From Heterotrichella gracilis (Eukaryota > Sar > Xanthophyceae > Tribonematales > Xanthonemataceae), in contig JAULBX010019965.1 in the NCBI GenBank assembly GCA_032358255.1, forward strand, positions 186,001 to 250,000: a DNA stretch of 64,000 nucleotides. Direction: 5' to 3'. A program made the translations under genes and the position numbers. Below the pieces are notes generated by a model that was given only the letters and a program-made list of their open reading frames with translations, had not been told where the DNA came from and did no database searches. This document shows positions 1 through 64,000 of the stretch, in pieces (the first letter of the stretch is position 1; each line of letters begins with the position of its first letter).

Positions 1-144
1 TGCCCCCTACATCAAGCATGAGTACATAAACATGTGATCTTGTTTTCTCAAAGGTAAAAGCTGTTCCCGCGGCTGAAACAGGAGAAAGTAGGTGCCCGTT
101 TCCACATCCATACAGCCTATGCATGCATACGAGTACATTCACGA

Positions 145-193
145 TTTGCAGCTCAGCAGGCTGGTCTCCCTGCATTGCCTCTCCAAATCTTAG
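145..193 (+). repeat. Decayed upstream copy of the start of the exon at 408
   Basis: The stretch from TTTGCAGCTCAGCAGGCTGG matches the acceptor and first exon bases at 401-450, with 24 of the first 29 positions the same and further similarity after that. No open coding frame is kept. It fits the pattern of splice-junction duplications seen across the window. Confidence 0.6.
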
Positions 194-407
194 TTGTGGC
201 CAGTGCACCCTCTTGGTCTCTCTAGGCACGATGGTGCCAACATGGATACGATAAGGCAATTCCCCACAACTCGGTCTTCTGTCCACAGCGTAGCCCCCCT
301 CTATTTCATTTTCAGTGTTTGTTACAGGTATTACTATTGAATGAAATGACTTTTTCCCCTCTCTATTCCGCGGCGCCCGATGAAATGTTTTCCACCTCCG
401 TCTGCAG

Positions 408-3400
408 CTCAGCACGCTGGCCTACCTGGGCCTGCGCCCCTCCAAGTCTGTTCAGGACCTCAACCCGCCAGAGGGCTCAAGGCTGGCCTCGCCCTTCGAC
501 ACCAAGCCAGTGCCAGGTGGCGGTGGCCCACCCCCTACCGAGCCCCCAACCCTCACCCACCTGGCTCGCCCCAGCAAGCGCCACCTCAGCAACGAGACAT
601 CAGAGGCCATGCAGGTGTGCACACCCACACATCGCACCGCGTATCACCAGTCCACCCGCAGCCAAAAAAAGTCGAGAAATGAATAAATATTGTAGCACCC
701 TTGACGGGGCACCCCCTCCCCTCCACACATGGGATTCGTGGCTGTTTTTCGTAGTGGCTGTGTGCATGTTAGCTATTGGCATTTTCATTTTCTTACTTTT
801 TGTCAAAGCCGGCGTTTTATGCATACATGCGGCAAATATCTGATACTAAAGCAGACATCATGTTTGTTTCATTTTCACTCTTTCCAGGTTTTCTGCTGTC
901 TGTTAATGCCGCTGTCCAAGTTCACTATGTGTATTATCTTTCTCCTTTTCCTTCCTGCAGGAGGCCATGGAGCTTGCTGAGCGCACCAGGGAGCATGACC
1001 TGCAGGGCATCTCAGCCATGCAGAACGCAATGCGCAGGGCTTCGATGGCGGAGCAGGTACGGGGCAACCCCTAGGTTGTAAAGGGTTCTGACAGGCGCAG
1101 TGGTGACTTAGAATTACGGTTCTTGCAGAGGGCAGTGCGTGGCAGAGAAGGTGGGGGAAATCTATCGCCTCGTCATTTAGGCTGACCTCGTTGCATGTCA
1201 AACTGCTGACCTCATCATGCGTGTATGCTGACCTTGTCGCGGGTCACAATGCTGACTCATCTGCATGTATGTTGACGTCACAGGCGGCGGAGGATGGACG
1301 CTTTGGCCACCACTCTCGCCAGGGGTCGCGCATCAGCGAGGAAGGGGCCAGCCCCAACCTGGGATCCCAGGCGCAGCGGGGCCCCGCTCGGGTCAGGACG
1401 CAGATCAAGTAAGGGGTTGGCTGGGGAGTTGGATCGGGGTTTGGTCGGGTTTGGACCTGGGGTTGGATGAGGATGGACGCGTGCTGGCACGCATGCGGGT
1501 TTGGGCAGGTTGGTTAATTCAAACTCTTCCTGTTGGTGACAGCCTGGAAGTGGCGTGAATGCAATGGCTTGCAGTGGTTTGCAGTACCAGTCCTCTGATC
1601 CCATTCCCACCAACAGAATTCCTCAGGACCATCAGCCACATGCACCACCCCACGTACCCAAATTCACCCCAATTCCAATCTCACGACATCTGACCATATC
1701 CTCCCATCCCCTCCTCCTCCACCCAGCACCAACACTCTCCCTAACCCTCAACCCCCCCAATGCAGCACCATCCCCGGCGACATCGGCCACATGCTTGCGC
1801 ACGCCCCTGTCACGGACCCCCGCAACCTCTCCCGGGGATCAGACCTGGTGGGCGCTGAATTTGACCCCAAACGCATCAACCGCCTGGCCAAGCACATCCG
1901 CACCACGCACCTCAACTTCACGTTTGCGGACAGCATGGGGCGGGCGGTGCACTCTGAGAGCGTGACCACTGAGAAGGAGGCCAAGAAGCTGGCGTTCTAC
2001 CTCTTCTGGAACGTGAAGTCGGACCTGGAGCGGTAGGTGATACCTATATCTGATATATACTCTAATTTAATAAATTCGCATTGTGTTACAATCATGTTAA
2101 ATAATCATGGATGCATACATGTCATCACAATGGACAATGTAAAAGTCTCCACTTCTATAGTTTATTCCTTTTATACATTTTCAAAGCATGTGTAGCTAGG
2201 CCGTGGCCACCAACGGGAATGGATCCTGCTCCATCACCCACCCCACCCTGTAGCCCCCTCCTCGCCCCCCACCCTCACCCCTCACCCCCCACCCCTCACC
2301 CGCAGCCCCCTGGTCATCCTGGACGACTTTCGATACTTCCTCCCCCCTGGCAAGGCCGAGGAGGCGTTTGCGCTATTCGACCAAAACGGGGACGGCTCCT
2401 GCTCCCTGACTGAGATGAAGGAGATGGTGCTTGCCTCCTTCAACCAGCGCAGGAACCTTGCCCTGACCCTTAAGGACGCCAAGGCTGTGGTTGGTGTGCT
2501 GGAGTATGTGGTTGGGTTTGGGGTGCACGCAGTGTTCTTCGTGCTGTACCTGGTGGTGCTGCAGGTGAGGGATGGGTGGTGGTGGTGGTGGAGGCGGTGG
2601 GGAGTCAGGATGTAGCTCTGAACAACTCCACACTGTCAGCATTGCTGCTGGCATTCCAACAGTTGATTTTTTAGCACCGGCCCAGGAGGGGGAACCAGGG
2701 GTCATTGGGTCATATATATATTATTATTAATGATTCATCAATTTAACTTACTCTCCTCCCCTCCCCAGGCGGACGTGTGGAAGGTGCTTGTGTCCCTCAT
2801 CCCCATCATCACCGCATTCACCTTCGTGTTTGGCAACAGCGCCAAGGCCATGTTTGAGAACACGTGGTACATCTTCTCGGTGCACCCCTTTGACGTGGGG
2901 GACATCATATTCCTGTCAGGGGACTTCCACACGGTGGAGGAGATCTCGCTGGCACAGGTGAGGGGCGGGGCCTTTACAGGCTTGCTAGTGAGTAAGGAAA
3001 TATATTGTCAATGTCAATGAATACGTAAATAAACTGTCAATGGTTCACGCATTCCGGTGCTTTGCTAGGCTGCATGCAGCCTCACATTTTCGTTCACCTT
3101 CGTTTGGCCCCCTGCCCTAGTTGGCCTGCAAAGTTTGTCCAAGGGACTTCAAGTCACCTCACCACACATTGACCGGCATTTGGTCTCACCCCTTGCTTGA
3201 CATACATTTGCCCTCACCAAGGAGCATGATCATCTTGTTACCCTTGGACCCACTTGAACTGTTGGCATGTAGCGGCCTCCCCAAACCCCTGTTGGCCCAA
3301 AATTTGGCCCCAGCACCCATCCCCTCTCCCTGCCACCCGCAGGTTGTCCTGAAGCGCTCCGATGGCGTGAAGGTGTGGTGGCCCGTGCCCTTGCTGGCCG

Positions 3401-4529
3401 CCAACCCGCTGATCAACATCACCAGATCATACAACAAGGGAGAGAGCTTCTGCGTACGGATCATGCGACCCTTGCTGCCAGTTGAACCTTGTGTGCTACT
3501 TGCAGCCTTGCAGTTGTTGCTTTGCTAACAGGGACCGCGCATGCCTCTTGGAGCCTTGCTTGCCTCCGCTTGCGATGTCTGAGCAACATTTGTGGCCGCA
3601 TGCTACCCATCATTTGCCTCCTGCTTATCCGTGAAAACCCTAAACCTCAATTCCCCAACTCAAACACGCCGCCACAACCCTCCCAAGCCACCATCCAACT
3701 GAACACTGCTCCTCCCAAGTAATGTATTAAATTAGATATAAGTAGTATTGAAAAGGGTATTGACAGCCCCTCACCCCCCTTGCAGTTCCTGGTTGACATC
3801 TCCACCCCTGTCAGCGTTCTCGACACCCTCGAGAGCATGATGCAGCGCCACGTGTCGTCGCTGGACAAGGAGTTCACAGGGTCATGCGCTGCGCGCTTCA
3901 AGGCAGTGCCCGACCCACTCAAAGTGGGGCTCAATGTGTGGGTGGAGTACTCGCACAATGGTGAGTGGTAGGGGTGGTGGGAGGGGGGGTGAAGGCGCCA
4001 GCGCACCCACGCCCACTCATCACCGCAGCCGCTGTATTAGACCCTGAACCAGTGCACTGGCTCACCATGTCCAAAATCAATCACAGCAGCGTTATACGTG
4101 GATTTGTGCTTTGTGAGTCCAATCGGCTGGGTGTGGTCCCGCTGCCAGCAGCCCCCTTGTGTTTGTATCTGAATTTTCGAATGGGGTCCAAGATGTGGAG
4201 ACGTGATCTCCAATATCCTCGCTACAAAATGAACCATGCACTTGAACAGGAAATAGCCTCTGTTGGTCTGTAATCCCCACTATTTCTGACGCTGTCCCCA
4301 TTCTTCCCCTGCCCATGCAAATGCCAACCCCTCCTTGCCTTATGCAGGCTCTGACCTTGGCCGCACTGGGCGCGAGCGGTCCGTCATCATCGGCAAGATC
4401 ATGGCGATGCTGCACGAGCTTGGGGTGACCTACTCAGGGCCCCAGGTGCGCATCTCCAACATCGCAGAAATGGCTGCCCCGGGGGCTTTTGAGCAGAGGC
4501 CAGGGTGGGCGTCAGCGACGTACGCATGA
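408..4529 (+). CDS. MscS-like mechanosensitive channel with an EF-hand (5' end not in view)
   Basis: Exons read in phase: 408-614, 961-1056, 1284-1408, 1766-2032, 2306-2564, 2769-2957, 3343-3453, 3786-3960, 4348-4529, giving 536 visible residues and a TGA stop. The first exon opens in phase 0 without a start codon, so more exons lie upstream, probably before the window. A canonical 12-residue EF-hand loop (DQNGDGSCSLTE) at about 2380-2415 lies just before hydrophobic helices. The following block, FGNSAKAMFEN then HPFDVGDI, is the pore-helix and beta-domain signature of plant MSL and fungal Msy channels. The family opens under membrane tension and passes anions. The EF-hand suggests calcium control, as proposed for fungal Msy1 and Msy2; that is inference. 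The target membrane cannot be read because the N-terminus is missing. Confidence 0.9.
1186..1283 (+). repeat. Short degenerate tandem repeat around GCTGAC in an intron
   Basis: The intron ending at 1283 carries about five imperfect copies of a unit beginning GCTGAC or GTTGAC and containing GCATGT or CGTGTA, spaced 20-30 bases apart. The last copy runs into the acceptor of the exon at 1284. Confidence 0.55.
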
Positions 4530-5634
4530 GATGATCATGTTGAAGGGGAGGGGATTTGTCGTGGCTGAGCGGATTGCCAGCCTGGGGGTTGCATATGGTT
4601 CTGCTGCGGTGGGTGTTTTCATTGTTTATGTTTTCTGTTATTCTGATAGGCAGTGATCGGCGTACTATTAGGATCCGTTAGGCTTGATTTTGCAATTTGG
4701 CGCTTGCTGGTGTAGGGGCACGTGCGACCTCTCTGGGATGGGGGCGCCACTGTGTGGCAAAATGAATACGCAATGAATGCAACAATGTGTTGGACCGTTT
4801 GTTCATATACCTTTGTGTTGTGAAACAGCTTCACAATGGCTTGGCCCCTGGCCAATGGCCAGGCCATGCGCCCTTCCAGGTGATGTGTTTTCAGGGGCAT
4901 GCTTTTCCAGCTGGGTTTGCAATTTGGATTTGTTCAGATCCTGAGGTACTGTGTAGTATGTGTAGGAGTTACCACCTTATTTAGGTGGGTTTATAGGGTT
5001 CATTACAGCCTTTATGATGATTGTCGCTCAGCGGCAGGATATATGTAGGCCTATTGTGAGAAGTAAGTGTGTTCGTGAATGCAATCGTGATAGCATCAGT
5101 CCACTGGGACCTGAGTTTCTTTTATTGAGCCAAATTTGGCATTTTGAAGCATACAGGTTTTATGCGTGCCCCAGATGGGTCGCAGGTGATCGAGCAACGT
5201 TTCTAGACTAGTTGGGGTTATGTGGGGTAATTCTCTCGGAAGGGCTACTTCGTCAGCATGCATCATCTGATGGTCAGGCGACACAAGCCACCACATTTCC
5301 AAGTACGGCAACTGCCTGGCATAACCCATGATCAAGGGTTCATGGGCAGCGTCAATTTAATCCTGCTTTCCTATTCAGTGGGTTGGAAATGGAATATGAA
5401 TACGAATATCCCATAATTGCATTGAAGTGCAGTTGTAGTTGAACAGTTATCTAATCTGGACCTCACTTCTTTATGTAAGTTACGCAAACCCTGTGGCTCA
5501 AGACAAAAACAAGGAAACAAGCAGGAAGAAGGGGAAACTTTACGCCCACAGGAGACCAGCCAGGTACAACACACCACACTGTGCACACTGGGTCAATGTG
5601 ACATTGTCAACGTTCAACGACACACCATCACATA
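4530..5634. other. Intergenic: 3' flank of the channel gene and upstream region of NDUFS5
   Basis: I see no coding exon with plausible splice sites. The DNA is less GC-rich than the genes on either side. Confidence 0.5.
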
Positions 5635-6546
5635 ATGTCATCGACCCCCGGACCCTTTGGTAATAAGGGGACTATTTTATATCTCTAACTACCCTTCACA
5701 ATAGTGGTGCGTTGCACAACAAGCCCACTGGGGTGTTGAGCCCACTGCCAGTCGGGCTTGGAAACAAAAATTGGGACTGGGCTTTTTCCTGATAAAACTC
5801 GGGGGAATTTCCAAAAATATGTATCGGCCGCACAGCATATCAAGCCTGTGTTATGCATGCATACGGTTTTTGTGAGACAAACGTGAAGCCAACTCAGTAA
5901 TCCTCTGCTAGGTGTTCCAGACGAGTCGGTATTTGAGCGCTCCGACCAACAAGCGGCTCCATGCCCCAGGCATACACCTGCTAGCACCCACCCCACTTGG
6001 GACTTGATAGCACTTGTGACCTTTGCTGTAGTGCAATGGCGAGTGGCTTCGGCCTGACAGGGTCTGCTGGCAGGTGTGTATGTCGTTAACAACCCATCTT
6101 GCCGTTCTCAACCAAGCTATATGCTCACGCGCCTGTGTGCATGCAGGTGCTACCCCATCTGGATGGACTTCTCTGAGGTGGGTGTTTGCAAAACATGAAG
6201 CTTGTTGGTTCAAAGGCACTAGTTGAAGGTAGACAACTGGAAACCGAGATGCTCCCTTTTGTTGCTTGTAGTGCATCACCAAGGCAGATGACCCCATGAG
6301 CTGCAAAGCTTTGAGAGACGACTACCTAGAGTGCTTGCACCACAGAAAGGAGGTGAGTTGGCCTGCATGCATCTCTGCTTGCTGGCAATCAACCTCATTG
6401 TGACTCACAGTGTAGGATCATGTGTTGAAGCTCATGCTTGCCGTGTGTTGCAGTTCACGCGGTTGAACACCATCTACCGGGAATACCAGAAACAGCTGAA
6501 AGAAGGGGTGGACAAAGTGAAGGACGCAGTTGGAGGGAAGCACTGA
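5635..6546 (+). CDS. NDUFS5: NADH dehydrogenase (complex I) subunit NDUFS5, 15 kDa type
   Basis: Firm exons are 6147-6177, 6272-6352 and 6454-6546. Together they read a twin CX9C protein: Cys, nine residues, Cys in the first pair, and the same spacing in the second, with the segment DYLECLHHRKE as in plant NDUFS5. Such proteins are oxidised in the mitochondrial intermembrane space and sit on the membrane arm of complex I. The likely start is the ATG at 5635, reading MSSTPGPFGNKG, which matches the short plant N-terminus. It cannot be joined in phase to 6147 with a standard donor, so an extra exon, a non-canonical splice or an assembly error must lie between about 5665 and 6146. The lysine-rich C-terminus ends at TGA 6544-6546. 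Confidence 0.85.
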
Positions 6547-7194
6547 AGCCTCCCACTCCCAATGGTGCAGCCAAACGTTTGGATTGTGCCACATGCGCAG
6601 CCTAGTATAGCAAGCAAGGGCATGCGCACCAGCACAAATATTTTGTAGACACCCCCTCACCCATGCATCAGAACCCTGTGCATCCATCTGCTGTTGCCGG
6701 TATTGTGTTTGGCCTGAGTATCAGTGCATATTGGACCTTGTCTGAGGCTTTATCCAGAGCCAAGAACTGCTAGAGCTTGAATCTTCCTTCACCGTGTGTA
6801 GCGGAGTGTACGTGCCTAGCCCAAGTTTACCCGTTTTCCCATACAATGTTTTACAGTTACAGCAGCCTGAGATGTTGCAGATAGGCACCCATCCCACAGT
6901 GGAACTGTTGTACCAACTATTGGTGTATTTTGACATCAACTTGTAACTACGTTGCAAAGATGGGGCTTGTGCAGTACTTTGCGACACAAAAAATGGTCAG
7001 CTCAACCCGGCATCACGCTAGACCAGGGCATGTCTTGTACATAACCTAAAACAAAGGAGGTTGCTACTTTCCTGCCTCTACCACGAGTATGTTCCGCTGT
7101 GACTATGAGCAAAAGATTGTGATGGCTGGAACATATTCACACCGCAACCCCCACGTGATGAGAACCTCGTCAAGGCGCCTTAGTCCCCCGTGTT
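6547..7194. other. Convergent 3' flanks of NDUFS5 and the TMEM50 gene
   Basis: The two genes point toward each other here. I see no further gene. Confidence 0.6.
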
Positions 7195-8027
7195 CTAGAA
7201 CCCCATGTAGTTGTCTGAGGATTCCGTGGGAGTGCGTGACACCCACAGCAGCAGCGCACTGCCCAGAACCAGCGTGACTTGGAAGATGCCAGCCACACCT
7301 GGCCATACTATGGTGCTGCCCACGTAGTGCTGCAGCAGTATGACCACAGACCCCACGATGGCGCCAAAGGACACCATGTAGCAGAAGAACAGCCAGATGC
7401 GTGACCGGCAGTATGCTGCATCGTCAAAGTTGTCCAGCTCCTGCAGCTCCTCCCTGCAGCAACAAGGGACCCAGTGTGAGCAAAGGCAAGGGTTTCAACA
7501 AGATGAAACCAGTCAGCGCTCCACATGGGAGTGCTGGGTGACCAAACCCCTGTACGTACATTCGCACAGCGTTGATCATGATGAGGGCGATGGTGGCGAT
7601 GATTCCAGGGAGGTACTGCAAGAAGGACAGACCCGTCAGCTGCTTACAAACTCAACTGCAACGACAGTGCCAGTAGCAAGCACAAAGGCACTTACTTGCA
7701 CAAAGGGGATCTTGCTGTCAGTTGAGCACACTGCGTCAACCCAAAACCACCACCCAGCCCCAAACAGCGCCCCAGATAGCACTGGTCCATAGGTCTTGGC
7801 CTGCAGGGTACACCGAGCTATTCAGCTTGGGCAAACCTTTGCTCAACCAGCAGTGAGGGCAACGGCAAACACCAAAATTTCTGACACTTGTGGCCTCCAA
7901 GTGCGAGTCAACGTCCAAGCTGGTGCCATGTAAGACGTACCTTGTCTTCCCACCACTGCACCACTCCAGGACTGATCACCCAGTTTATGTTGAAACCATT
8001 GCAGCAGAGCTGCAGGCTCCTGTCCAT
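7195..8027 (-). CDS. TMEM50: TMEM50 / UPF0220 family four-helix membrane protein
   Basis: Four exons on the minus strand (8027-7941, 7800-7696, 7615-7560, 7453-7195) join in phase to 168 residues, typical for the family. The segment GALFGAGWWFWVDAVCS followed by PFVQYLPGIIATIALIMINA matches plant and animal TMEM50 proteins. The third and fourth helices follow an acidic loop (EELQELDNFDD). TMEM50 proteins are small endomembrane proteins; a yeast relative interacts with sphingolipid synthesis, but the biochemical role is not settled. The ATG at 8027 is the first in frame. The gene is divergent from the stress-protein gene, with 960 bases between start codons. Confidence 0.88.
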
Positions 8028-8987
8028 GGTTGTGTTGGTTTGGCTGTCAAGTGTAGTGGTAAAGGCCAAAAATGGCTTCTGCCAAGTCGAAGGAGCAGTC
8101 AGGTGGGTTGTGCGTGTGCGCCCAGCACAGGGCTCCCGACTTGTTCGTTTGGTCGCTGGCTTTTTCGTTGCGCACTGTTTTCCTTATGTCCAGTCGTCCT
8201 TTGCCGACAACTTGTGACAAGTATCCCAGCTACGGCAGTACAGCACTTGAGAGCAGGAATTGCGGGCTGAGTTGGAGCCTTCGAGAGCAACAAACTGTGA
8301 ACTACCCCGTGTTTCCAGTCGTGTATATGCATGCATTGTGAGCCCATATGCATGCATTTGGCCATGTCATGTGGGGTGGGCACAGAGGTGACGTGCCCCC
8401 GATTGACGATGGCGCCAAGATACGACTGCAACCAAAATCAACCCGGAAACGTTCATAAGCCAAGCAAACGCTCTTTTGGCTCAGTGTCCGAGGCTACAAA
8501 CTTCACTTTCGCAACTATAAAGACTATTGTTCTCTCGTCTAACGTTGTGCATGCATGTGCGCCCATCTCCGAAAGCAGCTATTAACTTTTCGACAATATC
8601 CACGAGGAAGACCAACAGGTGTGTTTGTATTAGGACGCATCAAAAACCGTTTGCTTCGTGTGTATCGTGCACTGACTGGTGAGAAGGCTTTGGTTCCGCA
8701 GACGGTGCCGTGTGCCATGCACATGCATGCGGTGCCGGAACGGGGCACACGTCACCCAAACAAACTCGCTAGTCTCCGAACCTCAAGTTCATACTTTACA
8801 ACACTATTGTGCCATCCTTTTCCGTGTCGCGCGTTTGGCCTGGTTCCCATGAGCACCTGGGGTTCACGCCCACAAACCTCGACAACGCTGTGTGTGCACG
8901 ATGACCTAAAGACCCCTGCTCCACCCACCGCTGCAGGTTGACTACAGCTTTCCCAGTGCAGACTTTGCGTGGTTTCAACAAAGCTCA
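8028..8987. promoter_or_regulatory. Shared upstream region of two divergent genes
   Basis: This 960-base gap should hold promoters for the TMEM50 gene and the stress-protein gene. It has several copies of the palindrome TGCATGCA or close variants (about 8330, 8350, 8550, 8722). The 128-codon plus-strand frame at 8555-8941 resembles nothing I know and I do not call it. No TATA-type element stands out. Confidence 0.4.
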
Positions 8988-11985
8988 ATGGTTCAGACGG
9001 TGTTCGTATCCGTGGACGAGGCGGCACCCGCCCTGCATGCCCTCAAGTGGGCAGTGAAGCACCTGCTGCCAGGTACTGCTTACTCGCTTATCAATGCCCT
9101 AGACATGCAATTCTAAAGCTCACCATCTTGGTCTTGGCCTTGTCTACAGTGCATTTGATACCTTGGTGGCCCCGTATAATTTAATAATAATATTATATAT
9201 CTGTACTTAAAACCCGCCATGCCGTGCGCCCATTGATTGTCCTTGCCTTCCTGTCTGAGGCGCCCCGGGGATGGCTCTGCCAGTGCCACCCTCCAAATTT
9301 CACTTCCTTCCTTTTCCCCCCCATTTCCAGAGGGCGGCCACCTGCACGTCCTGTCTGTGCTCCCGCCTGCCAGCTATGCCGTCACACCAACAGCACCCAT
9401 AGCCACCGCGGGTGCGGTGGCCGCCATGTCGCACACCTGGGAGGCGCAGAAGAAGCAGGACGAGGCCAACGCAACAACCCTGCTCAAGCAGTGCAGCGTG
9501 GTGGCGCAGGGACTGGGGGTGCGCCCTCCACACGCCTAAATCACATGCATTATTCCTACAGGAGAAAGATACTCTCGGTCCTCGATTCATTATTCTTACA
9601 GCAGAGAAGGAATTTTACTGTCCATGACTTTTGCTTTGCCACGAGATCTGCCAGTGGGCTGCAGATGTGTGTTTCCCTGTTGCATACACGCCTTGCACGT
9701 GTGATGCAGGAAGAAAGCACTAAGTGGAGTGCACATGTCAAGCAGGAAACAAGGGAGTGAAACTGTGTCCACGTGCTTTCAGGTGCCAGCAGACAACATC
9801 CACCTGCACATGCTGCCCGCGACAGGGGGCGCGTCAGGTACGCTACTGGCCTACGTATACAGACTATGCGGCTTGGCGACACACTATCCCCATACCTTTG
9901 TAGTGCCTGGACGTTGCCGTGTCCCGCCCCACCAATCAAGATTGTTGGGGTGGCATAGCAGCGCCCTGGCACGACAGCGGTATGGGATTTCCATGTGTGG
10001 CAAGGCCACCCAGGGGGGGCACTCGGCTGTTCAACATGCAGCCTGTTAACTTCGTAATCCATTGATTGGATGAGTGTAAGCCAACATACAGGCTGCGTGT
10101 TGAACAGCCGTGTGCATCAACAGACCGAGGACACGACAGTGCAAATCCTTTGCTGCATACCCGCAAGCTCACACTGGCGCCCTCTGACTGCACGGTGCAC
10201 ATCCTCTATCATGCGCCACCCACCACCCATTAGTGTACCTGTTTTGTGGCCTCACACTGCCCATTTGCCTCCCACCAGGTGTAGGCGAGAGCATCGTTGA
10301 GTACGCCAACCAGAGGGGAGCAGACGTGCTGGTGCTGGGCAGCAGAGGGTACGGCAGCTTCAAGAGGTGCGGCTGTGACAACCTGTACAACACTTCCTTC
10401 CATGCATTGGCAGACAAGGTGTACTGCGATAGTATACATCCCGCATAATGTTTGTTTGATAACACTGGGGCACAAGATGCGAGTTATAGAGTTCCGCACT
10501 GCCCACCCCGCATGCGTCCCTGGTGATGCTTCTTAAAGTGACAAAGTTTTGCAAAATAACATGGAAATTTTTATAGTACACCCTCTTCCCTGGCCCTTTG
10601 TGCTCACCCTCCTGTGTGCCCCCCCAGGTCCGTGCTGGCGCTCATTAAAAGTATTATATATGCGAGTTTATTTATTTTCCCTCAGAATAAAGTAATATTG
10701 TACACCCGCATTACCTGGCCCGTGTGCTCACCCCCTTGTATTTCCCCCAGGTCCATGCTTGCGCTCATTGGCCTGGGCAGCGTGAGCGACTACTGCGTAC
10801 ACAACGTGCACACGCCGGTGGTGGTGGTGCGCCCACCACATGCAGAGGAGACAGACGGCGCAGGCGTAACACAGGTAGGGGGCCTTGGGTTGTTGATCCA
10901 ATAATAAGCCTTTTTCTTTATTCATTGGAGTTTTTTTTTTTTGCTGCACCCCCCCCCCACCGTGTGTGCATCCCGCTGCACAGGGACAGACTCCTTAATT
11001 ATCCAATTTTTATCCAGTTGAATTCCCTATTTTGCTGCGCAGGCCCCCCGCCGCGTGTGCATCTCCCTGGACGACTCCGAACCCTCCCAGTACGGCCTGG
11101 TGTGGGCACTGGACAACCTGATGCGACCCGGGGACGTGGTGCACATCATCGCGGTGGCGCAGCCGGTGCCATTCCCGGTGGGTTGAGTGGAGAAAAGGGT
11201 GGGATGGATTGGCGGGTCGGGGGCAACATGAGTGCTTGTAGAGGGGTGTGGGGTTTTGGGTGTGGGTGTGTACGGGCACGCGTGGTGGGCCATGATGTGC
11301 AAGGGCGGGGAGTGCACATGCCTTATTTGATTGGATTCTTCATTTTTTATTTTACTTTTTTATTTAAATAATAAGCATGTATCATGTGCAGATTGTGGAC
11401 GAGGCATCCGCCGCTGTGGCTGCCCTTGAGTCCCAGCACTGGCAGGACCAGAAGCAGGAGAGCATGGCACTGGCGGAAAACACATGCAAGAAGGGGGTGG
11501 CGCTGGCAGTCAGGCACGGGGTAAGAAGCCGCAAGAGACATGGCGGTGCTTTGGTTGGGCAGAAAAGTGGATTGACCATTTTATCATACCAAACAGGACG
11601 ATTTCTGCGTGCATCATGCAATGCAATGAGCTCATCCAGGGTCTAATACCACCGCACTATTTGCAACAGCCCCTTAGTTGATACCTTGGATGATTTAATC
11701 TTGGGTTTTAATCATTCCTATTTTAACGTATGTGCGCAGGTGCCCAAGGAGAACCTCTTTTACAAGCACCTGGCCCCGGAGGGCGGCGCCTCAGACGTGG
11801 CAGAGTCAGTGCGCAAGTACGCGGAAGCCAACCATGTGGACGTGGTGGTGGTGGGCAGCAGGGGCCTGGGGGGCGTGCGGCGCGCTGCGCTGTCTGTGGT
11901 GGGTCTGGGTAGCGTGAGCGACTACTGCGTGCACAACCTGCCCTGCCCCGTGGTGGTGGTAAAGGCAAAGCCCCACAGCACGTGA
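8988..11985 (+). CDS. Tandem double universal stress protein (two USP domains)
   Basis: Eight exons (8988-9072, 9331-9518, 9783-9837, 10279-10366, 10751-10874, 11043-11177, 11392-11520, 11740-11985) join in phase to 349 residues. Two USP (UspA, HUP-fold) domains follow each other. Domain 1 starts VFVSVDEAAPALHALKWAV and ends GLGSVSDYCVHNVHTPVVVV. Domain 2 starts VCISLDDSEPSQYGLVWALD and ends GLGSVSDYCVHNLPCPVVVV. Both carry the glycine-rich ATP-binding loop (GSRGYGS and GSRGLGG). The near-identical domain ends point to internal duplication. The family binds ATP or AMP and works in stress signalling in the cytosol. Start ATG 8988 puts strand beta 1 at the N-terminus as expected. Confidence 0.92.
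10576..10651 (+). repeat. Decayed copy of the acceptor and exon start at 10700-10769
   Basis: Both stretches run from GTACACC through CTGGCC, GTGCTCACC and a C-rich CCCCAGGTCC to GCTGGCGCTCATT or its match. The first copy breaks off into AT-rich sequence after the alanine-leucine-isoleucine codons. The second continues into the true USP exon. The first could act as a decoy acceptor. Confidence 0.8.
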
Positions 11986-12115
11986 GGGCTGCGCTGCACA
12001 GGGGGCGGAGGGGGATTGATGGCCGATTGCGGGGGTTGATGGGGTGGAGATGATGTGGTGGGGTGGGGGGAAAAGCAGGGGCTTGGGCCTGGGTGGTGGG
12101 GCTGGGCAGTTGGTG

Positions 12116-12240
12116 GGCACTGTCCTGCCCTCTGGTGGTGGCCAAGGCAAAGCGCACACAGCACATGACTGGTGCGCGGGTCAGGGGCGGGGCGTCAGTG
12201 TGGCGGCTGTGTGCGCAAGTGTGTGGAGGCCCAAGGTGTG
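12116..12240 (+). repeat. Decayed copies of the last USP exon in the 3' flank
   Basis: At 12116-12180 the run CCTGCCCTCTGGTGGTGG then AAGGCAAAGC and CACAGCACATGA mirrors the end of the gene at 11938-11985. At 12212-12240 GTGCGCAAGTGTGTGGAGGC mirrors the exon at 11810-11835. The order is shuffled relative to the gene and no frame is kept. A TTTAGGG tract follows at 12287-12304. Confidence 0.7.
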
Positions 12241-12286
12241 ATATTGGCGGGGGTGGTGTGGTGGGTGTGGGCAGGGCAAGGGTGGG

Positions 12287-12304
12287 GGGTTTAGGGTTTA
12301 GGGT
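12287..12304 (+). repeat. Interstitial telomere-like tract (TTTAGGG)
   Basis: Two perfect TTTAGGG units plus flanking GGG and GGTTA, directly after the decayed USP copies. Confidence 0.75.
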
Positions 12305-13533
12305 TACAGGCTGACAGTAGCTGGGGTATGCCAAGCGAATGGACTGTTGGTGTAGGGTATGTTCCGTAGAATATCTGTAGCTATGTATATGACAATGTCT
12401 GCAGCAACGTAGGCTTCATTTTTGAGTTCTAAAAATACATACACCAATAAAACAGTTGTGTATTTTGGAGCCACGTCAACGCTGTGATTGACCATGGCCT
12501 TGTGGCTACTTTGGCATATCGGCCACACACACATGCATCTACTAGAGATGTGTCACTGCAAGCCTTTAGCAGCCTTTGAGCACCTGAACGGTGTCAGTCT
12601 GGGTGTCAGGGCACCAAGTGATCCAGATTTAATAAACATGTTTTTGGGTGTAAACTCTTTTCCCTTTGGAAGTATTTCCATATCGTTGTTTCATTGCAGC
12701 TTCGGTAGTGCTCTGGCGGACTTGACAAACCTACACACTCGTTTTCCGGGTTGTTGCAACACTTAACTAGTTTGAATAACACTTTGTCTGCAAGTTGCAG
12801 ATCACGGGTGTGCCACCGGTGCATGCATGCATATGCACATGCACATGCATGAGCAACGCGTGCAACGGCCTACCCAGACTATTGAGACGCAGTGTTCAGC
12901 ACCGGGTGCACACGTAGGAAGGTACCGCGACCTCAATAGTTGTGGGGGTATTCATAGCACCACACTACCCATGGCAGCCTTCAAGGGAGCCTTGCGCTTG
13001 GCAGGAGGTATGACCTACGTCAATGTGCCTGATACGCATAACATGAAGCATGACCACAAACTGCACGTGGTTGCCTGTCAGCATGGCACTGTGTAGCTCA
13101 CGTTGAACGTCCCTGAGTAGGGTCCACTGGCTGAGTTGCTTCTCAACCCCCCCCTCTGGTAGGCACAGGTGTGAGCCAACCCTCGCGGTCTCTGGCCTCG
13201 CTCCTGTCCCAAGGAGCGAGGGTCCCTTGCGGCCTTGTGGAACCCTCGTCCCAGGCGTTGGCAGCGAGCAGTAGATACTCTGTGAGGGCGTCCTGTGCAA
13301 CAGGTGGGTACATGTGACGATCACACTTCACAGCTGCAGTGCCTAAGTTAGAGGCATCCATAAACAGTGGCAACACACCGCCATGCACTCCTGTCCTTCA
13401 CACGCCGCTGCCAAGTGCCAGCCCTTTGTAACCCCGGTACCAAAACCGTGGGTATGCAGACCGCGCAACTGCCTATGCAGACCCCTTGACACGTCTGTTG
13501 CTTGCAGTTGACTCAGCCAACCTTGCCAGGCCA
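12305..13533. other. Intergenic between the stress-protein and sugar-phosphatase genes
   Basis: It holds a GCATGCATGCATATGCACATGC-type alternating run near 12820-12850. There are open frames of 89 codons (+) and 119 codons (-) around 12827-13324, but neither resembles a known family and neither has clear splice context. Probably promoter and spacer DNA. Confidence 0.4.
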
Positions 13534-15294
13534 ATGCCACCCCTGGATTCCATCAAAGGGGTGCTTTTTGACATCGACGGGACACTGACAGATAGCGACC
13601 CGCTGCACTACCTGGTGTAAGTGAACCCTAAACCCTAAGGTTTATTACCTAAACCCCAAGGGAGTTTCCATTCCCGCTGCTCGGCCTCTCCTGCGCAGTG
13701 CTGGCTACATTTTGCAAAATTATTTTTATTACGTGCACAGCTGCTTGGCGAGAGCCTCCCTGGGTCACTCTGAACCTCAGATGTAAAAACATTATTCTTC
13801 TTTGTGCACGCCACTGCCCGGTCTTTTCAGGCTGCCTGGTGATGTGCGTTCCTTTGCAAGGAGCAAAGCAAGCAACCCAATGTGCAGGTTCCGGGAAATA
13901 CTCATGGAGGTGGGTTTCAACAATGGCGAGCCGATCACTGAGGCCTTTTTCAGAGAAAAGATCTCAGGCAGGCACAACCCCGAGATTGCCCTCGACTTGT
14001 TGCCAGAGTGGCCTGAAGACAAGCGCACAGAGGTTTACGAGGAAAAGGAGCACAGATTCCGATTGAGGGCCGGTAAGAAACTGCGATATCCACCAGCACA
14101 GCAGCAAGAGTGGGCCTATAAACAAGCTCTGGCTTCATCATCTCCAATGAGTGCTTCACAAGTAGTTAAACATTACCCAGGCAGCCTTCGCAACACACAA
14201 ACGTTGGATGATCTATGTTGCTGCAGTGTTTCACACCTGGTGCTTGCATATTGCTCACCATCATGCTGAGATCACGTTAGTTATTAATTGAGTCTTCCAT
14301 GCAGCTGACGTTCTGCAACCACAACCGGGCTTGCTGGAGTTCCTTGCCTGGTTGGAGGCCAGAGGCTTGAGGACAGCGGCAGTCACCAATGCACCCCGGT
14401 AAGGAAAGTGCAGCACAATGAACTGGCAGCTCATAGAAAGTTGCTTTTTTGGTTCCACCACGTTGGAGTGTGTGCGCTTGCTGGTGACCACTGCAATGGT
14501 GGTTGCTGTGTAGTGGCTCACATATTTATTTGTTCCATCATGGAACTTCTCATGAGCGTTTACTGGTTGGCAATTTCAATTGCATTAAAATGCTCCATTC
14601 GACACACCTATCAATGTGTGCCGCACAACCACGAGTAGCGTGATTCATTGCATGCAATGTTAGGTGCCGGGGTAGGGAGGGAAATGGGGATGTGGTGCCG
14701 TGCTGCAGGATATGCGTTAAAAAGGCGTGGCCATGTTGCAGGGAAAATGCAGAAGTTATGCTGGGGGCCTTGAATCTGATGGACAGGTTTGACATTCTGG
14801 TGATAGGAGCGGAGTGCACGCGGGCCAAACCCCACCCAGATCCCTACTTGGCTGCCTTGCAACACATACAACTGGCACCAGAAGATGTGATCATTGTTGA
14901 GGATTCACCAGCAGGTAGGTCCCCATAGGCTTACAATTTCAAGTATGCCAGTGACAATTACAGCTAATATTACAAATGCATAACAGAAAAAAAAAGGTAC
15001 AATGTTCTATCTGCTGCTCATATGGGCATGCCCGCAGTGAGTGTATATTCTGGCTGGCTGAAAAAGAACTCAGACCAATAACATTGGCAACGTTCCGACA
15101 CCAGTGCATAGTGTGCATTGGGTCATCCATACCCTGGTTGTGCAGGAATCACATCTGGTGTTGCTGCCGGCATCCCTGTGGTGGGGATAACCTCAGGCCA
15201 GTCCCGAGAGAGGATAGCGGCGGCAGGAGCCTCACTGATCATCGATGATTTCCATGGTCTGCTGGACCTGGTGCCATTGCCTTCCTCCAGGTGA
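13534..15294 (+). CDS. SGPP: HAD-superfamily sugar phosphatase, plant SGPP-like
   Basis: Five exons (13534-13616, 13888-14072, 14305-14398, 14742-14914, 15146-15294) give 227 residues, close to Arabidopsis SGPP. All four HAD motifs are present: motif I FDIDGTLTDS with the nucleophile and acid aspartates, motif II threonine in AAVTNAP, motif III lysine in RAKPHPDPYL, and motif IV acidic pair in VEDSPAG. The helical cap between motifs I and II contains GFNNGEPITEAFF and ISGRHN, the plant SGPP cap pattern. Enzymes of this kind hydrolyse small sugar phosphates with magnesium in cytosol or plastid. No transit peptide is seen from the chosen ATG. It is convergent with the MORN gene. Confidence 0.9.
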
Positions 15295-15310
15295 AGCAGT
15301 ACACCAGGCA

Positions 15311-15357
15311 CTGTCATCTTGTACTGTCATCTCGTGGACTGCAGTACAAGATGACAG
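15311..15357. other. Perfect 16-bp inverted repeat in the 3' flank
   Basis: CTGTCATCTTGTACTG at 15311-15326 is exactly complementary to 15342-15357, with a 15-base loop. It lies 17 bases after the phosphatase stop, so it probably folds in that mRNA's 3' UTR. It is also downstream of the convergent MORN gene and could take part in 3'-end formation for either. Confidence 0.8.
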
Positions 15358-15533
15358 AAAGATGATCCCTCCTGGTGTCGTAACATGGTTCATCCGCATA
15401 TGTAGCAGCAGCAATAAAGATCCAAGCAGCAGCAGCAGTAGAATCCACAAGATGCCGTCGGGGTGATCCATCGACATCCCTAGCAGCGGCAGATGATCCA
15501 CGGGAGCTCGTGACTCATGAGCCTGGCTGATGG

Positions 15534-17565
15534 CTATTGGCATGATTCTTCCACATCCGTACCAGCAGCGGCAGCGGCATCAGGGTCAGCCGCAGCCGCA
15601 GCCCACATGAAGTGCATGGCCTTCTGCAGGGCGCTGTCCAGATCGGCAGGGCCCCAAGGCTCATGCAGGCTTGCCTCGGGCAGGATGGCGTCCAAGATGG
15701 CACGGGTGCGGTCCGGGGCGGATTGGGTGGAGAGGACGCTGGCCAGTTTGGTCCTGCATGCGCATTGGGTGACTGTGACCAAGTGCTGGCACCATTTTGG
15801 CTTGGGACATGGCTTGCATTACCAAGCTTGTTATTTGCACCATGCGTAGTTCAGACGCAATCTTATGGATGACTTCAGGATGATATTGTATGATTTTTTG
15901 AAGGCAAAATCTTCACCTTGTGGCCGCCCTGCTAGCCTGCTGCACTCCCGCTTTTTGCTCCTCTGTCAGCGCCACCAGGCACAGGTACACCAGCTTCATC
16001 TCAGATACCGCCAGGGTGCCCTGCTGTGCCTGCACCGTGCTTGCAAGTGCGGGGCTGCTTTCCTCCCTTTCCAGCCGAACCTGCATCAGCCTCTCACTCA
16101 TCATCTTGAAGGGCAGATCCAAACCTGTCAGTGGGGGCAGGCCTCCACATCTGCTTGCAGGCTGGGTGCTGTGTGGACCACTTGTTGCGGGTTCCTCGCT
16201 GGGTTCACAGGTGGTGCTGTCTGGCCCACTAGGCGCACTCGTTGTCCTGTTGATATTCTTTTGCTCCACTAGTTTGTCCAGTGCTGGTTTGGCGCTCAGC
16301 TCCAATGCAGGCAATACCTCGTCTGCACGGATGCATCCCTGATTAACTGCAAGTGCATTGTTCTGAAATGGCATTTATACTCAAGATATTGTACCAAAGA
16401 AAGAAAGAAAGAAAGAAACAAAACGCCCCCACACACGGCGGCAAGCCACATCCAGCAATGTTGAAAAACACGGACAAGCTGGGCAGCAACCACAAAAAAG
16501 ACAGCCATTCTTTTTTGTGGTTGCAGCATACCTTGCCAGCCATACCACACACCACACTTTGGTTGCCCATCTACATACTCGGCCAGGTACTTGGTTTGCA
16601 GCAGCGGTTGGTACAGCACTCCCACCCCTTGCTTGTTGTTACTGACAAAGAACCCTACGTACACACTGCTGCTGCTGCTGCTGCTCAGCACCCCAAAACC
16701 ATGCCGCTGCCCCTTGTGCCATTGCCCTTCATACACTTCACCATTGCTGTACTCCATACGACCCATCCCATTGGGCGTGTTGTCCCGGAGGTCACCTGTG
16801 GTTCACACGGTTGTAAGCTATACCGAACGTGCAATGAGGAGTTGAGGGGCAGAAGTGCAAGCCAAGGTGCTCAAGGCACCACCTGGACAAAAGTGCGCAG
16901 TCAACAACACATAAAAGTGTGCAGTATCTGATGTGCGTGCGTATGGACACAAGTGCTGGGCACTCGCCTGAGTAGGCGTCCCTGTTTGCCAGGCACAGCT
17001 TCCCCACTCCCTGGCGCTGACCCCTGTACCACTGCCCATCGTACTCCAGGGTGTGGGTGACATCAGCCTGCACCCAGTTGGGCACATAGTTGAGCAAGCA
17101 CAGAACCAGGTGAAGGCACCTGCCAGGCAGCATCTTTAGAAAAGGTGTCTCACTTCTTTCCTCCAGTACTGCCCCTCTATATGTGGATGTCCAGCCAGAA
17201 CGCAGCCTTTGTAGATATTCCCATCGCCATCTATCAGCTCCCCATAGTTACCAGCTCTTCCAGGACCTGTGACAAGTCAAACATCATGTTTAGCAACTGC
17301 TTTGCAAGCTGCAGGTTGTGGTTAGCCCTCGAACATCACCTGTGAGTATCAGGCTGTCCAATGGTTTCTTGTTCCTCAGCTGCCATTTGGGAGGAGGCGG
17401 GCTTCTGTGCTGCAAGAAAACGGGCATTTGCACAGGCTGCGTGCATTTCGCAATACGTCGAGTGTCGAGCTGTATCTCAGGGTATGTGGTGGAAGTGGGA
17501 CAAGCCTGGCTGCGGGGCTTGGCAGCTCGTGCTGCACTGCTGCTGGGGGAACTGGTGTCGGTCAT
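15534..17565 (-). CDS. MORN-repeat protein
   Basis: Six minus-strand exons (17565-17340, 17266-17154, 17067-16968, 16795-16532, 16346-15917, 15753-15534) join in phase to 450 residues. MORN units are visible as DGDGNIYKGCVLAGHPHIEG, LEYDGQWYRGQRQGVGKLCL, MEYSNGEVYEGQWHKGQRHG and VYVGFFVSNNKQGVG. A serine run encoded by CTG/AGC repeats interrupts one unit. The C-terminal half is helical with an alanine-rich end. MORN repeats bind membrane lipids or act as rigid scaffolds and are common in ciliary proteins; which role applies here is not shown. The intron after exon 3 starts with GC (GCGAGT) instead of GT. The acceptor at 16346 was chosen because it keeps the frame; one 24 bases downstream also would. 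Confidence 0.85.
16394..16418 (+). repeat. AAAG microsatellite in an intron of the MORN gene
   Basis: Six tandem GAAA units. On the coding strand it forms a polypyrimidine CTTT run ahead of the exon ending at 16346, so it may also serve as a splicing tract. Confidence 0.85.
16486..16524. other. Perfect 16-bp hairpin inside a MORN intron
   Basis: GCAACCACAAAAAAGA at 16486-16501 and its exact complement at 16509-16524 flank a 7-base loop. The right arm abuts the donor of the exon at 16532 on the minus strand, so the fold in pre-mRNA would sit directly beside the 5' splice site. Confidence 0.85.
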
Positions 17566-18381
17566 GTTGTGCCGTCTACTATTGCTAAGATTCGCTTAAC
17601 TTACAAGTACTGAGCTTGTATCGGAAGAATGGGTATGCATCGCGTCACTGGAATGGAGAGTACAGCCTCGTACGGCATTGGGCACATGCCACAGGGTGGA
17701 TCTGCGATGATTTTTGCCGGCAGCTGAAGCTGGCGACTAGGATACCAAAATAGAGCTTATAACAGTGCTTCGTAGTGCAGATCGTATGTCGGACTCCATA
17801 ACTTCTTGCCAAATCTTTGACTGGCAGATGATCACCCTATTCTTCAACCCTAAAACCCTAAACCTCTATTGTAACACAGGCTAGCGCCAGTCTTGCAACG
17901 TTCGATAGAAAGCAGAGCAGCAGATACTGAGAAGGAAACAGTAACAATTTTTGAGACGCTTGTGCCACAAGTTGTGGGTATCTTGTTGTGCTTGGACGAA
18001 CCCTAAACATGAACCCAGTCCAACCCCAAACAAGCCTCAAGCCCAGACTGGGCTCAGCTGGTCTAAGGGAAGAAAAACGTAAAACAAAAGCAATATAACA
18101 AAATTATCTGCATGGCCTCACTGCAATACCACGGTCCCACAAACCCTGGTGGCCTGTGGCCTGCTGAAGGATGGCGTGGATAGTTGCGCAATGCTGTGGC
18201 GCAAAAAAACCGAGGTGCCATCTCCCTCGGGAAAAATGCCTGCACTTTGTACTCTTTGGCTTCCAGTTGCACTTTCCTGCGTTCCCTACAATTGCGCCAG
18301 GTTTTGCAAAAGAGGTCTGTCCACCAGCTGCCTGCAAGCTTCACTTGTTGACGTTAATGATGTGTTGGACACGGGGGCCAC
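17566..18381. other. Intergenic: MORN promoter side and 3' flank of the next minus-strand gene
   Basis: It contains CCCTAAAACCCTAAAC at about 17848-17863. Open frames at 18063-18344 and 18149-18493 are arginine- or cysteine-rich without family resemblance and are taken as UTR. Confidence 0.4.
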
Positions 18382-19271
18382 TTATTTCTTTCGCTTCACC
18401 CCTCCTTTCCTGGGTTTGGCCTGCTCCACATGCTCCCCATCCTGCTCTGGCTCCTCTTCCAGTATGTTGACTGCACAGAGCAGGAGCCAGTGAGCACCCC
18501 GGCACCCTTGTTCAGGGTTAGGGTTTAGGTTTTAGGGTTTGCTACCAGGGTATAAGTTACACGTGGGCGGAGGGGAGGGTTGTTGTGTACCCTAAGCACT
18601 GCCTCCCAAGCATTTGACTGGTACAGTGGCGAGGTTGCTCTAATACGCTATATACGCACATGCGACGTGGTAACATACAGGCTAGGCTAGTTACGTGCAT
18701 ACAGAGCTAGGCTAGTTACTTGCACCCAGCGCTACACGCAGATGAATAACCAGCCGTACAAAAGCGGCGCACCACTTACATAAGTGCTGGCCTTGCGAGA
18801 CCCATCGCAAAGGGTACAGGCAGGCACCGGCGCCAGGCCAGGCTTTGGGTAGATCAGGATGGTTGTGCACATTTGGGGATGGTAGTGAGGTTGCAACATG
18901 TTATGACACGTAAGCGCCTGCACGTGTGCTGTGCAAAGGAGAGGGTCATAGCCCAGTGCGGCCACACTTACTCTCTTCTGTGCTGATGTTATTTTGTGCC
19001 AAATACTTCCCCAGATACTGCATGGCACTCGACTTCAGCTCTTTGATGGAGTTGGAGATGGGGCCTGAATTACTTGAAACCGATTTCAGCAGCAGTGGTG
19101 GGTGAAACAAGCCTAATGTATAGGTATGCATGTGCACCAGTACTACATAGCTAGCCATATGCATGCATATTAGCAGGGGGCGTCCAACTGCATACCTGTG
19201 TGCTGTATGTCAAGGTTGTACACCTCCCGGTCGTGAAATACAAGTTTCGCGCTGAGCCCTGCCCCGGTCAT
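18382..19271 (-). CDS. Small hypothetical protein with acidic stretch and basic tail
   Basis: Three minus-strand exons (19271-19196, 19064-18972, 18470-18382) join in phase to 85 residues from the ATG at 19271 to TAA. The reading is MTGAGLSAKLVFHDREVYNL, then a helix around KELKSSAMQYLGKYLAQ, an acidic run EEEPEQDGE and a basic end KPRKGGVKRKK. I do not recognise it firmly. Size and order (beta segment, one helix, acidic tail) are reminiscent of the KEOPS subunit GON7, but that is a guess. An upstream exon is possible because the first exon follows an acceptor-like GATTGCAG. The gene is divergent from the PPR gene, with 448 bases between starts. Confidence 0.55.
18510..18541 (+). repeat. Telomere-like tract beside a splice acceptor
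   Basis: AGGGTTAGGGTTTAGGTTTT and more, about 40 bases from the acceptor of the last exon of the small minus-strand gene. Confidence 0.7.
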
Positions 19272-19719
19272 GTCACCTCTCCTGCAATCGTTGGGCAGCA
19301 CCCAGTAGAAAGACTACACTGCAAATGCAATTCACACGACACACAAGGACGTTCTCAAGAACACCTGTGTGGCGATCACAACGCCACAAGCAACTGGGCA
19401 GCCGACGTTCAATTTGTATGTATCGTAAATAACAACTGTGGTCCTTTTGGACAAGCAAGTTCAACTCCGGAAACTCTCATGGCGGGAAAAGGCTTATCTT
19501 TTAACACCCCGGCCTTGCGCCTCTACTACTATAGCGTGCCGCATGCGACCCCGTCTTGGTCAGTTAAAGTGGGTCGCAGTGAAGGAAAGCCCAGTGACAC
19601 TACTACAGCTCTCTACAGCGTTCCGAATGTGATGGGCCTGCATTCAACCCGCCGCCCACATTGACTCTTGTATGCATGCCAACTGCTAGCCGTACCCTGT
19701 GACACCGAGTCAGCTAGCC

Positions 19720-22700
19720 ATGAGGGCTCAGAAAACCTCTGCCCTTTTCTGCAAGCTGTTGCAGCAGCTAGCCCCTCGGTACTGCCAGCAGTACGGTGTT
19801 GGATCACTGTGCGTCCCTGATGGTGTAGCACACAGCTTGAAGGTCCAGGTGGGTAACAGCACCTCCTTTGCAGTAACTAGCAGCGTGATGCTGTCATACA
19901 TTGTGTGCAACAACAACTTGCTTATCACCACAGGCTTGCTTCTCCTCGAGGACCTTCTACCCACTCGAGTCAGTAGGGTCCTACCCAACAACAGCTCGCC
20001 CCTTCACCAGCTTGCTACAGACAGAACGCAAAGAAGGCCTCCCAGATGGTAATTTAAGATCAATATCAGTTGTCAGAAGCTCCCCGATGCTGCATTGCAC
20101 CTCTCAACTCACAAATTGCCCCTGCGCAGGATTGGCTTCCGCCCCCTTGGGTAGCACTCCATCTGAGGTAGAATGGCACCAGGACATCTTATCCACTTTA
20201 CTGGGCAAGGGGGAGTTACAGGAAGCAGCACAGCACCTCACAGAGACGCTGCCGCCAGCGGCGCTCAACACGTCAATGTACAACAACGTGGTCAAGGCGT
20301 GCATGACTGCAGGTGCGTGTTTAGGGTTTAGGGTTTCCTCGGGCGCCACTGGGACGGGGCCTATAGCAACTCCAAGTCTGCGGTCGTTGATTGTGCACAA
20401 TTTCCTTTCTGGGGCACCTCAGCCCTTCAGCAGCAGCCAGTGCTGTCCATTCCGACACTGCCCCTACACTGGTCAAACTTAAACCCACCTATCAAACCCA
20501 GCCCCAAATGTCGCCAGGTTGTACACCAAGCGCGCCACCTTACTTCCTAAATCTCTGCCATCTTCCCTTGCGCAGGTGCCGTCGACACCTCCCTCCGGTG
20601 CCTGGCGCACATGAAGCGCCATGGCGTGGCCAAGGACGAGCACACCTGGGTCATGCTCCTGCGCGCCGTGGCTGCGGGTCCCAGGGATGGGGATGAGGTG
20701 GAGCGCGTGTGGGCGCAGCTGCAGCAGCACCAGCCGGAGGCCGCGCAAGTGGCTGCGGTGCAGCATGAATACGTGCGCAGCCTGGCAAAGTGAGTAGGCG
20801 ACAGGGCTTGTGGTTTAGGGTTTATCCCAGGGTTTATAATGCATTCTGACGGCATGCAGCATGCGTGCGCAGCCTGGCAAAGTAAGGAGGGTGGAATCGG
20901 AGTTGGGGTTTGGGGTTTTGGGTCCTGCATGAGTACATGCATAGCCTGGCAAGAGGGGCAACATGGTCTGGGGTACAGGGTTTAGGGCTAGGAGGAATTG
21001 ATCGCCCTATGGCGCAACAGCAGCAGCAGGGTCTAGCAAAAACATTTTCATCCACATGGGAGGAGGCAACAAGGCTTTAATTCTGGGGCAAGCGCCGTCA
21101 GTCCATCTCACATGGCTCACATGGCATGCTGTGTGTGTTTTTCCTGCCAGGTGTGGCCGGGGGGCGCAGGCGGTGAACGTTGCGCGTGCCTACCTGTCTG
21201 CCTACCGCACAGAGTGCCTGATGATGCAGCCAGACAGTCACCAGCCCCAGGTGGCGGCGCCAGGGGAGCAGGGGCCGAGGCAGAGCAAGACCAGCCAGCA
21301 CCACCTGCGAGTGGGTGCGTGGAGCAACATGACAAGAATTAGCTCTAAGTTTGACATGAAAGTCCTAAAAGGACATGATCGAAACCCTGAGTTGGATGTT
21401 GTGTGATAGACGCGCCAATGTCAAATTGGATGGGGTATCTGAGCTTAGTTTTTCAAACACCGCAGTGTGCAACATTGCCATGCATGCCGCCGAGCGCGGG
21501 CGCAGTCCGGAAGCCGCCCGCGCGCTGCTTGATGACATGCGCGCCGCCCGCATCACCCCCGACACCTACACGTTCAACACGCTGCTCAGGTTGGCGGGCA
21601 AGGAGGGGGCGGAGGCGGTGGAGGTGGGTGGTGCAGGGTTAGGTGTATGAGAGGGCGATGGGAATGGAGGTGTGCTTTCTTGTGCGGCGGAGGGGGCGGT
21701 GGCAGTGGGTGGGTTGGATGGCGGTCAAGGTGGGGGATCTCTTGTCTTTGTCATCTGTCACCATACACCTGTTGGACAATAGATGTGACGGGAAGCAAAC
21801 CATAAAGCCGATTTTTTCTGGATAAAATCACAGATTTTTTTGTGTGTCTATGTTATGTAAATCTAATCTACAGACGATGTTCTTAATTGCTAATCATCCT
21901 TTACCTTTCACCCATGCTTCCTACCCTCCCCTTGCACAGGCGGGCCTCGTTGAGATGCGGGCACTGGGCGTGGCCCCTGACGAGCACAGCTACACTGCGC
22001 TGCTCATGGCGCACGCTGCAGTGGGCAACATAGCGGGGGCGCTGGGGGCAATGCAAAGGATGGACTTGGCAGGTGGGGATCTGGGGATCTGAGATTGCGT
22101 GCATTAGCCAATAGGGTTGCGTACACTAGCAGGTTGTAGCTAGAATCTAGGGTCTAGGGTTCATCACGGCAGTTGGGTAGTCACCACCCCATCGGTCGAC
22201 CTCTAGATATTATTGGGGTTTAGGGTTTGGGATTCAGGGTTGCTTCTTCAGGCAAGAGCGTCTGCTGACGCACTTATGGTACACCACAAACCCTAGATCA
22301 TAAACCCTAATGTGTGCAGGGAGCAACGCGGGATTTGCGTCCCAGGGGGCGTAGGCTTTAGTTCACGAACTTAGCTGCTGACATATCCTGTGCTTTGCAG
22401 GGATCAATGCTGGGTTTGTGTCGCACGTGGGCCTGCTGCAGGCCTACAGCCAGGCTGGGGACTGGGAGGGTGCGCAGGAGGTGTACCACATGATGAGGGA
22501 CAAGGGCATGCGCCCCGACCAGGGCCTGTTTGTGCTGCTGTTCAAATCAGTGAAATACGATCAAATTGCAGGTGGGCTGAACCCTAAATCCTAACCCTAC
22601 GATTGTGGACCCTGGGATGCATGTGTACAATGGTGCGGAAGCGATTCCACATTGTAAACCCTAAACCATGACGCGCAACAAGGGCATGCGCCCTGATCAC

Positions 22701-24324
22701 CCACCACCATATATCTAGCACCCAAAATGGCCCCCAAATTGCAACCAGCACCACCAACATGTGCAGACCCCCTGGACCTCCCCAATGGCCAGCCCCCCGA
22801 CGAGGGCTGGATGCGCGCAGCGGACGCCCTGCGTGCCAACGCCAAGAACGAGCGCAAGGAGAACCGCTCGCTGGCCGCCCCCGTGGTGCTTCAGTGGCTG
22901 GCTGAGATGCGCGAGGCGGCGGTGGTGGTCAGCCCTCAGCTTGCGACTGCGGTGGTGACCGCGCTTGGAAGGACCATGCTGCTGGAGGACATGGAGGAGT
23001 TTTTGCACTACTGCCGCAAGGTGGGGGCTGCTGGAATAATTCACAATAGGAACCTTTGATCGCTGTTGTGATTGGCTGCAAGGTAAAATGGTGATGATAA
23101 TGGTTCTGGCTGGCTGAGGTGCATCCCTCGTCTTCCTGACCCGTCCACCTTACACCCTCCCCCTCCCCGCCCGTCCACCCTTCCCACCCCACCCACCCAC
23201 TTCCCCTCTCCACCCCACCCCACCACCTCCCCCCTCCCGCAGCTGCGCGTGCCCCTTGGCATCCAAACCTACAACTCAGCCATATCGGCCCTTGGGCGCG
23301 TGGGGCGCCTGTCCAGCGCTGAGAATTGGCTGAGGCTGCTGCGCGCACATGGGCCCGCGCCTGACAGCTGGACATTCACCGCCATCATAGGGGCATGCGC
23401 ATATGCGCGCCAACCAATCACGGCAAAGGTGGGTAATGGGAGCTGGGACGGCAGAGAATCAGGCCATGTGCAACCAACTATCCCAATTGTTTACGTACTG
23501 ACTGCACAACTGGAGGTGTCATATTCACCACATCCCTCCCCCACCTCCCCGCCCACGGACTCCCAATTTGCCTCCCCACACACCGTACACCACACACTAA
23601 AGGGTAAAAATCTAATCATCCTGGATACACCACATCTATTACCCCCCCCCATTCCCCTCTAGGAGCTGTACGACGAGCTGCTGACAGCTGGCATCCCCCC
23701 CAACACCTGGCTGCACAACGCGCTGCTCAAGGCCTGCTGCTACAGCGGGGACTTTGCCTCAGCTTTTGAAGTGCTGGGGCTGATGACGGGGGGGCCAAGG
23801 CGGGGCAGGCCTGACGACGCCACATGGGGGGTCATGCTGAGTGCGGCCAAGCACCACGACAGGACGGATGTGGCGCGCCAGGTGGGTGGTGTGGAGGGTG
23901 GTGGGGGTGCAGTCCTTCTGAAAGCATGCAGGAGTAAAATAAATATACTACAGTCTGAAAATTTTGTATGAAAGTATACCCCTGGTGCACAGCAACAGGA
24001 GAGAGGCAGTGGCAGAGTGTTATCTCTGTGGCCCGCTGTGCTCAAAATACCCAGGACAACTGATGCATCGCGCTGCGGCTTGCTGCCATCGCCCCTTCAC
24101 ACCATCTTCTTGCCACCCCCCTCATTACTCCCTTGACCCGCCTCTGCAATGTGTCCCTTCCCACCACATTTGCCACTGACATGCCCTGTCATGTGCCTGT
24201 GCAGGTGTTGGCTGCCATGCCCGATGACGTGGCGCAGGCGGGGTGGGCGCAGCCCTATGTGGAGTGGACCGCACTGGCCACGGTGCCCACCCCAGACTGG
24301 AGCTCGGATGATGACTTGTGGTGA
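19720..24324 (+). CDS. Pentatricopeptide-repeat (PPR) protein, probably organellar
   Basis: Twelve exons (19720-19848, 19934-20048, 20130-20312, 20576-20789, 21151-21314, 21466-21623, 21940-22072, 22401-22571, 22767-23020, 23243-23428, 23663-23881, 24205-24324) join in phase to 681 residues. PPR helix pairs are visible as VAKDEHTWVMLLRAVAA, ITPDTYTFNTLLRLAGK, VAPDEHSYTALLMAHAAVGN, GFVSHVGLLQAYSQAGDW, LGIQTYNSAISALGRVGR and IPPNTWLHNALLKACCYSGD. They are P-type with no E or DYW editing tail. PPR proteins bind organellar RNA one base per repeat and affect its stability, splicing or translation. The N-terminus is rich in Arg, Ser, Thr and Ala and could be a plastid or mitochondrial transit peptide. 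The target RNA cannot be read with confidence. Confidence 0.88.
20857..20968 (+). repeat. Two decayed copies of the end of PPR exon 4
   Basis: GTGCGCAGCCTGGCAAAGT at 20773-20791 (real exon end and donor) recurs at 20866-20884 and, more diverged, as ATGCATAGCCTGGCAAG at 20937-20953. Each copy is preceded by CAGCATG or CTGCATG as in the exon. Between them lie GGTTTAGGGTTTATCCCAGG and other degenerate telomere motifs. Confidence 0.8.
22316..22351 (+). repeat. Decayed copy of the start of PPR exon 8
   Basis: GCAGGGAGCAACGCGGGATT and the next 16 bases align base for base with the true exon start at 22397-22433, differing mostly at third positions. AAACCCTAATGTGT directly precedes it. Confidence 0.8.
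22667..22699 (+). repeat. Decayed copy of the middle of PPR exon 8
   Basis: ACAAGGGCATGCGCCC with flanks repeats the exon segment at 22489-22521. The copy begins right after AAACCCTAAAC. Confidence 0.8.
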
Positions 24325-25389
24325 CAATGCTCAAGGGAAGGACCCCGGGCCAACGTGCAGCTAGAAGCTGGTTTACCCACAGCAGGTTTTATACTTTGTC
24401 AGAGATTGTGTGCAACATGGGCCACGTATATGTAAACGACATAATCTACATTTTTATTGGTCAATTCCAGATCAAATGACAAGTGGTGTCAAGCTGGTTG
24501 GTGAGCTCAGTGAGTCACTGATTCGTTGGGTGCTCAGCAGGCTGGTGAACAGTGTCACCAGTAATTGCAACATGTGCACCCAAGTTGCCCTCAGGGCGTG
24601 CATTCTGAATCATTGCCAATAAATTAAAGGATACAATTATTGTATTGCCATGTGTTTCACAGACCTGCGATTTGAATCAACGACGTTGCGATAACTAGGG
24701 TTGCATTTCTTTGGCTAGCTGGATTATTGACAATCACCGGTGATTTCACTCAGTCTGAACCGCTTTTTATGTAATTTACCGAATTGAGAATCACAAGACG
24801 TGGTCCAAGGGACCACCCTTTCTCACATGTGCCAGTGGGCCAGGCGCTTCAAGGAGACTCCCACTCAGTGGTGTTGCAAATGGCCATCCAAGGCTTGAAC
24901 ACAAGGTTGTCCTTGCATACCTTCACTGCCGCAGGTGTTGCTAAAGCCTTGCATTCACTTGCATGTCGTGGAAATCAACAAATACGTTGCGAAACAGCAC
25001 CGATACCTGGCGTGGTCCATCACGAAACAAAACTATTGTCAATGCCACATTGCAAGGACTTGGGTCGCAAATTTTGAAGACGTTCATTGGCATGTGCTTT
25101 GCACCACATAAATTCCCTCGCTATTACAGCTTGCTAATTAAGTTTTCCAGGCGCTAAGCGCTGCCGAGGGCGTAAGCGTACCCCCCTCCTCCTGCTCAGG
25201 TTGATCATTCAGTCTGGAAAAAAGTGCTGCTGCTGAATGAATCAGCATGTCTCCATTTACCTCCACCGATGCCGGCCGTGCCCAGCCCTGGCCACCATAA
25301 CTTAGCCCAACCCTATATCACGGGAATACCCTCCAAAAGGCTGCACCAGCACCCTCCATCACCGCAATCTCGCCCCCACCCGCTGTGCT
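24325..25389. other. Convergent intergenic region
   Basis: 3' flanks of the PPR gene and the kinase-dehydrogenase gene. No supported exon. A 97-codon frame at 24784 has no family resemblance. Confidence 0.5.
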
Positions 25390-28295
25390 CTAGAATGGCT
25401 GCGCCAGGGGCCTGACCACAATCTCGTTCACGTCCACCGTGGGCGGCGCAGACAGGCACCACAGGATGGTGGCCACCACGTCCTGTGGCGCCAGTGGCGG
25501 GAATCGGGACAGGTTCTGCGCCGCCAGCTGCTGGCTGCCATACTCGCGGACCCGCTGGAAGTCGGTGTCCACCACCCCGGGGGCGATGTTGGACACCCGC
25601 AGGGGCAGGTTGCCTTGCCTCGCCTGCAGCAGAGAGATGAGGTGTCACATGGCAGTGTGCAATTACCCTACCACACATGCAATTTGTGAACATGGGCTTT
25701 GAGCAGAGAAAAGACCAGTCCTTCCTTCTTAAACTACCATGTACCGCGCGTGCCAACACTACATTTTAGGCCCTACGCAGCATGCCCTTTTCCCCTATGC
25801 CTCTGCCTGCTGGTGTATGTGCCTTGCTTACCTCCATCCGCAGTCCCTCAGACACCGCCCGCACCGCCTGCTTGGACGCCACGTACACCGACGAGTCCCC
25901 CGCCTCCAGCGAGATGTCCTCACCCGCCAGGCACGAGATGTTCACGACGTGCCCGTACTGGCCGCGCCGCTTCATGTCCTGTGGGTGAGGGGCAGGTGAG
26001 AGGGGGAGGTGAGATTGGGGATGGCGTTATGCATGGGAGAAGGATGATGGCCACAGCACCAAAGCAGTGCCCTTTTCTTTGAATCATGGTCAGTGGTCGG
26101 CCCGATACCATGAAACAGTAGTGGTTGCTTGAATCATGATGCGCTTTCAGGCAAGGGCAAAGCACATGCGGGCTTGCATCAATGGATACAATGTGCCAAG
26201 CATTGACCACGGGGAACGCCAGTGCATAACGCTGTTCAGCCGACCACTCCTTCACTTGAGTAACTACAACAAACAACTCACATGCGTGGCAGCGGTACAG
26301 CAAGCTAGCTCAGCCACCGCCCCTTCACCCACCTTGATCACTTCCCGGATGCACAGGCATGTGCCCAGTATGTTTGTGCTCACGATCTCCACCCACGCCG
26401 CAGTGTTGCCGTCCATAAGCGACGCATCCTGGCGGCACAAATGCAAAAAGTAAACAAACATTTAAGATGATGCAATATAAAACTTGTGCAGTCTGCCCTT
26501 GAAGAGGCACGTGCAATCAAGGAAGAAGCGCATTGCCTTTTGCTCACTATTTCCCATCAATGTCTCTCTTGTGGTGCAAACAATTACCTACTGCCGCCAA
26601 AAAAACACAACACGCTAATTTTATCCTGCATCCCTTTGGATATCCACATACCTTGCGCGACACCCCCGCACAGTTCACCAGCACGTCGATCCCCGCCCCC
26701 GCCCAGTGCCGCGCCACAATCTTTGGCAGCGCCACCACCTCCGCCTCCTTGGTCACGTCACACACCACAGGCAGGAAGGAACCCAGCGCAAGGTCCCTGG
26801 CCGCCACCGCTGACTGCAGCTTCTCCAGTCGGTCCTTCTTGCGGCAGATGGCCACCACCTTGAGGCCGGCTGCCACTAGGGACATGCAGGTCTCCCACCC
26901 GATGCCTGCGGGGCGGGACTGGCTGGGTGGGGGGCTTGTGGAACAAGGATACAAAGTAATGCCCTACCTCGCACGAATGCGGTGGTAAAGGTAACAGGTG
27001 ATTCAATGGAGTAGCGCCATTATGAATGCAGGTCGGTGCCTTCCAAAAACACATATGAGATTCTACAAAATGTGAACAAAATGGAATAAAAGTATTTTAT
27101 TTTGGTTCACTCCCTGGCAGGCGGAATGGTTTGTACCACCTGTAAGGAGTACTTCAACGGTGCGACATACGGGAATGGGACCTACCTGAGCCAGCACCGG
27201 TGACCAGTGCAACCTTGTCAACCCACTTGTCCAAGCCATCCATTCCTGGCGCAAAGTGGCCGTTTGTTGCCGCGGCTGGTGTCGCAACAGGCGTGGGAGC
27301 AGCTGGTGCAGGTGGAGGAGCCTCCTATATGTAACACAAAAGGCTCAGATCTGCCAACTTTCCAAGCTGATCCCATCACTGATGACCTGTGCGTGACGCG
27401 TGGATGCAGTGCTGCTGAGGGTTACCTGTGGTGCTTGTGAGGTGCTGGGTGTAGGCTGAGGCTGTGGCTGGGGAGTGGGGGCTGCTGGTGGCACGAAGTT
27501 TGGACCAACCTCCCCTTTCAACGCGTTGGCTGCTATCTGCTGTAGCTGGTACACGGCGGCATCCAGGTTGTCGTTGATGAGGATGTAGTCAAACAAGCCA
27601 GGCTCATCAGCGCTGTAGGCAACCAAAACGACTTTCAATCTCACCAAGACGGACCTTGTGCACAAAGGCAGGCACAGCAATCACCACCACACCTAGTACA
27701 GGCTCTGAGCCACCCATGCCTCACCTTGCCAGCTCTGCTTTTGCGTTTTGAAGGCGCCTCTGTATTTGGTCCTCCGTCTCAGTGTTGCGCCCACGCAGCC
27801 TCTTCTCCAGCTCAGTCTCGTTGGGAGGAGCCACGAACACAAAGATGGCCTTGAGCCCCTTTTGCCTGACCTGCCTAGCTCCCTGGACATCAATGTCCAA
27901 GATGCAGCACTTGCCCTGCATGGCCACGTCCTCCACGGCCTTGATGGAGGTGCCGTAGATGTGGTGATGCACGTGAGCATACTCCAGGAATCTGCCCTCC
28001 CCGATGTCCTTCTCAAAGGTGGTCCGGTCAACAAAGTAGTAGTTCACGCCATTCTGTGGACACACATCCCACCAGTCAGTACACCACCCCAAGGCAGGAT
28101 TTTCGTACTTGAGAGGTTGATGGTAAGGCTCACCTGTTCCCCAGGCCTTGGTTGCCGAGTGGTATGGCTCACTGAGAAGCCAAACTGCGTGGTGTTACCC
28201 ATCAGCTTTTGGATCAGCGTCCCTTTCCCCACCCCAGATGGCCCGCAGATGACCAAGGCGCTGGGCCGATTGAGCGAGGACTCAGAGTTACCCAT
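25390..28295 (-). CDS. Guanylate kinase fused to a short-chain dehydrogenase/reductase
   Basis: Eight minus-strand exons (28295-28134, 28053-27725, 27612-27426, 27324-27186, 26905-26652, 26428-26333, 25978-25832, 25623-25390) keep one frame for 515 residues. Residues 1-205 are guanylate kinase: P-loop GPSGVGKGT, the GMP-binding [26 protein letters not shown] and [13 protein letters not shown] Pro/Gln/Ala-rich linker leads to a classical SDR from about residue 250: cofactor loop TGAGSGIGWE, NCAG, then the active-site YVASK with a serine 5 residues before the tyrosine. Guanylate kinase makes GDP from GMP and ATP; the SDR substrate is unknown. The exon 27324-27186 carries both the linker end and the SDR cofactor loop, so the two halves share an exon chain. 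The N-terminus MGNSES fits an N-myristoylation signal. Confidence 0.88.
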
Positions 28296-29476
28296 GCTGG
28301 AGGATCGCGGGCTACAAGGGCTACAACAGGGAAAGAAGACAGGACTCTAGCAAGTAGCTGTATTTTTAAAAGATGGCTGGTGCGATCACTGGCAAGCGAT
28401 CTGGATTTGAACGCTCGCATTTCCCAGTTCTAGCTCAAACCGACTAAGATTCCACGCTGTCAAAGAAGGCCGATTCAGTCTCGAGCAAAACAACCACAGT
28501 TAAAAGGATAGGTGCATACGATGCTGGGTCATCCATGTGCACAATTGGTTCATACCACAGGGGTTTGCAGTATGGGAATTTTCAACGGGGGGACTAGTCA
28601 TGGATAGCCATGGCTAGCCAGTTGTCAGACAGCTTGTAGGTTTGTCCTCCCCAGACCTTGTAGCCCACTGTTTAATCATCAGCTGTATCGATAGTGTGTA
28701 CCCTGTCTATGCAACATGTCCGCCGTATACGCGGCGCGTTGTCCACTATATGCGCAAATGGCTGTTTAGGGATTAGGGTTTATGGCCATGCCCACCCACT
28801 GTCCCTACTAGGTTGCAGCTGCACCTTGCACTCTGCACCTTGCTGACATTGTGACATGACTTGCCTGGCGTTGTGGTAACATTAATTGATAGATTTTATT
28901 ACCAGGGGCTGCTGCCTAACTTCACAGGGGTAACAGCCAACTGGCAGCACATTGTTTGCATCCACATGATCATCCCTAGCGGTAAAGCTCTGCTTTTATT
29001 GACAATCGCCACAGCACAAAGATGAACAAGGCCTATATACACAATAGGCAAAGCTTTGTCCAAAAAATACACGAAATCGGGGCCCAAAAGAGTTGGCAAG
29101 CAGGGTGCAGGTAAACTTCCGGCACCCCCAAAGAAAGGAACAAAAAGACTCTAGCTTGTACGTATTTGTTTATTGGTTGAGTTTGGACAGCGTTAAGCAA
29201 TACCAGAAGCAAGAAAAAACCGAGAAACACTAGGTGCGCTGTTTTACCCCACGAGCAGACCTGGAGACTGTACCAAGCACCCAATTATGCATGCAACAGG
29301 TCACAACCTGCTGAGAACCAGGCAGCGGCGGGCGCAGCAGCCCCACAGAGACTCATAGATCCGCTCCTCGATAAAAATCCCATCCCTGCACTGCCACAGT
29401 GGCATTCCCCAGACAGAAATTCCGTCCCCGTACTGCTGCAGTACCATCACCGAGAGAAAATACCGTTCCCTGCCCC
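28296..29476. other. Upstream region of the fusion gene and 3' flank of the peptidase gene
   Basis: Presumed promoter of the kinase-dehydrogenase gene. No supported exon. A tRNA-like scrap at about 28390-28440 is discussed under rejected items. Confidence 0.45.
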
Positions 29477-32400
29477 CTACAGCGGCATCCCCGTGATGCT
29501 GACCTGGCACAGGCTGTACCCAGTGTCATTCCGCAGCGGGTCTAGCGCCACCACCAGCGTGTCCCCCACCGCACCCCCCTCCCCACACAGCGCGCTGGCT
29601 GTGCGCCACGGGTCCAAGGGGAGGAAGTCAGCACAGGTGGCGCCGGGAAGACGGCCCGAGGTGCCGTTGGCTACTTGGATGCTCACCACCGCCCCTGCCA
29701 TGGTGGTCAGGCTGACGCTGTCCACCCTGCACCAGGCGCCATGGGTGTCACGCACAAAGAAATAGAAAAAATCGAACGCAAATGGATTGCAAATGCAATC
29801 CAAAACCCTCCATGCAGCGACAGCGGCACAGGCGAGACCCTAAACCTTATCGGTACCAATCACCAAACCACCTGCGCACCCTGTCCAAAAAGCATGGCAG
29901 GGGGAGTACAAAGAGTCCTACTTAAGTCCCCTTGGCACTAGTTAACCCCATCCCAACCCCCATTACCCACCTGTACATCCTCCCCAGGCGGACATTCACC
30001 GGCACCGACTCCGGCCCCTCCCACAGCCTGCACCGGCCATGCTCGTAGTCCACCCAACGCCATGGCTGCGGCTCGGCAGTGGCCATGGGCCAGTCGTAGT
30101 CCTGGCTGGTGAAGGGGAGGGAGGATACAATGGAGGGGAGGTCGGCGATGATTGTGACCTCGCACAGGCGGGAGATCCCCAGGATGCTGAGGCCGGTCAC
30201 GGGGAGGCGGTAGTCAACCTGGGGATTGAGAAATATCACATGAGGGCCTAAGAATACTGCCTCTATCAACTGCATAGCACAGAGACAGATGGTGGTGTAG
30301 ACTTTTTGGAATGCCATGGATATGTCTTGCCTTCCACATACCAATTTGCAACACAAACGCAACACATCCGCCATAGCAGCCTCATGGGATGAAGACAATT
30401 TTCCTGAGGAATGTACTGTAACTGCCTCAATACGGTAACCCATACCACATACCGAAAGGCCCCCGCCAAGCCTTACCAGTACGGTAGTGTCCCCTTCCAT
30501 CGCCGCTTTCTGTGTCCACACCACCTGCCCCAAGTAGCTGAGCTGCACAGTTGACTCCAGCCCCACACCCATCACCAACACCGCCTGGACCAGCACCGGA
30601 CCCTGCACAGCGCGTGCAGGGTTGTGGTCAGGATCGGGGCAAGGACTCCAGGAATGGTGCATCCGATGAACATGGCAGTGGTGGTGCTGGTGAACGCAAC
30701 TGGGGTTGGCGGTGATATGGTACTTGTTATGATGGTGGTGAGAAAGCATGGCAAAAGTTGTGACATTGGCGGAAGTCGTTGTAGTGATGTCGACATGATG
30801 GAGATTTGAACCACCTTCAAATTGAATAATAATAATGATCATAGTGATCATAGTGATAGTAATAATCATGGTTATTACAATACATATGATAAAAGGTTCA
30901 CAACCCTCCAACACCCTCACCTTGAGCTCCAGCCTCCACGACAGCCCCAGCCCCCACACCAGGCACGTCCCCTGGTCCTTGTCAATAGGCAACGAGTAGC
31001 TGGGCAGCAGCTGGCGGGGGGTGACTGCCGTCCCCACCACCAGTGGCGCCATGGCAGCCACAATGTCCAGCTGGTACCCCCCCACCACCTGCACCTCGCA
31101 CACCCCCAGGGGCTGCGGGTGGGGGGACGCCTGGCGCACCAGGGTGAGGTAGGTGCCTGTGGTGTGGGGATGGTGGGTGAGGCGGAAGTGGTGGGCAGAC
31201 GCGAGAGTGCACATGCGAACAGCATGTCAACGTATTTGGTCAAACCAAGCCCACACGAAGACAACAAACAAGTGATCAAACCACTAGGATGGTATGCATG
31301 ACACATTCCCTCCCCTTGGTCCCCAGTCCACACCCCACCAACCCACCTGGTAGGTACCGCCCACAGTCCACCTCCACCATCTGCCCCGCAGCCACCTGCA
31401 GCTCCCCGCCGCACACCTCACCACCCACACCCACACCCTGCCCCGGCCGCACCCCCCCCACCACCACGCTGCTGCCGTTGAGCGACGCGGCGCACAGCTC
31501 CCGCCCCCCCCTTGCACCCCGCTCCAGGGGGGTGCAGGGGAGGGGGGCTACTAAGCGCACTGCACGGATGTACAGCGGCTGCTCGCCAGTGTACATGTAC
31601 CTGTGGAGGGGCGATAGGGTTGGAATTCTGCCCACAAGACCCTAAAACCTTCTCAGAAGACTTCATGCTCTACTTTGGCACCCTAGCTAGGGCTAATCAT
31701 TGTACCCTTACCCTCACCAGGGTATGAACCTCTCCAGCCCTACAGACCCTCCCCAGGGTGACGACGCGCACAAACACATACAAATCTCTCATGCACCGCA
31801 CCCAGGATACGGCCACGCACACAACACCCTCATGAGGGAATGCACTTCCCCAACCCTACTGACCCTGGGAGGGTAGCACGCACCATTTTGGCACCGCATC
31901 CGGGTAGGTGACAGCGCACATTGAGGCTGATGTGGACAGGTTGCCATCCACCCCCAGGCCAGGGGAGGAGCCAGGGGCGATGGAGGTGGAGTGGGCGGTG
32001 GTTGCGGGCCGGAGCAACACGCCTGGGTGGGGGGGGAGGGTGAGGGGGGGGAGGCCAAGCACAGGTAATACCGCGTTGTCTTAATCTAAGTACATTTTTG
32101 TTAATTATTCATTACAAAATTAGATTGCTTCTTGGCTTGTGGTAATGGCGTGACGGGGCACAAAGGTTTGGTCCCCGCCTGCCTTGAAATGTTCAGCACA
32201 TGAAGCATTGTAGCCACCCCTCACCTGGCACACTCCCTGCAGCCGCCCTCCCCACCACCCGCGGTGGCGCCACCACACTCAGCGCCTGCACTGAACACAC
32301 GCACAGCTGTGGCGGCTTGGTGGGTGGGGGCAGGGGAAACGCCACCGTTGCGTAGCTGCCTGCCAGCTGCTTGGTGCAGGTGAAGTCGATGAAAGCCCCT

Positions 32401-35400
32401 GGCTTGGCCCCGGTGATGGTGGCGCAGGGTGGGGATTGGCGGAAGGAGGGGGAGTTGCCGATGAAGATGGTGGCACCCTCCAGGTTGGTGGCTGCGGGAG
32501 TGGGGTGGAGTGGGGTGAGGGAGGGTGCAGCAAATGGCGGTGGGTGGGTGGTGCAGGTTGGCGGCGCAATGGGTGGGGTGGCGGTGTGTGTTTTGGTGGG
32601 TGTGGGGGCAGAGTGGACAGGCGAGTGTGTGATGTGTGCGTAGGTGGGGTGCGAAGACATGCTATTGGGCTACAGTGGAACCATACGTAATGACAAGGAA
32701 ATGGAACATGAAATGTGCAGATACGATGCAATAAGCACAAAGCCAAATCAGCCACATGTCAGGCCAACCTCCCCGTCCCCTTCCCCTCTCACCTGGCTCC
32801 TCCATCGACCCCCTGAACAGGATCCGCACCCCGTCAATGGCGTACGTTTCCGACAGATACCCAGTCCAGTAGGGGGCAGGGTCACCCTGTTGTGTGCAGC
32901 TGCAGTTGCCCGACGAGCTGGAGAAAGCCCCTGAAATCGCATTTTTTGCATCGCTGCGTACCCCCACGGGAACCCCCGGCGTGGTCCCGGGGATCCATGA
33001 GGTGGCGGTTGAGGATTGGAAGGCGGCAGAGAAGGGGATTTGGTTCATGGGCTGCTTCAGGGCGCCCAACTGGTAGAGGGTGGGCCTGGGATAGGTGGTG
33101 GGGAGGGGTGGGGTGTGTTTGGGGCAAGGGGAGAGAGGATGAGGGTGTATGAGGAGTTAAAAGAGGAGGGATGCACATGAATTCACTGTAATATAATCTC
33201 CCGCAAGCTTCCAATCTGCCCAAATGTCACCCCACATCCACTAGCCCCCTTCCTACACACACCCCACCGCACCCACCTGGTTGTGGCCAGCATGGCCTGC
33301 ACGCGCAGCACCTGGTGCGGTGTGAGCTGCTGCCTGCATGAGTTATTTGTGGAGTCCATGTAGTTGAGTATAGGGTCAAAGGCATCGTCGTCGGGGCAGG
33401 TGTCGGGCGGGTTGTCGGCGGGGCAGCCAAGATTTGGAGTGCCTTGCCTGCGGGTGGGGTGGGAGGGTAGGTGGTGGTGTGGGGTGGTGGTGGGTGGATG
33501 CAATGGTGTGGATCGTGGTGTGGGGCTCTAGATGGGGCAGGCAAATTTGAAGCGCAGTGGTAGGAAAGACTGCAGTTACCCATGATCGCTGCCGTATTCC
33601 TTGAGGAATCGCACCACCCTCTCCAACATCACGCATGGTGTCCACATCCAAATGCACCCTGTCCTTTCATGCATCCCTGCTCTGCTGCACTTCCCCAACA
33701 GCTGTCTCACCTGGGTGTGTCTGTGATGAAATCCCCGTCCTCGTCGCACGTGGGATTGTGCGCATCCCCGTACGTGTCCAGCAGTCCCAAGAAATGGCCC
33801 ATCTGGTGCACCAGAGATGTTGCCCCCGGCCCAATGCTGGCGTGGCGCATGAGTATCCAGTTGCGGTGGCGGGCGGTGGCGGGGGTGAGGGGGGAGAAGG
33901 TGGTGTTTGTCATGCCGCTGAAACCTGTGGGTGGAGGGGTGGGTGTGGTAGGTGGAGTCGTGTGCCCCATGCAGGCGAGGAGATGGGGGAATTGGGGGCG
34001 CATGTGAATGTGAGGGGATCATGTCGGTGCAGGATCGGCATCCTGTGCAGCTGACGGCAAATCATTTTGCTGCTGAGGCGCATAAATCATCAGCAAGAAC
34101 ACCAGCCTAGCGCATGCTCATGTATGTCCTTCCGTGGCTGAATGTCAGGAAACAGATGCGAGCAAAATTTTTGAGTTATAAACTTAGCAACCTGCACATA
34201 CCAGGCAGATGGCACAGGATGACGTTCACAGCATCCACGTGGCTGTCGGAGAAGGTCCCCAAAATGGCCTCAGTGGCCCCCCAATCGCTGGCATTCCCGC
34301 ACCCGTAGTACCACTCCACGGGCACCATGTGGTAGCTGTACCTGTCCAGGTAGAAGCTGATGCTGGCTGGGAAGAAGGCTGCATTGAGCTGCAGGAGCTG
34401 CTTGTCGAGTGTGCCTCGAAGCAGCGGGCGGGTGTCCTCGGTGCCGTTGGATGGGTAGAGGAGCCAGATGTTGACGGGGAGGAGCAAGGGGGGGTAGGCG
34501 TCGATTGAAGAGGATATCTGCTGGGGGGACCTGCAAGTGGTTGTGGCTGCTTGGGGGACAGGCCATGTACCATGGCGAGTGGATGCTCCAGACCCACGGG
34601 TAAGCCATGACCAAGACAGGCCTAACAACCATCATATCATGTGCCATGCCGACGTAATGGAATGAACTTTGCCCAGGTTTCTGGCTTGCACACATGACCC
34701 CAATAACATATCTATTTTAGATTCACCATACTGTGACCCACCCCATGGCGCCATGCAAAGCATGCGCAGGATGCCATGCCCTGCATCAATGAAGGCTCCA
34801 GACACCTCTCCACCCAGTACTACCCCACCACCGCTACCAAATTCCGCAGCATGCCCATGGCGTGCATGTGCCCGCAGCCCAGCGCACTGGCCCCCAGACA
34901 CACATGTCAATGCACACTGCACACCTAAGTGGGCGTGCATGCATGCGACGCCCCGCACCTGTCCCCCGCCGCCGCCCCAAATGCCAGCGTCTCCGCCTCG
35001 ATTGCGGCAGCCTTGTACTCGTCCAACCACGGCGCCTGGGTCCCGCAGTCAAACACAGACAGCGCACTGATATCAGTCACAGCCCCATCCTCGGGAAGGG
35101 CGAGGCTGTCTTCGGATTGCGTGATCTCCTCGTGAGGAGCGGGTGGGGGCTGCGGGGCGCCCCCATAGGCCAGCCCCACTGCTAGTAGTGCCACTGACAG
35201 CAGCAGGAGGACCACCCCCGTGTAGAGCAGCCAGTAGTTGGGGTCGCAGTAGTCCTGTGGGCAGCATGGGGGTGCGGTTTTAGTGACGTGGCTGGCGGCT
35301 ATCACTGGCCACACTGGAGGCAGTGGCTCAAAAAGCCCTGGCCCCTAACCCAGCTAGGGTATCGTGGTTATGGATCTGGCGCTCGTGTCCCTTGGGGTTG

Positions 35401-35989
35401 TAGGGTGGCCAGATAGGATGTGTATGTGTGTGTGCTGGTGGGTGAGTTGCCAGGGGTCGTGTGGGCATATCTGCAGGGTTGCACTTTGGCGGGAATGGGC
35501 CAAAGTGTGACTGCAGCATAGTGTGGTAATCTGTGGAAGCTCTCTGGGTGAGCTGTCCATTGGCCTATCAGGCAGTATTGCGGGTACTTGGTTTGTGCAT
35601 GCTGCCTGGTGCTTACTTTCCAAATCTGCTGACCTTCCCTGGTGCATGCATGTATGCATGCATATTGCCAGTGCCCTCACCTTCCACCTGGGCCTGCGTG
35701 AAGCTGTCCGCAGCAGTAGCGTGCTCTCCGAGCTGCTTGCATCCACAGCCAACGACTGCACCCTGCCCCCGTCCCGCGCATGGGACCCATCCCGTGGGCT
35801 CCTGCAGTAGGGTCTGCCATTGGCCCTGTGCGGCACTGTCACCTCAGCACTGGACTCGTGGATGGCGAAGCTGTCCTTGGATGCTGAGGAGCACCGTGCC
35901 AGGCTGTCAGCCGCGCAGTAGGCTGAGTCCCACCGTGCGGAGCTGCGGTTGTATTCCTCCAACTCCATGGAATTGGAGGGTGGGTCCAT
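29477..35989 (-). CDS. Membrane-anchored M43 peptidase homologue with F5/8-type lectin repeats
   Basis: Thirteen minus-strand exons (35989-35681, 35254-34959, 34530-34202, 33924-33711, 33447-33273, 33069-32793, 32491-32225, 32022-31884, 31600-31347, 31156-30921, 30602-30477, 30218-29971, 29726-29477) join in phase to 1039 residues. Order: cytosolic tail to about 103; one membrane helix (about 110-135, LLYTGVVLLLLSVALLAVGL), type II; M43 pappalysin-like domain about 205-445; then fucolectin/F5-8C-like repeats to the end, with ATIFIGNSP, ELCAASLNGSSV and LGVCEVQVV. The zinc motif reads HQMGHFLGLLD (351-361), where M43 enzymes have HExxHxxGxxH. The Met-turn NYMD (413) and the pappalysin DTP and CPDD segments are kept. 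It is probably a cell-surface or matrix protein that binds sugars. Peptidase activity is doubtful. Exon 1 could contain a further intron. Confidence 0.85.
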
Positions 35990-37058
35990 GGTGGGTGGTG
36001 TGGAGGGTCATCCTAACTGGGCTTCCATATGCGGGATGGAGGCCCTGTGGGTGGGATTGACGGGAAGGCCGGTGGGAGTTCGTGCAGATGGGGAGTGGGT
36101 CAGGCCCAGGCGGAGCAAGGCTCTACGAGACGCGTGCATGAGGTCAAAGTATTGCCTATTGATGCATGTACAGGTGGGCAAGGGTAAACCACCATTTTGG
36201 CGATGCACGCAGCAAGAAACCTTGGTTGGGTGAACAAGCTAGATGCTGTCTTACTTGACAACGTCAAAGTGGGTCTAGTAGAACAACGAGCATACTAACT
36301 GACCTTGTCAAGACTCCGTGCTACCGCAAAACCAACGCGTCACCTACATAAGCAATTTGCAAAGTCCATAGACACAGAATACTGCTCAACAGTGCACTAT
36401 CGTTTGTACAGTACTTGTCAACCTGGCGTGTCTACGTTGGCAAGCAAAATAGGTTTTGCGGGAAACAGCTGTCGTACTTCTAGATATCAACAAGTTTCCC
36501 GCCCTTGCGTCGAGTTTCAAACTCGTTAGGGATTTCAAACCTTGTGTTTGATGTATATGAGTTGATTTGCTACAGCTTGGACTCCAATTGCTATTCCACG
36601 GAAAGGTGTAGACCCGCTAGTGTGTATCAAAGACCGCCGAGGTAGAATACCTGCACTCATATGCATGCATTCAGAAGCCATCCTGTACTGGTGCTTTACA
36701 TCCCACCTTGGCCTGTCACCTCACTTGCTCTTGGCTGGTTGTCCCCAATCCCTGTCCCTGTCGTGCTCGTGCTGTCACACCCGCTTACTGTGCTGCTGGT
36801 GTGCACTCGCTTCAAGCTTAGTTTTGGTGTGCTTTTGTTTCTGCTTGGTGCTTGTTGGGTTCTCGCCTTTGTCCATGCTCTGTCACCGTGCTTGTTGAAC
36901 GTCCCTGTAGTGTGGTGAGTTTTGGTCTGCGTCGTATCGCTCCACCCCCTGCGTTTTCAGTTTTTGGGTGAAGGTAAACCCTTGCATTCCTGCAGATCTA
37001 CTGCCACGCTCAGCCACTGGTCAAACATACCACACCTCTGGACTCATCACTGATGACA
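35990..37058. other. Divergent intergenic region
   Basis: Presumed promoters of the peptidase-like gene and the hypothetical gene. Contains ATATGCATGCAT near 36659. No supported exon. Confidence 0.45.
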
Positions 37059-38161
37059 ATGTCCAGCACCCACCTGCCAAGCTCCTACCGTGGCGGAGTG
37101 CAGCGCGCCGCCTCAAGAACCACCTTGGGCAACAAGGTACTGCTTGTTGCCGTGCCTTTCCTCTCTGCTAACCCGGCTTGTTTGGTGGTATCTGTCTGTT
37201 GATTGAGCTCCTTGCGCAGGCCAGCACGCAGGTGCACACTGACATCAAGCCTGGACGCGGTATTTCAGCAGTCCTGCTCAAGAGGGCAGTGAACACACCT
37301 GCCCTGGAGGCAAGGAGACCCACCACAGGCACCATGGTACTGCTTGTTGCCGTGCCTTACCCTCTCTGCTAACCCGGCTTGTTTCATGGTATCTGTCTGT
37401 TGACTGAGCTCCTTGCGCAGGCCAGCTCACAGGGGCACGCGGCCAGCGTGCCTGGGCGCGGTGCTCCAGCAGCCCTGCTGACGAGGGGGGCGACATTCGT
37501 GGCAGCTTCTGCGTGCGCTGCCCTGCCCCGGGGGATTTTCCCGGCGGTGAATTCCTGGTCTCTTGGGGAGCAGGTGCGCCCCGCGCTGCCTGCCCAACCC
37601 CCCATGCATTGGAGTTCCACCTGCTGACATCTCGTTGTGCTTGTACAGCTGCTGGTGTGCGTGGCAGGAGCGTACAGTCCTTTTGTGCTGTGGTATCTAG
37701 GGGCTGAACTCCTCTCGCTTGGGAGGGAAGTCGTGGTGAGTGCTCTGATGTTTTGCGAAGTTTGCTGGTCAAAGCTCCAACCGCTTTTGCAGTTGTAGGT
37801 GCACACTATGCGGCTTTGCCATTCTTGAAAAACACCACAGCCGCCTACCAAAGGAGTGTGTGCTTTGTTGGTTCTGCAGGTGGAGGCCCATGTGGACACC
37901 TTCTTGAAGAAGGCTGTGGTTCATCGGGGTACCGCAAGGGTTGGCCAGATCAGGCTGGGTGCTGGCGACAGCACCTCGGCAGGGGGCCAGTACCTTTTCC
38001 ACTGCTTGCCAGCCGACACCAGGGCCAACCGTCAGCTTGCGTCAGTGACGCTGCAGACAGATTACGGGCTGGACGTCCCCATCAATATGTGGCCGTCCAA
38101 GCGCCTGGGCGCCTCTCTGGACCGTGTGAAGAAGATTGACCGTTACCTTCGCAAGGAGTAG
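37059..38161 (+). CDS. Hypothetical 238-residue protein with a tandem-duplicated exon
   Basis: Five exons, all ending in phase 0 (37059-37136, 37220-37336, 37421-37573, 37649-37735, 37880-38161), run from ATG to TAG. I do not recognise the family. Exon 1 reads MSSTHLPSSYRGGVQRAASR; exons 2 and 3 share the pattern AS-Q-H-PGRG-A-LL-R; exon 4 is hydrophobic (LLVCVAGAYSPFVLWYLGAE) and may form one membrane helix or a buried strand; exon 5 is basic at its end (DRVKKIDRYLRKE). Intron 1 (37137-37219) and intron 2 (37337-37420) are about 94% alike, while exons 2 and 3 are only about two-thirds alike over their first 78 bases. Confidence 0.65.
37137..37500 (+). repeat. Tandem duplication of an intron plus exon, about 200-bp unit
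   Basis: Unit 1 is 37137-37336 and unit 2 starts at 37337. Both begin GTACTGCTTGTTGCCGTGCC and pass through GAGCTCCTTGCGCAGGCCAG. Similarity fades in the second half of the exon. Confidence 0.85.
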
Positions 38162-38352
38162 CGCTTGTGCTGTTCCCTGTTGTGCTGAGGGTCAGTTTAA
38201 TCACATTTGTATTGTGACACCTGTGTGGTCTGCGTCACTCAGCCATACTAGCCACTTATAAGCACTGTGTTCCAGTCAGCACTGCCTTTTACCACTAGGA
38301 AGAAAAGACAGCGAATACAGGAGGCAGACCTTTCCTTAAGGCATGTGATATT

Positions 38353-38642
38353 AGTCAGCTGGAAGACATGAAGCAATCTGTCCACTCAACTCCATTGCCT
38401 GCATAGCCCCAACATTGCCTTGGCACGTACTGTCTACATATCTATCAGTTTGCTAGAGTTGTTTCCTTCAAACGGTAAAAATTTCAGGCTGAATACAAAC
38501 TATAACATGTTGTGATTTGTACTCAGCCAGAAGTTATTACTGTTTTGAAGGAAACTATTCTAGCAAACTGATAGATATGAAGACAGCAACTGCCAAGGCA
38601 ACGTTGTGGCTTTGCAGACAATAGAGTTAAGTAGTCAGCTTG
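38353..38642. other. Long imperfect inverted repeat (arms about 130-150 bases)
   Basis: The left arm 38353-38505 pairs with 38512-38642 with small bulges. A perfect 21-nt block lies at 38437-38457 and 38559-38579, and other paired blocks include TTGCCTTGGCA and GTTTCCTTCAAA. The loop is very short. It could be a small-RNA precursor hairpin, as green algae have long ones, or a foldback / MITE-like element. No open frame inside. It lies in the 3' flank of the hypothetical gene. Confidence 0.75.
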
Positions 38643-38718
38643 TTTTTCAAGGTTTGTGCTTGAGCGTTCTTAGGACATTCAACACCAAAACTTTCTCCAC
38701 GCACGATGATAGCCAAAG

Positions 38719-38775
38719 GCGCTTTTGGCCTCGTTCTATAACGAGTGCGCCTTTTTGAAATGAGGCCAAAAGCGC
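38719..38775. other. 14-bp perfect inverted repeat
   Basis: GCGCTTTTGGCCTC at 38719-38732 and its complement at 38762-38775. The loop itself holds CGTTCTATAACG. It lies just after the long inverted repeat. Confidence 0.8.
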
Positions 38776-39391
38776 TCGAGGGCTGGACCTATTTCGAGAT
38801 CGAGTTTGGCGCTCATTGATCAACGGGACAGTTTTTTATTGTTTGTTTAGTGAGCCTGATATCAACGTATTGGGATCAGGCCTGTATGGACAGCAGTACG
38901 ATGGGCGATGCCCTGTCCATGTAGCATGACTCCTAATGTAACTTACTTGCCAAGAATTAATGAGATTTCTCACAACTGACTGGGCTTTCACTAAAAAAAA
39001 AAATTTAATCCTTTCCTTTTCCTGGCAAAATGGCGGGAATACAAATGCATCACGATTACGGGTACATATATACGGTACGCGGTACGACAGCTTCAGGTTG
39101 CAGTCCAGGAATGTGCAGTAGCTACACCGCTTGGTCCTCCAGGACGGCGATACAATCAGGTTTGTAACATCGCAGCGCCCAAGTTATACTGGTGCCATAT
39201 CGAGGGAGTTGCCAGTTAGGGGCTCATATGCATGCATATTGAGCATGTTCAACTTGGTATTGTCTCTCCTTGCAAATAGTTTCTCGGGTGCAGACACACT
39301 TGTGTCCAACTCTGTGAAACTCAGTTGCATAGGATGTTGTTGATATTGTGCCAATTTCTTAGTTATAATTGTTTACATTGTTTGTGACAGG

Positions 39392-41492
39392 ATGGTGGGC
39401 AGGACATCTGCCTCTGGACGCGCCAGGAGCCACCAAGGGCAGCAGGAGCAGACCTTCGCCCTCCAAGGCCTCCCAGATCCACTACTCCAAGCTGTGCTGG
39501 GACACCTGCCAGTGAGGGAGCGGGTGCAGGCGCAGCTGGTGTGCAAGCACTGGCGGGAAGCCCTACAGGGACCCAGTGCAGCCTGGGCAGTGGTGGACTT
39601 CGACCAGCTGGGAGAGTATGTTTACGGTGGTATGCCAAAACGCTTCAGGCCATATCTACCCTTCTTCGTCAACCTTGACCCCTCACAGGCCGCACTCTTC
39701 CCAGAGGCCGCGCCTTTTGCCACTGACAGCCTACCACCAAGGCTGACAGCAACCACTTGCCTTGAGTTGCCTCCGTTGCTGCTGACGTGGCCGCGTCCTG
39801 ACTTGAACAGCATCGTGCTGTTCACGCCCACACAGCTGTGTAGCCTGAGGTACGGCGCACACTGGGGCAGTTCATCTGTAGTGGTTGGTGAGCCCCTGTG
39901 GAGCCGCTTATCCAGCCTCACTGGCCTGGAGGAGCTCCGCGTCTTTGCAGACGACATGCCAGAGCCATCACAGCTGCAGACCTTGTCCAACCTCACCTCC
40001 CTGCACTGGAACCGCAGTCTTAGCTTGCTGGCGCCTTGTCTGCACATCAGGGAGCAGATCAGAGAGCTCGAACTGCGGGTGGACAGCTGTGAGTTGTGGC
40101 CCAGGAGGGACAGCGAGGAAGTGTTGCTAGATCAGCTTGCACAGCTGCCAGCCTTGCACACTTTGTCTTTACAGAATGGACATGAGGTGCCCTAGATGCC
40201 AGGGGTTGAACATGCCACCGTGTTGGACTTCGGGAGAGTTTCTCAACTGACAAGCCTCCATGTGGAAGTGGCAGTAGACAGGGCAGTAAGCTACATCCTG
40301 CCAAGCCAGCTGGTCAAGCTCTCTCTTTCTGGACTCCGCCAGTATAATCGAATCTGGGCAGGCTGGCAGCACATGCACTTGGCCACCTTTGGGGAGGCGA
40401 TGCAGAGCTGTACGCATTTGGGGCATCTTGTCCTTCCAGGCTATTTTGTTAATTCCATGCAGGAGGACATCAGAAGATTGCCGATGCTTAGAGTGCTGCA
40501 GGTAGGAGGCCAGTTGGAGGATGATCACAACAGCAATGGCTGTGTTCATGTATTGCAGACAAATTATGTCTAGTATATTTAGTGCATTATACAGTAGGTG
40601 TGTATTCATGGACTTCCTCGCAATACATGGTGTGTTCATTGCCAGATCGCCCTACTGCATATTTGCACGCTATGTTCTAGGCTGTAATTAAGGCCATCAT
40701 CCAGCATCATTACTAAGCCCGCGTATCCCTCTGCCTGATGAAGTGTTGTCAGTTCACGCAGTTGCATGATCCCAACTACCAAACGTATATATACTACGAG
40801 TATATACGCATTGGATGACCGGTATACAGCCAGATTAGCGGCCAGGCTTGCACATGCAGCGCCTTTCTGTCCAGCATCATTCACATCGTTTTGAGGGATT
40901 GAGTGGACAAGGTAATATGTGTGTATTAGTCTTGACTTGTTGCTGTGCCTCCCGCAGGTGGATATAGTAGTTTAATTTCATTTGCATGAAGTCAGAATAT
41001 ATAATGTGCCTCCTGCAGGTGGATGTTCTAAGTTGCCGAGAGCCCATCAACATTCCCCACCTGCCAAACCTGCTCCAATTGGATGCCTTCGAGGGTAGGC
41101 AGGAACTCCGCAACACCCGTAGCAATCTGGTGGTGCACCTGCCGATGCACCCATCCCTGCAAATGAGCCTGCGGCACGAAGACACCGTGACGTTGAAGAG
41201 CGTGCATTGGTCGCTCTGCAGCTACGACATCAAGTATAATAGAAAGCACGGCGACTGGACTCTTTCTACCCTCGTGCACTCACACCAGGCCATGGGCGGC
41301 TGCGACACACCTGCCATGCAGTTCCACCCTGCAGTGGTGGCCACCAGGTGGAGTGGGCTGGTAGAGGAGGCGAGGCAGGTGGAGGTGCTGTACCAGGCCA
41401 TTGCTGGGCATCCCTGGGATCCACTTACCATTGCTGGGCATCCTTGGGATCAACCTACCATTGCGGAGGGCAGTGAGGGTGTGTGTGTGTGA
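39392..41492 (+). CDS. F-box / leucine-rich protein with one in-frame stop
   Basis: Exon 1 is 39392-40501 and exon 2 is 41019-41492. An F-box lies near the N-terminus (LPDPLLQAVLGHLPVRERVQ then CKHWREAL), followed by irregular leucine-rich segments such as LSSLTGLEELRVF and LPALHTLSLQNG. A single TAG at 40193-40195 splits the long exon; the same frame stays open on both sides for 267 and about 100 codons with continuing leucine-rich pattern. I see no intron that would remove the stop. Options: a recent nonsense mutation, a real end with a decaying 3' part, or an assembly error. If intact, the product would be about 527 residues and act as a substrate adaptor of SCF ubiquitin ligases. Exon 2 ends with a 30-bp tandem repeat. 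Confidence 0.7.
40945..40964 (+). repeat. Duplicate splice acceptor upstream of F-box exon 2
   Basis: TGTGCCTCCCGCAGGTGGAT is repeated 60 bases on at 41005-41024 with one change. Use of the first copy would reach a stop within six codons, so the second is the working acceptor. Confidence 0.8.
41401..41462 (+). repeat. 30-bp in-frame tandem repeat in F-box exon 2
   Basis: Two copies of a unit ATTGCTGGGCATCC..GGGATC encode IAGHPWDPLT and IAGHPWDQPT, followed by a partial third start (ACCATTGCGG). Confidence 0.85.
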
Positions 41493-42701
41493 GGACGTAG
41501 GAAATTGTGGGTTTGGGGAGGGGTAAAGCAGGAGGATGTTGGCAAGGAGATCATTCATGGAAGGGGAGGGTACGGGGCGCCCCGTACCCTGCGCAGGGGG
41601 GAATGGGGCAGCGGGCACAGCAGAGGGTACCATCGGTATGTGTGAATGCACAAGCCTGCAAGCTATGTGGACATATACCATCTGCTAAGCATATTCTCTG
41701 TGAAGACAACCAGAATTGCCATTTGCCTCGAGCAATGGGCAGAAATATGCAATGATCTGGCACAAGGCTATTGAGCGGACACTCGCCAATAAACACGTGT
41801 TGGAACCAGTATCTCAATTGTCTAATGTTTCTGACTTTGTGGTGTGGCGCCGTGTGTGGGGGCATTATCCTTCTTTTTTCTCATTTTAGTCTACTAGTTG
41901 CCCAAATTTCGGTGATGGTAGCTTGCAAAATTTTCTTTCGAAGTGTAAAGTACGCTGCTTAGCATTGAATGCCCTTCCTTAAAACCCTGTGCGCTTACCT
42001 TCTGCCAGACTGGGTGGTGCAATCCCCATCCATTGGCGGTACTACTGCCAATGGAAAGTCCCTTCAACATGCCATTAGAGTCTCAAGCTGAGACATGTTT
42101 ACCTGCAGGCATCTGTTTCTTCAAGGCCGGTCCAATGCAAGCAAACCCTCCCGCATCACCCTCCACATCGCCACCACCAATATTGGCACCTTACTGATGC
42201 ATCACTGTGATTCAGGAGACACAGCAGGTAAACAGCAGCTTTTTCCACCAAGCAAAGCAGGTTTAAAACAATTGTGTTGATCTACAAATGTAATCGCTTT
42301 TCCTGTGGCGGGAAAAGCAGCAGGTTTATGGCATCTGTTTTGGCATGAGGGTCAGCACTCGATAGGTGAATCCTTCGCCTTGGCTCAGACGACAAGGGCA
42401 CTGCACGCAACAACGTAATACTTGAACAAGCCCTCGTCGCACCTGCTGGTTGCTTGTTATTCGAACAGTGCGTTACCGCCGGTACATCGGGTCGAAAGTG
42501 GAACGGTGCATGCATGTCTATGCGCTGTGGCTGTTGTCGCATCCTTGAGCGCTTGTACACAGCGTGTGATAGATTTTTAAACTTGCAGTGTCGCCCAAAC
42601 TGCTTGGGTGGGCTACAGTAAAGCTGGAGCTGTCCTAGGTGGAAGCATGCATATGCTGCTTCAAACCCTTGCCAGCCAGTGGTGGTGAAGCCCTGCCCGC
42701 A
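41493..42701. other. Intergenic upstream of the VPS13-like gene
   Basis: At 42109-42228 there is an exon-like stretch (acceptor CTGCAG, about 40 open codons, donor GTAAAC) that I cannot join to either neighbour. The rest shows no gene. Confidence 0.4.
41568..41589. other. Perfect 22-bp palindrome
   Basis: GGGTACGGGGC followed directly by its exact complement. It lies 76 bases after the F-box stop; it could be a 3'-end element or a protein-binding site. Confidence 0.8.
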
Positions 42702-45700
42702 ATGCACCACCTGGGTGGAGACTGGCTCTTGGAGCGTTCGTGGCGGGAACTATGCACCCTCATCGCTGTCTCGGTGGTGCTCATCGCTCTGGGAGTGCTC
42801 GCTTGGTACGCCTGCATGCGTTTGTGTGGATGGTACCCTGCCCTTGCCCAGCTAGACCACACTCTTTGCACCTTTGCAACTGAGCGAGCTCCTGTGACGT
42901 CTCGTTGCAATGTATAGGCTGGTGCGGACCAAGAAGCTTCTGGAGAGGCTTTCGAGGAAGGTGTTTAGCGTAGTGCTGCAAGACGTTGCAGAGCTGCAGT
43001 ACTCACTGCTCAAGGGTAAGGAAAGGAATACACTCTGGCCTTTGTTTGCCCAGGCAAGCCATATGCGCCTCATCCTACACTGGCACCTTATCCGCTTGTG
43101 TTTTCAAACCAAGGGTACTGCCAGCAACCAAGGCTAGAGTTTGTGCACCTGTTCTGTTGCAGGCACGCTTACCGCTCGCAAGGTCAGGTTCAAACCAGAG
43201 TTTATAGACAGCCTTGACTTGCCCTTCTCCTGCAAAGAAGGTACGGGGGATCGCTCCCGCTCTGCACTTGCTTGCTACTTGCTTGCTTGCCACGCACACT
43301 GGAATCTCCTGCACAGTATTCCTTCCACCAGCGCACGGTGTTTGAATTGCCCTTTTGTCTCGCTGCCAGCATGCGTGGACGAGGTGTCGCTGACGTGCCC
43401 ATGGCTGCTGTGCGGGAACCGAGCCTGGGGCCTGCGGGCATCTGGCCTGACGCTGACTGTGGGGATGCGCAAATACCCTACGGTAGGGTTAAAACACATA
43501 CCCTATATATGCCCTGCGGTGTGGACATGCATCGGGTGGATACTATCTCGACTGCTGCTGTGCACCGCGTTGTATTCAAATCTTGTTTAGGGTTTAGGGT
43601 TTAGGGTTTTTGGTTGCGGGTGCATGTGCGTGGCTTCATCCCATTTTATGGTTTAGTGTTTCTGTTCATCTGGATTTGGCTGCCCACGCGCGGTTGCCCA
43701 GTCCTGTTTAGAGGTTAGATTTAGAGTTTCTGGCTGAGCCCTGGGTGCAAGCATGTGGTGGCTGAGCCCCTGCGCTCCTGATGCAGACCATGGCGTGGGA
43801 TGCACACATGCCGCAGCGGGACAAGACCATTGCTGCTGTCAAGGCCGCCAAGCTGTCTGCTGTGGAGCGCATACTGTGGGGAGGGGCGCCGCCTGTGGTG
43901 ACAAGTAAGCAACCCCACAAGCCGTGCAACTTGGGGATTGATCATAATGATACATTCAAAATGCACCTATTTTATGGCATGCATGGTTATTTACGTGGAT
44001 GCATTATACATGTAAAGCTTTGCAAAGCTCGAGGGCATACGTGTATCTTATTTTTAAATATATTTCACCAGTAATTTGTGGGAACTGTCGCTGGCATGTG
44101 CTCCGACGCGTGCACATCGCCCCTGCTGCACAACACATCCGTTGTGTGCTGAACTGCTTAACTTTTGCATTGTATCCTCATTACCTCCTCACAACCTTCT
44201 CACACCCGGGCACTGATGGCTGTCTCAAGGTGCACTTGCCTTGCACACAACCGCACTGCATGGAACCTCCTGCCTGCAGGCACACAACCACTCATAACCA
44301 ACCTGGCTGGAGCCTGGCACCCATGTATACCCGTGCGGTATGCTAGGCCATTGCGGACATCCCCACACCCACACTCCCACACTCAGCGGCACCCCACACC
44401 CTGCCCCCTAAACTCAAAACCCTTCAACCCCCCCAGGCCGCCGTACGCGCCAGTACCTGCTGCGCCGCCTTGGCTACCTTGTGCTGCGTGGCCTGGAGGT
44501 GGAGCTGGCTGACCTGCGATGCACCCTGGTGCTGGACCAGGTGCCAACGCAGAGGACGGAAGGTGAGCGGCATGGATTTTAATAATGTTGTTTGGGGGGG
44601 TGCTGTACATCGCATCCACCACTCGCCACACATGCTGCGCCTCCCCTCTTACCTGTCCTTCGGTCACCACCAGTCATCACCACATGCATTCTGGCACAAA
44701 AGCGAGATCTACCCTCTTTGCCCTCCTCCTACCCACCGCACCCACCACCGCCCTCTGCGCACAGACCCCACCACAGGCACCGACGGCCAGGGCCTGTCAG
44801 CTGACCAGCTGCTGGGCACATCAGCCACCCTGGCGCTGCGGGGGCTGCGGCTGGGCAACCGGGCGGCGGTGGCGGGGGGCGTGGTGGCGGGGCTGGCGGG
44901 GGCGGTGGGTGCTGGGGTGGTGTCTACTGATGTGCAGGTCAAGGGGCTCATGCTGGAGGTGACGCCGCCACCCGCGCTGGCGGGGTCAAGGTAACGATTT
45001 TAGGGTGAAGTGTGGTGGGGATGGGGGTTCAGGGTTTGGAGGTTCTGGACTTAGAAGATAGGCATTACCGCGGGGTTTGGGTGCGTGGATCAATAGCAAG
45101 CGCACGGTGCTCACATGGTTGTCTGTCAAACGGGTTACAAATGAACAAAGATGGTGGACACTACCAGATTCTGGTCAGCCAATCACAGTCAGTTACAGGA
45201 GGTTCATCAATGCATCCCAATGTGCATTGTGTTTTCCCCGCTCCTGGAGAGTGAAAGCATCCATTTTCATTTTGATAATGAAAATTTGCTTTTAAACCAT
45301 TGGCTTCGCCCCCGCAGCACCCCCCGCCCCGTGCCCGTCATCCGCCGCTGGAACTGCTCCACCCAGGTCAGCTGGCAGCTCACCACCACGCTCATGCGCG
45401 CACCCTGCTCCGAGTGCGGTCCCGTGCTGAGCGTGCACATATTCATGCACGCGCTGCACGTGCAGCTGGAGCCGGTGGCGCTCAAGCTGATGCTGGCCAG
45501 CCTGGCGTGCGTGCACCAGTACGTGCAGCACCGCAAGTATCGCAAGCTCAGGCCGCAGGTGGGTAAATGTTGTGGACGCTGGGGGCGAGGGGGAAGGGTG
45601 GGGGGCCTCATGCGTGGCTTGTGTGTGTCTGCATTAGTGCATTGGGGAAGCCAGCCCACAATACACGCTGTTTACCTTGAGGTTTATAGGCCGACTGCGC

Positions 45701-48700
45701 ATTGGTATGCACACACATATCTACATCTGCATTAATTGCCCCTATCCTTCATCTTCCTGCCTACCTCAAACCTCCATTCCTGCGCAAAAATGCAGTGCCC
45801 CCGGGCTTGCGCGACTCCAGCGTAAACCCTGAACCCTGAATTCTGAACCTGCTGCGTGACTAGCTCTTGAATCCTACACCGTTTGTGTGACTAATTCCTA
45901 ACCCCTCAACCCCCACAGGTGGACGTGCGCTCCTCGCCCCTCCAGTGGTGGCACCACGCCTGCCGCTCGGTGCTGGTGGAGCGATCCCGACTGCTGCGCG
46001 GCTACCAGACGCACATGGCGCAGGGCCAGCGCCACGAGCTGAGGCAGGCGTATGAGCGCCTGTACCTGCGGTCAAAGTCTAAGAGGGTCAGGTGCGGGCG
46101 GTAGGGAGTTGGTGTCGGGGAATGCAGGTGGGTAGAGGTCGTGGGTTTGCGTGGAGTGCAGGTGGGTGCATGTTGAGCAGAAGTGTCGGGTACAAGGGCG
46201 TGGTGTAGGTACTACGACTGTGGTTTGGGGCTAGGTTGCGCTGCGTTCAGGGTTCATCGCCAATTCCCTCTGGTTTTCTATGCACACATGCCCTGGTTAG
46301 GGTTTATGGTTCCCTGACACTCCCCTAACACCTACCTTGACGGTGCAGGGTGTGGGATATGGCCATGCGGGCGATGGGCAGCGGCGCGGAATGCACCTGC
46401 ACTGCGCTGTGGAGGATGGAGGCGCACATGTGTGAAGGGGACATTGCGCAGTTCAGGTGGTGGGCGTGGGTGCACAGCCAGGGCCGAAAGGTGGGTGGTG
46501 TGGTTAAGGGAGGGGTGGAGGTGATCAGGTGTGTGTATGGGGGGGAGCCATTGGCGGCATGGCTTATACCTGGTATTGCGGAGGGGTGCACCCTCATTTG
46601 ATATTTAGAGTTCGTGCACAGAATTGCATATCCAACACCCTACCTTGCTGCAACCCTTAACCCCACTGTGCAGCCCCCCTCCCCCGACGCCCTGCACCAC
46701 AAGCTGGAGAGCATCTTCAACATCATCGGGGCCAAGGGGAAGATACGAGTGGACCGCTCCCGCCCCCTGCGCGCCCAGCTCTCAACCTACTGTCCAAAGG
46801 TCTCCCTGGCCATGCAGCTGGCGCCCGCCTCCGATGCCTGCCGCGCGCAGCTGGTGCTGACTGTGGAGCAGCTGCACTGTGGGCTGAGGGCAGGGTCTAA
46901 CCAGGCGCAGCAGTTGCAGGATGGCGCGGGGCCGCTGAACGTTGAGGTGCGTGTGGGGTTTTGAGGTTGGGGGGGTTGGAGAAGGGCGTGCGCTCAGGGT
47001 TTGGGTGTACGGTTTAGGATTTGGGATTCAGGGTTGAATGGCGTGGGCAGCAGCTGGTGCTGACTGTTGAGCAGCTGCACTGTGGGTTGAGGGCAGGGTC
47101 AAACCAGGCACAACGGCTGCTGGATGGGACGGGGCTGCTGAATGTGGAGGTGCGTGTGGGGTTTGCAGGTTGTTGAGGTAGTGCCTTATGTTCAGGGTTC
47201 AGCTTGAGGGTTTAGGGTTGAATCAAGAGGGTTTAGGGTTGAATCTCGAGTCTGCGATTTTGATGTGTAATATTGTGCTGACAATGTACTCATGCTGACA
47301 ATGTCCACCCTCCCCCCCCGCAGGCCTCCTGCCACGCCATGCACATTGCACACTGCACAGGCAGCGCTGCTGCAGGCGGACTCCCGCAGCGGCCCATGGG
47401 TGGGGTCCCCACGGCCACCGGTGCCCCCCCCGCCCCCTGGCTGGTGCAGAGCCCCCCCGTGTACCTCACAAACACACACAGCCAGAAGGTGAGGGGGGCG
47501 TCTTTGAACGGGAAGCGGGAGGGGTTGTGCTTCTCACATGGGGGATAATTGTGTACATAATCATGTACATAGGACAGACACAGCACATGGCCCCCATGCG
47601 GGAACGCCAGGAACTGACCACCGCAGGGATGGTGCGCCAGCAGCCCAATTATTGCCGTGCCGTCCTTGTGCCCACACACCAACCCCTCTTAACGCAGAAC
47701 TCTACCAAAGAACCCCATAAAACACTCACTCTCTGCTCACCCACCACCTTCCCCCCCTTTGCAGGGCGTGCCCCCTCCCCCCTTCTTCCGCCTCGCCATG
47801 GTCCGCCCCCCCCTGCAAACCGCGGCCGAGCCCGGCACCCTGCGCGCCGAGGTGGCCCCCATCGACATCATCCACCAGCAGCTGCCATTGCTGCAGTGCG
47901 TGAGGTTCATGAATGCAGCCTGGCCCCCTTACAGCTTTGACCCCCTGGTGGTGAAGTCGGCTGTGTCCTTCAACGAGGTGGTGCGGGACAGGGTGTTTGG
48001 CGCGCGCATGGGCCACCGCCACATCAACACGCAGCTCAGCACGCACCTGGAGGTGGGTCGGTGGTAATCTGCATGGGGCAGAAATACATTGATGATTGAT
48101 ATCAGGATGAGCCTGGGGATGGGGCGGCGTTGCCTACTTCTCAGAGTTTGTGCAAACTAAGTACAAAACTTTGCGCTGCTTGCCACGAGAATGGCCTGTT
48201 TTGGGCATGCGGGAATGGAGCCAATACTGATTGTAAGGGTCCCTTGCTGCAGCTTGAGGTTGGCGATGTAATAGACTATGAAGAAATCAACAAATGTAGT
48301 AATAATCTAATATTCGCTTTGTTTGCAGCTTGAGGTTGGCGACGTGCGCCTCATCCTTCCCTGCGGGGACCTGCCTGCCAAGGAGGAGGACCCGGCAAAT
48401 GCGCCGCATGGCCGCGCGTTCCTGCGCCAGCGCTCCATGGCGGGCACCAGCGACGATGAGGGCGGGGAGGAGGCGCCCTGCATGCTGGTGCTGGCGCTGG
48501 GCCAGTTCACGGTCACCTCATCATGCAGGGGGCTGGGGCCAGGTGCGGGGTGCAGGGTGTTTGGGTGAGGGGGGTGTTTTCAGGGTAGGATAAGGGTGCT
48601 CATGTGGGCATGACAAATGGCCCAGTATAGCAGTAGGTGTATACAGGGTAGCTGGTGATGCGGCAGTATTTAAATCAAAAGTACCCAGTATTAATCCAGT

Positions 48701-51700
48701 ATGCCAGTATGCTTCCATACGGTTACTCAATATGTTTGTTGGCGTGCCATACTGGCATGGGGAGCTAGTATGGTGATATGGCAATATGGTGCCTTGCACC
48801 TCCCCCCTTTTGATCTTCATGTTTGATTAAAGTCAGTAGGGTAGTAGGGCTGTATGGTAGGGGTAGGGGGTGGGGTGGGTGGGGGGAAGGCATCATGCCA
48901 GCCACACAAGGGGGGGGGGTCCTAGGCACCATACAGCCATACAGCCATACAGTGCCTGTAAGATACCCATATCAAGTGCCTGTTAGGGTTGCGATTTAGG
49001 TTTTTAGGGTTTAGGCTTTAGGGTTAGGGTTTAGGGTTTTAGGGTTTAGGGTCCAAGTTTTCGAGGCTGATATGGCGGCGGTATGGCGGTATGGTGCCTT
49101 AGGTACCCCCCACATATTCATAAGGCTGTATGGTGATATGACGGTATGGTGCCTTTACCCCCCCCCCTATTCTCTTGGGCTGGTATGGTGGTATGGCAGT
49201 ATGGTACCTCATACACCCCCCCCCTTCTCCATTCAATAAGAGGACAAGAATATATCTTTGATGAAAGGCTTGTTATATATATATTTTAATGCTGTACATA
49301 CGGCTACCATACAGGCAAGGCTGTATACACATACTGTCATAGTGGGCCAACCCTCGTGGGCATGGGAGGGAATGTTGAGGCAATTATTGGTACATGTGCT
49401 GTGTAAAGTTTTTCCTTGTTAGGCTGAGAGTATACCTATGTACGGTAGTACTTTGCATTTTACTTGTATGAATTCCAATGTTTGCATAAATATTTGTATG
49501 AATTTTAACGCACAACCCATGGTGTGTACGCCCGCTTTCCAGCATGCGTAGTGTTACCACTTTATACCGCATGCCAATCAGCGGGTCCTCTGCCATTCAG
49601 GTGCCACCATGGCTGTATCCAATGCAATCCCAGAAGGCGCCATTTCCTCCCCTCCACCCGCACCCCTGCAATCCCCCTTCCAAGTCATTGCAGCCGCCTC
49701 CTCCCCCTTCCTGGCCCCAGTGCCCCCCTCCCCCCTCTCCCCCATCTCCCAGCTGTTCGGCAAGCACAGCCGCACCCCCTCATCCACACCCTCACACCAC
49801 AGCCGGCGGCTGTCTCAGGTCAGTAAGGTGGTTGAAAATATACTTGGGATTGCATTTAATATTGTAATTGTCTTGTAGATGTATTTGTGATTGTAATTTT
49901 GAGTTGGATTACATGCATATTAACAGTCATCGTTGCGTACACAACACCTAGGGAGGTCTTCCTCGACCCTGTGTATGGCCGTCATGCGCGCCGAAAGGTC
50001 CTTGGTAACCACGTCAGTGCATGTGACCTAAACTCCCCCTAGGGTCGGTGACTCTACCAAGCAGCACGCACATATCTGGCACTGCGAGTGTATTGAACCC
50101 TCCTTACAAAGGGATTGAATCGCTTTCGAGAGGGTGAATGCTACAACTGGTAATCCCTCCCCTCCTTCCATCATTTCGAGCAATAAAATACTTCAATTTT
50201 TTAAATGTGTTGTCTGCCGTCCCAGGTTGAGTCAGTCCTGCAGCAGGAGGGCCGTAAGGCCACCCACGACCGCCTGTCCTGCCACCTGTCCCTCGAGGCC
50301 TTCATCACCAAGCTGGACACCGCAACCATGGAGGTGGAGGAGCGGGTGCCGGTGCTCAAGCCATGCTACGTGCAGGTAGGCAGGCAGGCATGAAAGATCA
50401 CACTGGCTGTGATCAACTATCGCCTCGTATTCATGGGGTTCATGGTTTTCTTATTTACCTGGGATTAATGCACCCAAATTTTAACATGCATAGTCTGTTT
50501 TCTACAATAGAATCAGATGTGTAAGTATGTATACATGTCTTTTAGAAATTCCCTGTGAAACTTTCCTGTGAAACTTTTCCAGCTGCGGAACAAAAAGATA
50601 CAAATTCATAAGACAGGTAAATATGTTTACCCGTCTTTTTAACCCTGGTTTTATGTTCAGTCTTATAGACCAACTTGTTCATTCTCTTTGCAGGCGCACC
50701 TGGACCAGCAGGTTGAGGCCGCAAGGGACAGCGTGTACAAGCGCGTGGTGCAGACGCGGCTGGTGACCTCAGTCATCGATGTGCAGGTCAGCCAGTTTGT
50801 GAAGAAGGAGCTGCAGGGGCTGGTGCACTACCTGGCGAGGTCCTCCATACGCCTGTCGGAGACCGCCTTTGCGCACCACTTCAAACAGGTAAAGGGAACA
50901 CTTCGACGAAAGGTACTGGGCAGGAAACCCTGCCTAAGGTACCTACCTAGGGTATCTGGTGGAATCTGGTGGAATTTGAAAGGATAACTTTTTGAAACAG
51001 AGAAAGTAGGGAATCCTTGCTAGGGTGGGTAGTGACCTGCTTGGCCAGCAGGCTGTCAGGAAGTGCGCACTACTGTAGACAGGCAATGCAATTGTGTGGA
51101 TGAAGCAAAGGCAGGGAACTCATCACGCTCGCACACCACTAGCCAAAAATGGAAATATGAACAGGTCACACCAATTCATGCCACACTGTCCTCTACATGC
51201 AGGAGGACAGGGATCCCGACCTGGTCCCCCAGCAATCCCAGGAGCGGAAGTCTGCCCTGGCCTCTAAGCCCAGCATGCTGAGCGCCTCAAAATACATGAC
51301 CAAGGACCTGAAGGAGCTCAAGCAGCGCATACACAGCGGGGAGCATGACCCTGCCGCGTCAACGGTGTATTCCACGCAGCAGGCAACCGAGGCCAGCGAG
51401 ACGGACATCCCGTTGGAGGTGAGGGAGATGTGTAGGGTCTAGCGTTCATGCTGTCAAAATTGTCGTGAACAGCACGCATGTATACAATCTGTAGATCTTT
51501 GAAATCACTGGTTGACATTTTGCAATACATTAAAAAGCTGCTGCTGTCAAGCCAGCGCCTGGGGCCAACGTACCCCCTTCTCCCTTTGCACCGCTTCATA
51601 CGCCGTGCATTTGATCGTGCACTCAACCCCCACCGCAGGCCATCCACGGCGCCGAGCGGCGGTACGGCCTGGTGTTTGCCATGCACCTGTCGGTACCCTC

Positions 51701-54700
51701 GGCTGGGGTCACCTTCCTTGAGTCTGAGGACATGGCCGACACTGTGTATGGTCTGGCCCGGGAGCTGTTCAGGGTGCAGCTGGAGCGGGTGGGGGCATCG
51801 GTGGCGGTGGAGGACGGGGTGCAGGACGTGAGGTGGGTGTGGTAGGGTGCGGGTGGTAGACCACATTGAGTAGGTTGGGTGTTGTGCGCACCATTATCAT
51901 CGACAATTACACACGATCACCAATTGATTACATGCATTGGAGCAGCTGGGGGTTGGTCAAACACCATTGGCGGCGTTCCAACACCTCACAGTGCGTGCGC
52001 CCGCTGGGTATCAACTTCCACAAGCAATAATAATACTAATACTAATAATAATAATAAGATTCAATATTATTATTAATAATCTAAGCAACCTGCAGGTTTG
52101 CGCTGGGCGCCATCGGCATCGACGACCTCACCATGCCCGAAAACTGCTACTGCCACCTGCTGGCGCCCACGCCCGCATGCGTCAACGAGAACTTCCGGGG
52201 CGACGGGGGATTTCTGCGGCGGGCATTCACTGCATGGCGCCTGCTGGTTGCGCGGCGCAGCGGGTCCAGCCGCAAAGCGCGGGAGGCTGCTGAGCACGTG
52301 CTTGTGGGTTCGGATGCGCAGCTGGCGGGGCATGTGTCGCTAGGTGCGGGGATTGGGGGTGGATTTGGGGGTGCACAATGAGGACCAGCAGAAACCATGG
52401 AATTTCTTTCAATTGTGGGAATAAGGTGTGGGGGGGTATTGTTTGGGTATAATTTGGCTTGGGTGCGGCGCAAAGGAGGTGGGGCACAATATGATTCCTC
52501 CTCAACCTGCAAACCCTTACTCCTAAAAACTCTTGCCCCCCAGGCCAGCACCAGGTGAGCGTCTCCCTGAGCAGCAGCTTCTTCAGGAGCACGCTGGAGC
52601 TGGCCACACTCACGCGTGCCATCGACTACGCACACACGGTCATGGACACAGCGTCGCCACAGGGGGACAGCCCGAGGGCCGTGCGGGGGTTGCAGGAGGC
52701 GCCATCTCCAACCGCGGCGCCCGACTCCCGCAGGTTTGTTACTTATTTAGCGCTGCACCATTGGATGGACTTGTTTTATGTTGCCATCGTGCTGAACGAC
52801 TTGGATTCTTGTGTCATAATTTATGAGTTTTTCGGTTCACGCTCGTGCTGAATTGATCCCTCCACTCCCTCCTGCCTTCCCGCAGGATGGTGCAGCGACA
52901 AGGCTCAGGGGTGCGCATGTCCATTTCCACCCCTGGAGGGCGCACAGGCAGAGCCAGGGGGGTCAGCTTTGTGGAGGCGGGCCAGTCCAAACCTCCCACC
53001 GACAAGAGCAAATCGGGGACCGCTGCGGTTCCCGCCCCGCGCAAGCCCCTCCTCTGGGGACGGGCGGTGAGCGTGGAGGTGACGGTGAATTTTGCGCACT
53101 TCAATGTGGTCACCCGGGGGGAGTGCTTCGCCACTGTGTTTTGGGACAAGATCGACGGCGTGGTGTATGCGGATGCCCGGCGTGAGCACAACGAGCTGCA
53201 GCTGATGTGTGTGGGGATGGAGGTGGCTGACAAGCTGGGGAGCAACCCCCACTACCGCACCATCGTGGGGTGCTCGGGGGTGGATGGCGCCGAGATGAAC
53301 CAGATCCTGGTGCAGGCCTACCACGGGAAGGTGCAGCATATGGCGACGCAAGGGGGGTTGTTTGCGCTCAACCTGAGCGAGCAAGGTATGAAAAGCAAAA
53401 GGGGAAAGAGTAAGCTGCGTTTGGCCCTACATGCAGGGGCCCTGTAGCATGGGGCCTGGCCGGCATCTTTGACTATCTAAGCTATGGAGCAGCTATGATT
53501 TGGCGATGGGGCATCTGCCACGATTGGTTGGGTGATGGTGACTTATGGAGCGAATGAATGGTGTCTGTTTTGTGGCCATGGTTGCTATAGCTGTCACGAG
53601 ATCCTTGCACAGCCGGCCATCCAAGGCACCTATTCAGGCCATTTGTTGGCCATCAGAAGCGCAGCGATGGGTTTCTTATCCATGTTTTTCCAATCCCCAC
53701 AGAGTCCTCCCGCAAGCAACGCCGCAAGGGCGCTGATGGTCTGCGGCGGGAGCGCCTAAAACCCCAGGCTAGGTTCCAGACGGTGGTCAAGGTGGAGGCA
53801 GAGGCGGTGCAGCTCACCATGTTGTGCAGGTCAGGACGTGTATTTTTGCCATGATTATGAATTGAGCTGAATTTAGTTGCAAAACCCAAAGCCATTTGGG
53901 GTCCTTTTACTATTCGACTATCTGCAGATTAAGCGCATTTGGAATTCCTGCTCCATCCAAGGGAGGAGGGTGGCCCAGTAGTGGCCCAGTCGATTTTACA
54001 AGAAACCTGAAAATGAACTGTGGTCCTTGGTGCAGGTTCTTCAAGGACCTGGGCTATTTTGTGGATGAGGTCAAGCACGCCCTGGGATCCCTGACCGCCG
54101 ACGCCATCCCTAGCGATGGCGAGAAGCCGCCCACGCCGCACCCTGCCAGCGGGGACGGGGGCGCATCCTACCAGCCCATTGCTGAGTTCCAGTTCCGCAG
54201 CTTGCGGGTGGATGTGCCTCGCCATTCTTGCTCGGACGAGTTTTTCTCCATCGCCATCCCCGACGCCAAGGTGGTGGTGCGCGCATCCCCGGGATTCGTG
54301 GCGGAGCGGCGCCAGGTATGCGTTTGCTTGATATCGCATATGTCCGCTGTTCGTCAGTGCTCTTGCAATGCCGCACCAATTCTGCTCTTCTAGATGAAAT
54401 TATGAAGAAATGAGCAGAAAACCAATGCAATTAATGCAATTATTGCAAGGCAGTTAATTATGCATGTACCGAAAATTGCCGTTAATATATTTTCGATGTC
54501 ACGCTTTCACAAATGTGTATGTCATTTTTTTTTGTGTGTATGGGTACTATCTTCTCATAGACCCCGTTCCCACATTTCGCATCTCATTCCCCAGGTGTAC
54601 GAGACCCGCCCCCCGCCCGAATACGCGCGCCACCACTCCATGGCGTTCAGCAAGCACGCGCAGGGCCGCGACTGGGCGGATGTTCAGCGCCAGATCTGCC

Positions 54701-57700
54701 AGCAGCAGCTGCACTGCCGACCAGGCTACTTTGGCTACGCCACTGACGTTGCCGCGCGCACAGCAGCCTTCAGCACCAGCGGGATGGAGGCCATGTCGGA
54801 TATGCTGAAATTTGAGGCGGATTTCTACCGCCAATTTGACCACTTTCAGGGCGAGGGTGGGACGGTCCCCGGGACTGCGTTGGCTGAGCTGGCGTCTCCC
54901 AAGGTGTGAGGGTTGGTGGCATGTGTTTATGCATTTAGTTTCAAATTCTGCAAAGTAGGCCTCTCCCCCTTTCAAGTGCTGGTTTGGAATAGCATGCAAA
55001 TATATGGCTGACTCCAACGGTCGACCCCCCTCCAACGGTCGACCCCCCTCCAACGGTCGACCCAGCCGTTGGCTCAGCACCTGAGTTTGAGTTGAGTCTT
55101 GAGTTCAACTAAGCAAGGGGTCGCAGGTTCGAATCCTAAGGGTAGCGATATTTTTCGAATTTCCCTGAACTTTGCGACGGGATAAAATGGGGAGCACGAA
55201 AGTGCGGTAAGCGGCACGACTGGTTGGCCACCATCTGCCACACTCGAAAGAGTGTCAGTTAAGCCTTGGCTCTAGAACTGGGGTGAGGCATACCCAGACA
55301 TGCTAACCTGGCTTCGAAGCTGGAAAGCAAATACTTACTTACTTACTTATATGGCTGACTAGCCAGGGTACTTTTGGTAACCGTTTGCCTTATTTAATAT
55401 GCATATGGCATGAGGGCCCCAGGATGGCTTTTGCTGTTGCAGCCCTTAAGACATCCCCCTTTTTGCCTTTCCTAGGTGTACTGGGGCCAGCACATTGCGG
55501 CAGAGGATACCGCTGGGTGCGGTTGCCTGTCGCTGCGCCAGGTGATGGAGTCGGGGGATGTGTTGGTGGCCGTAACACACGCGGATGTGCCGGACTGCAA
55601 GGTGGGTAGGGGGGCAGAATTTGGGCCCAAAAGACAACTGGCGGTCGTAGCCTTTTGGTGCCATGTGGTAACTGCTGTGGTAAAGGTTGTTATTTGCTAG
55701 AGTGCGCTTGTGGTTGCAAGGTGTTGACTTGTGAAGGACAGGACTGCATAGCGGATGGATGCCCTGGGGACAGGCATGCAATTTTAAATGTCACAGGGGG
55801 TGTTGTAATGGATGGACATTGTCAGTTAGTAGACTGAGATGTGATGCAACACACCGTGCGCCATGCCACTGTCACATAGTACTCCCCCCTTGTCTTTCTC
55901 AGGTGTGGTGGCCATGGGCCAATGCGGTGTTTGGCGAGCTGCACTTCAGCCTCATGATGGCGGTGGTGTACGAAAACGCAGCGGAGCCCTCGCACTTTGC
56001 CCCCCCCGCGCAGCCGCTGGTGCCCATCGGCGTCCCCCTGCCCTCCGCCCCCCCTCCTCCCGATAAGCTGGGGGTGGCGGAGGGTGCTGTTGTGCGGTGG
56101 GGGGTGCAGATCCACACCCACCGGGTGGATGCCATGGTTGAGATGCTGCCCAGGGCAACCAGCATGGCAGGCAGGGGGAGCGCGCTGGGCGAGGTGAGGG
56201 TACTGCGGGTGTGGGGGCGGGGGAGGGGAGGCATCTATCTCATAGAGGCTTATACTCTAAATCACAAGAGCACGGTTGTACCGGTTAAATAAAATATAGT
56301 TGCATGTATTGATCAGCGGTTGTACATTTGCAGGCGTCTCTGGCCGGGTGCCAGCTTGATGTGCGAGGTTACAGCTGCGGGTCCATCAAGATAGTGCTGG
56401 CGGCTGCAGGGGCAAAGGTCACGGACCACAGGCTGTCAGAGGTAAGGAGGGAAACCAGCTAGGATAGCTGATTAGAGAAAAAAATGAGGAAACCGTCTAG
56501 GGGAACCATAGGGTGTTGAAGATAGAACAAAGGCTAGACACCACAGGTTGAATGGCTTGGCAGTTGCTGGCTCGTGTGCTAAACCTTGATGGGGGCCTAC
56601 AGGTTGCCTTTGGTCTCCCCGTTTGTTGTGTTCATTCTCCTCCCGCCGGGAAATTAGCCTCCCTGCACTGCTTCCCATCACATCCCCGTGATTTCTCCAA
56701 CCGCAGGAGACAGGGTACGCAGTCCCCGTGATGCACGTGCGCCCCCTTGGCGCCCCCTCAGACCAGCCTGGCAGCACCACAAGCACCTCGGGCCTCAGGA
56801 CAAACCCATGGGCATCAACACCCAAAGGTGGGTACGCCGCACCGCACACCACTTTACACCACACACACATCCCTGTGTGTGAAACTGGTGCAGGCAGTGG
56901 AGGGGCATTAGTTTCGCCACCACAACCGCCGCCGCTGCCTTGCCCATGCACACATCTGGGTGCATCTTAGGTCACTCGCATCCATCATGCAAACCTAGTG
57001 CCAGGCACCCCCACGTCATAACTATGATCCTTGGTGTGCAGGGTCTGGCGCCAATTCCGGCTCGGGCCGCTTGCGGCGCCTGAGCATGTTCCATGCGGGC
57101 GAGGCTGAGCAGCTGGGAGACAAGCAGTTTGTGGTGGAGTATGTCATTCAGGGGCTGCCAAATGGACTGCCAGGTGGGGGTGGGTGGCTGGCGGGCGGGT
57201 GGTGGAGATGGGTGGTTGGCAAATGGGAGTGATTGGTGGGTGCTCCAAGGCATTGGGGAACTTCTTTTGGTTCCCTGTTAGCCCTGAGCCTCTCAACCCT
57301 ATTAGAATTTCTTGCACACACATAGATTTTGTGCGCGCCGTGGGTGCCCTTCTGTCCCCGGCCTTGAATTTCTGAACCTCTGAGCTTAAGGAAAACCCTA
57401 TGCGCCATCCTGACCCGAGCCTGAAAACCCTGGCCCCAGGTCCCCACGTGGCGGAGGTGCTCATGCGCGGCGCCAGCCTCAAGTGGCCCTACGTGCTGCA
57501 AACAGACTTTGTGCGCGACGTGAGCGGCTGCTTCTCAAACTACTTTTACCAGCCCACATGCCCAGCCAACCCCCCTGGGGCCAGCGCGCGCTGGATGTAT
57601 GTGAATGTGATCTCGGAGGAGGGCCACCTGCACCTGCCCATACCGGAGGAGGCGGAGTTTGGGCTGAGGGAGTGCTCAAACATGGTGGGTGGGATGGGCG

Positions 57701-60700
57701 GTTTCGGGGGTGTGGGGTGGGGTGGGATTGGTGCTTGAAGCGGTTTACTACCCTTTGTGCATGTGTTGCACTTTTAATTACGGGTGGTGTGCACCGTATT
57801 ACCGTGTTCCTTGTGCGTGGCTGTGCAATGAGTGTCGTGTTTGGCACCATGTGCACACCAACCATAAACCCTAGCACGTGGTATACAAAGCCGGCGACCT
57901 CATCCTAGCCCCAACCCCCACACCCTAAACCCTTGCGTGTGGTTTTTTGCAGCTGGTGCACGGCGGCCTGGTCCTGGCCTGGCACAAGCTGCGCCTGGGC
58001 TACTTCTGGGGAGGCAACTCTGAAACCATGCTCAAGGTCAACGCAGAGGGGCTGTACGCCATATTTCGAGGGGAGGGGGAGCGCGGAGGCAAGCCGCTTG
58101 ACCTGCTGCAGCCAATGGAGGGTGCGGTGGATGTTCAGTGGCGGTCGCCCCCCGGCGGCGCGCACAGCGTGTGCGTGCGTGCGAGCAGCAGCGAGGTTGC
58201 GCTGCACCTGTCCTTCCAGCAGGTGTACCCCATGCAGGTGGGTGGTTGAGGTCCCGATTCATGCACTGGTGAAAGCGGTCTGTCCTTCATTTTCTTATAC
58301 CTCAGCGAGAGCATTGCTCCGTGCCAAAACCCCTCAACCCTAGAGAATCCAACCCCCTTGATGCCAGGTAGCCATCCGCCTGTCTCTGAGAACATCGCCC
58401 TGTGCCAGTAACCCTCAACCCTAAAGGATTCTACCCCCCTTGATGCTAGGTTGCCACCCGCCTGGTGTCCGAGAGCATCGCCCTGTGCCGCCGCCAGCGC
58501 GAGGACTGCATGTCAGACATAGAGCCAACCACATCTTGCATGGCCAGCCACTCGGGGCCCTTCACCCGCCAGATAGGCATCAAGCTGGATGGCTTGTGCG
58601 TGCTGCTGATTGATGACCGCGCCTCGCACGGCATTGAAGTGCTTCATTTGCAGCTGGCTGAGCCCAGTGTGCGGTGGGAGGAGGACCGGGATGCGGAGGG
58701 TGTGCCGCCGGTGGTGCACTTTGGGGTCAAGGGGGCGCTCAACGTGAGGGTTTGGGTTTTTGAAGGGTTGGGGGTTGCGGAAGCTTGCATCTGGGAAGAA
58801 CAGGGCTCTTGGTTAAACCCCAAAAGTTTAGGGTTTTGGACGGACTGGGATGAGGATTGTGGGGGTTTGCGGAGGGTATAAGATTTCAAGATGACATGAA
58901 TACCTGTAAAAGATATATCTCTTTTCTATATTTCTTTTTTTTGTCGTCGTTGTTCTTTACAGGTGGCATCACCCTTTTCACCCATTTCCACCCCTTGGCC
59001 CCCTGCAGGTCTTGTTCCTGAACAGCGCCATTGACAGCATGGAGCCCCTGGTGGAGCGGTGGCCCTTCCTGGCATCATGCAAGCGCCGCGGGGCCAACCA
59101 GTCGGTGCTGCTGTCATCAGTTGAGAGGCTAAACATGGTCTTGTCGCCTGCAGCCTTCAGGTAGGGGGTGCGGGGTATGGGGAGGGAGCTGGGATGGGAT
59201 GGGGGCAATTGTGGTGGTCTGCTTGCGGCGTCAGGAAGAGTGTTGCGCTGGGGGTCAAAAACCCTTGATGAGGGTGTGGCCCAAGCGGTCGCTGCTGCTG
59301 TCCTTAGTGGAGAGGCAAATGGTCATGTCGTCAGGTAGGGGTATGTGGGTGCAGAAATCCTTGGCTAGGTTGTGGCTAGGGCACCATGAGCAGGGCTCAA
59401 CCTAATGGGCACCCATTTTTGCATTCCATAAGTAAAATACTTGGTTTCCCTTGGGCAGATCCCTGGGCGACGCCACCTCCTTCGTCTCCCTCCTCACCTC
59501 ACCCGCAGCACTGCTGTGCTCCCTCCCCTCACGGGCATCGGTACCCGCGTCAGCCAACCGCAAGCGCAGACCCTCCAAGGTCCTGTACTGGCTCATCAAC
59601 AAATCGGGGCTGCACCTCAGCTACTGGGTGGATCCCGGGGGCGGCAAACCCGGGAGCGATGGCCAGGGAGCAAATCCCAGGGAGGAGGGTCGTGCGGGGA
59701 TTTCGGGGCACGTTTTGGCTCCCGGGGATGAGTCTGAGCTCCATGTTGAGCCGGCTGAATCCACCGTGATGCTGCCAGACACGCAGGCGCAGGTAAACTC
59801 CTCAACCCTAAACCCTAAGCAGCTCCATGTTGGGCCCGCTGAGTCAATGCTTATGCTGCTGGGTATGCAGGCGCAGGTGGGGGTTAGGCTTAGGCTTGCG
59901 GTAGGGTTTAGGACTAGCAGGACAGGCAGGTGGGGTTGGGGCGGGGGTTGGGGGATGAGGAGGGGTATGTGGAGCAGACTGTGCTGCATTTCCACCAATG
60001 GTGTGCGCACAGTCTGCTCATTTGAACCAAAGCGAATGTGGCAGCAACCATATTAGGTACATTGCCGCAGACTGAAGGGGCAATGCCCAGTGTGCGCACG
60101 GTATACCAGTGGACCACCAGGCCCAAACCCTGCACAAGGGTGTCAACCCCCACCCCCTGCCCTCCATCCCCAGGTGAAGGCGCGCACCATCAATCTCCAG
60201 TTTGAGGGCGGGTGGGGCGCTGTGAGCGACGTGATCATCGACAAGGTTGGCAAGTACTGCTACCTGGTCAAGGCGCAGCACTCGGACGCGGCGCCCATGC
60301 CCATCATACTGGACGTCACGCTGGATGTGCGCACTAAGGTGGGGTGCTGGGACAGGGGTGTACTGGACCAGGTTTGCAGCTCTGTGTGTAGGGTGTTGGG
60401 TTGCAGGGGTAGGGTTTACGGTGTAGAGATCAAAACAGTGTACGTCTTTCCATTCCCGGACCCCTTGGAGGTGATAACCATCCACTCCCACTACAGGTGT
60501 AAACTGCACGCAGCGCTTCGTTTATCCAACATTCAGTGTTTTCGTTGTGGGCATGCTTTGATTACCTGAACTTCTGTTGCTTGTGCAAATGATCGCCATC
60601 CACTCCCACTACCGCCTTGAGAACAGCACCACGAGGTTTCTATGGGCACAGTCATAGGGCATGCAGTTTCGTACCCCCACGCACTCCTTCATCTCCTGCA

Positions 60701-63700
60701 GGTGATCACCATCCACTCGCAGTACCGCCTCGAGAACAGCACCACAGTGCCGCTGCACTTCCTCATGCACAGCTTCAGCGCGCAGGCAGCGACACAGGGG
60801 GGACAGGGGGGCGGGGGGCAAGGGGAGCGCACACACCCTGCCCTGCTGCAGGTGCCGGCCTCCCGCCCGCTGCCACCTGGCGAGAGCTGCTTCCTGCCAA
60901 CCTCGGCGCAGTGGTGGGTGCAAGTTGGCGGCTCGAATTGCGCCTGCGTTTGTAGAGCCTGCGAGCGTGTGCCGCGTTGTTCAGTGTTTTTTTCCCTTGC
61001 CCTCCTGTTGTCTGCTTGCCCTGTGGCAATGGCGCCAACATTGGGGCTCCCCTCCCATCCCGCAGGCCAAGGTTACGATCTTGCAACACCTAAAACCCTA
61101 CCTAGTGGTCTCTCCTGTAGGACCACCATGGTAGGTTGCGCAAGGTCGATCTCATGCAAAACACTAAAACCCTAATGTGTGGTTCTCCTTCCGTCACACA
61201 GGGGTGGCGTGATGTACCTGCACCCGCAGGGCTACCAGGTTGAACGCAAAGTCAGACGATACTTAAAAACCCTAAATGTGTGGTTTCTCAACTTCTTGCA
61301 GGGGTGGCGTGATGTACCTGCATCCCCAGGGCTACCAGGTTGGGCGCAAGGACAAGATCGACATGACACCTGGCGGGCTGAGGGAGCAGCAGGGTGTGTA
61401 CACGTGCCCCCCCCTGCACCCCACCCACCCGCCCTTCCACTGCTGCCTCAAGCTGGCAGAGGTGGCAGTACGGGTAGGTGGCCAGCTTAGGGTTTAGGGT
61501 TTAGGTTTTAGGGTGTACTTACGGAGGTGACGGTGCAGGTAGGTGGCCGGAAGGACGGGGGAAGGGTGGGAGGGCAAGGAGGGGATAGCTGTATACAAGT
61601 ACAATCCTATAAGTACATGAGAGTCGTCATAGAGGTGGCGCTGTTACTTGGAGACTGCAAAAGGGTGCTGTGCAGCTTCTTGTGTGTGATTTACATGTGG
61701 ATTGACCTCAAATTATTTGTTCCTTACTTGCAGGCTTCTACCGTGAAAGGAGCACCTTGCTCCTCCGCCCCTCATGCGAGGGCAGACCTTTCGCCAAAAT
61801 ATATCAACTTCCTTCTCCCCTCTTCCTCGCAGGTGTTGAACCAGGGGGTGATGCAGGTGGTGCCGGAGCACGTTCTCAGCTTCCACCCCCCCCTCACCCT
61901 CCACAACACCCTCCCCTTTGACCTCACCATCGAGCTGTCTGACGCCACCGCCAGCCAGGTGCACCACCTGGCCGTGGGTGCAAGCCTGGAGGTGTACCAG
62001 TTTGACATGGGCCACAAGGTCAAGATGAGCGTGCACCTGCAGGTGAGGGGCTGTGCAAAGTGCGGGTTCAGGGTTGTGATAAGGGGTTAAAGAAGCGCAT
62101 GGCGGGTCCAAGTTAAGCCTTGGCTCTATGACTGGGGTGAGGCATACCCAGACATGCTAACCTGGCTTCTCAGCTGGAAAGCAAATACTTACTTACTTAT
62201 GGCGGGTCGGGCATGGGGCATGAGGTCCAGAGTAGAGGGACATGGGCAGGCAAGGGTTTAGGGTTTGGGCATGGGCAAGGACAAGATGACATGCGCCTGT
62301 GGGGTGGGTTGAGGTTTGGGATGAGCGAGGGGGCCCAAGATCCTTAGGCTGGGGGTGTCCTGAGAGGCACAGGGTTGTGAGTAACGCCATTGTGTACCCA
62401 ATACTAGGTTGCTTAACCCTAAAACATAACCCTTATCCACCATTGGGCTGCTTAGGACCGTGCAGTCCAACACGGCAAGTGTGGGGAAGGGAGGTACACC
62501 TGCTTTCGCCACACCTGCTTGGCGCTCTGCTCCTTCTCATTATCTTTCAGCTCGTGTATGGCTGTCTTCTCCCCTCGGCGGCACCGGCGCTCCCCTGCTG
62601 GGTGCAGGCGTCGCCAGAGGGGAAAGCAGGCATGCAGGAGTTGGAGGTTAGGATGGCGGAGTTAGGCGCCAAACAGGTGTGACGCAGGCAGGCGCTCCCC
62701 TTTCCCGCGCTTGCTGGCTCGCAGCCAGTTATGGGTGGCGCCGCCCTCGTTAGTAAGGATCTTGAGGCTGTGAATTTTCAGACTGTCAGCAGGCCTGTAA
62801 GTGTTGGGTGACGCAAGCTGTGCGAGGGCTGCCCTTTTCCACTCCAATCCCTCACTCCACCCGGCCTCAATTCTCCTTATCCAGAGGAGTTACGGTCCAT
62901 GTGCGCTGTGACCATCCATTACCCAATCCCCATCTCAATCCCCACATCCCTGACCCCATCCCCGCAGGAGTTCCGGTCCGTGCGCGCTGTAACCATCCAC
63001 TTCCCCATCCCCTCCCAAATTCCCACTTGAATCCCCACATCCCTGACCCCATCCCCGCAGGAGTTTCGGTCCGTGCGCGCCGTGACCATCCACTACCCCC
63101 CCTCCCACCTGCTGTCGGATGCAGCCCGCAGCTCTCCCTTTGCTGACATACCAGGGCTGCGCCTGTCCAAGGACTTGCTCATGGTGGATTCGAATGTCAC
63201 GTCGACGCTGGGGGCGCCGAAGATTCTACTGCGCCTGGAGAACGTGGTGCGTGGGGGGGTCAGGGTGGAGTGGTGGAAGGAGGGTTTGGGTGTGTGTGTT
63301 CAAGCCTGGCGCATGGTTGAGAGTGGTTGGGCAGATGATGGGGAGCTGGGCCTGCGCATGCCTAAGGATCTGCTCATGGTGGAATCAAGTGTGGCCTCAT
63401 CATTGGGGGCACCAATTGGCTTTTAAACCTACCTGCAGGTCAATGGACCCCAGCCTATTACTCGAACCCTAAAACTAAAACCCTTTGTGCAGGACAATGG
63501 TTCCCGGCCTATGCCGTAAATCCTTAAACCCTAAACCTCCGTTGTGCAGGTTGACGGCCCCAGCCGCGCGCGCAGCGTGGTCATCTACTGCCCCTACTGG
63601 ATCATCAACAAGACCAACGTGGCGCTGAGGTTCAGGGAGAACATGCCGCACGCATCCATACCAACAACCACGCTGCCAGGTACGCGTGGGTGGGGTGGCG

Positions 63701-64000
63701 GTGGTGCTTGGGGGTAAGGGGCATAATATACATGAGGGCGTGAAGGGGAGAGGAAATGGGTCCAGATCCTTGCTGGGACCTACCACTGCAAACCGTTGTT
63801 ACCACAGCAATTGCCCAGGACCATTACGGCACATTTCCTGGCAAATTGCACCCCGTGCCACCCTGGGAAATTACACCCCACCCACTTCTTCCACACCCAC
63901 CCACCCACCCCTCCCTGCAGGCGCCGGCAGCGTTGCCCAGCCGCTCCTCTTCAGCAGCCGGGGGTCCATCAAGATGTGCGTGCACCCATCCTACTGGTCC
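42702..64000 (+). CDS. VPS13: VPS13-family bridge-like lipid transfer protein (continues past the window)
   Basis: About 43 exons join in phase from ATG 42702 to the window end, about 2,790 residues so far. First exons: 42702-42832, 42918-43015, 43163-43240, 43370-43482, 43787-43904, 44437-44562, 44765-44990, 45318-45558, 45919-46091. Largest: 52886-53385. Last: 63061-63246, 63550-63679, 63921 onward. The chorein-like start reads LQYSLLKGTLTARKVRFKPE then LDLPFSC. The VPS13 signature around 45900 is YRKLRP..WWHHAC..RHELRQAYERLY. Near the end VVIYCPYWIINKTNVALRF marks the SHR-BD / VPS13 adaptor-binding region. These proteins form a long hydrophobic groove that moves phospholipids between membranes at contact sites. 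Unlike classical VPS13, a hydrophobic helix (about residues 17-39) precedes the chorein part. Confidence 0.87.
43586..43611 (+). repeat. Interstitial telomere-like tract in a VPS13 intron
   Basis: Three consecutive TTTAGGG units, followed by a diverged region with further GTTTAG motifs to about 43740. Confidence 0.85.
47051..47165 (+). repeat. Decayed 115-bp copy of the end of VPS13 exon 11
   Basis: Copies 46848-46962 (exon end, donor and intron start) with roughly 88% identity by eye. Between them is a degenerate GGTTTAGGATTTGGGATTCA tract, and TTTAGGG units follow at 47200-47235. The copy stays open in the exon frame and keeps a GT donor, but the retained upstream AG context is weak. Confidence 0.9.
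48249..48269 (+). repeat. Decayed copy of the start of VPS13 exon 14
   Basis: GCAGCTTGAGGTTGGCGATG repeats the acceptor and exon start at 48326-48346 with one change, then diverges at once. Confidence 0.75.
48543..49600 (+). repeat. Large intron with telomere-like tract and TATGG minisatellite
   Basis: At 48982-49051 lie about eight TTTAGGG or TTTTAGGG units. On both sides are repeats of a 50-60 base unit with GGTATGGTG, GCAGTATGG, GTGCCTT and a C-run (about 48770-48810, 49080-49160, 49175-49230). This is the longest intron seen in the gene's first half. Confidence 0.75.
55014..55347 (+). mobile_element. tRNA-derived SINE, full-length-like copy in a VPS13 intron
   Basis: A 334-base insertion is flanked by a perfect 13-bp target-site duplication (TATATGGCTGACT at 55001-55013 and 55348-55360). 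It starts with nearly three 18-19 base units (CCAACGGTCGACCCCCCT), then a tRNA-like head with an A-box-like TGGCTCAGCACCTGAG and a B box GGTTCGAATCC at 55127-55137. The body ends in a TACT / ACTT microsatellite tail. No coding capacity, so it must have moved with help from a LINE. Confidence 0.85.
58304..58449 (+). repeat. Two decayed copies of the VPS13 exon 33 start
   Basis: The real acceptor and exon start at 58440-58495 (TTGATGCTAGGTTGCCACCC then GAGAGCATCGCCCTGTGCC) are echoed at 58357-58412 and in part at 58304-58330. Each copy is followed by AACCC(C)TCAACCCTA. Confidence 0.85.
59283..59343 (+). repeat. Decayed copy of the VPS13 exon 34 end
   Basis: CGGTCGCTGCTGCTGTCCTT and GTGGAGAGGC then ATGGTCATGTCGTC..CAGGTAGGGG resemble the exon end at 59101-59166, with a short deletion. 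Confidence 0.75.
59801..59877 (+). repeat. Telomere-motif join plus decayed copy of the VPS13 exon 35 end
   Basis: After the true donor at 59793 comes CTCAACCCTAAACCCTAAG, then at once a copy (59820-59877) of the exon segment 59736-59792, AGCTCCATGTTGGGCC through GCAGGCGCAGG. The telomere motif occupies exactly the junction between the two copies. Confidence 0.9.
60468..60640 (+). repeat. Two decayed copies of the VPS13 exon 37 start
   Basis: GGTGATAACCATCCACTCCC at about 60470 and ATCGCCATCCACTCCCACTA at about 60592 mirror the true exon start at 60702 (GTGATCACCATCCACTCGCA). The second copy extends through GAGAACAGCACCACG. Confidence 0.85.
61161..61252 (+). repeat. Decayed copy of the VPS13 exon 38 acceptor and start
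   Basis: The unit starts AACCCTAATGTGTGGTT, holds CACACAG and reads GGGGTGGCGTGATGTACCTG onward. The real unit is 61261-61352, starting AACCCTAAATGTGTGGTT. The exon-like part of the first copy is open in the same frame, so it could be an alternative exon. Confidence 0.88.
61484..61515 (+). repeat. Interstitial telomere-like tract in a VPS13 intron
   Basis: Four TTTAGGG or TTTTAGGG units eleven bases after the donor of exon 38. Confidence 0.85.
62109..62198 (+). mobile_element. 5'-truncated SINE copy of the same family
   Basis: Matches the last 90 bases of the element at 55014-55347 with about four differences, including GCATACCCAGACATGCTAAC and the ACTT tail. It is flanked by a perfect 10-bp target-site duplication (ATGGCGGGTC at 62099-62108 and 62199-62208). 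Loss of the 5' end fits LINE-type reverse transcription. Confidence 0.88.
62881..63060 (+). repeat. Two decayed copies of the VPS13 exon 41 acceptor and start
   Basis: GAGTTACGGTCCATGTGCGC (62885) and GAGTTCCGGTCCGTGCGCGC (62968) precede the true start GAGTTTCGGTCCGTGCGCGC (63061). Each is followed by GTAACCATCCA or a close match, and the second and third by the same CCACATCCCTGACCCCATCC spacer. Unit length is about 90 bases; the second copy is more like the real exon than the first. Confidence 0.9.
63344..63420 (+). repeat. Decayed copy of the VPS13 exon 41 end
   Basis: CCTAAGGATCTGCTCATGGT and GGGGGCACCAA match the exon at 63160-63222 (AAGGACTTGCTCATGGTGGA, GGGGGCGCCGAA). Confidence 0.85.
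63434..63549 (+). repeat. Two decayed copies of the VPS13 exon 42 acceptor and start
   Basis: GCAGGTCAATGGACCCCAGC (63436) and GCAGGACAATGGTTCCCGGC (63490) precede the true GCAGGTTGACGGCCCCAGCC (63546). CCCTAAAACTAAAACCC and TTAAACCCTAAACC separate the copies. Confidence 0.9.

Follow-up and report, generated by a model that had tools for sequence, protein, structure and literature searches.

Short interstitial telomeric sequences in mammals are described as insertions at double-strand breaks (Nergadze 2007, PMC2246262; horse and human, PMC7215372). According to the parts of these two reports drawn on here, bases in register are present at the break in 67-80% of loci in four species. A direct duplication accompanies the insertion at 6 of 130 rodent and 4 of 25 primate loci, and in the horse at 3 of 66 loci plus 2 complex loci, a share of 4.5-16% that is ascribed to staggered breaks; 31% of human insertions lie in introns and none in exons (PMC7215372, PMC2246262). 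Small tandem duplications also form at breaks with 3' overhangs through fill-in guided by CST with polymerase alpha-primase (Schimmel 2021, PMC8355091). In plants with TTTAGGG telomeres, short telomere motifs known as telo boxes are scattered through the genome, and the action of telomerase on free 3' ends has been proposed as their source (Gaspin 2010, PMC3022908, in the portion consulted).

The genome examined here resembles the mammalian case in the insertion of telomeric sequence at a break, in the bases in register (7 of 12 junctions on the side where telomerase would start) and in the occasional direct duplication. Unlike the mammalian loci, in which duplications form a minor class, 31 of 68 long tracts are accompanied by flanking copies; the rates are not strictly comparable, since the mammalian classes were derived from orthologous empty sites and ours from flank similarity. 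The likeness to CST-guided fill-in lies in staggered breaks that leave direct duplications tens of bases long, produced by a machinery that also fills telomeres; however, the available part of that report describes no insertion of telomeric repeats such as those in the present scars (PMC8355091). The start and end phases most often seen in the tracts here correspond to the plant telo box AAACCCTAA, whereas telo boxes are enriched in 5' UTRs and, in the portion of the source consulted, are described without flanking duplications (PMC3022908). As far as these partial sources go, the present case joins features of mammalian insertions, CST duplications and telo boxes, and is set apart from them by its share of duplications and by its position across splice junctions. 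No description of telomere-joined splice-junction duplications was found in the accessible portions of the open-licence literature searched.

TTTAGGG is very probably the telomere repeat of the host, because perfect 63-base arrays in the CCCTAAA orientation start at base 4-138 of 6 contigs, and 63-base arrays lie on the minus strand of 5 other contigs, for which the strand rather than the distance to the contig end was recorded. TERT and Ku domains are encoded in the genome, which also has 43 chlorophyll-binding family matches, indicative of a photosynthetic eukaryote. The rubisco large-chain domain was not detected, and a protein search gave one relative, at 53%.

The locus that drew attention lies in the window, the whole 64-kb stretch of DNA that was analysed, within a gene for VPS13. 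Its 13-exon model is open over 809 amino acids and carries PF25036 (VPS13_VAB, the adaptor-binding domain; E 1.5e-20). The fifth modelled exon (59459-59792, plus strand) is followed by the donor GT at 59793-59794. The last 56 exon bases and this GT make up the first copy, A (59737-59794, plus strand); the second copy, B (59821-59878, plus strand), ends in a second possible donor GT (59877-59878) and is identical to A at 45 of 58 bases, with a pair score of 32. The 26-base join between them (59795-59820, plus strand) consists of AAACTCCTC, AACCCTAAACCCTAA and GC, in which the 15-base telomere tract (59804-59818) reads AACCCTAAACCCTAA on the plus strand and TTTAGGG on the minus strand. The original prediction, a splice-donor duplication of 57 bases at 59736-59877 with a telomere motif in its join, is real, with copies of 58 bases. 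The motif had been said to fill the join exactly and nearly does so, 9 extra bases remaining on the left of the tract and 2 on its right. The description of the second copy as decayed is less certain: copy A and the join, 84 bases together, are in frame, lack a stop and end at the second GT, so that copy B could represent 28 extra codons. On the gene model, either donor would yield a readable protein, and copy B may be coding.

The same gene contains further duplications, all given here on the plus strand. A 2.2-copy array with a period of 82 (58307-58489) spans the acceptor that precedes the exon at 58450, with CTCAACCCTA and CTCAACCCTAAA at its two joins, the latter a tract of the 8-base-plus class (58417-58425). 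Another array (61068-61354) does so for the exon at 61302 and carries AAAACCCTAA-type motifs at 61166 and 61266, while the acceptor and start of the exon at 63550 are present in three copies (63434-63570), with motifs at 63465-63473 and 63522-63534. The joins reported at 58304-58449, 61161-61352 and 63434-63549 as similar to that at 59795-59820 turned out to be arrays in which every unit contains the motif (58307-58489, 61166-61354 and 63434-63570). Elsewhere in the window, the join placed at 22660-22699 also held: copies 22489-22521 and 22667-22699 (feature 22489-22699) are 82% identical, and TAAACCCTAAAC at 22655-22666 directly abuts the second. At 22305-22351, the motif lies to the left of the first copy, outside the join of the pair 22315-22349 / 22396-22430. 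A further pair, 20759-20798 / 20855-20890 (20759-20890), surrounds a G-strand tract at 20812-20836.

An exon end with its donor is duplicated at 61459-61483 and 61524-61548 (feature 61459-61548), with a 28-base G-strand tract, TTAGGGTTTAGGGTTTAGGTTTTAGGGT, between the copies (61487-61514); this clear case was absent from the original list. Four other duplications of the gene have no 8-base telomere motif in the join: an exon-end duplication (59091-59330), one at the acceptor preceding the exon at 60702 (60584-60745), an acceptor array (62881-63107), and an exon-interior stretch copied into the next intron (63154-63413).

Telomere tracts are associated non-randomly with direct copies in the sampled sequence, which comprised the window and twenty 10-kb stretches (264 kb) of a 68.5-Mb genome in 903 contigs. 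Pairs were sought as copies within 400 bases at a score of at least 18, with low-complexity pairs left out; the association count covered tracts more than 150 bases from any sequence end, and detection by flank similarity is limited to copies at least about 20 bases long and no more than 150 bases away. At score 18, the 264 kb contain 82 direct pairs and 4 inverted ones, and a single order-1 Markov regeneration of the sample contained 0. Direct copies enclose 39 of 191 tracts (20.4%), equivalent to 24 of 109 clusters and spread over 12 of the 21 sequences, compared with 3.2% of random positions, 3.5% of GC-matched positions and 4.5-6.2% of positions shifted by 200-1600 bases. The corresponding rate for 250 control motif families averages 3.1% with a maximum of 15.8%, and 0 of 250 reach the telomere rate. 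Inverted copies enclose 1.0% of tracts in the 264 kb against a background of 0.8%. The check set beforehand, namely that the motif should be commoner at joins than elsewhere, thus came out at about six times the random rate and three to five times that of nearby positions, with none of the 250 control families equalling it; the pattern, proposed as window-wide, extends past the window into the 264-kb sample (39/191 tracts).

Chance co-occurrence in a genome rich in both motifs and repeats is extremely improbable as an explanation. Motifs and duplications are both abundant, the telomere heptamer ranking first in abundance among 1170 heptamer families across the 264 kb, and single weak pairs can arise by chance; however, the association exceeds the random, GC-matched, local-shift, 250-family and random-window controls, the last of which show an 8-base telomere match in 7.7% of windows against 18 of 57 joins of direct-pair clusters. 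More alike direct pairs are presumably younger, and the motif is not richer in them: it occurs in 3 of 18 clusters at an identity of at least 82% and in 15 of 39 below that, or, by identity class, in 8/13 (60-75%), 7/26 (75-82%), 1/13 (82-90%) and 2/5 (at least 90%).

Long tracts display the association as well. The 834 genome matches to a 21-base tract include overlapping ones; from these, 68 places with a perfect 21-base tract each were taken, first in contig order and not as a random draw. At score 16, 31 of the 68 are flanked by direct copies and 0 by inverted copies, against 5.1% of random positions; at score 14 the numbers are 33 direct and 2 inverted, and 27 of the 68 reach score 20. 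The tract fills the join with nothing to spare in L037, L041 and L071. For the other 37 of the 68, no flanking copies reach score 16 and shorter ones are in modest excess, e.g., 5 where 0.9 would be expected at score 9 within 60 bases. Copy length was measured in a tight set, for which 132 raw hits were merged to 98, of which the 52 tight ones were used; this set excludes L089, L006 (for its overlap with L005) and any tract lying 60 bases or less from an end. Copy length ranges from 21 to 79 bases, with a median of 50 (n = 52). The median copy identity is 0.88 around long tracts (n = 26) and 0.84 around all tracts (n = 22; one-sided p 0.044), and tract length and copy identity are uncorrelated within either sample.

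The outer edges of the copies bear on the order of events. Among the 31 long-tract pairs, a motif lies within 20 bases of both outer edges in 0, of one in 15 and of neither in 16, and the frequencies per side, 6/31 and 9/31, exceed the 4.5% background, so that some pairs are arrays or copied tracts. If the tracts had come first and unequal exchange or slippage had then duplicated the flanking DNA, such edges would be expected, and the motif is indeed repeated along with the unit in some arrays (L009 9406-9763; window 58307-58489 and 61068-61354). That order of events predicts a tract at the outer edge, however, and the 16 of 31 pairs that have none within 20 bases argue that mere duplication of a pre-existing tract is not the usual origin; together with an uninterrupted form that lacks a tract (L003), they make it quite improbable as the general explanation.

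This uninterrupted form provides the empty site of one event, the only one for which a site without insert was found. At L001, a dispersed repeat contains, in order, copy, 21-base filler, 25-base tract and copy; this dispersed repeat stands uninterrupted at L003:2097-2179, and the 24 bases common to both alignments correspond to the duplicated site. A genome search with L003:2060-2240 gave 40 scored matches including itself, and the other 39 all span the duplicated site with a length within a few bases of that of the query. The dispersed repeat itself measures about 128 bases (L003:2060-2187), and one of its 40 scored matches lies on the contig of the window (C200:7540-7667).

The arrangement of copy, insert and copy is also the shape of a transposon insertion, in which the tracts would be tails of truncated retroelements and the copies target-site duplications. 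No common mobile element lies beside the sampled tracts: the two flanks of the 68 long-tract anchors yielded only 3 matches between loci with an E of 1e-3 or lower, and with almost no common sequence beside the tracts at these 68 loci the mobile-element tail was set aside. The broad copy length of the tight set (21-79 bases) likewise speaks against it, and we regard this origin as highly improbable.

The phase of the tracts points to the enzyme that may have made them. Among G-strand tracts of 9 bases or more, 52 of 132 end in GGGTTT and 0 of 132 in TTTAG; genome-wide, the three end phases counted out of seven in a 14-mer search gave 3383 for GGGTTT, 782 for GGG and 614 for TTTAG, and the two start phases counted out of seven gave 1372 for GTTTAGG and 869 for GGGTTTA. 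Judging from sequence, we infer that the bias towards GGGTTT ends could mark the template boundary of the telomerase RNA, and on the basis of these uneven ends telomerase is the likely maker of the tracts. Capture of ready-made telomeric fragments at staggered breaks, with no telomerase acting at the break, would leave the same final structure and no polarity; random fragments should, however, start and end at any phase, whereas the observed end phases are strongly uneven, and fragment capture is improbable.

The polarity expected of telomerase, with the tract abutting the end that primed it, was not found. Extra filler lies on the starting side in 12 and on the joining side in 16 of the long-tract cases, and in 23 and 24, respectively, in a second measurement on the tight set. 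Neighbouring opposite tracts (8-mers within 60 bases) occur in the order of a fusion 7 times and in the reverse order 6 times, one of the latter being counted in two overlapping loci, and thus show no excess of the fusion order. Microhomology of at least 1 base is present at 16 of 16 junctions on the telomerase-joining side and 9 of 14 on the starting side; once runs of 4 or more are left out (6/16 on the joining side and 2/14 on the starting side), the figures are 10 of 10 and 7 of 12, against 25% expected. Convergent tracts were observed at L010 and L017:4167-4192, where GTTTAGGG and CCTAAACCC stand in this order, abutting or five bases apart; they resemble the joint of two telomere-extended ends, and the pair at L017 sits between direct copies.

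The main rival to telomerase is template switching, in which a stalled replication strand would jump by microhomology to a telomeric repeat, copy some units, return upstream and re-copy the flank. It would account for the observed restriction to direct copies, for the microhomology at both junctions and for the missing polarity; alone, however, it leaves the bias towards GGGTTT end phases unexplained, as well as the frequently telomeric nature of the captured piece, which belongs to the most abundant of the 1170 heptamer families. We consider it unlikely, though of appreciable weight.

The insertion of tracts with duplication of the break site is well supported. The empty site, the 16 of 31 pairs without an outer-edge motif and the microhomology indicate insertion at a break, and direct rather than inverted copies of tens of bases beside the join (31 vs 0) are a feature expected of staggered-break fill-in. 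We regard it as moderately probable that the duplications are scars of double-strand-break repair by staggered break, fill-in, telomerase extension and joining. Two nicks, one in each strand and offset by tens of bases, would produce a staggered break, and filling in of the overhangs would turn the stretch between the nicks into two direct copies. Before the ends were joined, often at 1-3 shared bases, telomerase would extend an exposed 3' end by a few TTTAGGG units, to leave copy, telomere tract and copy. The fill-in may be carried out by telomere-type machinery, i.e., CST with polymerase alpha, and the end joining may involve Ku. Weighing against this reading are the missing polarity, the motif being no commoner in the more alike pairs, the uncorrelated tract length and copy identity, the outer-edge motifs above background and the 37 long tracts that lack flanking copies at score 16. 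The scar reading originally put forward therefore stands for the association, the one empty site, the edges and the microhomology, and telomerase is favoured by the phase bias and not by the polarity.

The proposed link to splice junctions came out weaker. In the VPS13 stretch 57601-64000, all 9 of 9 duplication footprints span a splice junction, compared with 67.5% by random placement of the same lengths; the nine footprints were taken by hand, and some exon ends in the placement test are off by a few bases relative to the 13-exon model. As the short exons and introns alone would give 67.5%, splice-junction targeting in VPS13 was rejected as a separate phenomenon, the count being near the expectation from gene geometry. 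Splice-site words are enriched in the wider sample: AGGT occurs in both copies of 30 of 52 telomere-joined pairs against 18.4 expected, which ranks it first of 136 four-base words, although the controls were random windows of all kinds and a plain bias towards genes could contribute. GCAG, CAGG and GGTG are the next most enriched words in the telomere-joined copies, and all direct clusters taken together show no AGGT excess (32/57 vs 28.7 expected).

Introns can be gained by duplication of an AGGT-containing segment, and the telomere-joined duplicated segments are likewise AGGT-rich. In contrast to that route, frames across hypothetical introns running from the GT of the first copy to the AG of the second are open in 8 of 39 cases, no more often than in controls (24.4%), and an origin of new introns from the duplicated segments is not indicated. 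Genic scars would be tolerated where they lie in introns or where the duplicated stretch has a splice site, the extra copy then being spliced away; a scar that duplicates a splice site would presumably be removed with the intron and hence survive.

A wider proposal, which we put forward tentatively and rate below even chances, is that telomerase serves as a routine break-repair polymerase whose genic scars, often with a splice site in the duplicated stretch, are spliced out and tolerated, so that it would act as a mutator, making introns longer and strewing exon fragments through them; as part of it, some thousands of scars would be present in the genome, by extrapolation from 24 clusters in 264 kb. 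If this were true, a role of telomerase in ordinary break repair would become testable in a photosynthetic microbe or plant-like cell, with abundant scars that would each preserve the phase, microhomology and copy divergence of their own event, and a mutational source could be named for duplicated splice sites and the lengthening of introns.

Several other repeats were noted in the sampled sequence. A tandem array with a period of about 135 and nearly five copies, about 90% alike, occupies L016:8741-9393. In the window, a perfect 18-base repeat, CTCCAACGGTCGACCCCC, is present in 2.9 copies at 55012-55063, a 55-base repeat (49082-49225) lies beside a cluster of telomere tracts at 48983-49060, and a 30-base repeat is present in 2.2 copies with 91% matches at 41398-41464. 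An open frame of 283 amino acids with an F-box domain lies at 39344-40192.
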